DNA of 64,000 bases, from NCBI GenBank assembly GCA_947462335.1, contig OX381710.1, positions 4,464,001 to 4,528,000 of the forward strand, read 5' to 3'. Positions 1 through 64,000 of this stretch are shown one piece after another. The stretch is from Harmothoe impar (taxonomy: Eukaryota; Annelida; Polychaeta; Phyllodocida; Polynoidae). The position numbers were made by a program, and so were the translations under genes. The notes below the pieces were generated by a model. The model did not search any database and was not told the DNA's origin. It was given only the letters and a program-made list of their open reading frames with translations. Within the stretch, counting starts at the first letter, position 1; every line of letters starts with the position of its first letter.

Positions 1-152
1 CTAGTCTGTTCAAAATTCTGCCATTGTGTGTTTGCCATAACCTTTCTGGACATTTGGCATCTTGAATGGGCTCACTTGGCCATTTTGTTTTTTTCCCTCT
101 TTTAGGGTAAAGTGTCCATGAGTCTGCCACTTGGCCCTGTGTTTCACCTGTG
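1..152. other. No feature seen
   Basis: AT-rich DNA before the first foldback element. I see no convincing coding region or repeat here. Confidence 0.5.
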
Positions 153-465
153 AGGTGTCCATGGCTGGTATGATGTTCTTTGGTAGGAAATGTGTATATT
201 TTAGATTGCTATGTTAACATGAAAAACAAAATGAAATTTTAAAAATCAAAACGTATCAAATCTGTCAGCATCAGTACCATGACTCAACCACTTTGGTACC
301 TTGAGTCAATCACCTTGGCATAATGGCACACCCCATTCAGCCGGTTACTAGAATGCATAATCACGCGTAAAATCTTAAAAATTTTATTTTGTTTTTCATG
401 TTAACATAGCAATCTAAAATATACACATTTCCTACCAAAGAACATCATACCAGCCATGGACACCT
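153..465. repeat. 313-bp foldback (long terminal inverted repeat) element
   Basis: The arms are about 153-247 and 372-465 and are nearly perfect reverse complements over about 93 bases. The outer ends read AGGTGTCCATGGCTGG and CCAGCCATGGACACCT. A spacer of about 124 bases (248-371) separates them. A short element with long terminal inverted repeats and no ORF is typical of MITE or foldback elements. The high arm identity means either a recent insertion or ongoing arm conversion. I could not define a target duplication or superfamily. Confidence 0.8.
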
Positions 466-1290
466 GTAGTCATTGAGCAGAAAGCCCTAATTTGGGGGAT
501 TGGCTTGGAATCCACCCACCATTGGTTGAAAAGGTGATACATGGTAGATTAATCATCTGCTAGAGGGAGGAAGAATTAAATCCCCAATATTCTTAAGTAG
601 CAGTAAGCTGAATCTCCCTCTATTCTGCCAGGGAAAATATGATAAATACCAATTCAACAGCTTTTTATAGCTGGAACGTGCCACTTAGAAGAGGGCAAAG
701 TGGTTGACTCAAGGTACATGGCCTACTCAAGAGCATCTTTCCCTATCTGATCTCAAACCCTCTTTCTTGGTATTCTAGATTTTCAGACCCATCAAGGTTC
801 ATACACCCTTTGTTTGTGCAGTTCAATCCTCATTCATAGGCATGACCCTCTCCCCTCCAAGTTGGGATTATCATCCCACTTTCTGAGCTCTTGGCCCCTT
901 TTAGCAATCAGTATGGGGACTCTCATCTATCATTCTAGTCTCCAACTCTTTGTGTATGGTCTGCAACTGCGATGTTCATTCCACCTCGTACCTGTATACC
1001 CTCTGCCAACCTTTGCAGGGATCCATAGTACTCCCAGGGTCCTCTCACCTCTTATTGGGGTCTTGGTCTTTAATAAAACAGTTCTCTCTGACTAGTTTTA
1101 CACTATTTTGATCAGGAACTGGTGTTTGTTTTTGTGAAACAGTTTCCAAATGTACCGTCCTTATGATACAAATGTTAAAAGATGGAATGTCTAGTGTGTC
1201 AGGAATATAGGGAATCTTTTTTCATTGAAAAACATAATATACAGCTTTCTGGCAAGATAACTTGGACATTCTTTTGGAAAAAGTTTAGAA
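466..1290. other. No gene recognised
   Basis: Unannotated AT-rich DNA. A 93-codon open frame at 814-1095 has no recognisable domain and is within what chance gives in such sequence. No tandem or inverted structure was seen here. Confidence 0.5.
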
Positions 1291-1800
1291 CCAATAGGTT
1301 GTATGGCAAGATAGAGCTGTTTGACAGGATAAATGCCTAGTAATGTATGCCATTTGCCTGTAACCAAAAGGTGCTATGTCCAGATAGAGCCTTTTACCAG
1401 GAACAGTGTCAAGCATTTTTTGACACATGTATGAAGCCAAAAGATCCTATATCAATATATGACCTTTTGGCACAAAAGGGACCAAGCATTTCATGCAATG
1501 TGTTTGAAAGCAAAAGGCCCTATGTCAAGATAGAGCCTTTTGGCAGGAAAGGTGTCCAGCATTTCGTGCTAGGGTCTAAGGCCAAAAGGTCCTATATCAA
1601 GATAAGACCTCTTGTTAGTGAAATAATGAGCTATTATGTAAGATATTGTATGAACCAAAATGGTGTATTTTAAGATGAGATGTTTTGGCACTAGGAGAAT
1701 TCTTCATTATGACACATAAATCAGTGCCAAATGGTTCTATATTAAACATTCTGTTATTTGAGACCAACCGCTGTTTATTCTTGGACAGGATTCTTTCAGA
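1291..1800. repeat. ~73-bp tandem repeat (minisatellite), about 7 units
   Basis: Units begin at about 1291, 1374, 1437, 1509, 1582, 1655 and 1727, so spacing is mostly 72-73 bases. The core unit starts with CCAAAAGGTCCTATATCAAG and continues into GATAGAGCCTTTTGGCA, so each unit contains a small internal palindrome (CCAAAAGG versus CCTTTTGG). Units are diverged, most at the two ends. This array makes an open frame at 1347-1673 that repeats itself, and I treat that frame as an artefact of the repeat. Confidence 0.8.
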
Positions 1801-2918
1801 TATCCACCTGCCTAACAAAAAACAATATTGAGATAGTTTCCCTTGAAAAGAAAGGCTAATCTTAAAATAAAAAAGTTTTTCTTGATTTACTCAGAATAAC
1901 TAAAAAGTGAGATAAGACCTTTTGGTTATTAGCCCTCGATATGTCAAAATCTTTAAAAACAACAACTAATTTATGGGTAAATTGCACCGTTTAAAACTGA
2001 GGCAAAGGTGCCAGCAAAATAGCCCTGATCTGGAAGCTGGCTATTAGGAAATTAAGTAAAACCAAAACAATCCATTCGATTATAACAAACCTTTAGGATA
2101 CAAACTGAGAAATCCCCCTAAAGTCGCACCCAAGACAATACAACATAAAAGCAGCATACAGAGCAAAGCAGAATGCCAAGCAGGTGTTTTTGCGGCTGGT
2201 GTGGGCGATGACAGGTTAGCAGGGCTGCAGGCCGGGCACAGAAGCACTTCCAAGGGAGCACATAACTATGCTTCATGGTATCACTTGGCCGGAGAAAAGA
2301 AAGGTGTGCTTCAGGTTCAGCTTCAAAAAAAATTTGGGTTGGCCCCATAGGCTAGGGCAACTTGAAACACCATCTATTATTTTTGAAACCTGCCCTTGCG
2401 TGTGTCTGTTCCTCATTTTGATATTGCCCTGGGCAGAGCACCTATATCCATGACACCAGCCTCTGTGTGCTACACTAATGTGGGTTTAATGAGCAACTGT
2501 TTGAACTTTTCTATTCCTGTTTCATAATTATTTTAACATTGCAGATGCTTTTGTAGTTATCACTTAACCTTCTATCATCAAATTCTTGATATGATGACCT
2601 TCCCTTTGAGGGCAGCATACAGATTGAATTAGATATGTCCTTTGTCAGTATGATGCATGAATATGTACAGCTGCTTAGAGCAGTATAATTTGCATGCATT
2701 CATGTTGCTAAAATGAGACACTCCCTTCTCAGGATAATAATACCTCGGTCATATTTGCAGGGTAGTGCTATATATGCAAATTTACTGTGTAGAAATTCTT
2801 GTCAAAGGAAATATACAAAGAGGGACCCTTTTCATATGGTCTCATCAATAGGAGTCACTGATGCAACCTGACCGACCTCTGTTTGTAGAACACACTGTGA
2901 TGTTGGATTAGGACACTG

Positions 2919-3150
2919 CTAATATGGTAATGCTTCATGCCCTTGGTCCTCATGATGCATGAATGCAGCCCTCGTGAGTAACTCGCCAGTGCTGTATTCA
3001 AGCATCATGCCGACCTAATGAAGTTGAGACACTCCCTAAGCGTCAGCATGATGCACCAATGCACCACAGGCGAGTTACTTGCCAGGGCTGCATTGGTGCA
3101 TCATGACAACACATGTCATCTATTAGCGATAACCATCCTTAAAAGGTTAA
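2919..3150. mobile_element. TTAA-type MITE with two internal hairpins (copy 1)
   Basis: A 232-bp unit present in copy A but absent at the matching places of B (about 23940) and C (about 54000). Its right end reads CCATCCTTAAAAGGTTAA and abuts CGAACATC. The empty site in C has TTAA followed by CCAACATC in the same context. The left TTAA is decayed to CTAA. Inside are two near-perfect palindromes, 2951-3009 and 3047-3105, each starting CATGATGC and ending GCATCATG. TTAA targeting and CCCTTT-like ends recall the piggyBac superfamily; that assignment is inference. Confidence 0.7.
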
Positions 3151-3449
3151 CGAACATCTTACAGATGCTTTTAAAAGACTAATAACTAAGCTGATAATGT
3201 CAATCTGAATATTTCATAGATATTGCCCCCTTGGCCTTGGGTCATCTCCCTCAGAGGGTTCAGTCTGCTTGAAGTCTTGGATGACTGTATTGACCTTGGG
3301 TTTTAAAACCAACATCTGCCCTTTGAGTGAAGGACAGTTGTTTAACCCTGTAAGGAAGGCATGTCACTAAAAGTTAGGGCAATCCTTTAGGTGAGTGTGA
3401 ACCATGTAGGTTTGGCATGATGCTTGAATGCAGCACTGGCACTAAGTTA

Positions 3450-3840
3450 GTCGAAAGGCATCAGCAGTTTTGTCCAACTGTGCTTCCATGAGCAGTAAAG
3501 GAGGAAGCCATCAGGAGTTGAAGGGATCTTTATCTTCACTTCATGATTAAATTACCAGTTCTAGGCCTAAGGACTATTCCCTTACCGTCACCCACTGCCT
3601 GAGTGCACTGTCTAATAGGCAGGGCTATTTCTTACCAGACTAGAAGTGACGCAGATGAGAAAGCCCTTGGGAGGTGCTGGTTAAATATGGTTGTTTCCAA
3701 GACAAATGAGAAGGAAGCTGCGTATCTCAGTAGGCCCAGAGCGCCACCACTGAAATTGGTCTCTGCCCCCTAGGAGCCCTGCAACAACTGAGAGGTCCTC
3801 TCCACTGCTGCTTGGTACAGTCTAGTCAAAGCCACACGAA
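3450..3840 (-). repeat. R1 block, copy A1
   Basis: One of seven copies of a ~400-bp block. Read on the minus strand it contains a possible exon ending at a GGTCTG-GTAAGAAA-type 5' splice site. In this copy the matching 65-codon frame is broken by a stop and the donor-side sequence is CTAGTCTGGTAAG. Copies with the frame open lie at 26154-26351 (-) and 51019-51216 (+). Confidence 0.7.
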
Positions 3841-4309
3841 ATGTAAGGTTTCAAGAATTAGGGAATTGATTCTAGTGAGGATTAACTTCTTGAGTTTTAG
3901 TCATGAGAGATGAAAACATACCATATGATTATATGTATAATGATTGTCTACTATTATAGTGAATTGGACACCAATATGAAATACTACAATACTTAACATC
4001 ATGCTTATTGGGTATGGTACAAAGCATGGAAAGCTTACTGCCTGGAATAATTTAATGCATATATGTAGTATCTACAAATGAACTTGGACTTGGTCATGAA
4101 ACAGTCAAACCATTTTTAAATATGGTAAGTTTGATCCCAAATTTACCAAAACCTTTAAATTTGAATTTGGAAATATTGAGTAAAACGTCTCATGATAGAA
4201 GAGTGCTTCAGAATGTGTAATTCATTGCTGACTGTCAACTTTAAGTGATTGCATTCATCATATGACATACTGCATACAATTCATCAATTGAAATCTCACA
4301 TTAATCCTG

Positions 4310-4520
4310 GCCGAGCGAGCTTGATTGGACACCTATTTAACGCAGTAACCATGGCTAAAGATGTGGATGAATTGCTGCAGTCATTATCCAGTTACATTGC
4401 GGCTGCAGGTTTAATTTAAAAGGTGATTCAAATCACCATAATTAGGTCCGGACAGAGACTCAAGAAGCCATTTCTGGTCAGCAACACTTTAAGAAATGGC
4501 TGTGGTGCTGATGACTAATT
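4310..4520 (+). repeat. D block, copy A1 (decayed)
   Basis: A copy of a ~210-bp block whose + frame in other copies encodes a peptide containing DELLQSLSSY. Here the frame is interrupted by a TAA just after the conserved core. See the copies at about 26885, 35365, 42000 (-) and 50250 (-). Confidence 0.65.
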
Positions 4521-6717
4521 AGAGTTATTGACATTTTCCATTTTTTGCTTTTTTTTTATCACTTATCACTGCAATGGAAGAAATGGTAATTATTTCATAC
4601 AAAACTGGAAATTACTAAGTGAAAGAGATAGATATTATGTCTTTTTGATCTATGATGGCTTTTGATAATTTATACTAATCTAAGAAAAAGGTAAACTTGC
4701 TCTCTCAGGCTAAATGTTATCTAAGCACTTTCCAAAGAGTATCCAGGTTTTCCTGTCAGATTTGTTCTGCAGGTGTTTTCTCTTGTCACACAAGTATAAC
4801 TTACTGTTTTTAATCATATTCATTCACGTTAGGAAATCATTAATTAGTATTCAATGTATCTGGTATTATTGGGCCAGAAGAATAAGAGCAAACCCGATCA
4901 GTGTAGGTCATTATCCGGAACAATTTTCAGTCTACACTCTAACTAACTAGCATAAGGATGGGTAGTCCCCCCCCCTCCCCTAGTAGGACAGGTTTCTAAT
5001 TTATCACCCTACACCCTGTGTGCCGTCACTATAACAACTAACCTAATCAGCCTGCTTGACCTTCTCGTGCTACTGTCCTTTCAACCTGCTGGCACGCTTA
5101 TGCATGGTGCTCATATTCCCTTGGCAGAGCTGATATTCAGACTCCACAAGGCACAATGCATTTTAATCTTATTCTTAAGATAAATAACTATAAAAGGATA
5201 AGTATAATCATTCAAAACTGAAGCAATTGTTCCTATAAAATGGCTTTGATCTGGATGCTTTCTCTTAAGAAGTTTAGATTTCCGAAACAATGATCTTAAT
5301 TATAATCAACCTTTAGGACCTAAACACCCCTCTAAAATCGCACCCAAGATACAACATAAAAGCAGCATACAGAACAAAGCAGAATCCCCAGCAGGTGTTT
5401 TTGTGGCTGGTGTGGGCGATGACAGGTTAGCAGGGCTGCAGGCCGGGCACAGAGAGACATTGGTCCTAAAGCTGCCTCTAAAGGCCACCTTGTGATCGGT
5501 GCATGTATCATCGTGGACCAGCAGGCATGTCCCTGAGGCAGCACAAACAGAGGAGAGTCACTCTGTTACTGTTTATACAGCCACCCTATCATACTAACCT
5601 TCCCACCTGTTATTTCTAATACTTATTTCTGGAATACAACTCCTAATCCTTGCTTTCATTTTGTTAGTTTCTCTGAGCTCTCTATCTGTCTCTTTATTAG
5701 TCTTCTTCACAAATATTTAAGTATAATTTCTTGTGAGCTAATCGAATCTCCAACAAACATTGTCAGAGGATGGTATTGTAATTATGAATTATCAAATAGG
5801 TGTCCCTCAAAATACTGAAAACAATTACAATAGAGGGACTAAGTGAGAAAGCTTAAAGGGCCAAACATGCAGCTTCTAAGCTTAAGCATTCAGAATTGCA
5901 CCTGCTAAAAACAAACCTATTTTGATAGAGCGGGTTACACTATTTATTTTGTCTTGTTACATGGATTTAAAATACTTTATGTTAGATATGGTACTTTGTT
6001 TTCCTAAGGAAATATAAGTCAATTGGGTTTATGGCCCTGAATTTAGGGCTCAAACCTACTAGCCAAATGGCAAATGTTCATTATTAGATTATGCTACTAT
6101 GGAGTTGCTCTAAGTATGGACCACTGCACTGGGTAGTATAGACAGGGAATCGATATTGGGAACCTAAATTGGCAATTGTGGTCCTGGACTGCCCTAGTGG
6201 GTGACAGAGACAGGGCTTTTACCTACCAACTGCTAGCCAGTCTATGTGTACACCTGACTGTCTTCTGCTCCTGTTTACTCATTGTATCTAACAGCTGATG
6301 CCAGTGCAATAATGTTGCACCTAAACATATTACTGACAGGTTATACATGAGCCTGATGGGGGAATGACATATTCTTTATGTCCCTTATTTACAAAATCAA
6401 GTGCAGGAATACATAGGCAGGTTTGATGAGGGAGGGATTGCACAATAAGGAAAAGAAAAGAAGACATTCATAAGTTGTCGAATATTTTAACCTGGATTGT
6501 TGAAAAACATGTGACAGTTCCAAGACACAAAAGGTCCTTGCATCCTACTTTGTGTTCTTAGCTTAAAACTAACCAACACCAGGATAGATTGGAGAACTAG
6601 ACTAGCGGGCACACCATTCAGAATCACACCGAAACAGCAATGGTATCCACAAGCAGTGCCAAGTTATGATGGCTTTAAGCAGAGACTGTAAATTGAAAAT
6701 AGTAGTAGTAGTAAGAC

Positions 6718-7205
6718 AAAGTCAGCAGTTTTGTTCAACTGTAAAACAGCAAAAGAAGGAAGGCTGGAGGAGTTAAAGGCATCTTTATCTTCCTTCCATG
6801 ATTAAATTACCAGTTCTAAGCCCAAGGACTATTCAGTTACCTACACCCACCTTGAGGCTGCACTGACTAATAGGCAGGCCCTTTTCTTTCTAGACCGGAA
6901 GTTCAGCAGATGAGAAGGCTCTTGGGAGGTGCTGGCTAGATATGGCTGCTTTCTACAACAAATGAGAATGAGGCTCCGTATCTCAGTAGACTCACAGCGG
7001 ACCAGCACTGAAATGGGTCCTTGCCTCCTGGGAGCCTGGTACCAACTCCCAAGTCCTTTCTGCTAGTGCTTTGGAAGGTGTGCACAAAGCTCTGAAGGTC
7101 TTAGAGGGAGATCCAATCTTTTGCCGGCCCTACAACACATCTTTATATATGGGTACAGAAATAGAGAAACAAGTGATGGGTTATTCACTGAGAATCATGA
7201 ATGTT
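6718..7205 (-). repeat. R1 block, copy A2
   Basis: Second R1 block within copy A, matching 31518-31990 and, inverted, 46510-46985. The splice-donor-like site seen in other copies is changed here (GGTCTAGAAAG). The frame that is open in the B1 and C1 copies is not open here. Confidence 0.7.
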
Positions 7206-7669
7206 GAATTGTACTGTATTTTTCTACCATTTTAACACAGGGTGGCCGACGAAAACAGACCTCACAGTCTTGAAGCAGCCTTTTTGCTCAATGTATCATA
7301 AAATGTAAAGAGATGACTTGTAGAGGGAAATTTGTATAAAATGGGACATATATATAATAACCAAAAACAACTGTTTGAAATCATATGAAATGAATTGTAC
7401 AATTTGTTGATTTTGAGCAAATAAATTTTTTTTAATTGAAAAATTGAATTGAAATTGTTTCTACATGATGACGTCACTAAAATATATATATTCACGGAAT
7501 GAATTACCCCATGTGCAAAAACCAAGAGTGGATTTGAAACTGTAACTGTATTTAAACCATGTTCAAACGAGACAATAAATGATTAATAAACCTAAAAAAT
7601 TCATATATATATGAAACCAATCTTTAACTGTTAATTTAAATATACTTTATAAATAATTACATGAAAAAT

Positions 7670-7815
7670 CACAGAGATCAAATCCCATTAGTCTGAATCC
7701 CTGCATTCTCCACTAGTTGCACCTTAGATCATATTACACTCACCTCTGCCTTGTGTGAAATGATCCAAGTTGCCATTAGTGGAGAAACCTGTCATTCAGA
7801 CAGATCATCGTCGAT
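7670..7815. repeat. Foldback element related to 36576-36715
   Basis: An inverted repeat with arms carrying GTCTGAAT..TTCTCCACTA on one side and TAGTGGAGAAACCTGTCATT on the other, separated by a short loop. The same foldback core recurs at 36576-36715. No coding potential. Superfamily not recognised. Confidence 0.6.
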
Positions 7816-8304
7816 GTCTGTCTTTATATTCACAATTAAGTAGTATATATGTTACTATATATGACAACCAAATGTCTATTGCAGTGCAATATACACCAAT
7901 GTCTACCACTAATAACAAGTTCCAGAACATGAAGATATCATGTAATACTTGATCACCAAATTGATCATGTAAAAAATAACTGATGTGAGAAGACTTGACC
8001 AAAGACTTCTGAGGGATATTTCCAATGATGTGAGAGTGTTTCCATCTTCAATCTCAGCCCCTCGGTCGACATTACTCCCAAGCGGGTGGTCAGCCATTGG
8101 ACAGTACGGTCCCGTAGTCACAGGGGGCACTATGAATGGTAAGCATGCGAATGGGCAGGGTAAGGGTAAGGTAGGGTAGAGGCAGAAGACACCTGTTGAA
8201 TATAGACCAAGTGGTTGAACACATTGAATATGTCTGTTTCTATAGAAACAATTAACTACAATGGAAGCTAAAGACTCACCTTGGACCAATTGAGTGAGAT
8301 GGCA

Positions 8305-8528
8305 TTAACAATGGCATAATACATTAATGTATCATGTCCTTGTCATCATGATGCATGAATGCAGCCCTAACAAACATTCAAGCATCATGACGACTAAATG
8401 GGGTTGAGGCTCTCGAAGTATCGGCATGATGCACTAATGCAGCACCGGTGAGTTACTCGCTGGGGCTGTATTGGTGCATCATGCCTATTGATGTCATCTT
8501 TTAGTGACATCCATCCTTAAAGGGTTAA
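8305..8528. mobile_element. TTAA-type MITE with two internal hairpins (copy 2)
   Basis: 224 bp bounded by TTAA on both sides. The left flank ends GCA before TTAA and the right flank continues AGGCC. The unfilled sites in copy B (about 32985) and copy C (about 44960, reverse) read GCA-TTAA-AGGCC once, which fits insertion with TTAA duplication. Internal palindromes lie at 8347-8389 (with a deleted tip) and 8425-8483. The end sequence TTAACCCTTTAAGGATGG is shared, reverse complemented, with the 2919-3150 copy. Confidence 0.8.
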
Positions 8529-8853
8529 AGGCCCTATAAAAAGCACCTAGTAGGCAGGCCCCTATAGGGATAAGGGTGAAGGGGGCATGACATCAGTAGC
8601 AGTCTCAGACAGATGGCTCATGTCCTGAGGGGGAGGGGTCAGACAATGTACAGACCTCCTAATGCAGACCTGCCTCCTTCAGGTTCATGTCCACTTGTGT
8701 ACTCCTGTTTGGAACACAACAGGTGGGTGTATCACAATCAGAAACTATCTGAGATTGATGAAAAATCAACTTTTGATATTTACATTATGTTTTTTTTTGT
8801 TTTCATAATTTGATGAGCACATATGGCGTTACAATAAGCTGTCAGGATTCTCC

Positions 8854-9069
8854 TACTGTAAAACCTCTCTGATAAGCTGACCCTTTTTTTCGAGATTTTA
8901 GGCCCAATTCGGCTATAGCATTGTCTTTTAGAGGGGGTTGGCTTATAGTTTTATCAAGCAAATCATAGTTATCCAAAGTGTAAATGGGTTTAAATTTGGC
9001 TTATAATATTCTCTGAAACTGGGGGGTTGGCACGTGAGGGAGGTTGGCTTATTAGAGAGGTTTTACGGT
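8854..9069. mobile_element. ~216-bp MITE, TACTGTAAAACCTCTC ends
   Basis: The terminal inverted repeats are TACTGTAAAACCTCTCTGAT at the left and the complement of ACCGTAAAACCTCTCTAAT at the right. The interior is rich in GGCTTAT/ATAAGCC motifs. A related copy sits at 44024-44240 in the matching place of copy C, so this insertion predates the A/C split. Copy B lacks it. No transposase is present. Confidence 0.7.
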
Positions 9070-9771
9070 GGTGTGTTGTACTATTTCCCCTTACCTGATA
9101 CCTGTGGGAAGTCATTATGTTTTTGCAGATTTCTCACACTTATATGTCATGATCTTCCTTGATCTGCCATTAACGCGCCACGCCTTGGGACTCTAAACAT
9201 CCTGATCACTGCATTTCCTATTTGCCATCCCCATAGGTTCAAAGATCCATTTTAGGTCATTTATTTTTATTACACAAATAGTGTTTAATGTTGAAGATAA
9301 CAAGTGTATTAATCAATGACATCCTTTAGCAAACCATCACTTCTGCAAGTGCCTGTTCGATATATTTGCCTCAGCGAAAACAATTGCAAACACTATCAGT
9401 AAAGCTTCATGCAGAAGAAGAATGACTCTTGCTCTAGCCTCCAAGACAGATAGACAGTCCTCAGTAGGAAAGATTTTTAATGTATCACACCCCACCTTTT
9501 GTGCCATTGCTATAACAACTCACCTTAGCGGCTTACATGACCTTCTTGTTCCACTTTCCTGTACAGCTGCCTCCATCCTTACAGAGGTTGTTGATCGCCT
9601 ACGGACACAACATATCAACCAAACTAATTATTCACAACCCGCATAAGTGCGGAATGTAAATTTGTGACTGATTTTAACGAAATGGGTTGGGTCCAGGCAC
9701 CCAGTAGAGTGGACATGAAGGCACTGGCTGGGGTAGGATCCAGGTGGCCCAGATGAGATGTGAGAGTTAAA

Positions 9772-10294
9772 GTTTTTTTTTTTTTGTTGAAGTGTTTTAT
9801 TCGGGTAAAAGATTACAAAAATAAACGTATCAACCTAGCATAGCTATGACGTATACATACATCTTATTGAACAATAATGATTATTAAGAGATATAAATAC
9901 AGACATTCACATTCGTTGCATTCATAATTATAGTAATGAGAAATGATGAGATGGGATGAAATGAGAGCATTGTAAAGTAAGTTTGTGGGGATGTACGCTT
10001 AATAATAAAGGACTTGTACAGTTGTCATATGACACAAGTATCGTAGTTTTTCTTGATAGTAATTTTAAAAGACTTTAAGTGTTTTATTTCAGTATAAGGC
10101 CCTTTAAGCATATTCCATTGAGTAATTGCCCTATAAAATACACTTCTTAGTACAATCGGTTTAAGAGATTGTGGTACTAATAATCTGATATCTTGGTTAC
10201 CAATTGTGGGTAGATTCCTTTTGTCTAAGAATTTATCCTGTTTTTTTAATGTTAAAGCATAAAAAAGTAGGTGAATATCTCTACGCACCTTTCA
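9772..10294 (-). mobile_element. 5'-truncated non-LTR retrotransposon, 3' end
   Basis: On the minus strand a reverse-transcriptase C-terminal tail (codons at 10288-10025) is followed by ~250 bases of 3' UTR and a poly(A) stretch, seen as the T-run at 9774-9786. This is the usual structure of a 5'-truncated LINE copy. Its protein tail differs from those of the two long LINEs in the window, so it is a third family. Confidence 0.8.
10025..10288 (-). pseudogene. LINE reverse-transcriptase C-terminal fragment
   Basis: An 87-residue fragment beginning with a RRDIHLL motif, then VPQSLKPIVLRSVFYRAI and a tryptophan-asparagine pair. This order (arginine-rich helix, a VP-S segment, an SxFYRAI-xxWN segment) is typical of the region after the thumb domain at the C-terminus of CR1/L2/Jockey-type polymerases. 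The frame starts with GTG next to an upstream stop, so no true start exists. The rest of the ORF was lost by 5' truncation. Confidence 0.8.
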
Positions 10295-10593
10295 GTAACT
10301 ACAGCAACTAAGTACATGTAACTGTGCTGTGTTATATTTTGGGTTCATCCTAATTTGTACTTTCCCCTTTATTATACTTTAAATAGTAGATCCCAAAGAG
10401 AATGCAGAAAATCGGAACTAAGTGTAAATAATCACAGCAGAGCAGAAGCCAAATAATGCATGAAGCATTAAACATCTTCAATCAGTGCTACAACTTGCCA
10501 TAAGGGGTATGCACCCGATAGACAAAAACAAAGATGAAGTATGTAGATACAAATTGGTCTGGTAAAACTCATTTGGACATCATCAGCTATTTA
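10295..10593. other. No gene recognised
   Basis: AT-rich DNA between the LINE fragment and the hairpin at 10594. I see no repeat structure or coding signal. Confidence 0.45.
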
Positions 10594-10707
10594 ACCAATA
10601 ATGAATGGCTTACGCCCTCACAAGGGGCTGTATCACGAGTGCGAAGCACGAGTGAGGATATCCAGCGATACAGCCCCGAGTGAGGGTGTTAGCCATTCAA
10701 TATTAGG
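10594..10707. repeat. ~114-bp palindrome near the Crypton-like gene
   Basis: The left arm reads ATGAATGGCTTACGCCCTCA and the right arm is its near reverse complement ending at about 10706, with secondary pairing of GGGCTGTATC and GATACAGCCC inside. It lies ~330 bases downstream of the recombinase ORF stop. It may be part of the element's 3' end or an unrelated hairpin. Confidence 0.65.
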
Positions 10708-11036
10708 TTTATTATACGATTTTCCCATAAAAATGTAATAATTTACCTTAATATCGTCCTAATTTAGCCATTTTGAACGATTTACGCGAAGCAAAGCGAT
10801 GTTGACGGGCGGCGCCATGTTGTTTTTTTGAGAGCCTCGCTTTGGGACAGGGCGCTTGGGGAGCATTCATTATTTGAAATAGTATAATGTCGTTTGGCGC
10901 CCAAGAAATAAGATCTCAACACGCTATTGGTAACAACATAATGCATTTTATTATAAGAAAGGAACATTATAGGCATAACATAGGATACTTTTACAGTCAA
11001 CTGACTTCATGTTATGCATTTTTCACATATCAATCA

Positions 11037-12115
11037 TTATTTGTATAGAACAGTTACCTTACAATTGTTGAAGGTGGCATTATGGAAAAGGCCTGGAGCA
11101 TTGGCACTTTTCTGGACATTTACCACAGATACCGTTGACTCATGAGGAGTTGACTCTTTAGGAGCTGACTCTTTTGGAATGCCAGCCAGAGTGTGGCTCA
11201 TAGACTTTCTGATGGTGTCTGGGGTCTTCGAATAGGATTCAATGCTCGCCTCACTTTTATGCCCTGTTACTGCTTTGATATCACTAGAAGACAAGCCAGC
11301 TTCTCTCAGTACAGTGACACATGTGGATCTGACGCAATGGTTGGTATATATTTGAGATAATTTGGCAATTTCTGAAATTGTGGGCATAAATTTGCCTATC
11401 GTATTAATGCCCACAGCAGATTTAGTGTACCAGATAGTGCTTAATTTCCACCCTTTGGCCTTAGGGGTCTGAAAAAAAGCTGGATTCGAAGGGGTTAGTT
11501 TGGACAGGTAGAACTTGAGTGTGTTAAGTGGACAGTCAGGTTTTCCAGTAGCATACATTCTTTGCTCATGTTCCCGACCATCCTGTGATAGCCCAGTGTG
11601 GTTCTTCTCGGCTGGGTTATAGGCCAAAGTTCCATACTCTATACCCTCCGAATTAGTTCTGAATATGATATCCTGTTGCTTGAGCTCATACAGACCCTCA
11701 CGGGCGCACCTGCCGAAATGTAGTGAGACTTCGTAGTATACCTTGTGCTGGAGGGTCTTGGGTGTGTTATGAGACAGAGTTCCAGAGGAGTACATGAGAG
11801 CCTTATCTGCCTTGGTAATAGGGGTGTAATGTGTCGATACATCTAACCCTGCAGCCTTATTGACCTTTATGTGGCCTTTTAGGACATTATTTGCCGAAAT
11901 AAAGGCTGGATCAGTAATTAAATTATAATTTACATTATGGGGAGGCTCGTTCATGTGTCTCTGTATGGCCGCCCTGATACACACTAACGACTTCTTGCTG
12001 TACTCTGTCCCCTCTTGTGTTCGTACTTGAGCATAGAAGCGTTTCAGCAGCTCGCACACATCCTTCTTAGGGAGTTATTTGAACTGCATAGGTTGGTCAG
12101 TCTCCAGGAGCCATT
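11037..12115 (-). pseudogene. Crypton-like tyrosine recombinase, exon 2 (DUF3504-type), one in-frame stop
   Basis: The longest frame (340 codons, from 12059) has the tyrosine-recombinase catalytic set. Counting from the GTG at 12059 these are Arg117/Arg120 in the LHFGRCAREG segment, the HCVR box (His241, Arg244), His267 in VTGHKS, and Tyr276 in SIESYSK. The N-terminal SSLxxIRAAIxRH-like helix is typical of the DUF3504 family, found in Crypton transposons and in domesticated ZMYM/KCTD-type host genes. A 3' splice site (TTCTATGTTACAG) precedes 12115, and the exon joins in frame to 12716-12362. A TAA at 12077-12075 interrupts the joined frame 13 codons into the exon, so this copy is probably inactive unless the stop is read through or is an assembly error. 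Confidence 0.85.
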
Positions 12116-12361
12116 CTGTAACATAGAATAAAATCAGATTAAAATGCTATTGACTTAACAACAGAATTACATACGAAGAGTAGCCACACGTCAGTATCGT
12201 TTGAAATAATAACCGCTCCCTGAGAGCCGAAATTGCATATTCATGTTGGCGCGGCCCTCTGCCGCAGCCTGGTAGTATGGATATGAAATCACCAAATCTG
12301 ACAGCGCGCTTTCGCCGAGAATACACATTACAAATTTAATTCTAAGAAATTAAATATATAC

Positions 12362-12716
12362 CTCGTAAGATCCTCATGCCCCATGCTGTCTGACGATGCG
12401 TGTTTTTAGCCTTAGCGGCCATTTCCAACTCGTTCACCTCATGCGAAGCAGTCTTTCCGAATCTTTTTTTCGGGGCCGTGACAGGTGCCGGCTGGTAGAC
12501 TTCAGGTAGTGGAATGTCTTCCTCGTCTCCCATATCAAGGTGGCTTTCCCTCATGTTTTTAGCCTTATGCATGCTGATACGGCCGTCAGTCATTGATTGA
12601 ACGCTGTAAAACATATTAGGGTTGCTCGCTATACTTGTTATATACCCAAGCGACCATTCATTGTCCAGCAGGACCTCTACAAACTGACCGATTTTGAAGC
12701 GTGAAGAAGAAGCCAT
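12362..12716 (-). CDS. Crypton-like gene, exon 1 (N-terminal, chromatin-reader-like fold)
   Basis: The ATG is at 12716-12714. The exon encodes 118 codons and the first base of the next. Residues near the start (FKIGQFVEVLLDNEWSLGYI) look like a Tudor/agenet or SH3-like barrel, and basic segments follow (APKKRFGK). It ends CATGAGGATCTTACGAG at a GTATAT 5' splice site. Splicing across 12361-12116 (246 bases, GT-AG) completes a GAA codon and continues into a W-L-L-E segment, exactly as expected for the N-terminal helix of a DUF3504 recombinase. Without splicing the frame ends nine codons later. The Tudor-like reading is by eye and less sure than the splice. Confidence 0.7.
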
Positions 12717-13004
12717 TTTGAGATTTGTTGTGGAACTCTCCAGTGGACGGGGTGCAAAAGGAAAGCGTCACTTCCGGCTTGCTCGACTTCACGCGATGAA
12801 AATTGAACATTTGAAAATAATTAATTTTGGCTCAAAATGGCGAATATATTAAGTTTCTATTGGTGGGAACGTCAAGACAGATGTCAAAACTATAATATGT
12901 GCGTTTTACAGTGCTTGATTCTTCATATTAAGGCCATAACACGACTACATTGGACCTCGACTTATAGCTAAGGTAAGTGAGGGTTTCACTCCGCTATTAT
13001 GTAT
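12717..13004. other. 5' flank of the Crypton-like gene
   Basis: Contains a segment (TTCAAAATGGC near 12830, followed by ATATTAAG) that is also present in inverted form near 10745-10785, on the other side of the gene. The pair may mark the element's ends, but Cryptons classically lack inverted repeats, so this is only suggestive. No ORF. Confidence 0.4.
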
Positions 13005-13077
13005 GGCCGGATTGGCCAGGCGCGTAGAGGCTTCGGCTTCTAGTCTTGGGGTTGCGGGTTCGAATCGCCTTAAAATG
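13005..13077 (+). repeat. tRNA-like SINE head (candidate)
   Basis: Has a pol III A-box-like stretch (TTGGCCAGGCGCG) and a B-box-like stretch (GCGGGTTCGAATCGCC) at tRNA spacing. The acceptor stem does not close well, and the sequence continues into unrelated DNA, so a SINE head or tRNA pseudogene is more likely than a functional tRNA. Confidence 0.45.
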
Positions 13078-13118
13078 TCGGATTTTATTGCGAACGAATT
13101 TGCTCAGAAACTCAGGAC

Positions 13119-13207
13119 CACCGGAAAGGGGACGATATCCCCCGGAAACGTGCTGATATCCACCGGAAACATGCCGATATGACTAGATATCAGCACGGGG
13201 ATATCAC
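13119..13207. repeat. Short inverted repeat with GATATC/CCGGAAA motifs
   Basis: Contains CCGGAAA three times and a palindromic pair CGTGCTGATATC and GATATCAGCACG around 13149-13196. Function unknown. It could be a MITE end. Confidence 0.5.
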
Positions 13208-13691
13208 CTAAAAAGCACGATGAGTCGTTCAATGGTATAATAACTCTCTATACGTAACAATTGATCTGGAATTCTGCATGCATGTGGCCACCTTGGCTCC
13301 CAAATAGAGTTACAGATACAAACAAAAATGCTGGATTGAACACATTTATTAAGATAGATGTAAATGAATGGCATCATTTTAACATGAAAATATACAGACA
13401 TTAAGTGATATTCCTTGTTTTTTTTACAAACGCTTAATTCGCGTTTCCTAGATATCACATTCAAGACATCTGATAGGGCCTAAGTCCTCTATTTGCCTTC
13501 CTGCCCAGTTTCTGATGCATGCCCTAATACCACCTGACTCCCCCCCCCACGCCTGCTCCCCCTCCTTCTCCTTCCTCTCCCACCTCCCCCCTCCTCCCCC
13601 TCTCCTCCCCGGCACGGCTTCCTGTTGGTTTCCGCAGCAGGGAGAGACTAACAGAAGTAGAGTGGGATATTTAGAAAAGGCGGGGGTCATG
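13208..13691. other. No gene; polypyrimidine tract
   Basis: Holds a strong C/T-rich tract at about 13540-13612, which is purine-rich on the minus strand. The 124-codon minus frame over it is glycine/arginine/glutamate-rich because of the tract, and I do not regard it as a gene. Confidence 0.5.
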
Positions 13692-13857
13692 TCCAACCAC
13701 TGAGTGGCTTGACATTTGGCTGACGGGTTCATCTTAGCCGCAATACCCAGGTCTGAAGGAGGCTGTGGAGGTGAGGCCAGGGCTGTTGACACTGAGTTAT
13801 GTCCATGAAGCCAGTCTTCCAATGGGCAATGGAATAGATTTTGTCACAGAATTATAA
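13692..13857 (-). repeat. ~165-bp repeat left of LINE element 1
   Basis: Matches 20376-20525. About 36 bases (starting CCAACCACTGAGTGGCTTGA) are identical and the rest is roughly three quarters identical. The two copies flank LINE element 1 as direct repeats. On the minus strand the right copy keeps an open frame that this copy has lost by an indel. Confidence 0.7.
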
Positions 13858-13916
13858 TTATAATTATAACTTGCTATAACTTGCTATCTTTTGAACTATT
13901 TGCAGCAATCTTCATA

Positions 13917-14711
13917 ATGTCCATCCTCATCTCTGGTGACTCTAGAGCGGTAGATCTGGCAGAGCTGGTTTCAACTGCACTTGGGAACAGCAACTACTAC
14001 ACTGTGAATGAATGTGCCAAGAGCTCCAGAGATGTTGGTAAGATCCAATATTACACCCTGCTTGAGCTACAAGAAAATGATTATGATGTTGTCATATTCT
14101 TGGCTGGGACATGTGATGTCACCAAAAAACGATACACCAATGGGAGGAGGGAAATATACTATCCACATCCAAATGAGGCTACATGTAGAGCTGTAGTATC
14201 GGTTCGCCTAAGTGAAATGATGAGAAAATGTCATGATTTTTTCCCCAACACCAAATTCATTCTGTGTACACTGTATGGTATGGACCTGCAAAGATTTAAC
14301 CATGCGGTAGTCATAGATCAGAAGCAATCAATGCTGAATCGCTCCATCAAGCTCTTGAAGGGGGATATTAAGTACATCAACAAACTCTATGGAGTTCCAA
14401 CTGTCAATCTACATACCATCTTCCACAGGAACAGGTATAATAGAACTAGATCTGGGAAGAAGACTAGTGCTCCTAGCAGGTTCGTGTGTCAGTACAACAA
14501 GAAGATGAAAGATGGCTGTCACCCTAAGAGTGACTATCAGCAGATTGTGGCTACAAGAATAGCCACTATCCTGAAATTGCAATTGCCATTACCATTGGCT
14601 GTCGTATTTGACCCTGAAATGGAGGACAACCTGTGGGATTTGGATGTGGAGGAGGAAGAGGAGGAATTGGATGCAGTTTCAGACAGGTTGCGCCAGATTT
14701 ACCTTGGCTAG
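13917..14711 (+). CDS. SGNH/GDSL-hydrolase-like protein of LINE element 1
   Basis: 264 residues from the ATG at 13917; the open frame also extends 12 codons upstream to a TTG. Seven codons in is the block I motif ISGDSR with the nucleophile Ser, at 13941-13943. Block III is represented by LAGTCDVT (about 14100-14123), with a Thr-Cys-Asp where classical esterases have an Asn-Asp, and block V by DGCHP (14511-14525), giving the catalytic Asp and His. The C-terminus is very acidic, with a run of glutamates near 14655. Esterase-like domains of this type are known in ORF1 proteins of CR1-type LINEs; their substrate is unsettled. A closely related ORF is in element 2. An alternative is a non-catalytic RNA or membrane adaptor. 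Confidence 0.8.
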   Translation: MSILISGDSRAVDLAELVSTALGNSNYYTVNECAKSSRDVGKIQYYTLLELQENDYDVVIFLAGTCDVTKKRYTNGRREIYYPHPNEATCRAVVSVRLSEMMRKCHDFFPNTKFILCTLYGMDLQRFNHAVVIDQKQSMLNRSIKLLKGDIKYINKLYGVPTVNLHTIFHRNRYNRTRSGKKTSAPSRFVCQYNKKMKDGCHPKSDYQQIVATRIATILKLQLPLPLAVVFDPEMEDNLWDLDVEEEEEELDAVSDRLRQIYLG

Positions 14712-16642
14712 CAGCTCTGACACTAGCTTATACACAGACTTAGCTCTGTTCCTTCCTGATGACATGTCTAATAGACCTTGCTTTCTTTTTTCTTTTTCCA
14801 GCTAGTGAACTGTTTAAATGGGCTGGAACATTTTTGATGATGGTCATGTTGGGGAGGGGGCACACTTCTACGAAGTTATAATGATTTCTTGGAAGCTTTT
14901 TAAAGTGCCACTTCCCTAAATATATGACAAATAGCTCATCAATAAATTTCTAGGTACTAGTCCCATGTTTGCTGTCCAAAATTCAAAATTTAAAATTTAA
15001 ATTTTAGATTACTAAAATCTTTTTGGATCTTTTTGCTAGTTTTAGATTTTTTCGGTATTTCGGATTTTCTATAGTCTTTTCTTTTTAATTAATCATAGTG
15101 CTAAGTTTAGTCTACTAATATTCTATGATTCTATAGATTTGGATCTTGATTGAAATGAACTTCGCAAATCATATACTAAAGGACTACTCCGTTTTTGATT
15201 GATTGAGTTGCTTTTTTTCAAACTCTGGATGGGTGAATCATGAAGGCTGAAATTAATGCTGCTAGAACTATCACATATGTAAGAAGTTATAATGACTTTT
15301 TACTTATGCTTATACCAATACATGGTTGTAGGCATAATGGGCAGAAGTTATAATGACTTCAGCCAAGGTTGTCACAGATGCTGCATTGTTTCACCCACAT
15401 AATGGTTTTTTGAGTACATAATCACTTGTCTATTTTTTTTTGAAACAATTGATGCGTATTACTGCATAATTTATGACTTACTTGATTCTGTCTATTATTA
15501 AGAGACTACAAAAAATAATGATCATGATTGAAAAATGAAAAAAGAGGGCATGAAGGTTGCATCCTCTCTGATGGGTAGTCGAGTATTCTTGGGTTGATAT
15601 ACGGTTATCATGATGCTGATTGTTCTAAGACTGTGTTTGAGTGTGTATATTACTAAGATATCTATAGATAATGCATTTGGTAAATTTGATCAGTAATGGT
15701 TATTCTTGTTCAGGTATTCGTATTTTTGACATTCGAGACATTTGTCATATAAGACTGCTTCTCATAGACCTGGTGACTTTAATTTTATGATTTGAAAAAG
15801 AACAATTGTTATTGCAAACTACGTTAAATATTTGTCATAATTTGGCTGTATTACTGATAATGTATCGCTGTGATGTGAGGCTGATTTATGAAATAATAAT
15901 AATGTTCCGTTTCTTGCTACATATAGTTCCGTGTTGTGTTGTGTTTGTTTGTTTTTCTCGGTCAGTAATTTAGTAATTTAGAGTAACTTAATCTATTTTG
16001 ATTGATTTCAATTTAACCTGACTTATCTATTACAACTTGTTGTTCCCACAAATATTTCTTATATTTCTTATATTTAATATTGGATTACTCACTCGTGAGT
16101 AACTATTTGTTATTGTGTTTTTTAAAGGGAAAAGTTAATCACTTATCTCCCTGTAACCTTATGTTCTCCCCCGCATGTGAGTAGGTGATCATGCTGTTAT
16201 ATCAAAGTGTATATCTGTATGTTATTCTATCTTATCTTATCTTTTTAATATTCCCCCTGGGCTTACCATGTGTTGTTTTTTTCCCTACAATAAATATATA
16301 TTGGCAGATTATTTTATAAATATAACTAAATATATGGTTAGTAAAACAAGGGTAAACATGGTCCCTTTTACTTCTATTTCTTTTTTTGTAACTGGACATT
16401 TGAATGACGATTCGAATGATTCCTGAAATGATCAATCCTGGGGTAAAGTCCCTAATTCCTAGATTTGTTCAAACCAACGTAGAGCTGCTCTCCATCACAA
16501 ACCTCTTGCAGAACATTAAGTTGTGAGATCTGCATGAGGTGGTCTGGGCTCTGGTTTGGTAAACTAGGGCCTACTATTTATTATTTTGTGTATATATTTA
16601 ATTTTTTGTACATTCATTGTTTGTCTTTATTTGTGATTGGGA
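14712..16642 (+). other. Long inter-ORF region of LINE element 1
   Basis: About 1.9 kb without a supported ORF between the two genes of the element. The motif GAAGTTATAATGACTT recurs three times (near 14872, 15292 and 15349) in slightly varied form. In element 2 the matching spacer is only ~770 bases. The length may reflect a nested insertion or a decayed ORF. I could not identify either. Confidence 0.5.
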
Positions 16643-19555
16643 ATGACGACTACTAGAGTATATGATTTTTTGAGAATGGGAGGACTAAAATTGGTACATC
16701 TAAACACAAGGAGCATGTATAAAAAAAGACAAGACATCTTTGATCAGCTGGACGGTACAGATATTGTGACCATGAGTGAAACATGGTTACATCCTGAATA
16801 TGACGACGATCTGATAAATTGGGATGGCATGAAGCTGTTCAGGCAGGATAGAGCGCATAAAAAAGGAGGCGGTATTGTTGTTTATATACGAGATGATTTA
16901 GACTGTGAAGTTGTCATTAGAAAAGACCTATGTATAAATACTAAAGACCTTGAGTGTTTTGTGATAGATATGACTCTGAAAAATGACACTAAGTTACAGA
17001 TTGTAACTCTTTACAGACAACCTAGAGGTAATTTGGAGAACTTCTTTTCACATGTAAAAAAACTGATGAAATTGTCTGACAAGAACAGTACTGAACAATG
17101 GTTACTTGGAGATATTAACATAAATACTTTAAAGGAAGGAATTCCGTCAAGTGTGGCGCTTAGTGACTTGTGTAAATTCAGAGGTTATCACAAATTAATT
17201 CATCAGTGTACGCGCCCATTTGGGAAATCCGTTGCTTGCCTGGATAATATTCTAACCTCCTATAATGGAGATATGTCGTCAGGTGTTCTAAACTTTTTGG
17301 TCAGTGACCATCTACCAGTCTATTGTGTCAAAACTAAGCTAAAAATTGAATATTTGAAAAAATCATTGCGTATACGCAATTACAAATACTTTGACATTGA
17401 GCTATTCAAGGATTGGCTTAGTGAGGCAGACTGGGAAGAGTTTTACACATTCAGGGATCCTGATGTGGCATGGATGTTCATTCTAAATCATATTCTTGAA
17501 TTTTTGGATGCAAATTGTCCTTGGGAAGAGGTTGATGTGGTTGATAAGCGCAACAAATGGATGACTGTTGACATTCTGGGTCTAATTAGGGAAAGAGAAG
17601 ATGCTGTCAATACCTTCCTTAAAACGAAAAAAGAACGCTATTTAATAATAGCAAAGAAATTGAGGTGTCGAATCAACAAGGCGATCACTACTGCAAAAGC
17701 TGATTATATCATGAGTTCCCTCAATGAAACTAAGGATGATCCAAAGAAATTTTGGCGCATTATCAATAACGTGATGAAGCCTGAGGTTTCTGTGGAACCA
17801 TCTTTATTAATAGGACAAGACGGTTTCATGAAAACTAAATTGGATTCTGTACAGTATCTTAATGACTTCTTTTCAGACATAGGAAAGGTCCTTTCAGATA
17901 CCATGACGGATAAAGGTAATCCCGAGAGAATTATCTTTAAGGAACCAGTAGACAGTATTTATCCTAACATTGTGGTTAACAGGTGTCTTGTAGATATACT
18001 CTTTAGTGAGATTAATATCAACAAGACTTCTGGTATTGAAGGGGTGCGATGTGATGTTTTGAAGACTGCCTTGAGATTTCTACTAGACCAGATGACTTGG
18101 TTGTATCAATTAAGCTTTGATCAAGGTATTTTTCCAACGAATTGGAAGACAGCTAGAGTTAGTCCTATACCTAAAGCTGGTAATCAGCGCCAGATTACAA
18201 ACTGGAGACCTATCTCTCTACTGCCTGTGCCTTCGAAAATTGCAGAAAAGCTCATGCATATACACCTGAGTGAAGTTCTGGAAAAGGATAATTTTCTTAC
18301 TGATAAACAGTTTGGCTATAGGCAAGGCAGGGGGACTGGGGATGCAATCTTCAAATTTCTGAATAATCTGTATGAAAACAGGGACAGAGGACATTTAACT
18401 GCTGCTTGTTATCTTGACCTTAAAAAGGCTTTTGACAGTGTACACCATGGCTACTTGATAGAAATCCTCGGCACCTTGGGACTACATGATTGTGTTCTAA
18501 ATTGGTTAATGAGCTATCTCACTGGGAGGGAACAATATACAAAAATAGGATCATATCAGTCCAGTTCTAGTAGTGTACGCTATGGGGTGCCTCAAGGCTC
18601 CGTTTTAGGGCCCTTATCGTTTATTATTTATATCAATGATGTCAGCCATGTGTTAGGTACTGCTGGACATTACATTTATGCTGATGACCTAGTAGTTTTC
18701 CATTCAGCAAATAGGATTGATTTAATAGAGGAACGTATGAATATCACATTAGATTCGCTGTCTCATTGGTTTGTGGATAAAAGGTTAACTTTAAATGTTG
18801 ATAAAAGTAAGATCGCATGGTATGGTTCCACTCAAAAACTACCTAAAGTGAGGGGCATAAAGTTTTGTTTAGATAACATGCCACTAGAAACGGTGGATTG
18901 TTATAAATACTTAGGTTTAAAGATAGATAGTGCCCTAAGCCTTGCCCCTGCCATGCGGGAACTCACCAGTAAGGTCAATCACAAACTCTTTAGATTCGGT
19001 AAATTCAGGGATGTCCAAACTGAATATGCGGCTGTGTTAGTTTATAAAGCTACAATAATGAGTGTATTCGATTACAGCAGTTTCTGCCATGAAGGTGCCA
19101 ATGGAGGGTTGTTAAAAAAATTGGATAGGATGCAAAAAAGGGGTTTAAAAGTTTGTTACAAGGGTAGGCACTTAAAGGAAGATGAAATGTATAAGCTGTC
19201 CAAACTGCCTTCTCTCAGGAGAAGACGGCAGGAATTGCTATTAACTTATATGTATAAACTGTCACATAATGAAAATATGTTAGATATGAGGCCTAGACGT
19301 GATGGCTTAAGGTCTGATAAGAAAATAAAATTTTTGGTACCTAGAGCTAGAAATGCAGGCTATACAAAATCACCATTGTACAGAGGAGTGGAATTGTGGG
19401 ATAAGCTTGGAGATTGGTACCAAACTAGTAAGGACAAATTAACATTCAAGAAAAGAATTAGGGCACTGGCTAATTTGGATGTACAAAACAAAAATCCCAG
19501 TGAGAGTGTTGTTGTGAATGACTTGTCACAGGACGAGTGGCCCAGATTGGTCTAG
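16643..19555 (+). CDS. Non-LTR retrotransposon polyprotein: EEP endonuclease + reverse transcriptase (element 1)
   Basis: 970 residues from the ATG at 16643. The N-terminal ~230 residues form an APE-type endonuclease: HLNTRSM (Asn), MSETWL (catalytic Glu), LYRQPRGN, LLGDINI (Asp) and VSDHLPVY (terminal Asp-His). RT follows: NWRPISLLP, QFGYRQGRGTGDA, CYLDLKKAFDSVHH, GVPQGSVLGPLSFIIYIND, then the active-site YADD at residues 679-682 (18677-18688) and a YKYLGLKID thumb-proximal motif. No RNase H or gag knuckles were seen. The C-terminal region contains VPRARNAGYTKSPLYRGVELW, typical of Jockey-superfamily/CR1-L2 polymerases. The protein nicks the target and copies the element RNA by target-primed reverse transcription. 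No frameshift or stop, so the ORF may be functional. Confidence 0.95.
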   Translation: MTTTRVYDFLRMGGLKLVHLNTRSMYKKRQDIFDQLDGTDIVTMSETWLHPEYDDDLINWDGMKLFRQDRAHKKGGGIVVYIRDDLDCEVVIRKDLCINTKDLECFVIDMTLKNDTKLQIVTLYRQPRGNLENFFSHVKKLMKLSDKNSTEQWLLGDININTLKEGIPSSVALSDLCKFRGYHKLIHQCTRPFGKSVACLDNILTSYNGDMSSGVLNFLVSDHLPVYCVKTKLKIEYLKKSLRIRNYKYFDIELFKDWLSEADWEEFYTFRDPDVAWMFILNHILEFLDANCPWEEVDVVDKRNKWMTVDILGLIREREDAVNTFLKTKKERYLIIAKKLRCRINKAITTAKADYIMSSLNETKDDPKKFWRIINNVMKPEVSVEPSLLIGQDGFMKTKLDSVQYLNDFFSDIGKVLSDTMTDKGNPERIIFKEPVDSIYPNIVVNRCLVDILFSEININKTSGIEGVRCDVLKTALRFLLDQMTWLYQLSFDQGIFPTNWKTARVSPIPKAGNQRQITNWRPISLLPVPSKIAEKLMHIHLSEVLEKDNFLTDKQFGYRQGRGTGDAIFKFLNNLYENRDRGHLTAACYLDLKKAFDSVHHGYLIEILGTLGLHDCVLNWLMSYLTGREQYTKIGSYQSSSSSVRYGVPQGSVLGPLSFIIYINDVSHVLGTAGHYIYADDLVVFHSANRIDLIEERMNITLDSLSHWFVDKRLTLNVDKSKIAWYGSTQKLPKVRGIKFCLDNMPLETVDCYKYLGLKIDSALSLAPAMRELTSKVNHKLFRFGKFRDVQTEYAAVLVYKATIMSVFDYSSFCHEGANGGLLKKLDRMQKRGLKVCYKGRHLKEDEMYKLSKLPSLRRRRQELLLTYMYKLSHNENMLDMRPRRDGLRSDKKIKFLVPRARNAGYTKSPLYRGVELWDKLGDWYQTSKDKLTFKKRIRALANLDVQNKNPSESVVVNDLSQDEWPRLV

Positions 19556-20129
19556 GACGCTGTTATAACGACAGCCTCCAGGCAAATTTCAGGGTCGCTA
19601 TATGATAGCCCTATTGTTGTAATAATGGCCACACGGCGATTCTTGCGAAACATGGAAGCAGTTATGATGACTTTTTCCTGGCAAGCTTGGATTGTCAAAA
19701 ATCTAAAGACCTTTCTATCTGTGACGCCATAATCTGTGAGTTTGTCTATTGTAGAGTAGTAATACATGTCCTTGCGGACATTGTGTTCAGATATGCACGG
19801 CATAGAACAAAAACTACATGCTCTGATACTATAAGATCCTACCTTGTGTTGAAAATTATCATAAAAAGTTCTACTCCCTATTATTATTATTTTCAGTTAA
19901 ATAATCTTCCCGATTTGTTGTATATAGTGTATATATTTATTTCTCTATTAATACTGTTTATTTATAACTTTGTGTACATATACTGAAATACCTCATCTTT
20001 TCAACACTGTATACATGTCCATTCTATCATCCAATATGTGATAACAATCTGAAGTATTAATATGATTGACAAGGCATCACCATTTATTGTCATAATATAT
20101 ACCACGAATTGTAATTTTTGTGATTTGGC

Positions 20130-20135
20130 AATAAA
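20130..20135 (+). terminator. Polyadenylation signal of LINE element 1
   Basis: AATAAA lies about 15-20 bases before the terminal A-run (about 20148-20155) that marks the element's 3' end. Confidence 0.7.
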
Positions 20136-20155
20136 AACCCTTCAAACCTTAAAAA

Positions 20156-20345
20156 AACTCATTTCTTTTAACATTTAAAATTGCTTTTGGGGGGTAAATA
20201 ATCAATTGAAGATAATCTATCATGGATGCAAAACGTCATCACTCCATCCCATATTATATAAAATAAGCATGTAGACTAATGCTCGTTAACAAAATCGAAT
20301 CCTTGGAAAATAGTATGAGGGTTATATCTAACCATCCTTAAACCA
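20156..20345. other. No feature seen
   Basis: AT-rich DNA between the LINE 3' end and the right copy of the ~165-bp repeat. Confidence 0.4.
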
Positions 20346-20525
20346 ATATTTATTTCTTTTTTGCATCCAATTCCAACCACTGAGTGGCTTGACATTTGGC
20401 TGACGGGTTTGTCTCAGTAAATACCGCGGTCTGAGGAGGCCACAGAGGTAGGTCAGGCTGTTTACACTGAATTATGTCCATAAAGCCAGCCTTCCACTGG
20501 GAGATGGAATAGGTTTTGTCAGCTT
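20346..20525 (-). repeat. Right copy of the ~165-bp repeat, exon-like on the minus strand
   Basis: Read on the minus strand this copy stays open for more than 50 codons, with a segment WKAGFMDIIQ and later AKCQATQWLE, ending at a TAA near 20347. The left copy (13692-13857) preserves the N-terminal part of this frame (WKTGFMDITQ) and then shifts frame. It could be the last exon of a decayed duplicated gene or of an unrecognised transposon. I do not recognise the peptide. Confidence 0.45.
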
Positions 20526-20560
20526 TTTCATAGCGGTTGAAATGGTTTTATTTTGGTGAA

Positions 20561-20786
20561 TACTGTAAAACCTCGCGTATAAGCCTAACTTGCGTATAAG
20601 CCGCACCCCGACTTTGGGCCGATCCTATAGGCCGCACCAGCGATCTGATTATGGCGACTTTTATACTTTACTACAGTAGCAAAAACTCGCGTATATGCCG
20701 CACCCTGACTCTGTGGCGATCCTATAAGCCGCACTAGCGATCTGATTCACGTACAAGCCGCGGCCTATACGCGAGGTTTTACGGTA
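20561..20786. mobile_element. ~226-bp MITE, TACTGTAAAACCTCGCGTAT ends
   Basis: The left end TACTGTAAAACCTCGCGTAT and the right end ATACGCGAGGTTTTACGGTA are near-perfect inverted repeats. The interior repeats ATAAGCCGCAC and GCGATCTGATT twice. Copies lie at 34306-34533 and 45192-45408, with a partial copy at 45101-45190. The ends resemble those of the 8854-9069 MITE, so the two are probably related subfamilies. No transposase is in the window. Confidence 0.85.
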
Positions 20787-20794
20787 ATCAATTA

Positions 20795-22620
20795 TTAACC
20801 CTTGCAGAATGGCAAGATCTGCCATCTTCATGCACAAATACAGCACTGGCAAGTAGATCACTGGTGCTCTATTGGTGCATTATTAAAATCCTTCAGGAGT
20901 GCCCCAACCCTGTAGGATCAGCACAGTCATTGAATGCGGCACTGTTAAGTAGGGGGGGCTCTTTCAGAAAGACTGTTTTATCTGCTGGGTAAAAAGTGCC
21001 AAAAAGTCTGACGATCATAATAAGGGGACCCTTTTACAATAAATCACATTGAAATACATAGAAATATGTATTAATGTACCACCTGTAGACAATCAGGAAT
21101 ACCATTGTCAATATGACACTATTGACAATTTTTTTAAATAACAGATTCTCAGCTGTTCTGAAAGAGACCGCTGGCGAGTTACTAGACAGGACTGCGTTCA
21201 AGCATCATGATGACAAAAGACATAGTCTTAGCTGGAATACCCCATTCTGAAGTAGGCTGATTCAGAGTTGACCCGAGACTGTCGACATTATATTATTTTG
21301 TTCTGTATTAAGAGCCTTGTGAACACGGGTTTATGAACTGGGCCCTTAGAACAAGGGACTTCTGTACAGGGGCATCTGTATACGGTTCCGAGAATCCATG
21401 GGGCAAAGAATTGGGCTAATAATGAGGCAACACAGCATTTTCCATTATGTGCCAATGTCTACTTTCTCCTCATATTGTAGATTTTCTGGGGCAGCTTTTT
21501 TTCTTTATTCCCCGACCTCAACAGTGCAGGAACAATGTCAGTGGTTTCCTTCTGTATATATGTATGTGCATGTCTGCCCATTTAAGGGCGGCAAAGTGCT
21601 GTTTCCATTGTCATCATGATGCATAAATGTACACCAGTGATCAGACCTCCTGGTGATAGATCAATGTATGCATGATGCTGACCCTGTGGAGGTTGCACAT
21701 TGGCAGTAAAGCATGCAGTGCTCAAATGCATCCTGGGCAAGTAACTCACAAGGCCTGCATTAAGGCATCATGACGTAAAAGGATGCACAGTGCATTAAAT
21801 CACTATGCAGCCCTTGTAGGTCTATAGGGCAGGGTGAGGTATTGTTCCCAGGGGTACCAGAAGCGGCATACTACCTCATTAGTTACACAGTATGGTAAGT
21901 AATAGACTGACTGAGAGGGGACTATGTGACAGCCACGCAGAAAAGAGGATCTGTGTCTCCCCCCTCGAACCCAAAATGAAGCATCCTTTCCAATATGCTG
22001 TTCACTGCATTAACCCTTTGAGGATGGCATTATGCCTTAATATATCATGCCCTTGGTTGCATGATGCATGAATCAACCCTTGGCGAGTAACTCGCCAGTG
22101 CTGCAGTCAAGCATCATGAAAATTGTATGAAGTTGAGACACACATCATTGCCAGAGTCATTCACTGCTCAATGCATAACTCAGAGTTTAGACCTTAATTT
22201 GATACCAAATATGCAAATATTTGTCCACCTAACAACATGAAGGAAATAGTTTTCCCTAGGTCACGATTTTCATGCTGTGCAGTGAATTTTCATTAGCAAT
22301 CAAGGCACTTTGAGCAGGCCCTGCATGGATTCTGCATACAATAGGCTCGGAGCTGCAATTGGAGAGTCACATCCATGACAGGTGATTAGAAACTATGCAG
22401 TACCATTTCAACCCTTTATGGGCTCTATATTGCTTTGATATATTATGTCCTTTGTTGTTATGATGCATGAATGCATGAGAGCCTGCCATTATACTTGTCA
22501 GGGTGCCACACAGGCATCATGCCAGCCATACAAGGTTGATACACTCCTGAAGGGTTGGGATAATGCTTGATACAAGATTGTAGCATACCTTCATAAATGC
22601 ATCATGACTGCAAAGATAAT
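20795..22620. repeat. Cluster of ATGATGCAT palindromic hairpins
   Basis: Several imperfect ~50-60 base palindromes built on the arm CATGATGCATGAATGCAGCC: about 20829-20884, 21615-21676, 22060-22118, 22460-22520 and 22557-22607. Some are preceded by TTAACCCTT (20795, 22010), as in the discrete MITEs of copy A. I read this as a nest of old members of that MITE family. The mirror cluster is at about 54950-55440 and 63180-63240 in copy C. Confidence 0.65.
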
Positions 22621-23575
22621 TTCACATTAAAGTCATGTGTAGCTCCTAAAGGCAGGATACGACTGTTTCATGACAGAGTGCACAGCAATTAGTTATGTGA
22701 CCAACATGTTTCCTGACTGTCATGTTTTCAATAACCTAGGGCTTGGATTACTACATCGTTCACAATTGACATCAACCCTTCACTGACAGTATGCTACCTT
22801 ATAATGTTTATCATGAAGCACGGGTATCAGTGCAGGAACTCACCATTACTGCCCCTGCTAACCATTTGGTAGTGGATGTCAGTCGGCACGATGCTTGAAG
22901 ATTCATCCATGGCATGTTACTCATCAGCACTCAGGGAATAGAATATGAAAGCACCTGGCCATTAAATGGTTAGCATACTTTATATTGTGTACCTTCCTCG
23001 AAGCAGTATTTATTCTTAGCCATTTCAGTACAGTATAGTTTTTATATATGCTATCTATAACTCGGCAACGTTGCCCTTATGAATCATGCCGACCCTACAG
23101 GAACGATACACTTCCAAGGCAGCAGTTAATTCTGCTTCATGGTATCACTTGACCAGACAAAGGAAGAAAAGAAAGGTGTGCTTCAGGTTTAAGACAAAAA
23201 TCTCAGGTCAGCCCCATAGGCTAGGGCAAGCTGAAACACCTTTTATTATTTTTGAAACCTGCCCTTGCGTGTGTCTGTTCCTCATTTTGATATTGCCCCA
23301 GGCAGAGCACCTTTATCCATGACACCAGCCTCCGTGTGCTACACTAATGGGCATTTAATGAGCAACTGGTTGAACTTTTCAATTCGTGTTTGTTTCACTC
23401 TAGTTTTGTTCTAGCTCCAAAAATGGGCAACCTTGACATTCTGTCTTGTAGCTCTCTAAGTATCTAATCAGTCCTCATAATGTTTTTCTAATTATCGTAG
23501 ATATCACTCAGCTTTCTATTATCAATTTCTTGATTTGATGACCTTCCCTTTGAAGACAGCATACAGATTGATTTA

Positions 23576-23650
23576 AGGCTGTGTCTGATGAACTTGGGCC
23601 AATGTTTTTGTCTTTGACCAGGTGCCATCTTTGACCAGGTGCAATCTCTG
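23576..23650. repeat. Small insertion carrying the 17-mer repeat motif
   Basis: Absent at the matching sites of A (about 2630) and C (about 54310). It contains GGCTGTGTCTGATGAACTTG followed by two units of TTGACCAGGTGCCATC. The same arrangement forms the inverted ends of the 37757-38915 structure, so this is a solitary end of that element. Confidence 0.55.
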
Positions 23651-25352
23651 ATGATGCATGAATATGTACACCTGTTTATAGCAGTATAATCTGCATGCAT
23701 TCATGTTAACTAAAATATTAACACCCTCTTACCAGGATAATGATACTTGACAGATTATCCTCAACACTATCTGTGTGTTATTTGATGGGTAGGCCAAATA
23801 AGCAAATAAACCAAGGAGAATATATACATAGAGAGACCTTTTTCATCGGGTCTCATCAATAGGAATCACTGATGAAGCCTGACTGACCTCTGTTTGTAAA
23901 ACACGCTCTGATGTTGGATGAGGACGCTCTTACTGTCAGCAAACATCATACAGATGCTTTTAAAACACTAATAACTAAGCTGATAATGTCAAGCTGAATA
24001 TTTCACAGATATTGCACCCGTGCCCTCGGGTCGCCCTCAATGGGTTTAGTCTGCTTGAAGTCTGGGTTGACTGTATTGACCTTGGGTTTTAAAACCAACA
24101 TCTGCCCTTTTAGGGCAGGACAGTTGTTTAACCCTGTATGGAAGGCATGTCACTAAATGTTAGGGCAAACCTTCGGGTGCATGTGAACCATGTAAGGTTG
24201 GCATGATGCTTGAATACAGCACTTGGGAGTTACCAGAGCTGCATTCATGAATCATACCAGCCAAGTGCATGATGCATGAATGCATTAAACCATCTTTGAA
24301 GGCTTATTGACCTGTGCCCTTTGTCTTCATGATGCATGAATAGAGTTCTAGTTAGTCTCCCCTCAAGGGCTAAACTCATTAAGGGTTAATGTCAGATTAG
24401 GAGACTATGCCCCATTGTGTACAAAGAACATTGAGCTTACACAAAGTCATTAAAGTATTTATCAACTTCCCTGTCCACAGGCTGACATGGCCACAGGGAT
24501 CTCAGCCCTCCATCCCACACACACAGGGCCCCCCTCCCAACCCCTACCAATGCCGTCTTTCATTTAAAGAAAGGTCTCTTTAAAGAGGCATAATCACCAA
24601 GCGTATCCCCCTCAGAATTCTAGTACTGTTCTAGTCTACTATGTGGTAGCCGTGCGAGTGGTGAGACTGCCACTTTAAAATGGACACCTTAAATTGATGT
24701 CCTTAGAAAGATCATAGAAAGTCTCTGCAAGTCAACTAAGGGATATTTGAAACTCTGTATGGATCAGTAGGTCTCCTGATTTAATTAAGCAACTTGCACT
24801 ATCATCTTTGCTACTGTAATTTTGTTCTCTTTGGGTCTTTGATAGCAAAAGGAGCGTCCAAGATTTTCTGTAATTTCTATGTAACCATGTAAGGGTGCTT
24901 GAATTCGAGATATATATTGAAATATAAATTCTTAACATAGCAAAACACTTATCATATTTAGATGGCAAAACACTATCTATGATCCTATCACATGACACAT
25001 ACACTTATGCGTTGAATACCTTGCGGTACTTTTAGAATAAGAGATTTACTGCCCTTTGTCATGGTGGAGTTAACTTGCCTGGGCTGAATTTGGACATTAA
25101 AAAAGTACTTTAGGCTATCATTACACCCTTAATAAAAAAAAACTGGCACTATCCCTCCATAAATAGACAGTATTTGCACCTCCTAGTTAAGTGTGGAGAA
25201 TGAGGACGGGTGATGTGCAGGCAGCCTGCCCTGATTACACTTATAGGGCCTGCCAGCCCTGTCCTACATAAATATATATACTGAATATGCAAAAAGTTTT
25301 TCAAAAAGTTGTACATAGAGGTTAAGGGTAGAGACTTTTTCTCAAATACTGG

Positions 25353-25664
25353 TGTAGAGTTCGTCTTTATGTAATTCGATTAAATATGGACTCGAACTGC
25401 AGTTTTCATGTAGAGATGTAAGTGAAAGGGTTTTATTAGGACGGTACCCTGTACAATGATTCTAATCGTTCGTGCTTGGTTCTTTCGGATGGATATGGAT
25501 CTTTCTGTATGATATGATACGGTCAGAGACCTGAGAAGGTCTGCCAGAGCAAGGGGGTGAGGACAGCTTATATACTGTCCGCTTCCGATACGGGTGCCCC
25601 CTGGCTCTGGCTGCCTGAACTACCTCGTAGGCGTTCGATAACTTACAATATTAGTGTCCCTACA
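25353..25664. mobile_element. 312-bp LTR-like insertion (candidate solo LTR)
   Basis: Begins TGTAGAGTTC and ends TCCCTACA, so it has TG..CA ends with a short TGTAG/CTACA inverted repeat as in LTRs. The homologous position of copy C (about 51700) lacks it: there ATACTTGGATAGAGTTACC is uninterrupted. Flanks are CTGG and CCGG, a possible 4-bp duplication with one mismatch. A TATATA at 25569-25574 could be its promoter. No internal retrovirus-like genes are nearby. Confidence 0.5.
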
Positions 25665-25984
25665 CCGGGATTCAGTTACCTTCACCTAGTGTAAGGTTTT
25701 ACAGCTGCCATCCAAGCCACAGGTAGACACTACTGGGAACCGGTTTTACAAAGTACCAGGGTCACACTAGATTACCCTGCTCTAGAGGTGTGCTAAGGAT
25801 GCACCTCTACACTGGGGATATCCATTTTTAGAAACCCAACCAAGTAATTAAAAAACACTTCCTCTTTCATTTCTTTGACCCCATAGACACAGGATATGTC
25901 ACAGTTTTATCAATACTCATTTTTCCCACTCAGTGTATTAGGTTAAGTAAATGTAAATATACTAGAAGTTGGTCGAAAAACATC

Positions 25985-26350
25985 AGCAGTTTTGTCCAAC
26001 TGTGCTTTCACGGCCAGTAAAGGAGGAAGTCATCAGGGGTTGAAGGGATCTTTATCTTCACTTCATGATTAAATTACTAGTTCTAAGCTCAAGGACTATT
26101 CCCTTACCGTTACACACTGCCTGAGTGCACTGTCTAATAGGCAGGGCTATTTCTTACCAGACCAGAAGTGACACAGATGAGAAGGCCCTTAGGAGGCACT
26201 GGTTAAATATGGCCGGTTCCAAGACAAATGAGACCGAAGCTGCGTATCTCAGAAGGCCCAGAGCGCCACCACTGAAATTGGTCTCTGCCCCCTGGGAGCC
26301 CTGCAACAACTGAGAGGTCCTCTCCACTGCTGCTTGGTACAGTCTAGTCA
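25985..26350 (-). repeat. R1 block, copy B1 (frame open)
   Basis: On the minus strand an open frame of 65 codons (26351-26154) begins near a CTGTACCAAGCAGCAGTGG segment and runs to a GTCTG-GTAAGAAA donor-like site. The peptide (with LYQAAVERTSQLLQG and AIFNQCLLRAFSS) is nearly identical to that of the C1 copy at 51019-51216. It looks exon-like, but paralogous copies carry a one-base indel in the middle, so coding is unproven. I do not recognise the peptide. Confidence 0.65.
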
Positions 26351-26884
26351 AAGATACACGAAATGTGAGGATTCAAGAATTAGAGATTAGGCTAAATTTG
26401 TTGAGTTTTACTTATGATTGATGAAAACATACCTTATATTTATATGTATAACTATTGTCTATTATAGTGAATTGGACACCAATATGAAATACTACAGTGC
26501 TCAATGTCATGTTTATTAGAGTATATGTATTTCTAACCAGGGTATAAGACAAAGCATGGAAAGCCTACTGCCTGGAATAATTTGATTGATATATGTAGTA
26601 TCTCCAAACTAATCAACTTGGACTTGTTTATGAAACAGTCGAATTCCGTCAGAAAGTCCAAAGTTCATTGATTGCATGGACTTAATCCATCTCTATATAG
26701 GGTAAGTTGCATCCCAAATTTACCAAAACCTTTAAATCTGAACTTGGAGACATTGAACAAAAAGTCTGATGATGAGAGAGTGCTTCAGCATTTGTAATTG
26801 ATTGCTGACTGTCAACTTTAAGTGATTGCATTTATCATATGACATACTGCCTACAATTCATCAATGGAAATGAAATCTTACATT

Positions 26885-27100
26885 AATCCTGGCAGAGTGA
26901 GCCTGATTGGACACCTATTTAACGCAGTAACCATGGCTACAGATGTGGCTGAATTGCTGCAGTCATTATCCAGTTACATTGTGGCTGCAGTTTTAATTAA
27001 AAACGTGATTCAAATCACCATGATTAGGTCTGGACAGAGACTTGAGAGGCCATTACTGTTCAGCAACGCTTTAAGAAATGGCCGTGGTGCTGATGACTAA
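26885..27100 (+). repeat. D block, copy B1 (open frame with DVAELLQSLSSY)
   Basis: The + frame 26864-27100 (78 codons) contains a segment ATDVAELLQSLSSYIVAAVL. It is preceded by a 3' splice-like CATTAATCCTGGCAG. The same segment occurs in copies at 35365, 42000 (-) and 50250 (-), with mostly conservative changes. Could be a decayed duplicated exon. Protein family not recognised. Confidence 0.6.
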
Positions 27101-27714
27101 TTAGGGTAATTGACATTTTCCTTTCTCTGCATTAATTTTTTGTCACTTATCACTGCAATGGAAGGAATGGTTATTATTTCATACTAAACTGGGAATTACT
27201 AAGTGAAAGAAATATATGTAATAAATGACCTATAACAGCTTTTGGTAATATAAACTAATCCCTCTGAATTTTAGGTTGACATTTTTAGAGTACTTTCAGA
27301 AGATTCTGCCAGGGCATTATAGACATCCAAGTCTTCCCAACAAACTTCATATGATCAGATACACAGTATATTGATGTTGGGTATCGTGACTTATTTTGCA
27401 AACAAGTGAGACATTATATTTACACCACAAATATGTTGATGAAGATTGTTTTAATATAATGTATAATTTGGAAGAGACAAACAGATGTACTACATGCCTA
27501 GAGGGTCAAAACACACATAGAGGGCAACCAAAAAGGTACTTAATAGTAATGTTAAGGATTGTGGTCAATTAAACAACAACGAACATTTTTAAAAAGGATT
27601 TTTATTTTTAAGGCAGAAGAAGGATTGGTAATCCCCCTCCCCTCTCCCCTGACCCCCCCCCCCCTTCACGCAGTAGGGCAGGTTTCTAATTTATCACCCT
27701 ACACCCTGTGTGCC

Positions 27715-27728
27715 GTTGCTATAACAAC
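27715..27728. promoter_or_regulatory. X-box-like (RFX-type) palindrome conserved in repeat copies
   Basis: GTTGCTATAACAAC. The same site occurs at 36052-36065 and, in reverse, at 41415-41428 (GTTGTTATAGCAAC) and 48820-48833 (GTTGTTGTAGCAAC). Weaker versions are at 5025-5038 and near 9507. It matches the two inverted half-sites bound by RFX factors, but binding is untested. Confidence 0.35.
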
Positions 27729-28122
27729 TTACCTAATCAGACTGCTTGACCTTCTTGTGCTACTGTCCTTTGCAGCTGCTAGCATGCTTAGGCATGGTGC
27801 CCATTGGCTTGGGACATGCTCCCTCAGCAGGGCTGATAATTCATACTCCAGAAGGCACAATACATTTTCAAAACTGAAGCAGTTGATCAGTAAAATTGCC
27901 ATGATCTTGAAGTTCATATTTCCAAAAACATCAACTTGATTATAACCAACATTTAAGATATGAACTTTGAAATCCACCTAAAATCCTACCCAAGATACAA
28001 CATAAAAGCAGCATACAGAACAAAGCAGAATCCCCAGCAGATTTTTTTGCGGCTGGTGTGGGCGATGACAGGGTAGCAGGGCTGCAGGCAGGGCACAGAT
28101 ACATATTAGTCTTGGGGCTGCC

Positions 28123-28484
28123 ACTCTCCCAGCACAGTCTCGAATAAGAAAGACCCGGACTCTCCAAACTGTTCTGTAGAAAAAGGTTTGAAAACAGTAC
28201 TACTTGTCTGCTGTCCTGTAGCCATCTCACATTGCTATCTCATTACACCAAAAATAGTTTACAGGAATATGTCAAATTTGGACCTGCAAAACGGTAATAC
28301 TTTTTAAATGTTAAACAATTGCTCTCATCTTTTCCGTTGACATATTTGAATTGAATCATAATTGTATCGATACATATTTAAAAAGCATGGCGTAGGTAAG
28401 TTTCAAGGAAATCCGTTGCCTTTTTGGCAGAGAAGGAAGTAGTGCTGGTAGAAACATATGGGAGAATCTGCTGGGAGACTGTTA
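28123..28484. mobile_element. 362-bp MITE with 8-bp target-site duplication
   Basis: Flanked on both sides by GGGCTGCC (28115-28122 and 28485-28492). Copies A (about 5470) and C (about 48375) have this site once without the insert, which defines the insertion exactly. Ends: ACTCTCCCAGCA at the left and TGCTGGGAGACTGTTA at the right, an imperfect inverted repeat. An 8-bp duplication is typical of hAT or P-type transposons. No transposase is encoded. Confidence 0.8.
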
Positions 28485-28718
28485 GGGCTGCCTCCAAAGG
28501 CCACCTTGTGATTGGTGCATGTATCATAGCAGATGCATAGGTATTATAACACGTCCCTCCAGCAGCACAAACAGAGACGAGTCACTCTGTCTGCTCCTCC
28601 TGCTACTGTTTGTACAGCCACCATGTCATACAGATTAGTATGACTTCCCACCTGTTATTCCTAATACTCATTTCTGTAATACAGCTCCTGATTCTCTTCC
28701 TACTTTTGTTGCTTTTGT

Positions 28719-28818
28719 AACGGTCGTGGAATACTCATCTGGAGAAAGCAGGACTGGAACCCACGGCCTCTCAGATCACGTCACCTGGTTTTGTCAAGCA
28801 GCATTAGAATCTATCGAT
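28719..28818 (-). repeat. Possible tRNA-derived SINE fragment
   Basis: A ~100-base insertion in B compared with A (about 5665). On the minus strand it contains GGCCGTGGGTTCCAGTCC, a B-box-like sequence, with an AGGTGACGTGATCTGAG stretch before it. Too short and diverged to be certain. Confidence 0.35.
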
Positions 28819-29395
28819 CTTTTTCACAAAATTTAAATCCGTCAAACTAATCCAACCTCTCACAAACCTTAGGTTACTCCATCAAAAGATGGTCTTGTAA
28901 CCATTGGTTGCTAGATAGGTCCTACCCAAAATATTGAAAAATACAATGGAGTAAATACAAGCTAAAAGAGCCCAATATGCATCCTATGACCTTAAGCATT
29001 CAGAATTGCACCTGCAACAAAGAAACCAAGTTTGATATATTAGGTAATAGTATCTAATTTGTCTTCATGTATTAAAATAGATATGGTACTTCATTTTGCT
29101 ATATATAGTTAGATTACATAAAACAATGAGTTTAGGGTTCAAAGCTGCTAACCATATGGCAGGTGGTCATTATGGTGAGTCTGGCCCACCAAGTACAACA
29201 TCTGTATTAAATTATGCTGCTCTAAAAGTATGCACCTCTGCACTGGATAGACATGCCATCCTTTTCGAAATCCTAAATTGGCAATTGTGGTCCTAGCCTG
29301 CCCCAAGGGAACAATAGAGTACTTACTTACTGCAAAATACTCCCTACTGTCTTCTGCTTCTGTTTACTCATCATATGTATCTGATGATGCCATAG

Positions 29396-31340
29396 GTGAA
29401 AACGGAAAAAGGACTACTAGTCCCTACCTTGCACAACCACTGAATGCCTTGTTGACAAGGCTCACTATGCTTATGTGTACCATGGTTACCAAAGGCTCTG
29501 ACCAATCAGAGTCCAGGGATTTAGTCTGTGACCTCACTTCCTCTAGACAATCTCCTAGCAGAGTATTGGAGGATTTCCTAATATGGGAAACTATCTTAGA
29601 GCAGATGTTTAGGACTTAGGAGAATTTGTGTGGAGGTCCTCTGGGCCCAATGAATGATGAGGTGGGGCCCCTGTTTGACATTGTGGGTAGTGCAGTGTCG
29701 GTGGTACAGTTAGTGGTTTCGACTTGAATGTCTCATCAGGTGTGATTCATTTGGAGAATGCTGAGATTGATTATATCCTTATCAGATTCCCAAGGTGTAT
29801 ATGTTAGTTGAACTTTTAGAACAAGGTGGGACCAGGAGATGGGTCTTAGGGCCAAGTCAGTCCAGTTTTGTTTGCTTTATTTTGATGTGGTGGTGTGACC
29901 GAACATTAAGTGTCAGTAATCTAGAATAGTCTAGTTGTTAGGAGTGATCAAAAGTAAAGAGTTCAAAAATGTGTTAAGGGTGACTAAAATTGGTACACAT
30001 GATTGAATGACACTAGATTAAAAGGGCTTAGTTTGTTAATCTGGGCACCCATTAAGCAAAAGGGTAAAGGGTGGAGACCACGGTATTAGTGAGTGGCCTG
30101 TGTGTCAACAATGGAGCATAGGGTGTTTTGGTTGGACAATGTCCGCATGACGTGAGTGACATGTAGTTTCTTTGCCTGGGCATATGAGACTCTCTTGGTG
30201 TGTATCTTGTTGGGGAGACGGATAATTGAGGGTCGTGGGCCTAGGCCTAGATTAGTCTAGTAAGTTTAACCCATTCGGTGTGATGCTGCAGAGTCGATGC
30301 ATCCACCGTCTTTCCTCCACATTGAGTTCCGCGATTCCGGCAGGGGATCTCGGTGGGCTTTTTATGAAACTCAAAACTGTGATTTCCAAGCCATTCCATC
30401 TAGATGGTTTTTGCGGAGGAGGGGGGCATAGATTGTAATGTCGGCCAACCGGTTTGTCACGGTTGTGGTCTATGTCCCCATGGTGTCCCTGGAAACGGTC
30501 CATTATCCTTTCCAGGGTTTGGCCTACATATTGTACGCCACAGGTTTTGCAGGTAATGGCGTAGATTATGTTGGCGCTTTGACAGTTGACTGAAGTCAAT
30601 GTCCTGAACTTTCTGCCAGTAGTGGTTGATTGAATGAAACCACTCTTGTTAATTTTTGGGCAGTATCTACAGTTCAGAGGAGTGTTGCACGGGTACTTTC
30701 TAATGTGTGGGACCTTGGTGTCGGGGGTCTTTCGGCTGGTGGAGGCTCTCACTAGTTCGTCACCCAGGCTCTTGTTTCGCCTGTTGCCAAAGACCAGTTT
30801 GTGCTCGTGGAACTCTCGGGTGGTTTTGGTCTTTTTCATCTGGTCCCAATTCTCTGTGAGAATTTGTTTTATTGGGGGGTTGTGGGGGTTGTGGGTAGTG
30901 ATGCAATAGAATGCTTTAGGCCTACCAGTGCTGTTAGGTTTTTCTTTGGGCTTGATTAGTTCAGCCCTTGGTTGTAGTTTTGCCCTCGTTAGTGAATCTA
31001 TGAGTAGATTTCGAGGGTATTTCCGACGGAGGAAATGTGTGCAGAGCATCAGGGAATTGCGTAAGAATTCAGACTCTCTAGTGCAGATACGTTTTACTCT
31101 GATGAATTGTGAGTAGGGTATTGCTCTGACTACGTGTCTAGGGTGCTCTGAGGAGTACAGTAGGTAGTTGTGACTGTCGGTGGGTTTGCAGTAGAGATGA
31201 TGTATGATGCCATAGTTATTTTTGTAATACCTATAAGGGAGTCTTCAAATGGCATCGGTTGGCCGGAATGTTAAATTTATGGGCAAATCATGCCTGACTG
31301 ACAAAACCATGCCTGATTCAGTCAGTGGAATACTCCCTTT
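29396..31340 (-). mobile_element. Penelope-like retroelement, 5'-truncated
   Basis: An insertion of about 1.9 kb in copy B that is missing from the matching place in C (about 47500). On the minus strand it carries the end of a Penelope-type polymerase and its GIY-YIG endonuclease, then about 850 bases of non-coding 3' sequence. Boundaries are estimated from where B and C stop matching and could be off by tens of bases. No long inverted or direct terminal repeats were seen. Confidence 0.75.
30252..31244 (-). pseudogene. Penelope-like polymerase C-terminus with GIY-YIG endonuclease
   Basis: The frame is open from a TGA at 31247-31245 down to the stop at 30252. Upstream of the first ATG (31049) it reads through YCKPTDSHNYLLYSSEHPRH, the conserved thumb segment after the RT palm in Penelope-like elements. 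After the ATG come a cysteine cluster (C121, C127, C130), then the GIY-YIG nuclease: IIYAITCKTC (161-170), QYVGQT (173-178), Arg185, His189/His190 and a Glu in EERRWM (245-250). The RT fingers and palm are missing, so the element cannot move by itself. The nuclease half is intact. Confidence 0.88.
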
Positions 31341-31517
31341 ACGTAACTGACAAGGTAATATATCAGCCTGATAGAGAGAATGCAATATTATTTGCTGTCA
31401 TTTACAAAAACAAGGTCAGGTATAGAAAGGCAAGTTAGATTCGAAAATTGAATAAATACAGAAAATTAAATAAATACAGAAAGAAAACCCCCATTTGCAC
31501 TACAACATGGGTGTTAA

Positions 31518-31990
31518 CTGTACAGTTGAATCAAAAGCAAATGGAGGAAGGCCTCAGGAGTTGAAGGCATCTTTATCATCACCCCATGATTAAATTACCA
31601 GGTCTAAGCCAAAGGACTATTCAGTTACCTTCACCCACCACCAGGGTGCACTGTCTAATAGGCAGGTCCGTTTCTTACCAGACCGGAAGTTTAGCAGATG
31701 AGAAGGCCCTTGGGAGGTGCTGGTTAAATATGGCCGCTTTCTGCAACAAATAACAATGAGGCTCCGTATCTCAGTTGACTCAGAGCGGACTGGCACTGAA
31801 ATGGGTCCTTGCCTCCTGGGAGCCTGGCACCAACTCCCAGCTGCTACTGCTTTGTACAGTCTGCACAAAGCTGTGAAGGTCTTAGAGGGAAATCCAATCT
31901 TTTGCTGGCCGTATAAACACATCTTTATTTGTAGGTACAGAAATATTGAAACAAGTGATGGGACATTCACTGAGACTCATGAGTATTGAA
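31518..31990 (-). repeat. R1 block, copy B2
   Basis: Collinear with 6718-7205 and inverted to 46510-46985. On the minus strand it has CTAAGACCTTCACAG (3' splice-like), a ~200-base core and CCGGTCTG-GTAAGAAA (5' splice-like). Relative to B1 there is a one-base insertion that shifts the frame in mid-core. Confidence 0.65.
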
Positions 31991-34305
31991 TTTAAGTGGG
32001 TATATCGGATCTTTATCAATTTTTTTTATCCCACATAGATATGTTCCAAATACTGTATTAATGATGGGCTGGGGCAAATTAAAATGGTATCCCTGGGCAG
32101 TAAGAGCTCAGGCATTGAATAGATGGGGTCTAATTATGGGTTGTCTATTACAGTGCATTAGATACCAACATGTACCACTACAAACTAATTGGAGTATCAA
32201 CATGGGAGCTCAGTGGTAGCTATGACATAGCGTATGCATAATACGTATGCTTGCTGTCCTAGAACATAAACCAGATTTTATGTAATACTTGATCCTCAAA
32301 TTGGACATATAACAATTGATTGATGTGAAAAGACTGGACCAAAGACTTCTTAGGGATACTTCCAATGACTGAAGAGTGTTTCCATCTTCAATCTTGCCCT
32401 CAGTTGGACATTAGTCCCTAGGGGGTGGTCAGCTTTTGGACGACACAGTCATGTAGTCATGGGGGCATTGTGAATGGGCAGCATGTAAATGGGTAGGGTA
32501 AGGGGGCAAGCAGGATGATGGTGAGGAGTGGGGGTGATAAAGCGTTATAGGGATAAGGCAGGGGCCACCTGTTGAATGAAGTCCAAGAGGTTGAGCACAT
32601 TAAATGAGTTTGCTTTTTTTGTTTTTAAAGAAGTAATCAACTGCAGTTGAGGCTAAAGATTTACCTCGGACCTATTGAGTTAATGGCAAGCTAAAACTAG
32701 ACACTGAATTGCAAGTATTATTCTCACTTTGAAAGAGTATGCATCTGAAGGTTTTGTCCATCCCTTGATAGTTTTTGGAGAAAAACACTTTAAAATAGAA
32801 TCAACCTCAGGAATTCTGATGTGAAGATGATATCGCAAAGAAAATTGAAAATGTGTGAGAAGAAACAATATATGGACAAACTGCAGCATTTATTCCAGAC
32901 AGGCCCTAACTACCTAATGTAACCTACCTCTTACTGATTAGCTGAATAGTGGTTTGACGTGCTTTGTACTTTGCATTAAAGGCCTTACATATAGCACCTA
33001 GTAGATAGGTACCTAGGCCAAAAAAAAAGTTTTGTTTCAGGTCACCCAACAGACCCTATTAAAACAGGACCGACCCTTTGTTTTTATGCAATTTTGAAGA
33101 CAATTTCACATTTTAAAACATTTTTGGTCAATTTTTGGGTATTCAAAAAAGTACATTCATGTTTTAAGGAATAAAATTAAAAATTTGATCTACCGACCCT
33201 ACATTTTTCTCCAATGTTAGCTAAAACAAACATCTTTTTTTGGCCCAATCCCCTATAGGGATAGGAGTGAAGGGGGCTGACGTCAGTAGCAGCCTCAGGC
33301 GGATGGATCATGTCCTGAGGGTGAGTGTCAGACAATGTTCAGACCTCCTCATGCAGACCTGCCTCCTTCAGGTTCATGTCCATTTACAGGTATATACCTC
33401 CTTTTGGAACACATCCAAATCATAATCAACAACTCGCTGTGATTAATTAAAAACAGTTTTCTGATATTTACACACAAAAACACAGACTGAAATCTGAAGA
33501 CTGAAGAAGATTTAAGGTATTTTAACAGACAATTTTCACACTATTTTTTTTCATTTTCATTTAAGGCATTAGTCATATTTTCAATTTAAAATCCTTGTTA
33601 CTGATTGTGTTTCTTCATGATTCAACATCATCATATTTTCGAAAGAAAAGTTATCACTTGATGAGTATTTACTGTAGTCTTTGTCTATGGTATCTGAATC
33701 ATATAGACCTATATAGCCATAAAGTCTGTGTTTGCCAGCCCCAATGGTTGGCATATAGATCCTTGTCTACATGCCAGCCTTAACCGCTTGTAAATCGGAC
33801 CATTTTCAAGGTTTCTAGTGAGTAAATAAGAATGCCTGGATATTTTGTAGAAAGTCACCCCAAATTATACAATTGTTATTATCAAAATGATTTGAATATA
33901 CCAGTTACCTCTATTCATCATCACTTCCTTTGCAAAATCTAGCCTTATGATTAATTTTTAAATACAATTATTTCGTCTAGGTATCCGGGCCTGCAAACAT
34001 TTACCCAGGCCTGCAGAATAACAAATCTATAGGTACAAATGTCCAGCTAGGTGAAAAACATTTTGTATAGACTAGTTACAGTGAGCCATCATAGAGCAGT
34101 CAGGATTCACCAAGTGTGCTCTGCAGCTCCTCCTCATTTGGTACCTGCAGGCAGACATTAGGTACCATACAGACACATCAGGTACCAGCCATGGCCTCAG
34201 GGTACCAGCGAATACTGTCACTGGAGACCAGCAGAAGGGGCTGGTTACTGGCAGACATTACATCATCTATAGAGGGACCTTACATGGCTTAGAAAAATCT
34301 AAACT

Positions 34306-34533
34306 TACTGTAAAATCTTGCGTCTCATATATTATAAGCCTAACTCAGGTATTAGCCACACCTAGACTTTACGCCAATCCTATAAGCCACACCAGCAATC
34401 TGATTATGGTGACTTTAGTACTGTACCGTAGTAGCAAAATGCCTCCTATAGGCTGCATCCCGACTCTGGGTTAAGGGACACCAGTGATCTAAGTTGCATA
34501 CTAGCCGCGGCCTGTATGCGAGGTTTTACGGTA
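34306..34533. mobile_element. MITE, same family as 20561-20786
   Basis: Left end TACTGTAAAATCTTGCGTCT and right end ATGCGAGGTTTTACGGTA. The interior contains ATAAGCC..CAC repeats and GCAATCTGATTATGGTGAC. It is older-looking than the copy at 20561. Confidence 0.75.
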
Positions 34534-35364
34534 TATGTTAATATAAGATTATTAGGTATTCCTTATTAAGGCAATGCATCTCAGTAAGGATTCACTTAAT
34601 CAAGCCTTGATGTTAATCATAACTAGATAAAACATTTGTTTCCATTCTCGTAGCTTTCATTGGTGGGTTAACTGATGAAATGACTAATTGTAGCAGCATC
34701 AGGTGGCTATTGTAACAATCACTGCTACCAGACAGTACACAGTAGACAAAATCCCAGGACAAAGGTTTTTCTTTCTTTTCTTTGTGTTTTGTGTTCCATA
34801 GACATCAGGCTAATCTATCTAAGAGTCATTAACCAAAATTGTTGGTCTATCTACAATCAGTTAACTTGTGTTTAGTACCTTTAGATTGGTTTACTAATGG
34901 ACTCATTACCAGCAGCAGGTGGCCATTGTAACAGTTGTCATTATCACACAGTAGACGGAGCACAATCCAACATGTTCACCCACAAGTCTGGTCAGCAGAA
35001 CTTGGGGAGGACTTCTCAGACGACAAACTGCTGAGTGGTTGTAAGGAGAGTCCCAGGTGTGCCTGGAATGGAAACAAGCCCCTGCCTCTGATTTCTTCTG
35101 TAATAGTTTTTTTTCACCTTTTTCAAGCACCTGGTTTGTATAAGAACTGGGGGTTACACATAATGTGTGGAGGACCACCATGTATGATCACATTGGTACA
35201 TAAGGAAAAATTATCAATTTCAACCCAAAGGGACAGTTCTTATTTCGGAGCTAATACTCCTACTAAAAGACTTATATTATTATACAATCTAGTTATGATT
35301 GCCATCATTGACTCGATGCAATATTGGAAATATAATCAGACATTCTCTGACATAAGTTCTGGCA

Positions 35365-35575
35365 GGATGAGAATGATTGCAGACCTATTTAAATCAGTCA
35401 CCATGGCTAAAGAAGTGGATGAATTGCTGCAGTCATTATCCACCTACTTTGTGACAGGAGTTTTAATTAAGAGGTAGTTAAATTCACCATCATAACGTCA
35501 GGAATGAGACTCGGGAAACCTTCATTGGTCATCAACCCAGAGAGAAATGGCCACAGTGCTGACAATTAATTAGGG
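35365..35575 (+). repeat. D block, copy B2
   Basis: The + frame contains MAKEVDELLQSLSTYFVTG followed by VLIKR and a stop overlapping a GAG-GTAGTT donor-like site; AAGTTCTGGCAG precedes the block. This is the same arrangement as the inverted copy at 41935-42125. Confidence 0.6.
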
Positions 35576-36575
35576 TAATTGACAGACTCTTTTTTTTTCT
35601 CTATCTGATCTTTTTTCCTTAATCTGTACAATGAAGGAAATTGAAATTATTTCATACTGGAATAATTATGTGTAAGTCTTAAGACTATGACACTTTGGTC
35701 CTATATTATCCATTGAGATTAAATCTCTTGTAGCAATAATAGAAGTTTGTCTGAATGCATCCCAAAAGTATCATAGTCATATTTGTTTGAAGATCCATGA
35801 CAGGTGATTTTTCTACTACACAAATAGTGTTTAATGTTAAAGATAACAAGTGTATTAATCAATCAAATCCTTTAGCAAAGCATCACTTCTGCAAGAGCCT
35901 GTCCGATGTTATTACCTTGGTGAACACAAAAGCTACCACTATCAGTTAAGTTTCATGGAGAAGAAGAATGACGCTTGCCCTAGCCTCAAAGACAGATGGA
36001 CAGTCCCCCAGTAGGACAGGTTTCTAATTCATCACCCATGCCCTCTGTGCCGTTGCTATAACAACTCACCTTCCTGGCTTACATGACCTTCTTGTTCCAC
36101 TTTCCTGTACAGCTGCCTGTATCCCTACACAGGTTGTTCATGACCTAAGGACACAACACATCCACCAAGCTAATTATTCACAACCCGCATAAGTGCGGAA
36201 TGCTCATTCATCCAATTTGTCAGAATGTTTCTCATGTGTATGACATTTTTGAATGTCTAAAGCAATAGTTATGTACAGTCAGATTTCCCGTATCTGTGTC
36301 ATTTTGGTAAATCCAAAGTAATGGTTGTAGTCACATGGCCTCGATCTAGATTCAGGCTACTAATAAACAGGAACATATCCTGACTATGAGTGATCTTACG
36401 CCTATAATCATGATGCCAGTGGGTTTGGTGATTTAGAGTATTTATGGGCCATGTCTTGATTTCCATCAGAGAATGCTTGCCTTACATGAGCAGGTGGTGT
36501 GTAGATCAGTGCTTTTATCACGCCTAATACGCCTCAATCTTTTTCAGAGTCGAAATCGGATAGCATACTAAAGTA

Positions 36576-36715
36576 TATACACAGAGGTCCACAATGATCT
36601 GTCTGAATGACAGGTTTCTCCATGAGTGGTACCCTCGATCATATCACAGAAGGCGGAGCCATTTCAAGTGGAGAAACCAGGAATTCAGACTGATTAGAGT
36701 GGATCTCTGTGTTTA
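36576..36715. repeat. Foldback element
   Basis: The left arm carries ACACAGAGGTCCACAATGAT then GTCTGAATGACAGG. The right arm is its near complement, ending ATCTCTGTGTTTA. It shares the core GACAGGTTTCTCCA with 7670-7815. Confidence 0.65.
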
Positions 36716-37019
36716 TTTCATGTAATTATTGATAAATTATATTTAAAAATGACATTTAAAGGTTGGTTTTAGTGCATCATCATGGAGAAATATCCCATGA
36801 GAGAATAAGCATCAGTTTCTCCAAGGGAGTGTGGAGGACAGCCATTCTAGTACTTAACCATAGTAACTTTGTTTCTCCACATGAAATAAAGAGTTATACC
36901 TTCTCCGGTCATACATATGTCCATTCACCAGAATGTATATATATATATGCCTGTTCCTCACTTGATAAGCAGAAAAACACAATTTGTTCCTTATGTGGAT
37001 GGTGTCAATGTAAGAGTAA

Positions 37020-37346
37020 GGCCACTCAAAAACAAAGTTGTTTCTCATCACCTGGCGCAACATTAAATTCATCATTTGGGAAAAACCTGGATATTAATAT
37101 TGGCAATTTTGGTATCAAATTAAAGCTTATGCTGTCAGTAATGCAGTCAGCTAGGAATAACTTCCATTATAACCACTTTTACTGATCAATAAACTCCGAA
37201 ATACTAAAAGGGGGAAATTGATTGCAAAAAGTCCAAATTTCCCCATGTATATAAGCCCCGAGTAGAAGAAACAAAAAAGTCAAAAAACGCCCTTGTCATA
37301 TTTTTCACTGTTTGGTGATGAGAAACAATTTTTTTTTTGAGTGGCC
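37020..37346. mobile_element. 327-bp MITE with TAA duplication (PIF/Harbinger-like)
   Basis: The terminal inverted repeats are about 32 bases: GGCCACTCAAAAACAAAGTT at 37020 and its near complement ending GAGTGGCC at 37346. The flanking bases are TAA on the left (with a G between) and TAA on the right, which fits the 3-bp TWA duplication of PIF/Harbinger elements. No ORF of transposase type. The long open frame at 36763-37185 crosses its left end and starts at TTG, so it is not a gene. Confidence 0.65.
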
Positions 37347-38027
37347 TAATAGACAGGTGATGTCCATCTTCTCGGATATTTTGACTATGTACGCCTGTTC
37401 AGTACCTGAATACAATTCCTAAATCCAGTGTTGATTAGTTCCCATTTCCTCCATTGTAACAATTAATGATGAAAAAAGAGTGAAGCAAGAAGGAAAGGAA
37501 AAAAATTGCAGGAGTCGGTTAATTACCCTAATTATCCACTGTTAGTCAGACCCTTTCTTTAAGCATTGATGAGTAATAAAATCCCTTGAATCTCCATTCA
37601 ACTATAATTGTGGTGAGAGAATTACTTTTTAATCATAACCCCTGCAAAGTAACTCAGGAATTCATCCACATCTTTAACCCTGGCTACTGTTTAAAACACG
37701 TCTGCAATCTCTTACCCTATTTGTTTCTGTATTCTTGTGTCCGGATAAACATCAGGAGGCTGTGTCTCATAAGATCGGGCCAATGTAAACGTGCTTGACC
37801 GGATGCCATCTGTGAACGGGTGCCACCTTTGACTGGCCACCATAAAAAAGAAATTTTAACAAGAAATTGCGGTTGTTTCCACATAAAAACGGTACACGGC
37901 AACAACCAAATTTCTATCATTTGAAGGAACATAATGTCGACATGGTTGGTATGTTTGAAGGGGACCCATTCAATACGCCAAATAAGCAGGGGGTGAGGGA
38001 AGGATGTATTACTTCAAATATGGTTGT

Positions 38028-38500
38028 TCCTATGAATTCCTTGGTTCCATGTAAGGGGGTACATATGATTATAATCAACATAAGGGCCAGGGAAATGTGT
38101 GTTGCTAGGCAGTTAAACAACCAGCTGTATTAGCAACAAACTAATAGAACCATGGAATTCCTTGGGTGCATGTTAGGGGGGTAGGTATGATTATAATCAA
38201 CCTCAGGACCATGGAAATGTGTGTTGCTAGGCAGATAAACAATTAGAATTGCTGTTGCTAGGCAGCCAGCTGTCTTTGCAACAATCCAATAGAACCATTG
38301 AATTCCTTGGGTCCATTTTAGGGGGTAGTTGGGGCAGGTATTATTAAAATCAACCTCAGGACCATGGAAATGTGTGTTGCTAGGCAGATTAATAATTAGA
38401 ATATCTGTTGCTAGGCAACCAGCTGTCTTAGCAACAGTCCAATAGAATTATTGAATTCCTTGGGTCAATGATAGGGGGGGGGGGTAGATATATTTTTCGT
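38028..38500. repeat. ~125-155-bp tandem repeat with GTTGCTAGGCAAC motifs
   Basis: Three full units and a partial one: about 38028-38100, 38094-38218, 38219-38372 and 38373-38490. Each carries GTGTGTTGCTAGGCAG, an AGCTGT..TTAGCAACA segment, AATTCCTTGGGT, a G-run and TATAATCAACCTCAGGACC. The last unit holds a perfect 13-base palindrome GTTGCTAGGCAAC at 38407-38419, which is a textbook RFX/X-box shape. The repeated sites could be incidental. Confidence 0.7.
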
Positions 38501-38775
38501 CAGCTTGAGGACCTATCAAAGGTTGATTTATATTATTCTTATCAGATAGCTTAAATTTGTGTTTTAAATCCTTGATCAAAGATGGCGGTGCAATCCAAGA
38601 TGGCGGCCCCCTTTCTGACTTTCGGTAAAGTGCAAATATCATATACCTTATCCTACGCCACCACTTGGGCAAGAATTTTTCTTTGATATGTAAGGGATAA
38701 AATAAAGAAAATAGCAGTGGTTATATCTCCATATATAACTTTACCTGCCCTAAATAACCCGTTTTGTGTCAGGAG

Positions 38776-38884
38776 GTCAAAGATGGCACCCAGTCAAAGA
38801 TGGCACCCGGTCAAAGATGGCACCCAGTCAAAGATGGCACCCGGTCAAAGATGGCACCCGGTCAAAGATGGCACCTAGTCAAAG
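38776..38884. repeat. 17-bp tandem repeat, 6 full units
   Basis: Units start at 38776, 38793, 38810, 38827, 38844 and 38861, with a partial unit at 38878. The consensus is GTCAAAGATGGCACCCR. Only one or two positions vary among units, so the expansion is recent. Confidence 0.9.
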
Positions 38885-38917
38885 ACATTCACATTGACCC
38901 AATCTCATGAGACACAT

Positions 38918-39350
38918 CCAGGATCTCTTTGTCAGGCAGAATATTAGATTTCCCTTACAGCTTTGTACAGAACACACCAAACCGGAACAGAGAGGATTCA
39001 CCCCTAGATCTGACAGTAGGGTCTGCTCTCCCATGAGGCAAGGACCCATTTCAGTGCTGGTCCGCTTTGGGTCTACTGAGATACCGAGCCTCATTCTTGT
39101 TTAACGTAGAAGATGGCCATATTTAACCGTTGTATCCCAAGGGCCTTCTCATCTGCTAAACTTCCGGTCTGGTTATACAAGAGCCTGCCTATTAGACAGT
39201 ACATCCTGGTGGAGGGTGACAGTAACAGAATAGTCCTCGAGATTAGAACTGGTAATTTAATTATGGAGGGAAGATAAAGATGCCTTCAACTCCTGAGGTC
39301 GTTCTCCCTTTGCTGCTGTTAAAACAACTGAATGGACGATACTGCTGGTG
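38918..39350 (+). repeat. R1 block, central copy
   Basis: Same orientation as the copies in C (opposite to A and B). TTTCCCTTACAG precedes the core and the 3' donor-like site is altered (GGTCTG-GTTATAC). Internal frame broken. Confidence 0.65.
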
Positions 39351-41934
39351 TGCTTCAGATCTACTGTCAGTACTGGTGCCACTTTTTTTTAAACTAATTT
39401 AGACTTTATTGATTGTATGCATTCTTTGTATCCAACTTCAACATATGATATGAGCAGAAGCTTTTACATTTCAACATTTGTATATATACTGAATATGACA
39501 CAAAGCCAGAGGAAGATTTCCCTCCATAACTCACAGAGTGCCCTGTGACCAACCTAGATTCAATCCAGGTCAGTGTTTACAACTTTGCTAAGGTATGTCC
39601 CAAAACTAGGCCTAGGCATATGGTCAAAGCTACTGCCGGGTTGGGAGACCACCCAGCTGTAGACTTGCATCTCTTTGGTGAGAGATCTTTTTTGTTTTCA
39701 ACACAATGAATTCTTCATTCAAGATGGTTTAAACAACAGCACAGTCTGTTAAGTAATACAGTCCCAAAGTATGGGGATTGAGATCACACCTACAGTCTCG
39801 TATGGAGTTTAATCTAGGTAGATCAACCCATTAGCGTAACACTGTGTATAAACTAATCTAAAACTTCCGCATTCTGGTTCCCATTCATTTATCTACCGCT
39901 AGCTTCAATAAGATGTTTCAAAAAGATGTCATAGAGTTCCCCGCATTAGCCCTGACAGAGTAAGAATGACTGGTGACCAGTAATCAGGGTTAAAGAGTTC
40001 CTCAATTCATTTTTTAGCTACTTGTGGTTGAAGCTATAATCAAAAAGTAATTCTGTCACCATGATTATGGTGAACTTGAGACTCAAGAAGACTTTATTGC
40101 TCACCAGTGCTTAAAGAAAGGGCTTAACTAGCTGGGATGATTAGGGCAATTAACTGTCTCCTGCACTTTTTCCTTCTTTTCTTTGCTTCACTTATTTTTT
40201 CTTCATTGATCGTTCCAATGAAGAAAATGATAAATATTCCCCACTAGATTTGAAAATGGTTAGGTTTTAGAAATACTGGCATCTGACTTATCTCTTCTAG
40301 CCCCTAAGAATGATGGCTTAAATCACAGTAGGGTAACTTCAGTACATATTTTATCATTGTTGGCCAGTATAAAATTCATCATTGTGGTTATGTGAGTGGC
40401 TAGATTCTTCTATATCACTGATTCCAACATTGTAGGTAAGTAATAGATAGACTATGGTTATGAAAGGGTATGTAGAGCTGACCACAGCTTGCTCATAAGA
40501 CTTTTTGAAAAGGCAAACATATTGACAATATACAAGAAGGTATACATCACCTGACATAAATACCTGTTACTGAAATGTTTTCTTTGCTTTAGCTCACATT
40601 TCTGTTAAAGTAATTTTATTCTGAATATAAGTTTTTGTTTTAATATCATTTATTGTCAATAAATGAGAGATTTTACATGGATTCCTCGTTGGTGTTCTTT
40701 TACATTTCTCACTCAAATCGGTTTTACATTATTAAGTCACACTCAAAATATATATACCGGGTAGTAAACACATTTGTACAATTTATATTTAGGCATACAT
40801 AAATGCTCAATGCCATGAAGGAACATAAAGGAGAGAGCGCATGCAATTATTACTCAACATGAATATGTAGGACAAAAAATGAAAGAAAGGACACTCATCC
40901 CCACTTAGCAGTGCATTGGTTGATTTTCAGGTCCTTCTGACTTCAAAAGTTGTATCAATAGTACAGTCTAGGGAAAGATTTGGAAAAAAAACAATTATAA
41001 GAAGGGAAAAAACATTTAATTTTGAATTTTGTAATGATTGATATACCGTATCTTTTAGAAGAGTGTTATCAATTATGACTTTAATTTACAATTCAATGGA
41101 GATTTTTAAAATTTGGTTTTTAAAATATATAAATAAATTCTGAATGTGCCATATTACACATCAGGGACTTCATTTGTGTTTCACTGTTTGTCAGGGGAGG
41201 CAAAGGACCACATAAAGGTAAGCATATACAAAAATTACATACACATAGAAAACAATGTGACAGATTAGATTAAAATGCATTCCACGCTGATGTGGGCTGT
41301 GAATAATTAGCTTGATGGATGTGTTCTGTCCTTAGGTGATGAAGAACCTGTGTATAGATGGAGGCAGCTGTACAGGAAAGTGGAACAAGAAGGTCATGTA
41401 AGCAGCTAAGGTAAGTTGTTATAGCAACGGCACAGAGGGCGTGGGGTGATGAATTAGAAACCAGTCCTACTGGGGGACTGTCTATCTGTCTTAGAGGCTA
41501 GAGCAAGCGTAATTCTTCTTCTGCATGAAGCTTTGCCGATAGTGTTTGCTTTTGTTTTCGCAAAGGCAGTAATATTGAACAGGCACTTGCAGAAGTGATG
41601 GTTCTAAAGAATGTGATTGATTAATACACTTGTTATCTTCAACATTAAACACTATTTGTGTAATATAAAAAAAAAGTGATGGATCTTCAAACAAATAGGA
41701 CCATGATACTTGTGGGATGTCCTTAGACAAACTTCTGTAATTGCTCCAAGAGATTCGATCTCAATATATAATGTAGGACCAAATTGTCTTGAATCGTACA
41801 CATAATTATTCCAGTATGAAATAATTTCAATTTCCTTCATTGTACCAATTACAGACAAAAACCAGAGAAAATCAGAAAAAGAATAAAAATGAGTCTGTCA
41901 ATTACCCTAATTAACTGTTGGCACTGCGGCCATT

Positions 41935-42125
41935 TCTCTCAGGGTTAATGACCAATGAAGGTTTCCCGAGTCTCATCCCTGACATAATGATGGTGAATTA
42001 AACTACCTCTTAATTAAAACTCCAGCCACAAAGTAGGTGGATAATGACTGCAGCAATTCATCCACTTCTTTAGCCATGTTAACTGATTTAAATAGGTCTG
42101 CAATTATTCTCACTCTGCCAGGACT
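41935..42125 (-). repeat. D block, copy C2
   Basis: On the minus strand the frame has MAKEVDELLQSLSTYFVAG-like coding followed by the same LIKR-stop and GAG-GTAGTT site as copy B2. The preceding bases are CCTGGCAG. Confidence 0.6.
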
Positions 42126-42316
42126 AATGTCAGAGAATGTCTGCTCATGTTTCTAATATTGTATCTAGTGTAATTATGACAATATCAACTGGCTCGTAAT
42201 ATAAGTGCTTCAGTAAGAGCATTAGCTCCAAAATAAGACGTGTGTCTCTAGGTTGAAATTGATAATTTGTCTTGCAGTTCTAATATGATAATACACCAGC
42301 GTCATCCACATGTATA

Positions 42317-42728
42317 GGGGGCTTCCATTAGGTATGTTCTCACGCAGGGGGGGGTGGGGGGGGTCATGGCAAATGCATACAAAAGGGTACATGAAAACAT
42401 GGGCAAGGGGGGGGGGGAGAGTCCAGAGCCATTTTAGCATACTCTTTATGTACACATGTGAGAGAAAAAATGTTGACCACTTTTGGGGGGTAAAACCATG
42501 CATCAATTTTTGACCGATAGAGCGGAGGGGGGTTTGACCCCTTGACCGGCAAAACCTAACCTGCAGGGGAAAGGTACACCAGTGAAAAAAGGGAGGGTCA
42601 GTTCCTCAAATGAGTATGTACAGGGGGGGGGGGTCACCCTAATGCGTACATGATGCAACATGGGGGCTAGGGGGGCTGGGGGGTAAATTTTCTGGGGAAA
42701 AATGCTTACATACTTTATGGAAGCCCCC
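42317..42728. mobile_element. 412-bp MITE, GGGGGCTTCCATTA ends, G-rich
   Basis: The left end GGGGGCTTCCATTAGGTATG is the near reverse complement of the right end CATACTTTATGGAAGCCCCC. ATA flanks both ends as a possible short duplication. The interior has G-runs of 8 or more (42347-42362, 42408-42417, 42625-42634) that could form G-quadruplexes on this strand. No ORF. Confidence 0.7.
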
Positions 42729-44023
42729 ATATTTGCAGGGCTGTAACCTCCAGTGCTCATATGAACAAGGTGCCTAATTAAATAGTGAACATTTTGTATT
42801 TGCAGATTTACAAAAATTGACCAGCATATTAATGAGCCTAATTGGCAAGGGCTTGTTTATGCTAAAATTGTCATTGCTTTGGCATATACAAGACCATTTC
42901 TTCCTGTAACTTTACATAAGATTTAAAGTTCACATACACCAAATACCACTGTGGTGTAAACTGGGTATCACATAATCAGGGCCCGCAGCCTATGTAATCT
43001 ACTCAGTATAAATAAAGGAATACCATACTACAAATGAGGCTAGAACTGGACTGGGCTCACAGCATCAACATCAAGCATAAAAAAGGACTAAAGACAGAAG
43101 TAATAAGGAGCTGGGACACATCTCCCTTCCAGGCACACCTGGGACTTTCTATACAACCACTCAGCAATTTGTCGTCTGAAAAGTCTTCCCCAAGTTCCGC
43201 TGACCAGACTTGTGTGTGAACGTGCTGGATTGTACCTGTCTACTTTCTGACAATGACAACTGTTACAATGGCCACCTGCTGCTGGTAATGAGTCCATCAG
43301 TAAACCTGTTTAAAGGTACTTAGCACGATCTAACTGATTGTAGATCGACCGACCAACAATTTTGCTTACTCTAAATTCCCATGTATAACCTGCATTTCAC
43401 CTTTATCCCGCGTCCCAAACACAGGAGAGTCCTATAACCTGTTTCTGGGTTTGAAAATGTATATTCTCGTACTGTTAAACCCTCGAATAACCCGCATCCC
43501 ATATAGGCATGTTTGGTATCAAATGAAAGTTAAATTTGGTTTGTGTACAAACGGCATAGTACGCAGGAATTTAAAGCAATGACTTGCAGTAAATTAGCTT
43601 GATGCCTATAATAAGGAAAAAATATCCCAGGATTTTGTTTTTGGAGGCAATTCTAGTTTGGGTATATTATATCAAGAGAAATCGTTTTTCCTACATTTTT
43701 TCACACAGAAAATAATTCTGCAACACCATCTCAATGAAAATGCATGTTATATGATCATTAGAAACATGTTGAAAGCAAAAAAGAAGGGGGCGCAGGCAAA
43801 ATGAAATTATTCTGAAATTATCGAAAGAAATTCTAACATATAAATTTACTGTATGAGCCTATCGGAATGGCAAATAGGAAATATAGTGACCAGGGTGTGA
43901 AGAATCCTAAGGTCTGGCACTTTAATGACAGATGAAGGAAGATCATGCCATATAAGTGAGGGAAAATTGCAAATACCTAATGTCTGCCCGAAGTACCAGC
44001 TAAGGGGGAACAGTCAAACACAC

Positions 44024-44240
44024 TATCATAAAACCTCCCATATAAGCTGACCCCCCTCATAAGCCAACCCCCCAGTTTCAGAGAAGCTGAATCAAGACCC
44101 ATTTAAACATTGGTTAACTATGAGTTACTTGATGAAAACCCTCCCTTATAAGCCGACCCCCCTCTTAGAGACAATATTATGACCCAAATTGGACCTAAAA
44201 TCTCAAAAAAAGTTCGGCTTATCAGAGAGGATTTTCAGTA
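44024..44240. mobile_element. MITE, same family as 8854-9069
   Basis: Ends TATCATAAAACCTCCCATAT and the complement of ACTGAAAATCCTCTCTGAT. It is at the position of copy C that matches 8854-9069 in copy A, in inverted orientation, so both derive from one insertion. Confidence 0.7.
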
Positions 44241-44339
44241 GGAGAAACCTGACTGCTTATTGTAACGCCATATGTGCATATTAACTTACAATAACGAGAA
44301 ACATAACGTAAATATCAGAAGTTAGTTCTCCATCAATCT

Positions 44340-44705
44340 CAGATAGTTTCAGATTGTGATACACCCACCCCGGTAATCATAGGTCCTTGGGGCCCATATC
44401 TGTTTTACTTGGGCCAGCTGGGCTTGCCCATATCTGGCTTATGGTTGTTTTTGTCCTGGGCTACAAGTAGGAGCCCAGTGGTAGCCCAGATGGGCCAGCC
44501 CACAAAAACCATTTTTGCATAAATACATTGTAAATATTTCGGAACATACTGACATCTGATTTCCCTCCAAAATTATGATTTATTAAAAGAATTTCTAGTG
44601 TGTGCTAAATCTGGGCTAGGGCTGGGCACTTTGAATCTGGGCTGACCCATCTAGGCTCCAACTGGTAGCCCTGGACAAAAAGGACCAAAACCCAGGGTGG
44701 ACGAA
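44340..44705. repeat. Insertion rich in GGGCCC/GGGCTGG motifs
   Basis: Contains many short runs such as GGGCCAGCTGGGC, GTAGCCCAGATGGGCCAGCC and CTGGGCTAGGGCTGGGC in both orientations. Not present at the matching places of A or B. Probably a degenerate internally repeated element. Family not recognised. Confidence 0.5.
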
Positions 44706-45100
44706 TCAGTTTTCCCACATATCAGTGAATTTTCCATGATAAAGTGTCTCAGCAGAATCTGCATAGCATTGTCTGCAATGCCTATATATGTTTTTTGATG
44801 TTATACAAGGAGATTCACAGGACAATTATCTTTCAGTTGATATTATAATTATGGATATATTTATGTACTTTATCAACAACTATTCAGACAAATCACCAAT
44901 TCTTGCTACATTGGTGTATAGGTACCTACCTACTAGGGGATACATATAAGGCCTTTAATGCAGAGTACATAGTGCATCAGACAACGAGTTTGCCCTTAAG
45001 GGTAATTGTTAAGAGGCAGGTGTGCATTAGGTGACCTGTGCCCTAACTGACCACCTCCTCTCAGCCTCAGTGCATCATCCATCTGCTCTATAAATGCTGC

Positions 45101-45408
45101 TACCGTAAAGCTTCTGATCTGATTATGGTGACTTTTGTACCGTATTATAATAGCAAAATCTCACGTATAGGCCGAACCCCTTAAATGCTGCTACCGTAAA
45201 ACCTTGCATATTAGCCTAACTCGCATATAAGCTGCAGCCCGACTATAGGGCGATCCTATAAGCCACACCAGCGATCTGATTATGGTGACTTTTGTTATTA
45301 TCATAGCAAAATCTTGCGTATAAGCTGCACCCTATCTCTGTGATGATACTATAAGCCAGCAATCTGACTGGTGTATTAGCCGTGGCCGATATGCAATGTT
45401 TTACGGTA
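45101..45408. mobile_element. Tandem pair of MITEs: partial (45101-45190) and full (45192-45408)
   Basis: The full copy has ends TACCGTAAAACCTTGCATAT and ATATGCAATGTTTTACGGTA and belongs to the 20561-20786 family. The partial copy starts with the same TAAATGCTGCTACCGTAAA and stops inside the element, so it looks like a local tandem duplication or nested insertion. Confidence 0.7.
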
Positions 45409-46509
45409 CTCATGTCACATGGTCTACAGGATTGTCAAGAACACATTGTATCTACACACACTTGTATTTGGATTTTTCCTCTTCTTTTTCTTTTGATATC
45501 ATCCTTGATTCCTGAGGTTGATTATCTTTCAAATGTATTTTTTTCAGAAACAATCAAATTAGGAGACAAAACCTTCACCAGCATACTGTTCCTCTATACT
45601 CCCATGTCATAATGACATCAATAATCAAGGGTCTTGTTTTAACCACCATCTCACTCAATGGTACCAAGGTGAGTCTTTAGCTTCCATTGCAGTCAATCGC
45701 TTCTATAGATCCTACAAAAGCAGACTTATTCAATGTGTTCAACCACTTGGTCTATATTCAACAGGTGCCCCCTGCCTTATCCCTATAATACTATATCACC
45801 CCCCAAACCTTACTATCCCCTACTTCACCCTTACCCTGCCCGTTCACATGCTAACCATTCATGGTGTCCCTCGTGACTACAAGTCTGTGCCGTCCAATGG
45901 CTGACCACCCCCTCGGGAGTAATGTCCAACGATGGGCTAGGCAGATTTTGAACCACTCTCCAATCATTGGAAGTATCCCTTAGAAGTCTTTGGTCAAGTC
46001 TTCTCACATAAATCAATTTTTACACGACAGATTTGAGGATCAAGTCATACATGATATCTTATTTATGTCCTGGAACAGCAGGCATATTATTATGCATAAT
46101 CTGTGTCATAGCTACCACTGAGCTCCCATGTCTCGAGTTAGTTTGTAGTGGTAGCCTTTGGTGTCTATTTTACTGTAATAGACAATTGGTTAAATATAAA
46201 GACACAGCTGCACATTAAAGTGACTGGGTCAGTGGTTATTGCCATAGTGGTGCTTGGGCCGTGTTGCACGCTGGCCGAGTGCAATACTTATATTCATATT
46301 ATATTGACATGGGGAAAAAAGAAAATAAACTTTCCCAGGGGTCACATGACTCTCAAAATGTGCAATATGGCCACAGCATGAAATACAGCATATGGTTGTT
46401 GCATGCTGTCCCAGGGAAAGGCCCTCGAATTGATTTAACCTTGTTGTCTAGTAGTAACGATAAAAAAAATACATATACTACTAACTTATGAAGATAAAAC
46501 CAGTTGAAG

Positions 46510-46985
46510 ACTCATGATTCTCAGTGAATATCCCATCACTTGTTTCTGTACCTACAAATAAAGATGTGTTTATATACGGCCAGCAAAAGATTGGATCTCC
46601 CTCTAAGACCTTCACAGCTTTGTGCAGACTGTACAAAGCAGTAGCAGAAAGGACTTGGGAGTTGCTGCCAGGCTCCCAGGAGGCAAGGACCCATTTCAGT
46701 GCTGGCCTGCTCTGAGTCTACTGAGATACAGAGCTTCATTCTCATTTGTCGTAGAAAGCGCCCATATTTAACCAGCATCTCCCAAGGGCCTTCTCATCTG
46801 CTAAACGTCCGGTCTGGTAAGAAACGGGCCTGCCTTTTGGACAGAGCAGCCTGGTGGTGGGTGAAGGTAACTGAATAGTCTTTAGGCTTAGAACTGGTAA
46901 TTTAATCATGGAGGGAAGATAAAGATGCCTTCAACTCCTCGAGCCTTCCTTCCTTTGCTGTTTTACAGTTGAACAGAACTACCAC
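46510..46985 (+). repeat. R1 block, copy C2
   Basis: CTAAGACCTTCACAG (3' splice-like), then a core with CAGTAGCAGAAAGGACTTGG, and CGTCCGGTCTG-GTAAGAAA (5' splice-like). The frame that is open in C1 is interrupted here by two TGA codons after a one-base shift. Confidence 0.65.
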
Positions 46986-48304
46986 TACCTTTCTCAGTAT
47001 ACATTGCAGTGCAGGCCCGACTGACGATAGACTTCACATGTCCAACCGTGCGGACAGAATTGTATACTAAGACTATACTGACCGTTTCCTCTATTTATAG
47101 AGAAACCTGATTTACCTGTGTGTATTGATTCTACACCGATCGTTCCCTAGTTATATTACTGCTTCAATTACGACAATTACAATACATCTACTGTAGACAC
47201 AAAACACTGGCTGCCAATGATGTTTTGATGTTGATTTAAATTTGATTTAATGCTGAACTGAATGGTGTGCCCACTAGCCTAGTTCTCCAATCTATCCTGG
47301 TGTTGGTTAGTTTCAAGCTAAGCACACAAAGTAGGATGCAGGACCTTTTGTGTGTCACTTATGTATATATAATTTATCAACAGTCCCATTCCCTTATTGT
47401 GCAATTCCTCTCTCATCTAACCTGCCTATATATTCTTGCCCTTGGTTTTGTAAATGAGGGACATTATTTTGTCATTCCTCTATCAGCCTTTATTTATAGC
47501 CTGTCAGTAATTTTTTTATGTACAACATGATTGCACTGGCATAAGCAGTTAGATACAATGAGTAGACAGGAGTAAAAGACAGTCAGTCATTCACATAGAC
47601 CAGTTAGCAGTCAGGAGGTACAAGGCCTCTATAACCCTCTGGGGCAGCCCAGCACCACAATAGCCATTTTATGTTTCCAATATGGATTCCCTGTCTACAC
47701 TACCTAGTACAGTGGTCCATACTTAAAGTAACTCCAGAGCAGCATAATCTAATAATCGACACCTGTCATCTGGCTAGTAGATTTTAACCCTAAATTCAGG
47801 GCCATAAACCCTATTGTTTTAGGTAATCCAAATTTCTCCACCAAAACAAAGTACCATATCTAACATAAAGTTTTTTGAATCCATGCAGCATGACAAATTA
47901 GATAGTGTAACCTGCTCTATCAAAATAGGCTCCTTTGTAGCAGGTGCAATTCTGAATGATTAAGCTTAGAAGCTGCATGTGTGGCCCGTTAAGCTATCTC
48001 AATTATTCCCTCCATTGTGATTGTTTTCCATATTTTGAGGGACACCTATTTGATCATTCATAATTACAAGTCAATCTTCGGACAATGATTGTTGGAGATT
48101 AAATTAGTTCAAAAGAAATTATACTTAAATATTTGTGAAGAAGACTAATAAATGCCAGTAGAGAGAGAGAGACAGAGAGCCCAGAGAAACTGACAGAATG
48201 AAAGCAAGAATTAGTTGTATTCCAGAAATAAGTATTAGAAATAACAGGTTGGAAGGTTAGTATGATAGGGTGGCTGTATAAACAGTAACAAAGTGATTCC
48301 CCTC

Positions 48305-48560
48305 TGTTTGTGCTGCCTCAGGGACATGCCTGCTGGTCCACCATGATACATGCTCCGATCACAAGGTGGCCTTTAGAGGTAGCTCCCAGACTAATGTGTC
48401 TCTGTGCCCGGCCTGCAGCCCTGTTAACCTGTCATCGCCCACACCAGCCGCAAACACACCTGCTGGGAATTCTGCTTTGTTCTGTATGCTGCTTTTATGT
48501 TGTATCTGGGGTGGGATTTTAGGGGTGTTTCTAAGTTTAGATCCTAAAGGTTGGTTACAA
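48305..48560 (+). repeat. E block, copy C1 (frame shared with copy A)
   Basis: An open frame at 48310-48522 shares a segment RPAALLTCHRPHQPQ and a hydrophobic end (LLGILLCSVCCFYVV) with the minus-strand frame at 5544-5332 in copy A and with the fragment at 2118-2250. In copy B it is cut by the MITE at 28123-28484. Conserved between copies but with no recognisable domain. Confidence 0.5.
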
Positions 48561-50153
48561 TAAAGATCATTGTTTCGGAAATCTAAACTTCTTAAGAGCC
48601 AGCATCCAGATCACGGCCACATTACTGGAACAATTGCTTCAGTTTTTCATGATTAAACTAACCAATATGTAGACATTTATATGAAGAATAAGATTAAAAT
48701 AATACTGTGCCTAGTGGAGTATCATCTCTGCCAAGGGAATATGAGCACCATGCGTTATTAGCATGCTAGCAGCTGCAAAGAACAGGAGCACAAGAAGGTC
48801 AAGCAGGCTGATCAGGTTAGTTGTTGTAGCAACGGCACACAGGGTGTAGGGTGATGAATTAGGAACCTGTCCTACTAGGGGACGGGGGGGGGGGGGGGGG
48901 TCAGGGGAGATGGGAGCTGGGGAGCCTGGTTTAGTTTGAGTGTATGGTAAAAATTGATCTTCTTCTGTATAAAGATATTCACTGATATGGTTTGCTATCA
49001 TTTGTCTTCCTAACAATGTCATTTACTTTGAGTCTTAAGGGATTAATTGTATCCTTACTCCTTACTAGTGTGACAAATAAAACACATGTAAACACAAATG
49101 AAAAAGTAATAATCGCCACATAGGGGTCTCTCATAATATGTGGGTCCAGTGTGAGTCCAGTGTTGGTATAGAATTTAACTATAGAGTTTAATTTTCAGAA
49201 ACCAGGATAAGTGTAACTCATTGTCTATTGTGTTTATCAAACAGATGCACCAGCTTACAAGCTCTTTTAACACTACTTGTTACAAGTTATTTTTAAGTAA
49301 ATTAAAAATAACTTGTAACTAGTAGTGTTTATAGTTTAACTCATTTTAGTTTAGAGTGGGGACAAGCATAAGCTTCCTAGACTCTCTCTTACACCAAACT
49401 GCTAATATTTTGATATCAAAGCAGTGTTCTCCTGACCCCTTCCAACAAGCTTTTTTGTCAAAACCGTATCCCTGTCACCAGAAGGAATCTAAGACTCCAC
49501 CTTCTTACTCTGCATTAGATTCACTGCCTATTCTTCCCATCTTGATCTGAACCTCCTCCTGTTTACAGGTGAAGTGACTGGTACATCCCATCCCTCTCCT
49601 CTGAGCTGAACTGTGTCTTGGGTGTGTTGGGGGAGGGGTGTTAGGTGTTAGGTTACAGTACGAAATGCCCCTGCCTGGTATAGAGGTCCCAACCTGCTAC
49701 TCTGCAGTGACGAACAACCTTTTTAAATCCTTTTTAAATCTTGTTTTTTGGTTTTATTGATGCATAACAATAACATTATATTTAAACAATCTGTATCAAC
49801 GTATGATATATATTTGTAAATATAATATCTCACTTGTTTGTCATAGAAAATATTTCACGATACCCAAAATCAATATACTGTGTATCTAGTCATAAAAAAA
49901 GTTAGCTTGGAAGACTTGGATGTATATGATGCCCTGGCAAAATCTTCTGAAAGAGCTGCAGAAATCTTAAGCTTGGATTCGGAGGGCCTAACATGAGTAT
50001 ATATATATCACCAAAAGCTGTTATAGGTCATACAGAAAATATTACACATATCTCTTTCACTTATTGATTGCCAGTTTTGTATGAAATATTTACCATTCCT
50101 TCCATTGCAGTGATTTGTGACAAAAAATAAATCCAAAGAAAGGAAAATGTCAA

Positions 50154-50400
50154 TTACCCTAATGAGTCATCAGCACCACAGCCATTTTTTAAAGCGTTGC
50201 TGACCAGTAATGGCTGCTTAAGTCTCTGTCCGGACCTAATCACGGTGATTTGAATCGCCTTTTTAATTAAAACTGCAGCCACAATGTAACTGGATAATGA
50301 CTGCAGCAATTCAGCCACATCTGTAGCCATGGTTACTGAGTTAAATAGGTATCCAATCAGTCTCACCCTGCCAGGATTAATGTGAGATTTCATTTCCATT
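50154..50400 (-). repeat. D block, copy C1 (open frame)
   Basis: Minus frame 50399-50154 (81 codons) contains ATDVAELLQSLSSYIVAAVL, identical in this segment to copy B1. The conservation between inverted copies may come from purifying selection or from gene conversion between the arms. Confidence 0.6.
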
Positions 50401-51004
50401 GATGAATTGTATGCAGTATGTCATATAATAAATGCAATCACTTTAAAGTTGACATTCAGCAATTAATTACAAATGCTGAAGCACTCTTCTATCATCACAC
50501 TTCTTGTTCAATGTCTCCAAATTGAAATTTAAAGGTCTTGGTAAATTAGGGATTGAACTTGCCATACATAGAAATGGATAAAGTCCATGCGATCAATGAA
50601 ATTTCTGACACAATTTGACTATTTCATAACCACAAGTCCAAGTTCATTCATTTGTAGATACTACATATAAATGCATCAAATTATTCCAGGCAGTAGCCTT
50701 TCCATGCTAAATACTCTAATAGACTTGATGTTAAGTACTGCAGTATTTCCTATTGGTGTACAATTCACCATAATATTTCATTATACATATGATTAGGTTT
50801 CTATTTCTTGGTAAAAAAATAGGATAAACCGGCCCTACAAGTGGAAATATTTTAAATCCACTGTGGTCAGTGTGTGGTCACAGTGGACCAAAAAATAGTC
50901 CCGTGTTTGGAACTGATTTTTACCAAATGATTAGATGATATTTTTCTTAACCCCTCAAGTTTAGTCCTCATTAGAATTATTTCCTAATTCTTTCATCCTA
51001 ACAT

Positions 51005-51412
51005 TTTTGTGAGTAGCTTTGACTAGACTGTACCAAGCAGCAGTGGCGAGGACCTCTCAGTTGTTGCAGGGCTCCCAGGGGGCAGAGACCAATTTCAGCG
51101 GTGGCGCTCTGGGCCTACTGAGATACGCAGCTTCCTTCTCATTTGTCTTGGAAACAGCCATATTTAACCAGTGCCTCCCAAGGGCCTTCTCATCTGTGTC
51201 ACTTCTGGTCTGGTAAGAAATAGCCCTGCCTATTAGATGGTGCACTCAGGCAGTGTGTAACGGTAAGGGAATAGTCCTTGAGCTTAGAACTGGTCATTTA
51301 ATCATGAAGTGAAGATAAAGATCCCCTCAACCCCTGATGGCTTCCTCCTTTACTGCTCGTGAAAGCACAGTTGGACAAAACTGCTGATGTCTTTCGACCA
51401 ACTTCTAGTATA
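51005..51412 (+). repeat. R1 block, copy C1 (frame open)
   Basis: The 65-codon frame 51019-51216 runs unbroken into a donor-like TCTG-GTAAGAAA. The peptide includes LYQAAVARTSQLLQG and AIFNQCLPRAFSS. It is the best-preserved of the seven copies along with B1. Exon-like, unrecognised. Confidence 0.65.
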
Positions 51413-52069
51413 TTTACTCTTACCTAAGCTAATATACAGAATGGGACAAATAAATATTGATACAACAGTGACATCTTTGGCATCAATGGCATGACAGAAA
51501 TGAGGAGTTATGAAGTGTTTTTTAATTCCAAAAGGGATATCTCCAGTTCAGAGGTGCATACTTAAAGAAACTCAGAGAACAGTAATCTTGTGTAACCTTG
51601 GTAAATTGTAGACCAGGTTCCCAGTAGTATCCACCTGTGGCTTGGTAAGCAGCTTTTAAACCTGTGAAAGAACTCTTGAGAAATATGAAATAGCTGAAGG
51701 AAAATGGTTTGATAAAAGGTAACTCTATCCAAGTATTAAGGAAAAGTCACTTCGCTCAATTAATCTCTATGTTCAACCTTTGAAATAGCTTTTGCATATA
51801 TAGTATAAGCACCCACTTGCAAATATAGAGGCACCAGCCAAGAGGTTGTTCCTTCTTGCGTAGGATGGGGCTGACACACCCCATCAGTGTAATCAGGGCA
51901 GGCTGGCTGCAAATCACCCATCGTTATTCTGTACAATTCAGTAGGAGGTGCAAATGCCGTCTATTTGGAGAGGGATAGTGCCTACAGCACTCCACCTTTT
52001 TTTTTTATGTGTAAATGCAGCTCAGGCAAGTATACTACACCATGTCAAAGGGCATTCAGGGAACAGAAT

Positions 52070-52196
52070 ACTCTGTCAAGGGTTAATAGACATTTGGTTA
52101 AATTGTGTACAAGACAAAGGAACTAACAAATGTATCGTACCGTTGATCTTATGAAGAATAAATTTTACCAAACTTGAACTTGAAACTTGAACTTGG
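52070..52196 (+). repeat. 3' tail of a LINE-like retroelement
   Basis: AATAAA-like sequence (GAATAAATTTTACC at about 52155) followed by repeated AAACTTGAACTTG units to 52196. Short repeated tails of this kind terminate CR1/L2-type LINEs. No coding part remains. Confidence 0.5.
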
Positions 52197-53275
52197 CATA
52201 ACCCAGTGAAATAGAGCATAAGCTTGTGCAAGCACTGGGGCTACCCAAGCTTATGCTATCAAATTGGCTTGGGGATGCCCAACACTGGTGTATCCTTACA
52301 CTAATTCCCAGGGAATATATTGAATGATTGGGCTTCGATCGATCTCTTGTTCTAAATGTAGCTATTTCTATCCAGCTACCACAAGATATTCAAGCCAAAG
52401 ATTTGTGTATCATTTGATATAGGATTATAGATGGTGTTTTGCCAGTATAACTCAGTCGAATTCAAGCCACCTTACAGGGTTACATAAAAAATACAGAACA
52501 TCTTTGAAACTATTACAAAGACCCAAAGGGAACCAAAGGGCAGGGGCAACGGTGACAGGCATGGTTCATAGGGGCCCCATTTGTGTGTATTTATAAATAT
52601 AAGCTCTAGAATAACCATGGACCTCCTTTGGCCTTGTTCAGGAGGAGTATAGACTATTTTTGGCAATGATAGGATATATCTAAGAACTGTGGTGTCAGGT
52701 CTGGCAATGATAAGAGCACTCAGTTTGGCTACCGCCCACCCACTCATCTACACTCATCTCGAATTGTTATGATGAAAGCTTAATAACCCCTCCTAGCCCA
52801 CAAATACTCAAATATGTTTTCCTCAGATGGATAAGGAATTTTACTCCCAGCTATTTACCACACCTACCTGAAAATTGTGTTTTTGGTGACAATGTTAAGT
52901 TGAAATTGTGTAAATAGGAACTATCAGATTGTTTGTGTTCAAAGATAATCTAAATGCTCTGGGCATTAGTCTGTCGTGGCTATCCCAGGTTAGCAGCTTA
53001 TTAAGTCAATATCCTCAATTTCCACCTTTTGACTTGGAACTTGGATTATTTAGTGAAGAAAGAGCCACCCAAAATGAATAAAGGGACAAATTGGACGAAG
53101 TGCAGGTAGCTTAATCCAGGAGACATGCTGATCTATACAGAGTTTCAAGTATCCCTTAGTTGCCTTGCTGAGACTCTCTATGATCTTTCATATGACATCC
53201 ATTTTATGTGTCCATTTTAAAGAGACCTTTCCTTAAATAAAAGACAGCGTTGGTAGGGGTTTCGTCCAGAGAAAG

Positions 53276-53332
53276 GGGGAGGCAGGGAGGCAGTGAGGCC
53301 AGGAGGCAAGGAGGCAAGGAGGCAGGCAGGGA
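53276..53332. repeat. (GGCAGGGA/GGCAAGGA)n microsatellite
   Basis: A run of GGAGGCARGGAGGCAGG-type units. On the minus strand it yields a leucine/proline-rich artefact frame. Confidence 0.8.
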
Positions 53333-53589
53333 TGGATGATTATTTGATAGTCGCATATACCTGGATGATCCAGCTATATGTAAGGGATTGCATGAATTGT
53401 TCACTGCTTTACTAAGCAATATTAGGCAAAATGAATCGTTCAAACTTAAAAAATGGGCCCCTGTGGCCATGTCAGCCTGTGGACAGGGAAGTTGTTATAT
53501 ACTGCAATGAATTTGTGTAACCTCAAGGTTCTTTGTACACAATGGGGCCTAATCTCCTAATCTAATATTAACCCTTAATGATTTTAGCT

Positions 53590-53740
53590 ACAACTCTACT
53601 CATGCATCATGACAAAGGGCACAGGTTAATAAGCCTTAAAAGATGGTTTAATGCATTCATGCATCATGCCCTTGGCCGGTATGATTTATGAATGCAGCTC
53701 TAGTAACTCACCAGTGCTACATTCAAGCATCATGCCAACC
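53590..53740. repeat. ATGATGCAT hairpin in copy C
   Basis: An imperfect palindrome at 53681-53734 (ATGATTTATGAATGCAGCTC paired with a segment ending GCATCATG) plus a second half-site at about 53610. Mirror of 24201-24256 in copy B, so this member was present before the inverted duplication. Confidence 0.65.
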
Positions 53741-54949
53741 CTTCATGCTTCACACGCACCATAAGGATTGCCCTAACTTTTAGTGACATGCCTTCCTTAC
53801 AGGGTTAAACAGCTGTCCTGCCCTCAAAGGGCAGATGTTGGTTTTAAACCCCAAGGTCAATAAGGTCATCTGAGACTTCAAGCAGACTCAACCCTTTGAG
53901 GGAGATGACCAAAGGCCAAGGGGGCAATATCTATGACATTATCAGCTTAGTTATCAGTGTTTTAAAAGCACCTGTATGATGTTGGTTAAAAGTAAGAGCG
54001 TCCTAATCCGACATCAGAGTGAGTTCTTCTACAAACAGAGGCGTGTAATGTTTCATATGTGACTCCTATTGATGAGACCAGATGACAAAGGTCCCTCTTT
54101 GTATGTTTTTTTTATCAAGAATTTCTACACAGTTAATTTGCTTATATCGCCCAACCCTGCAAATATCACAGAGAGAATATTGAGGATAATCTATCAACTA
54201 TAATTATACTGATAGGGAGTGTTCATATTTTAGCAACATCAATGCATGCAGATTATACAGCTATAAACAGCTCTACATATTCATGCATTATAATAGCGAA
54301 GGACTTATTTAACTTAATCTGTATGCTGCACTCAAAGGGAAGGTCATCATATCACGAAATTGATAATAGAAAGTTAAATGATATCTTCCAAAACTCCTGT
54401 AGTAAAAAAACATTAAAATGACTGATAAAACACTGAGAGATCCACAAGACAAATGTTGTGGTTGTCCTTTATTGGAGCCAGAACAGAAGTAGAGTGCAAC
54501 AAACATGAATTGAAAAGTTCAACCAGTCTCTCATTAAACCCACATTAGTGTAGCACACAGAGGCTCGTGTCATAGATATAGGTGCTCTGCCCGGGGCAAT
54601 ATTGAAATGAGGAACAAACACACGCAAGGGCAGGTTTCAAAAATAACAAAAGGTGTTTCAGGTTGCCCTAGCCTATGTGACCGACCCTAGATTCTTTTCT
54701 TAAACCTGAAGCACACCTTTCTTTTTTACTTTTTTTCCGACCAAGTGATACCATGAAGCAGAATTAACTGCTCCCTTGGAATTTGAAGTGTATCGATCCT
54801 GTAGGGTCAGTAAAATAGATAATGGCAACCATGCCGAGTTAAAGATAGCATATATGAACACTATACTGTACTGAAATGGCTAAAGAAAAGACTATATACT
54901 GCTTCGAAGAATGTAGACAATATAAAGTATGCTAACCATTTAATGGCCA

Positions 54950-55440
54950 GGTGCTTTGATATTCTATTCCCTTAGCACTGATGAGTAGCATGCCACTGAT
55001 GAATCTTCAAGCATCGTGCGTACTGACATCCACTACCAAAAGGTTAGAGGCAGTAACGGTGAGCTACTGCACTGATACCCGTGCTTCCTGATAAACATTG
55101 TAGGTAGCATACTGTCAGTGAAGGGTTGATATCAATTGTGAACAATGTAGTAATCCAACCCCTGTGTTATTGAAAACATGACAGTCGGGATACATGTTGG
55201 TCACATTACTAATTGCTGTGCACGCTGTCATGAAACAGTTGTATCCTGGCTGTACAGGACTTTAATGTTAAAAGCCCTTTGCAGTCATGATGTATTTATG
55301 CAGGTATGCTACAATCTTGTAACATACATGATCCCAACACTTCAGGAGTGTATCAACCTTGTATGGCTGGCATGATGCCTGCATGGCACCCTGGCAAGTA
55401 TAATGGCAGGCTCACATGCATTTATGCATCATAACAACAA
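54950..55440. repeat. ATGATGCAT hairpin cluster in copy C
   Basis: Palindromic members around 54960-55110, 55280-55330 and 55371-55432. They mirror 22460-22940 in copy B. Confidence 0.6.
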
Positions 55441-55848
55441 AGGACATACTATATCTAAGCATTATGGAGCCCATAAAGGGTTGAAATGGTACTGCACAGC
55501 TTCTAATAACCTGCCATGGATGTGACTCTCCAATTTCATCCTTGAGCCTATTGTATGCAGAATCATGTAGGGCTTTCTGCTCCATGTGCCTTGATTACTA
55601 ATGAAAATTCACTGCGCAGTATGAAAATCATGACCTAGAGAAAACTATTTCCTTCATGTTGTAAAGTAAACAAATAGTTACATACTTGGTATAAGTTAAG
55701 GTCTATACTGTCAGTAATGCAGTGAGCAATGAATAACTAGCATATTTTGTGGATCAACTAACTGTTAGATACTAAAGTGTAAAAATTGCTTCTGTTATAG
55801 CCCCCAGTAAATTGATTTAATGAAAATAAGATAGATGAAAAACACCTT

Positions 55849-55995
55849 CCCAGCTAACAAAAAAACGTTATTTTACGTCAAAATAATGTTATAAAACTTC
55901 ATATAACATTAAGCAATTGTAAGAAGCCTTAGAGAAACATTATTTAACGTTACATAATTTTATAAAATGTTGTATAATGTTTTTTGTTTACTGGG
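55849..55995. mobile_element. 147-bp AACGTTAT-rich MITE
   Basis: The ends CCCAGCTAACAAAAAAACGT and ATGTTTTTTGTTTACTGGG are inverted repeats of about 20 bases. The interior repeats AACGTTA/TAACATTA in both orientations. Not present at the matching position of copy B. Confidence 0.65.
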
Positions 55996-56336
55996 TTAGT
56001 TGTTTTCGTCAGTGCCAGGTGATGAGATACAATGTCTTAAATCTTTTTAAATGAAAGAAATAGAAGGATGCTTCACATGGGGTTTAGGGGGGAGACACAG
56101 ATCCTCTTTTCTGCATGGCTGTCACATAGTCCCCTTTCAGTCAGCATCTTGCTTACAGTACTGTTTAACTAATGAGGTAGCATGCCGCTTCTGGTACCCC
56201 GGGGGACAATACCTCACCCTGCCCTATAGACCTACAAGGGCTGCATAGTAATTTAATGCACTGTGCATCCTTTTTCGTCATGATGCCTTAATGCAGGCCT
56301 TGTGAGTTTTTTTTGTTTTTTTTTGAAACATTTATC

Positions 56337-56342
56337 TTTATT
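56337..56342 (-). terminator. Polyadenylation signal of LINE element 2
   Basis: AATAAA on the minus strand, ~12 bases before the terminal A-rich tail. Confidence 0.75.
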
Positions 56343-56673
56343 CCTGAGTTTATTTACTTTTACATCGAGATAATAATCGCATTTGTGCTATGGGTGCACT
56401 CCCGTATGAAATAATATTAATCCCGTTTGCCACATTGTTTGTTATAATTCCTATAACTCAGGCCAGAAAGATCCCCCTCCTCCCACTTTTCTCAAGTGTG
56501 TGGAGGATCTTCTCGGGGGACCCTTTCCTTCTTTTAGAAGGTACAATATTATTTTAGTAATAGTCCGGTCCTGTTTAGACCTAGACTTAGCAGTATAGTT
56601 TACACTAGAGGTAGTCAAAATACCCTGATTTAGTTCATACAAGAAATCATCTTTCAAAAGGGAATATAAAAGA

Positions 56674-59559
56674 TCACCTTAACATTATAGGTACCACACC
56701 AGCCAGCCATTTCTTTCTGTCTAACTTAAATGAGTTGTGGTTGGGCAGGAGGCGAACAGGAGCAGGTAACGCATTCCATAACATGGAGCCATAGTGTTCG
56801 ACACATCTAAAATATACATCACAGTGAGGGGTTACTCTAAATAAGATTGGCCCTTGATGAGCCCTGGTTGGTACATATCTATTAACAGTATATTCAGTAT
56901 CATGAGCCCTTTTGTACATAAAGTTGAGGAGGTGAGCTTTTCTCCGATCCTCTAACATGGGTTTTTTAGCTAAGGCATGAACTCTGTCTGTGTCAGTAAG
57001 ATGATCTACCTTTAAACAAATTTTCAAACATCTATTTTGTGCGTACTGGAGGTCGTCTAAAATATATTGGGATGCCGAACAGAATAATTGGTCCCCATAA
57101 TCGAAGTAGGGTAATATTTTGGAAGAATAAATTTTGAGAGCTATGCTCTTTGTCATGGCTGCCCTTAGGTTAGCCAGGATATATGTCTTGTGGTTGATTG
57201 ATTTAAGTTGTTGTTTAACATGCAAATCATATTTCAAATGGCTATCCAGCATTACTCCAAGATATTTATATGACTGTACGACCATCAATTTGGACTCATG
57301 TAAATACAAGTTTATATGCATAGCATTCAATTTCTGTTTAGAGGCTGTAAAGGCCATGACTTTGGTTTTACCCGTATTTACCGTGAGTTTATTTTGAAGG
57401 CACCATAATCCAAAAATATCAAGACTCGACTGTAGACGCCTATGAATATTTTCCAGATTAACATCAGAATCAAAAATTACCGTATCATCAGCATATAACT
57501 TAATTTCAGAGTTTTTGACACAATTTGGTAGGTCATTCACATATAATAAAAACAATAACGGACCTAGTATTGAGCCCTGTGGGACACCGCAGACCACTCC
57601 CAGCGAATCAGAAAACATATGATTAACCTTTGTTTTTTGTACTCTATCACTTAAATAACTTTCTAACCATTTTAAATTATTATTTCTTATGCCATAATTC
57701 TCAAACTTACTTGATAGGATAGAGTGGTCTACGGTGTCAAAGGCCTTGCTCAGGTCAATAAATACAGCGACTGTTGGTTTAGCTACATTCAGGTTTCTAG
57801 CAATAATATCAGTGAAATCGGCTAGGGTGGCTATTGTAGACTTGCCAGCTCTAAAGCCCCCTTGATGACTCGATAAGATATTGTGTCTGGACAGGAAATT
57901 CATAATATGTTTATGCACAAGTTTTTCTATAAGTTTACAGGGGGTCGGTGTTAGCGCAATAGGGCGATAGTTCCCTACACATTTTGGGTTACCTGACTTA
58001 TAAATAGGTACAATTATAGCTGTTTTCCATTTCAGTGGTACACTGCATGAATTAAATGAACAATTGAACATATCTGCTACTCTTGCCAGGTCATGCATGA
58101 AGGCATCCTTGATTACCATGTTTGACATGTTATCTATAGCAGAAGACTTATGGACATTTATATTCTTTACAACCTTTTCAACCTCGTTTTGTGTGGTCCT
58201 AAAATCTAACAGATTTTCAGCAATCCTATCATCATATGGTCTCCATACATCATGCATGTCCTTTGATAAATTTGGGCCCACATTTGCAAAAAAGGAGTTT
58301 ATATACCCCGGTACATCAACTTCAGGTATGGGTAGGTTATCTAGTAGGCTCGTGAGCTCTACTGTGGCATGCTTCGGTGCGTCGGGTATGAGTTTTTGTA
58401 TTTTCCTCCAGAATTCAGTTGAATTACCCTCACTAGCTTTTAGTTCCTCCCGTATACACCTTCTTTTTGCTGACCTAGCGAATTTATTGCCCTCTTTCTT
58501 AGCTTTGTCAGCTTTAACTTTATCCGTAATATTCCCAGTAAGTCTTGCTTTGGACAGAAGGTTGTTTTTATCCCTCAAGACATTAACCATATGGTCAGTT
58601 ACCCATTCTTCCCTGTCTTCAGGAATTTTGAATGTTTTGACCGGGCACATTTTATCTAGAGAATTTTCTATAACATCATGCATTATGTCCCACTTGATAG
58701 CAACATCAGCAGTATTATCATAAACAGACCAATCATGGGCATCCATGTCTGCACCAAGTTTGACAGCATTGTACCTTTTATATGATCTGCCCACATGGGC
58801 TCTCTTTGGCCTTTTATCAGCACCCTTTTTTCTTATCATGTAGACAGCATAGTGGTCTGAGACATTAAGGTTCATAACACCAGACTCTTGTATAAATTGT
58901 GCATTTGTACAAATTACATCGAGTATTGCTTTTGAATTACCAACACAGCGCGTATAATCTTTAATGAGTATTCTAAGCCCAAAATCTTTCATTAACTTTT
59001 TGAAGTCCTTTACTCTTTCATCTCTTAAGGCTAGGTTAATGTTTATGTCACCAGTTAGTATTATTTCAATTTTGTTTCTTTCTGGAATGGCAGCTAAAGT
59101 TATTTTGAGAAGTCTAATAAATTCAATTTTTGAACCCCTGGGCGGTCTGTATGTGTTTACCAGAACTAAGCGCTTGTTGTTTGGTTTTTCAATGCGAATA
59201 CTTTGTATTTCAATATCTTTACAACTTTGATTTAAGTGGCTCAAGTCATATGCATCATGATAAATGTCCTGTCTTATGTATGTACACACACCACCTCCAG
59301 TTTTGGGGTTTCCATCAATATCAAATTCAAGCTCATCGTCAACCCAATTTCTGTCTACCCGGTGTACCACAAAACCAGGGAAACTATAACTCAGAGAATT
59401 TTGTGTGTCTTTAAACCATGATTCAGTAAAACTCATTATATCAAAAGGATTTTGATTCAATTCAATTTGTAATCTAGCATAGTTTGCATTAATACTTCGC
59501 GCATTCATATGGAAAACCTGCAAACCTCTCCTACCCATTAGTGATTGAACACTAGCCAT
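56674..59559 (-). CDS. LINE element 2 ORF3: EEP endonuclease + reverse transcriptase
   Basis: 961 residues from the ATG at 59559; the frame extends two codons further to a TTG. Endonuclease motifs: HMNARSI, SFTESW, NTYRPPRG, LTGDININ, AILDVICT and VSDHYAVY. RT motifs in order: NYRPIALTPTPCKLIEKLV, GGFRAGKST, VFIDLSKAFDTVDH, CGVPQGSILGPLLFLLYVND, YADD at residues 689-692 (57495-57484), KTKVMAF, and YKYLGVMLDS. The C-terminal part has HAKKP-like and RCVEHYGSMLWN segments of the CR1/L2 type. No RNase H. All catalytic residues I can check are present. It makes the first-strand nick and copies the element RNA. Only about 30% similar by eye to the element 1 protein, so it is a different family. Confidence 0.96.
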   Translation of the reverse strand: MASVQSLMGRRGLQVFHMNARSINANYARLQIELNQNPFDIMSFTESWFKDTQNSLSYSFPGFVVHRVDRNWVDDELEFDIDGNPKTGGGVCTYIRQDIYHDAYDLSHLNQSCKDIEIQSIRIEKPNNKRLVLVNTYRPPRGSKIEFIRLLKITLAAIPERNKIEIILTGDININLALRDERVKDFKKLMKDFGLRILIKDYTRCVGNSKAILDVICTNAQFIQESGVMNLNVSDHYAVYMIRKKGADKRPKRAHVGRSYKRYNAVKLGADMDAHDWSVYDNTADVAIKWDIMHDVIENSLDKMCPVKTFKIPEDREEWVTDHMVNVLRDKNNLLSKARLTGNITDKVKADKAKKEGNKFARSAKRRCIREELKASEGNSTEFWRKIQKLIPDAPKHATVELTSLLDNLPIPEVDVPGYINSFFANVGPNLSKDMHDVWRPYDDRIAENLLDFRTTQNEVEKVVKNINVHKSSAIDNMSNMVIKDAFMHDLARVADMFNCSFNSCSVPLKWKTAIIVPIYKSGNPKCVGNYRPIALTPTPCKLIEKLVHKHIMNFLSRHNILSSHQGGFRAGKSTIATLADFTDIIARNLNVAKPTVAVFIDLSKAFDTVDHSILSSKFENYGIRNNNLKWLESYLSDRVQKTKVNHMFSDSLGVVCGVPQGSILGPLLFLLYVNDLPNCVKNSEIKLYADDTVIFDSDVNLENIHRRLQSSLDIFGLWCLQNKLTVNTGKTKVMAFTASKQKLNAMHINLYLHESKLMVVQSYKYLGVMLDSHLKYDLHVKQQLKSINHKTYILANLRAAMTKSIALKIYSSKILPYFDYGDQLFCSASQYILDDLQYAQNRCLKICLKVDHLTDTDRVHALAKKPMLEDRRKAHLLNFMYKRAHDTEYTVNRYVPTRAHQGPILFRVTPHCDVYFRCVEHYGSMLWNALPAPVRLLPNHNSFKLDRKKWLAGVVPIMLR

Positions 59560-60332
59560 TATCAATCAGGAAACATGTAACATAGCCCTCGACTTTGTGG
59601 CTGGTACCTTTGGTTGTAAGTGAGAAACAAAAAACAAATACAAACTCTGCTATTTTGCAGGTAATAGTAATGAACAATTTAGGTCTATTTGGACCTTGTA
59701 TACATTTTCCCAAGTCTCTTCCACTAGACCTCGGCTTATAAGCCATCTAGAAGAAGATGAAGATATATTCCTTAAAGTAGAGAAACGGGTGAACGGCTTT
59801 TGTGCTCCTCACACTTGGACTTTTGCAATTTTTATGATATGTAAAGTAATATTCACCCACAATTCTTAGGTTTGTAGGGTGCCCTGAGCCAGGACTTAAC
59901 TCTAAGTCTTAAAACTAGTTATACTACAAGGTCAATAATACAAGAAACCTCCTTTTTGTCATCACGATAATACTGTCAGTAATTGTACATCAATAAGCAG
60001 TATATTCCAGGGTAAATAAATAACTCAGTATAGTATGTGGCATCGGTAAGCAGGTGTTAGACACTCATAAGTTAAGCAGCGACAGGTACCGGTAATCACA
60101 AAAATTATTCGCAGGACTATCAGAGAATTAAGAGCCAGTACCGGTAAGTATGTATAATATAAAGTGAGGTACGGACAAGTACCGGTAAGCCCCGAGTTAC
60201 CCATTGACTTTAGTACTATTGGTATTATGAACGGATTAACATACAGAATCATGTGTTAACATCAATACATTTTAGGTACCGGTAAGCCCCGAGTTACCCA
60301 TTGTCTTTAGTACTACCGGTATTATGGACAGA

Positions 60333-61067
60333 TTAACATACAGAATCGTGTGTTAACATCAATACATTTTTGGCAAAACAGTTTACAAAATCCTGGCCCC
60401 ATTTCTTGAGCAGGTTTGTTGTTGGATGAATTCCATCTGACCCTAGCACATGGTATTTAATGTTTAATATCCCGTCTCTTTCTTTAAAATAATGGTTTGC
60501 GAGCCATGGCGTAGCTACCTGATTGGCTTCATTCAGTTCCACAACTACTTTGTTAAAGGCATGTATTGCATTATCAACAAGGTCTTGTTGGCCTGATTGG
60601 ACATTTACTACTTTCTTGGCTAATTCACAACCTGTAAGTGGACACATAACTACTTTAGCATTTGGGTGATAAAAATATAACCAGTCAAGTCCTACTTCTG
60701 TGTATGCACACAGGTGGGTGTTGAGATATTCTGAGTTGTACCAGTTACATGTGATGGAGCTAGGCCTATATTGTTTCTGGGTCACGTCACATTGTCCCCC
60801 AAACACGTATATGATATCTCTTGGGTAACTTCTCAGGTGGAATTCCGCCTTGACTATGAGTTCTTTGATAGTGGCTCCATCAAAGTGAAAGACCATATAT
60901 CGAGTGCTTCCAGTGTTTACATTTTTAATGTGATCATGTAGGAATTTCCCTCGGGAGTCACAGAAAATCACATTTTTTGGTGCAGGTTTCCAATACTTCA
61001 GCATAGTGTCAACATGGTCCTGCCATGCTTTTTGGAATTGAGGGGTTTCATCGTTTATAGATGACAT
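60333..61067 (-). CDS. LINE element 2 ORF2: SGNH-hydrolase-like protein
   Basis: 244 residues, ATG at 61067-61065. Block I is FCDSRGKFL with Ser38 (Cys-Asp-Ser in place of Gly-Asp-Ser). Block III is FGGQCDVTQK (G91, Q92, C93, D94), matching LAGTCDVTKK of the element 1 ORF. Block V is DGIHP with Asp211 and His214, at the same spacing from Cys-Asp as in element 1. The Ser, Asp and His triad is thus present but the oxyanion Asn of classical family members is replaced by Cys-Asp. It lies between ORF1 and ORF3 as a free-standing gene; in many CR1 elements a similar esterase is part of ORF1. Substrate unknown. It may act on lipid or carbohydrate esters, or be a scaffold. Confidence 0.82.
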   Translation of the reverse strand: MSSINDETPQFQKAWQDHVDTMLKYWKPAPKNVIFCDSRGKFLHDHIKNVNTGSTRYMVFHFDGATIKELIVKAEFHLRSYPRDIIYVFGGQCDVTQKQYRPSSITCNWYNSEYLNTHLCAYTEVGLDWLYFYHPNAKVVMCPLTGCELAKKVVNVQSGQQDLVDNAIHAFNKVVVELNEANQVATPWLANHYFKERDGILNIKYHVLGSDGIHPTTNLLKKWGQDFVNCFAKNVLMLTHDSVC

Positions 61068-61423
61068 GATGTTACCGGCACTTGTTCACCAAATGCTTAC
61101 TTTGTTAACCGCTCCAATCTATCAATACCGTAATATCACGTGCACTGATTATCATAGAGTTTATAACAAGGTTTCAATTTGATATATATATTATTTATTA
61201 AGAAGATTTTGCATTTCTTGTTGGTCCAAGCAATATCAATGTCGTAATTTAACGTACTTTGATATCAGTTAGGTAAACAAGCATATGTTTCAGTAGGCCA
61301 AAATTAATATTAAACGTCAGGTGGGTAGTGGTATAGATTTCTAGAGGGAAATATCTGGCAATAAATTGAATTTCAGTACTTCGGGGTATTTCTGTTACTA
61401 CTCTTTAAGGTGCCAGACTAAAC

Positions 61424-62926
61424 TTATACTTGACGTCCATTTCCCTCAGCATCAGCTAGGGCCTGGGTTGAATGGTTTGAGGCATTTTCATCTGCTGCTA
61501 TGAGAAGGTCTTGACGTAGTCTCATGAGGATAGAGCCCATCAGGTTGCAATCGTCACGTACGTTTTCTTTTGTCATCTCTTTGACTTGACCAAGGTGGTA
61601 TCCAGCTCCCCATTTCTGGCTGAAAGTTGCCTCGTAAAGCATTTTTCCATTTGTCTCAAGTAGGGTATTGTTCAGCTCAGCATTGAATGTGTATTTGGCC
61701 TCATTTAGGTCATACATGAGATCCTCCTCAGCTTCCTCAATATCTCTGGTTTTCTTGAGTTTTCTGCCTGCTAGCATGCAGTCATACGGGGTCTCAAGTT
61801 TGAGTATTGCCTCAGCCAGTTCATCTTGGTTACACTGTAGGGCCAGCTGATGTTGGAAACCTCTTTCTGTGGAGTCGTAGAGATAGTTTTCATACGGTAC
61901 TTCACATTTGTAGAGATTACTCATAGGAGCATGGCAACTCTGGAAGGCGATTCCATCAGGAGTGTCTTGAGTCTTGGCATTTGCAAGGGTCAGGTCTTGG
62001 GGCAAGTTGTTTATTCTTGCGTATGGGTATGACTCTCCCTCAATGACAATTGTCAGGTTTTTCACGTGGGATTTAATGTTCCTGGATCTCGCTAGGGCAT
62101 TTATGGCATTGAGTTCACCCTGTTTTAGACGGTCAGCAGGGGAGAGATCGTCCTTGAGAGAGACACCAAACCATTGATTTACATGTCTGAGTTTGTTGAC
62201 ATTTTGAAAAATTTGCTGCTTGAATTGATTTGATGAGAAGACCACTACAATAGGCCTAGCCCGTATTTTGCGATTGTCACCTTGTCTCGGTTTGATGAAT
62301 CTACCCCTTCTATAAACAGATTCGGCTGCCGTGGAGGTGAAGTTTACTTGGAGACATGTCAACAGGTCGTCAACAATTCCTCTCAGGTTCTGGCCCTCTT
62401 CTTCCCTATATCCCTCGAGTACTAGAATTTTCCTTCTATTTTCTTCCTCGAGGAATACCAGTTTCTTTTCTGTTGACTCAACGCCTTTGTAAATTGTATT
62501 TACCTTTTTCGCCAGGGATTCATGTAGATCATCCGTGTCACCAATACTTTCCTTATTGTTGACTATGTCTTTTTCGGCATTAGACAGACGTATATGGACG
62601 GTGTCAAACATGTGCGCTATCTTGACAGCGCGTTCGCTTCCCTCGGTGAACCTTTTTTCAATCGTATCGAAAAGACTCAAAATCTTCACAGTGGTGGCCT
62701 CTTGCTCCCTTAAACGTATGTCCAGCTCATTTATCCTCTCAATGGCCGACTGGTGGGTAGCATTTGATCTTAGTAGTGGTTTGTAGTCCCTTGTGACGGC
62801 TGCAGGCGGGTCATACGTCCATGTTGTCGGCGCGTCCAGCCCTAGAAAGGCCGCAGCGGCTCCCGTGTCATCCGCATTGACTCCGGGCGCGGTCGGGTCT
62901 TGATCCTCCTCGTTGTTGACGGACAT
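61424..62926 (-). CDS. LINE element 2 ORF1: coiled coil + L1-ORF1p-like RNA-binding domain + NADAR/YbiA-like domain
   Basis: 500 residues, ATG at 62926-62924. Residues 1-55 are low-complexity. Residues ~60-165 are a heptad-like coiled coil. Residues ~165-250 resemble the L1 ORF1p RRM (RKILVLEGY, then YRRGRF and RPIVVVF), and 255-300 its C-terminal domain (GVSLKDDLSPADRLKQGEL). Residues ~326-476 match the NADAR (DUF1768/YbiA) pattern: APMSNLYKCEV, STERGFQHQ with Glu354 in the family's SSE position, a GR at 387-388, TNGKMLYEATFSQKWGAG with Trp439-Gly440, and NLMGSILMRLR (461-471). NADAR proteins cleave N-glycosidic bonds in riboflavin intermediates or in ADP-ribosylated guanine. A NADAR fused to a retrotransposon RNA-binding protein suggests removal of ADP-ribose marks or use of a nucleotide metabolite, but that is inference. 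No stop or frameshift. Confidence 0.85.
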   Translation of the reverse strand: MSVNNEEDQDPTAPGVNADDTGAAAAFLGLDAPTTWTYDPPAAVTRDYKPLLRSNATHQSAIERINELDIRLREQEATTVKILSLFDTIEKRFTEGSERAVKIAHMFDTVHIRLSNAEKDIVNNKESIGDTDDLHESLAKKVNTIYKGVESTEKKLVFLEEENRRKILVLEGYREEEGQNLRGIVDDLLTCLQVNFTSTAAESVYRRGRFIKPRQGDNRKIRARPIVVVFSSNQFKQQIFQNVNKLRHVNQWFGVSLKDDLSPADRLKQGELNAINALARSRNIKSHVKNLTIVIEGESYPYARINNLPQDLTLANAKTQDTPDGIAFQSCHAPMSNLYKCEVPYENYLYDSTERGFQHQLALQCNQDELAEAILKLETPYDCMLAGRKLKKTRDIEEAEEDLMYDLNEAKYTFNAELNNTLLETNGKMLYEATFSQKWGAGYHLGQVKEMTKENVRDDCNLMGSILMRLRQDLLIAADENASNHSTQALADAEGNGRQV

Positions 62927-63094
62927 TTTAAAATGTCGCTCTCTCTTCTTTCTTTGGGGTTTCGGAGGTAAATTTATGTTCTCCAGTTTCCCTGTGTACT
63001 TATACAGTCTTCAGACGAGAATTGTGAGGTTAGTGGTGATAAAAGATGGGATAATCCAACAAATAGTGGAGCAGCCGTTCAGTGCGGTCTCTAC

Positions 63095-63117
63095 TCGTTG
63101 GCGGCCATCTTCATCTT
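63095..63117 (-). promoter_or_regulatory. YY1-type motif at the 5' end of LINE element 2
   Basis: The element starts with CAAGATGAAGATGGCCGCCA on the minus strand. AAGATGGCCGCC fits the YY1 consensus, and human L1 has a YY1 site at a similar place (within the first ~20 bases), where it fixes the transcription start. An analogous role here is inference. Confidence 0.45.
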
Positions 63118-64000
63118 GTTACTGGCTCAGGGTGCATTTGAGCACTGCGTGCCTGACCGCAAATGTGGAAGCTCCACAGGGTCAGCATCATGCAGACATT
63201 GATGTATCACCAGGAGGTCTGATCACTGGAATACATCCATGCATTATGATGACAATGGAAACAGCACTTTGCCACCCTTAAAGGGACTGACATGCACAAC
63301 CATATATACAGAAGGAAACCACTGGCATTGTTCCTGCACTGTTGAGGTCGGGGAATAAAGAAAGAAAGCTGCCCCAGAAAATCTACAATATAAGTAGAAA
63401 GTAGACATTGACACATAATGGAAAATGCTGTGTTGCCTCATTATTAGCCCAATTCTTTGCCCAATGGATTCTCGGAACCGTATACAGATGCCCCTGTACA
63501 GAAGTCCCATGCTCCAAGGGCCCAGTTCAGAAACCTGTGTTCAGAAGGCTCTTAACACAGAACAAAATAATTCAGTGTCAACTGCCTCGGGCCAAGTCTA
63601 AATCAGCCTACTTCAGAATAGGGTATTCCAGCTAAGACTATGTCTCTTGTCGTCATGATGCTTGAACACAGTCCTGGTTAGTAACTCGCCATGGGTCTCT
63701 TTTGGAACAACTGCAGAATCTGTCACTCAAAAAAAAAAGTTTATAGTGTCATATTTTGCAATTGACGATGGTATTTCTGATTGTCTACAGGTGGGAAATA
63801 GATACATATTTTCATGTATTTTTATGTGATTTATTGTGAAAGGGACCCCGTATTATGATCGTTCTGGTGCATTTTACCCAGCAGATATGGCAGTCGTTCT
63901 GAAAGAGGCCCCAGTACCTGCAGTGCTGCATTCAATGACTGTGCCGATCCTACAGGGTGGGGGCACTCCTGAAGGATTTGAGTAATGCACCAATACAGCA
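63118..64000 (-). repeat. Outer part of copy C beyond LINE element 2
   Basis: Matches copy B 20835-21740 in reverse complement: a conserved frame at 63510-63244 (-) corresponds to 21398-21619 (+), with a segment GQRIGLIMRQHSIFHY. It also carries ATGATGCAT half-hairpins at about 63180-63250. The frame is conserved between the arms but has no domain I recognise and no clear splice signals. Confidence 0.65.

Follow-up and report, generated by a model that had tools for sequence, protein, structure and literature searches.

A C-terminal NADAR domain in the ORF1 protein of LINE retrotransposons from the polychaete Harmothoe impar

Known counterparts and organization of the element

The NADAR family comprises enzymes that take ADP-ribose off the bases of DNA and RNA. 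NADAR domains have already been located inside retrotransposons: a Repbase query placed them in ORF1 of several Tx1 LINEs of Crassostrea gigas, the same paper reports them in Pol of Gypsy LTR retrotransposons of Ectocarpus, and RNA processing was guessed as the role of the retrotransposon NADAR (PMC12477816, published in 2025). In the accessible part of that paper the LINE domains are mentioned only in passing, and no further report of a LINE NADAR was found in the open-licence PMC literature, as far as its excerpts extend. The nematode SNA-3 has NADAR domains within an RNA-processing complex, and mutation of active-site homologues impairs function (PMC9303266). LINE-1 ORF1p-like (Type II) ORF1 proteins consist of a coiled coil, an RRM and a CTD (PMC4120745), and the Type IV ORF1 of CR1/L2 LINEs is an SGNH esterase (PMC3905857, PMC4120745).

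The locus described here lies in a window of 64,000 nucleotides (the whole stretch of DNA that was analyzed) from the genome of Harmothoe impar. It has a NADAR domain in a LINE ORF1 like the C. gigas elements and is a retrotransposon-borne NADAR like that of Ectocarpus Gypsy Pol (PMC12477816); the former comparison was made by the published mention alone, and the reverse transcriptase here is not shown to be of Tx1 type. Since a NADAR in LINE ORF1 is already known from C. gigas, the fusion in the window is not the first, and the statement of the earlier note, made from the sequence alone, that no standard LINE model was known to include this activity has been superseded. Compared to Type II ORF1 proteins with the same coiled coil, RRM and CTD, the window ORF1 has an additional C-terminal NADAR; compared to the Type IV proteins with the same SGNH fold, the SGNH protein here has an ORF of its own, next to an ORF1 of Type II. 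SNA-3, in contrast, is a host trans-splicing factor with three NADAR domains (PMC9303266). The structurally characterized NADARs of Phytophthora nicotianae (8bau) and Escherichia coli (YbiA, 2b3w) differ from the window domain, which is part of an RNA-binding protein and lacks the equivalents of K50, Y84, W89, R93 and D130 (P. nicotianae numbering). The features of the element are as follows.

56316..63111, minus strand: complete LINE of 6.8 kb, running from its 5' end at 63111 to its 3' end at 56316
62927..63111, minus strand: 5' UTR, starting AAGATGGCCGCC; junctions in two copies
61424..62926, minus strand: ORF1, 500 aa, with coiled coil, RRM/CTD and NADAR
62435..62755, minus strand: ORF1 coiled coil, residues 58-164, a single long helix in the AlphaFold model
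61967..62434, minus strand: ORF1 RRM and CTD of LINE-1 ORF1p type, residues 165-320
61499..61951, minus strand: ORF1 NADAR domain, residues 326-476
61865..61867, minus strand: codon of Glu354 (E43 of the P. nicotianae NADAR), invariant in 53/53 copies
61844..61846, minus strand: codon of Leu361, at the position of the essential lysine (K50) of canonical NADARs; Lys in 3/53 copies and 2/14 families
61631..61633, minus strand: codon of Glu432 (E125, the catalytic Glu of the YbiA subfamily), invariant in 53/53 copies
60333..61067, minus strand: middle ORF, 244 aa, SGNH/GDSL hydrolase fold
60179..60370, no strand: 97-bp direct repeat in two copies, which extend from where the middle ORF ends in the direction of ORF2
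56674..59565, minus strand: ORF2, 963 aa
58852..59505, minus strand: APE-type endonuclease, ORF2 residues 21-238 (PF03372, E=9.7e-6, 25.9 bits versus a cut-off of 24.5)
57250..57984, minus strand: reverse transcriptase, ORF2 residues 528-772 (PF00078, E=3.7e-35)
56316..56324, minus strand: 3' poly(A), after the AATAAA-containing 3' end

The window element is a young APE-type LINE, whose ORF2 combines a reverse transcriptase (PF00078) with an APE endonuclease (PF03372). Its ends were defined by a copy on contig C15, with which the identity of 99.8% breaks off at both ends into different flanks; twelve further loci stop within 5 bases of the same 5' point, and a run of nine A terminates the 3' end in both near-identical copies. 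No target site duplication was found beside these two copies, the C15 copy lying in repeated flanks, and they had no common junction sequence indicative of site-specific insertion, as judged from two sites only. The ORF1 product resembles LINE-1 ORF1p in its coiled coil, RRM and CTD and has a NADAR at its C-terminus, the Type II organization being evident from the AlphaFold model and a fold match; PF02994 was absent from the Pfam matches. The middle ORF has the fold of an SGNH hydrolase, with DSR and DGIHP motifs present in the window copy and degenerate in some of its relatives. Against PDB entries the window ORF2 scored 42 bits with R2 and 33–34 bits with LINE-1 ORF2p, in a comparison without reference Tx1, CR1 or L2 reverse transcriptases; a clade name was dropped, the PDB scores favoring R2 or LINE-1 depending on the family. 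The short C-terminus and the reverse transcriptase motifs of ORF2 look CR1/L2/Jockey-like.

The window contains other mobile-element features. A second, different LINE at 13809-19552 (plus strand) has an SGNH/GDSL ORF (PF13472, E=8e-5, under the cut-off) upstream of a 972-aa ORF2, which has a reverse transcriptase, a weak endonuclease match and 31% identity to the ORF2 described above. The ORF at 11040-12074 (minus strand) matches DUF3504 and, weakly, QRICH1 and phage integrase, and is presumably Crypton-like; a 330-aa ORF at 30255-31244 (minus strand), whose match to GIY-YIG is weak (E=0.0014, below the cut-off), is presumably Penelope-like.

Retention of the NADAR domain in a radiation of LINE families

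Searches of the 1.51-Gb Harmothoe impar genome yielded at least 86 matches to ORF1, at least 150 to the middle ORF and at least 47 to ORF2. Within 5 kb, at least 54 ORF1-middle ORF and at least 20 ORF1-ORF2 pairs were present, all on the same strand and with ORF1 upstream; among the 86 ORF1 matches listed, the middle ORF followed in 47 and ORF2 in 20. Conversely, upstream of the 47 ORF2 matches listed, ORF1 was matched in 19 and the middle ORF in 28. The frequent lack of an upstream ORF1 fits 5'-truncated LINE copies, albeit part of it may be an effect of which matches were listed. A 476-aa database protein of the same architecture (P0003) used as a query gave 89 genome matches, a few of them in common with those of the window ORF1 and all extending, as judged by eye, to residue 469 or beyond. 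Sixteen loci were fetched with this query; in 14 of them ORF1 is followed by an ORF2 endonuclease-like stretch, which was not seen in the flanks of the other two, L032 and L044.

The 60 own-genome ORF1 loci (L001-L046 and L048-L061) were reduced to 51 copies by omission of nine short or broken ones (L012, L013, L021, L025-L030), L031 and L033 being retained despite their short length (314 aa). Together with two database proteins (P0001, P0003) they formed 14 families at 60% identity, so the fusion proposed for one locus recurs in many LINE copies, as the earlier note had suggested looking for. Downstream of ORF1 in ten non-window families, a reverse transcriptase was found in all ten and an endonuclease-part match in nine; in the family of L053 (L067) the latter begins only at ORF2 residue 319, and in several copies of the non-window families ORF2 is frame-broken. 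The middle ORF was seen in the families of L048, L059 (L065), L057 (L066) and L053 (L067), weakly in that of L050, and was unmatched in those of L031, L034, L040, L049 and L051. In other sequence sets relatives were few: two matches with the full-length query, one with the NADAR region and two, one of them new, with a profile; none of 32 pattern matches in viral contigs was confirmed as a relative. The database proteins P0002 (295 aa) and P0004 (255 aa, from a 973-base contig) cover the N-terminal half only.

The NADAR/YbiA-like domain claimed for the ORF1 C-terminus was confirmed by a PF08719 match of 69.2 bits (curated cut-off 35.1) and by a match to the YbiA fold, and all 33 members of the alignment matched PF08719 at E<=0.001. 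Mean NADAR identity among the 14 family representatives was 0.34, and only 8 of 151 columns, including E354 (E43) and E432 (E125), were invariant among them. Neutral evolution of the segment, named in the earlier note as a possible refutation, was not observed: pooled over 11 independent copy pairs, the NADAR had a dN/dS of 0.048, between the values of the RRM/CTD (0.039) and the coiled coil (0.082), and the tail had one of 0.155. Reverse transcriptase and NADAR distances of 11 families were correlated (r=0.84, Mantel p=0.0001), and both trees contained the groups L031/L034/L040, L001/L048 and L053/L049/L051, some of them modestly supported. The selection, the presence of the domain in all members and this correlation indicate that the NADAR has most likely long been carried with its LINE; across a deeply diverged set of LINE families it has been maintained by selection.

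Relatives lacking the segment, the other possible refutation, proved to be rare. The first 320 residues of ORF1 alone, used as a genome query, gave 126 matches. Out of 91 uninterrupted copies spanning these residues, 84 reach a frame length of 435 aa or more, enough to contain a NADAR as judged by length only, and seven have shorter frames: three of these match the NADAR past a stop or frameshift (C1:84094472, C2:106254308, C19:7310284), and four were judged by length only. Judged by frame length, this query revealed no family devoid of the domain. As judged by eye, 78 of the 86 listed ORF1 matches reached residue 430 or beyond, and among the eight ending earlier five were front halves of frame-broken copies. 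A single copy (C5:47257390) seems to have lost the NADAR through an internal deletion into ORF2.

Active-site residues and other NADARs of the genome

According to the accessible part of PMC11543638, E43 and E125 hold the distal ribose, K50, R79, W89, R93, W133 and, through water, D130 hold the pyrophosphate, and Y84 stacks on the adenine; efficient hydrolysis of ADP-ribosyl-guanine requires the lysine (K50 in P. nicotianae, K95 in E. coli C7). Equivalents of E43, R79, D86, E125 and W133 are present in the window copy, which is changed at K50 (Leu361), Y84 (Thr), W89 (Ile), R93 (Glu) and D130 (Ser). It therefore lacks the E43 and K50 pair of guanine ADP-ribosyl hydrolases, with E354 present and Leu361 in place of the lysine, and was not assigned to that functional class; it has the Glu, rather than Asp or His, that marks the YbiA subfamily at the E125 position (E432 in 53/53 copies). 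YbiA too differs at Y84, D86 and R93, and the full set of contacts of the 8bau structure was present in none of the LINE copies compared. Lys stands at the K50 position only in L057, L058 and L059, which are early branches within their half of the tree with moderate support, and the other 50 of the 53 copies have L, M, I, V, T or S there; because canonical NADARs have this Lys, it is probably ancestral and was lost more than once. The W133 position is W in 45/53 copies and otherwise Y or F.

The NADAR load of the Harmothoe impar genome is very large: a PF08719 search that started from 3484 first-look candidates gave 150 scored matches, every one exceeding the family cut-off, and also found matches in three of 14 named control genomes. 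This search further revealed another LINE family (L075 and L076, found later and outside the 53 copies), in which ORF1 is followed by an endonuclease-like stretch. The aligned L075 keeps E43, K50, W89, E125, D130 and W133, as does L076 by sight, and is changed at R79 (Glu), Y84 (Thr), D86 (Val) and R93 (Lys); three of its six kept residues (K50, W89 and D130) are lost in the window copy. The same six key residues are present in at least four short, apparently standalone NADAR frames (183-268 aa, L071-L074), which we infer to be host genes. L072-L074 lie within 27 kb on C21 (30.058-30.085 Mb), perhaps as a small host gene cluster, and a reverse transcriptase fragment is located near L071. In the tree, the LINE NADARs fall to one side of the host standalone and reference NADARs with a support of 60/26 only, a topology that is compatible with a single origin of the LINE NADARs without showing it.

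Possible function of the LINE-borne NADAR

The earlier note had proposed that the element may carry its own ADP-ribosyl-guanine hydrolase, a proposal that is supported in part: the NADAR is real, belongs to a LINE, recurs in many related copies under strong purifying selection and has both catalytic glutamates invariant in 53/53 copies. The case for ADP-ribosyl-guanine as the specific substrate is weakened, as Leu361 replaces the lysine and Y84, W89, R93 and D130 are replaced as well; given that the published lysine mutants are defective, the window copy may hydrolyze ADP-ribosyl-guanine poorly or not at all. The residues compared make such an activity plausible in some LINEs of this genome and doubtful in that of the window. 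The suggestion in the earlier note of Glu354 as the control residue for an assay likewise stands in part: in E. coli C7, as described in the accessible part of PMC11543638, the Gln variant of the equivalent residue was inactive and the Ala variant gave no cell rescue, but Ala had a minor effect in vitro, which makes Glu354 alone a weak in-vitro control.

As a tentative reading, which we prefer although it falls short of being probable as a whole, the domain would act as an RNP-tethered ribosyl-N-glycosidase that cleans base adducts off the element RNA or cDNA, with an altered specificity in the window family and a substrate that we infer. The RRM of LINE-1-type ORF1p binds single-stranded nucleic acid, with RNA preferred (PMC4120745). 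ORF1p oligomers would coat the element RNA, so that the NADAR would ride on the RNP and could act in cis on modified bases of the element RNA or cDNA, reversing a host-made base adduct either as counter-defence or as damage repair. Such a role would resemble that proposed for viral NADARs and macrodomains; the former have been suggested to counter host ADP-ribosylation (PMC9503650), and NADARs are the only hydrolase family found to reverse RNA guanosine ADP-ribosylation (PMC11833690), both as stated in the accessible text of these papers. In LINE families with the key residues including the lysine, the substrate would most likely be ADP-ribosyl-guanosine in RNA or single-stranded cDNA. In the window family, where the ribose-binding glutamates are kept and most pyrophosphate and adenine contacts are lost, the activity has probably moved towards another, related N-glycoside or towards weak hydrolysis aided by tethering.

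Purifying selection and the invariance of the two glutamates are also what a conserved binding pocket would show. A NADAR that is now a non-catalytic ORF1p module, its glutamates holding a ligand on a binding or oligomerization surface for ribosylated RNA, NAD-derived ligands or a host protein, is a genuine possibility, albeit a rather doubtful one: it would account for the loss of the K50, Y84, W89, R93 and D130 equivalents in the window copy and for the L, M, I, V, T or S at the K50 position in 50/53 copies, but less readily for ribose-coordinating glutamates that are invariant in all 53 copies at a mean family identity of 0.34, or for a W133 position that is aromatic throughout (W in 45/53, else Y or F). 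We consider it improbable that the domain is a YbiA-like N-glycosidase of host metabolites (of the riboflavin-intermediate type) relieving metabolic damage unrelated to nucleic acids. The TIGR02464 match (E=2.2e-16) and the Glu at the YbiA-subfamily position agree with it, but the 60.5 bits of that match are below the cut-off of 73.7, the genome already has the four or more short NADAR frames that apparently stand alone and keep the six key residues, and the fusion to an RNA-binding ORF1p favors a nucleic-acid substrate. That ORF1-NADAR is a host or foreign gene adjoining a LINE, or an assembly artefact, is refuted by the occurrence on another contig of an almost identical element with the same two ends, the strict polarity of the ORF1-middle ORF and ORF1-ORF2 pairs found, and the ORF2-like frames after ORF1 in other families; its attribution to a retrotransposon ORF1 in the earlier note was correct.

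An extension of the tethered-glycosidase reading, speculative and unlikely to be right in full, is that the whole LINE radiation carries a tethered nucleic-acid de-ribosylase directed, as a counter-defence, against host ADP-ribosylation of bases in the element RNA or cDNA, in which the L075 type would be ADP-ribosyl-guanosine hydrolases and the window family a new base-adduct N-glycosidase built on the same glutamates. If true, this would imply a novel host defence in which transposon nucleic acid is labelled by ribosylation, and the LINE NADARs may more generally be a sign that this host defends itself through ADP-ribosylation of nucleic acids. The LINE domain is not a decoration: it is co-inherited with the reverse transcriptase, is under selection similar to that on the RNA-binding core and has invariant catalytic glutamates. 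This single genome offers LINE families that keep the six key residues, others whose site is remodelled, and short NADAR frames, also with the six residues, that apparently stand alone, so that the question of why retrotransposons carry a NADAR can be tested directly. Longer frames with the domain are also present in this genome: in L077 (C2:97875200-97876700) a NADAR is located near the C-terminus of a 1153-aa open frame, and about a dozen other PF08719 matches likewise fall in frames of more than 1000 aa.
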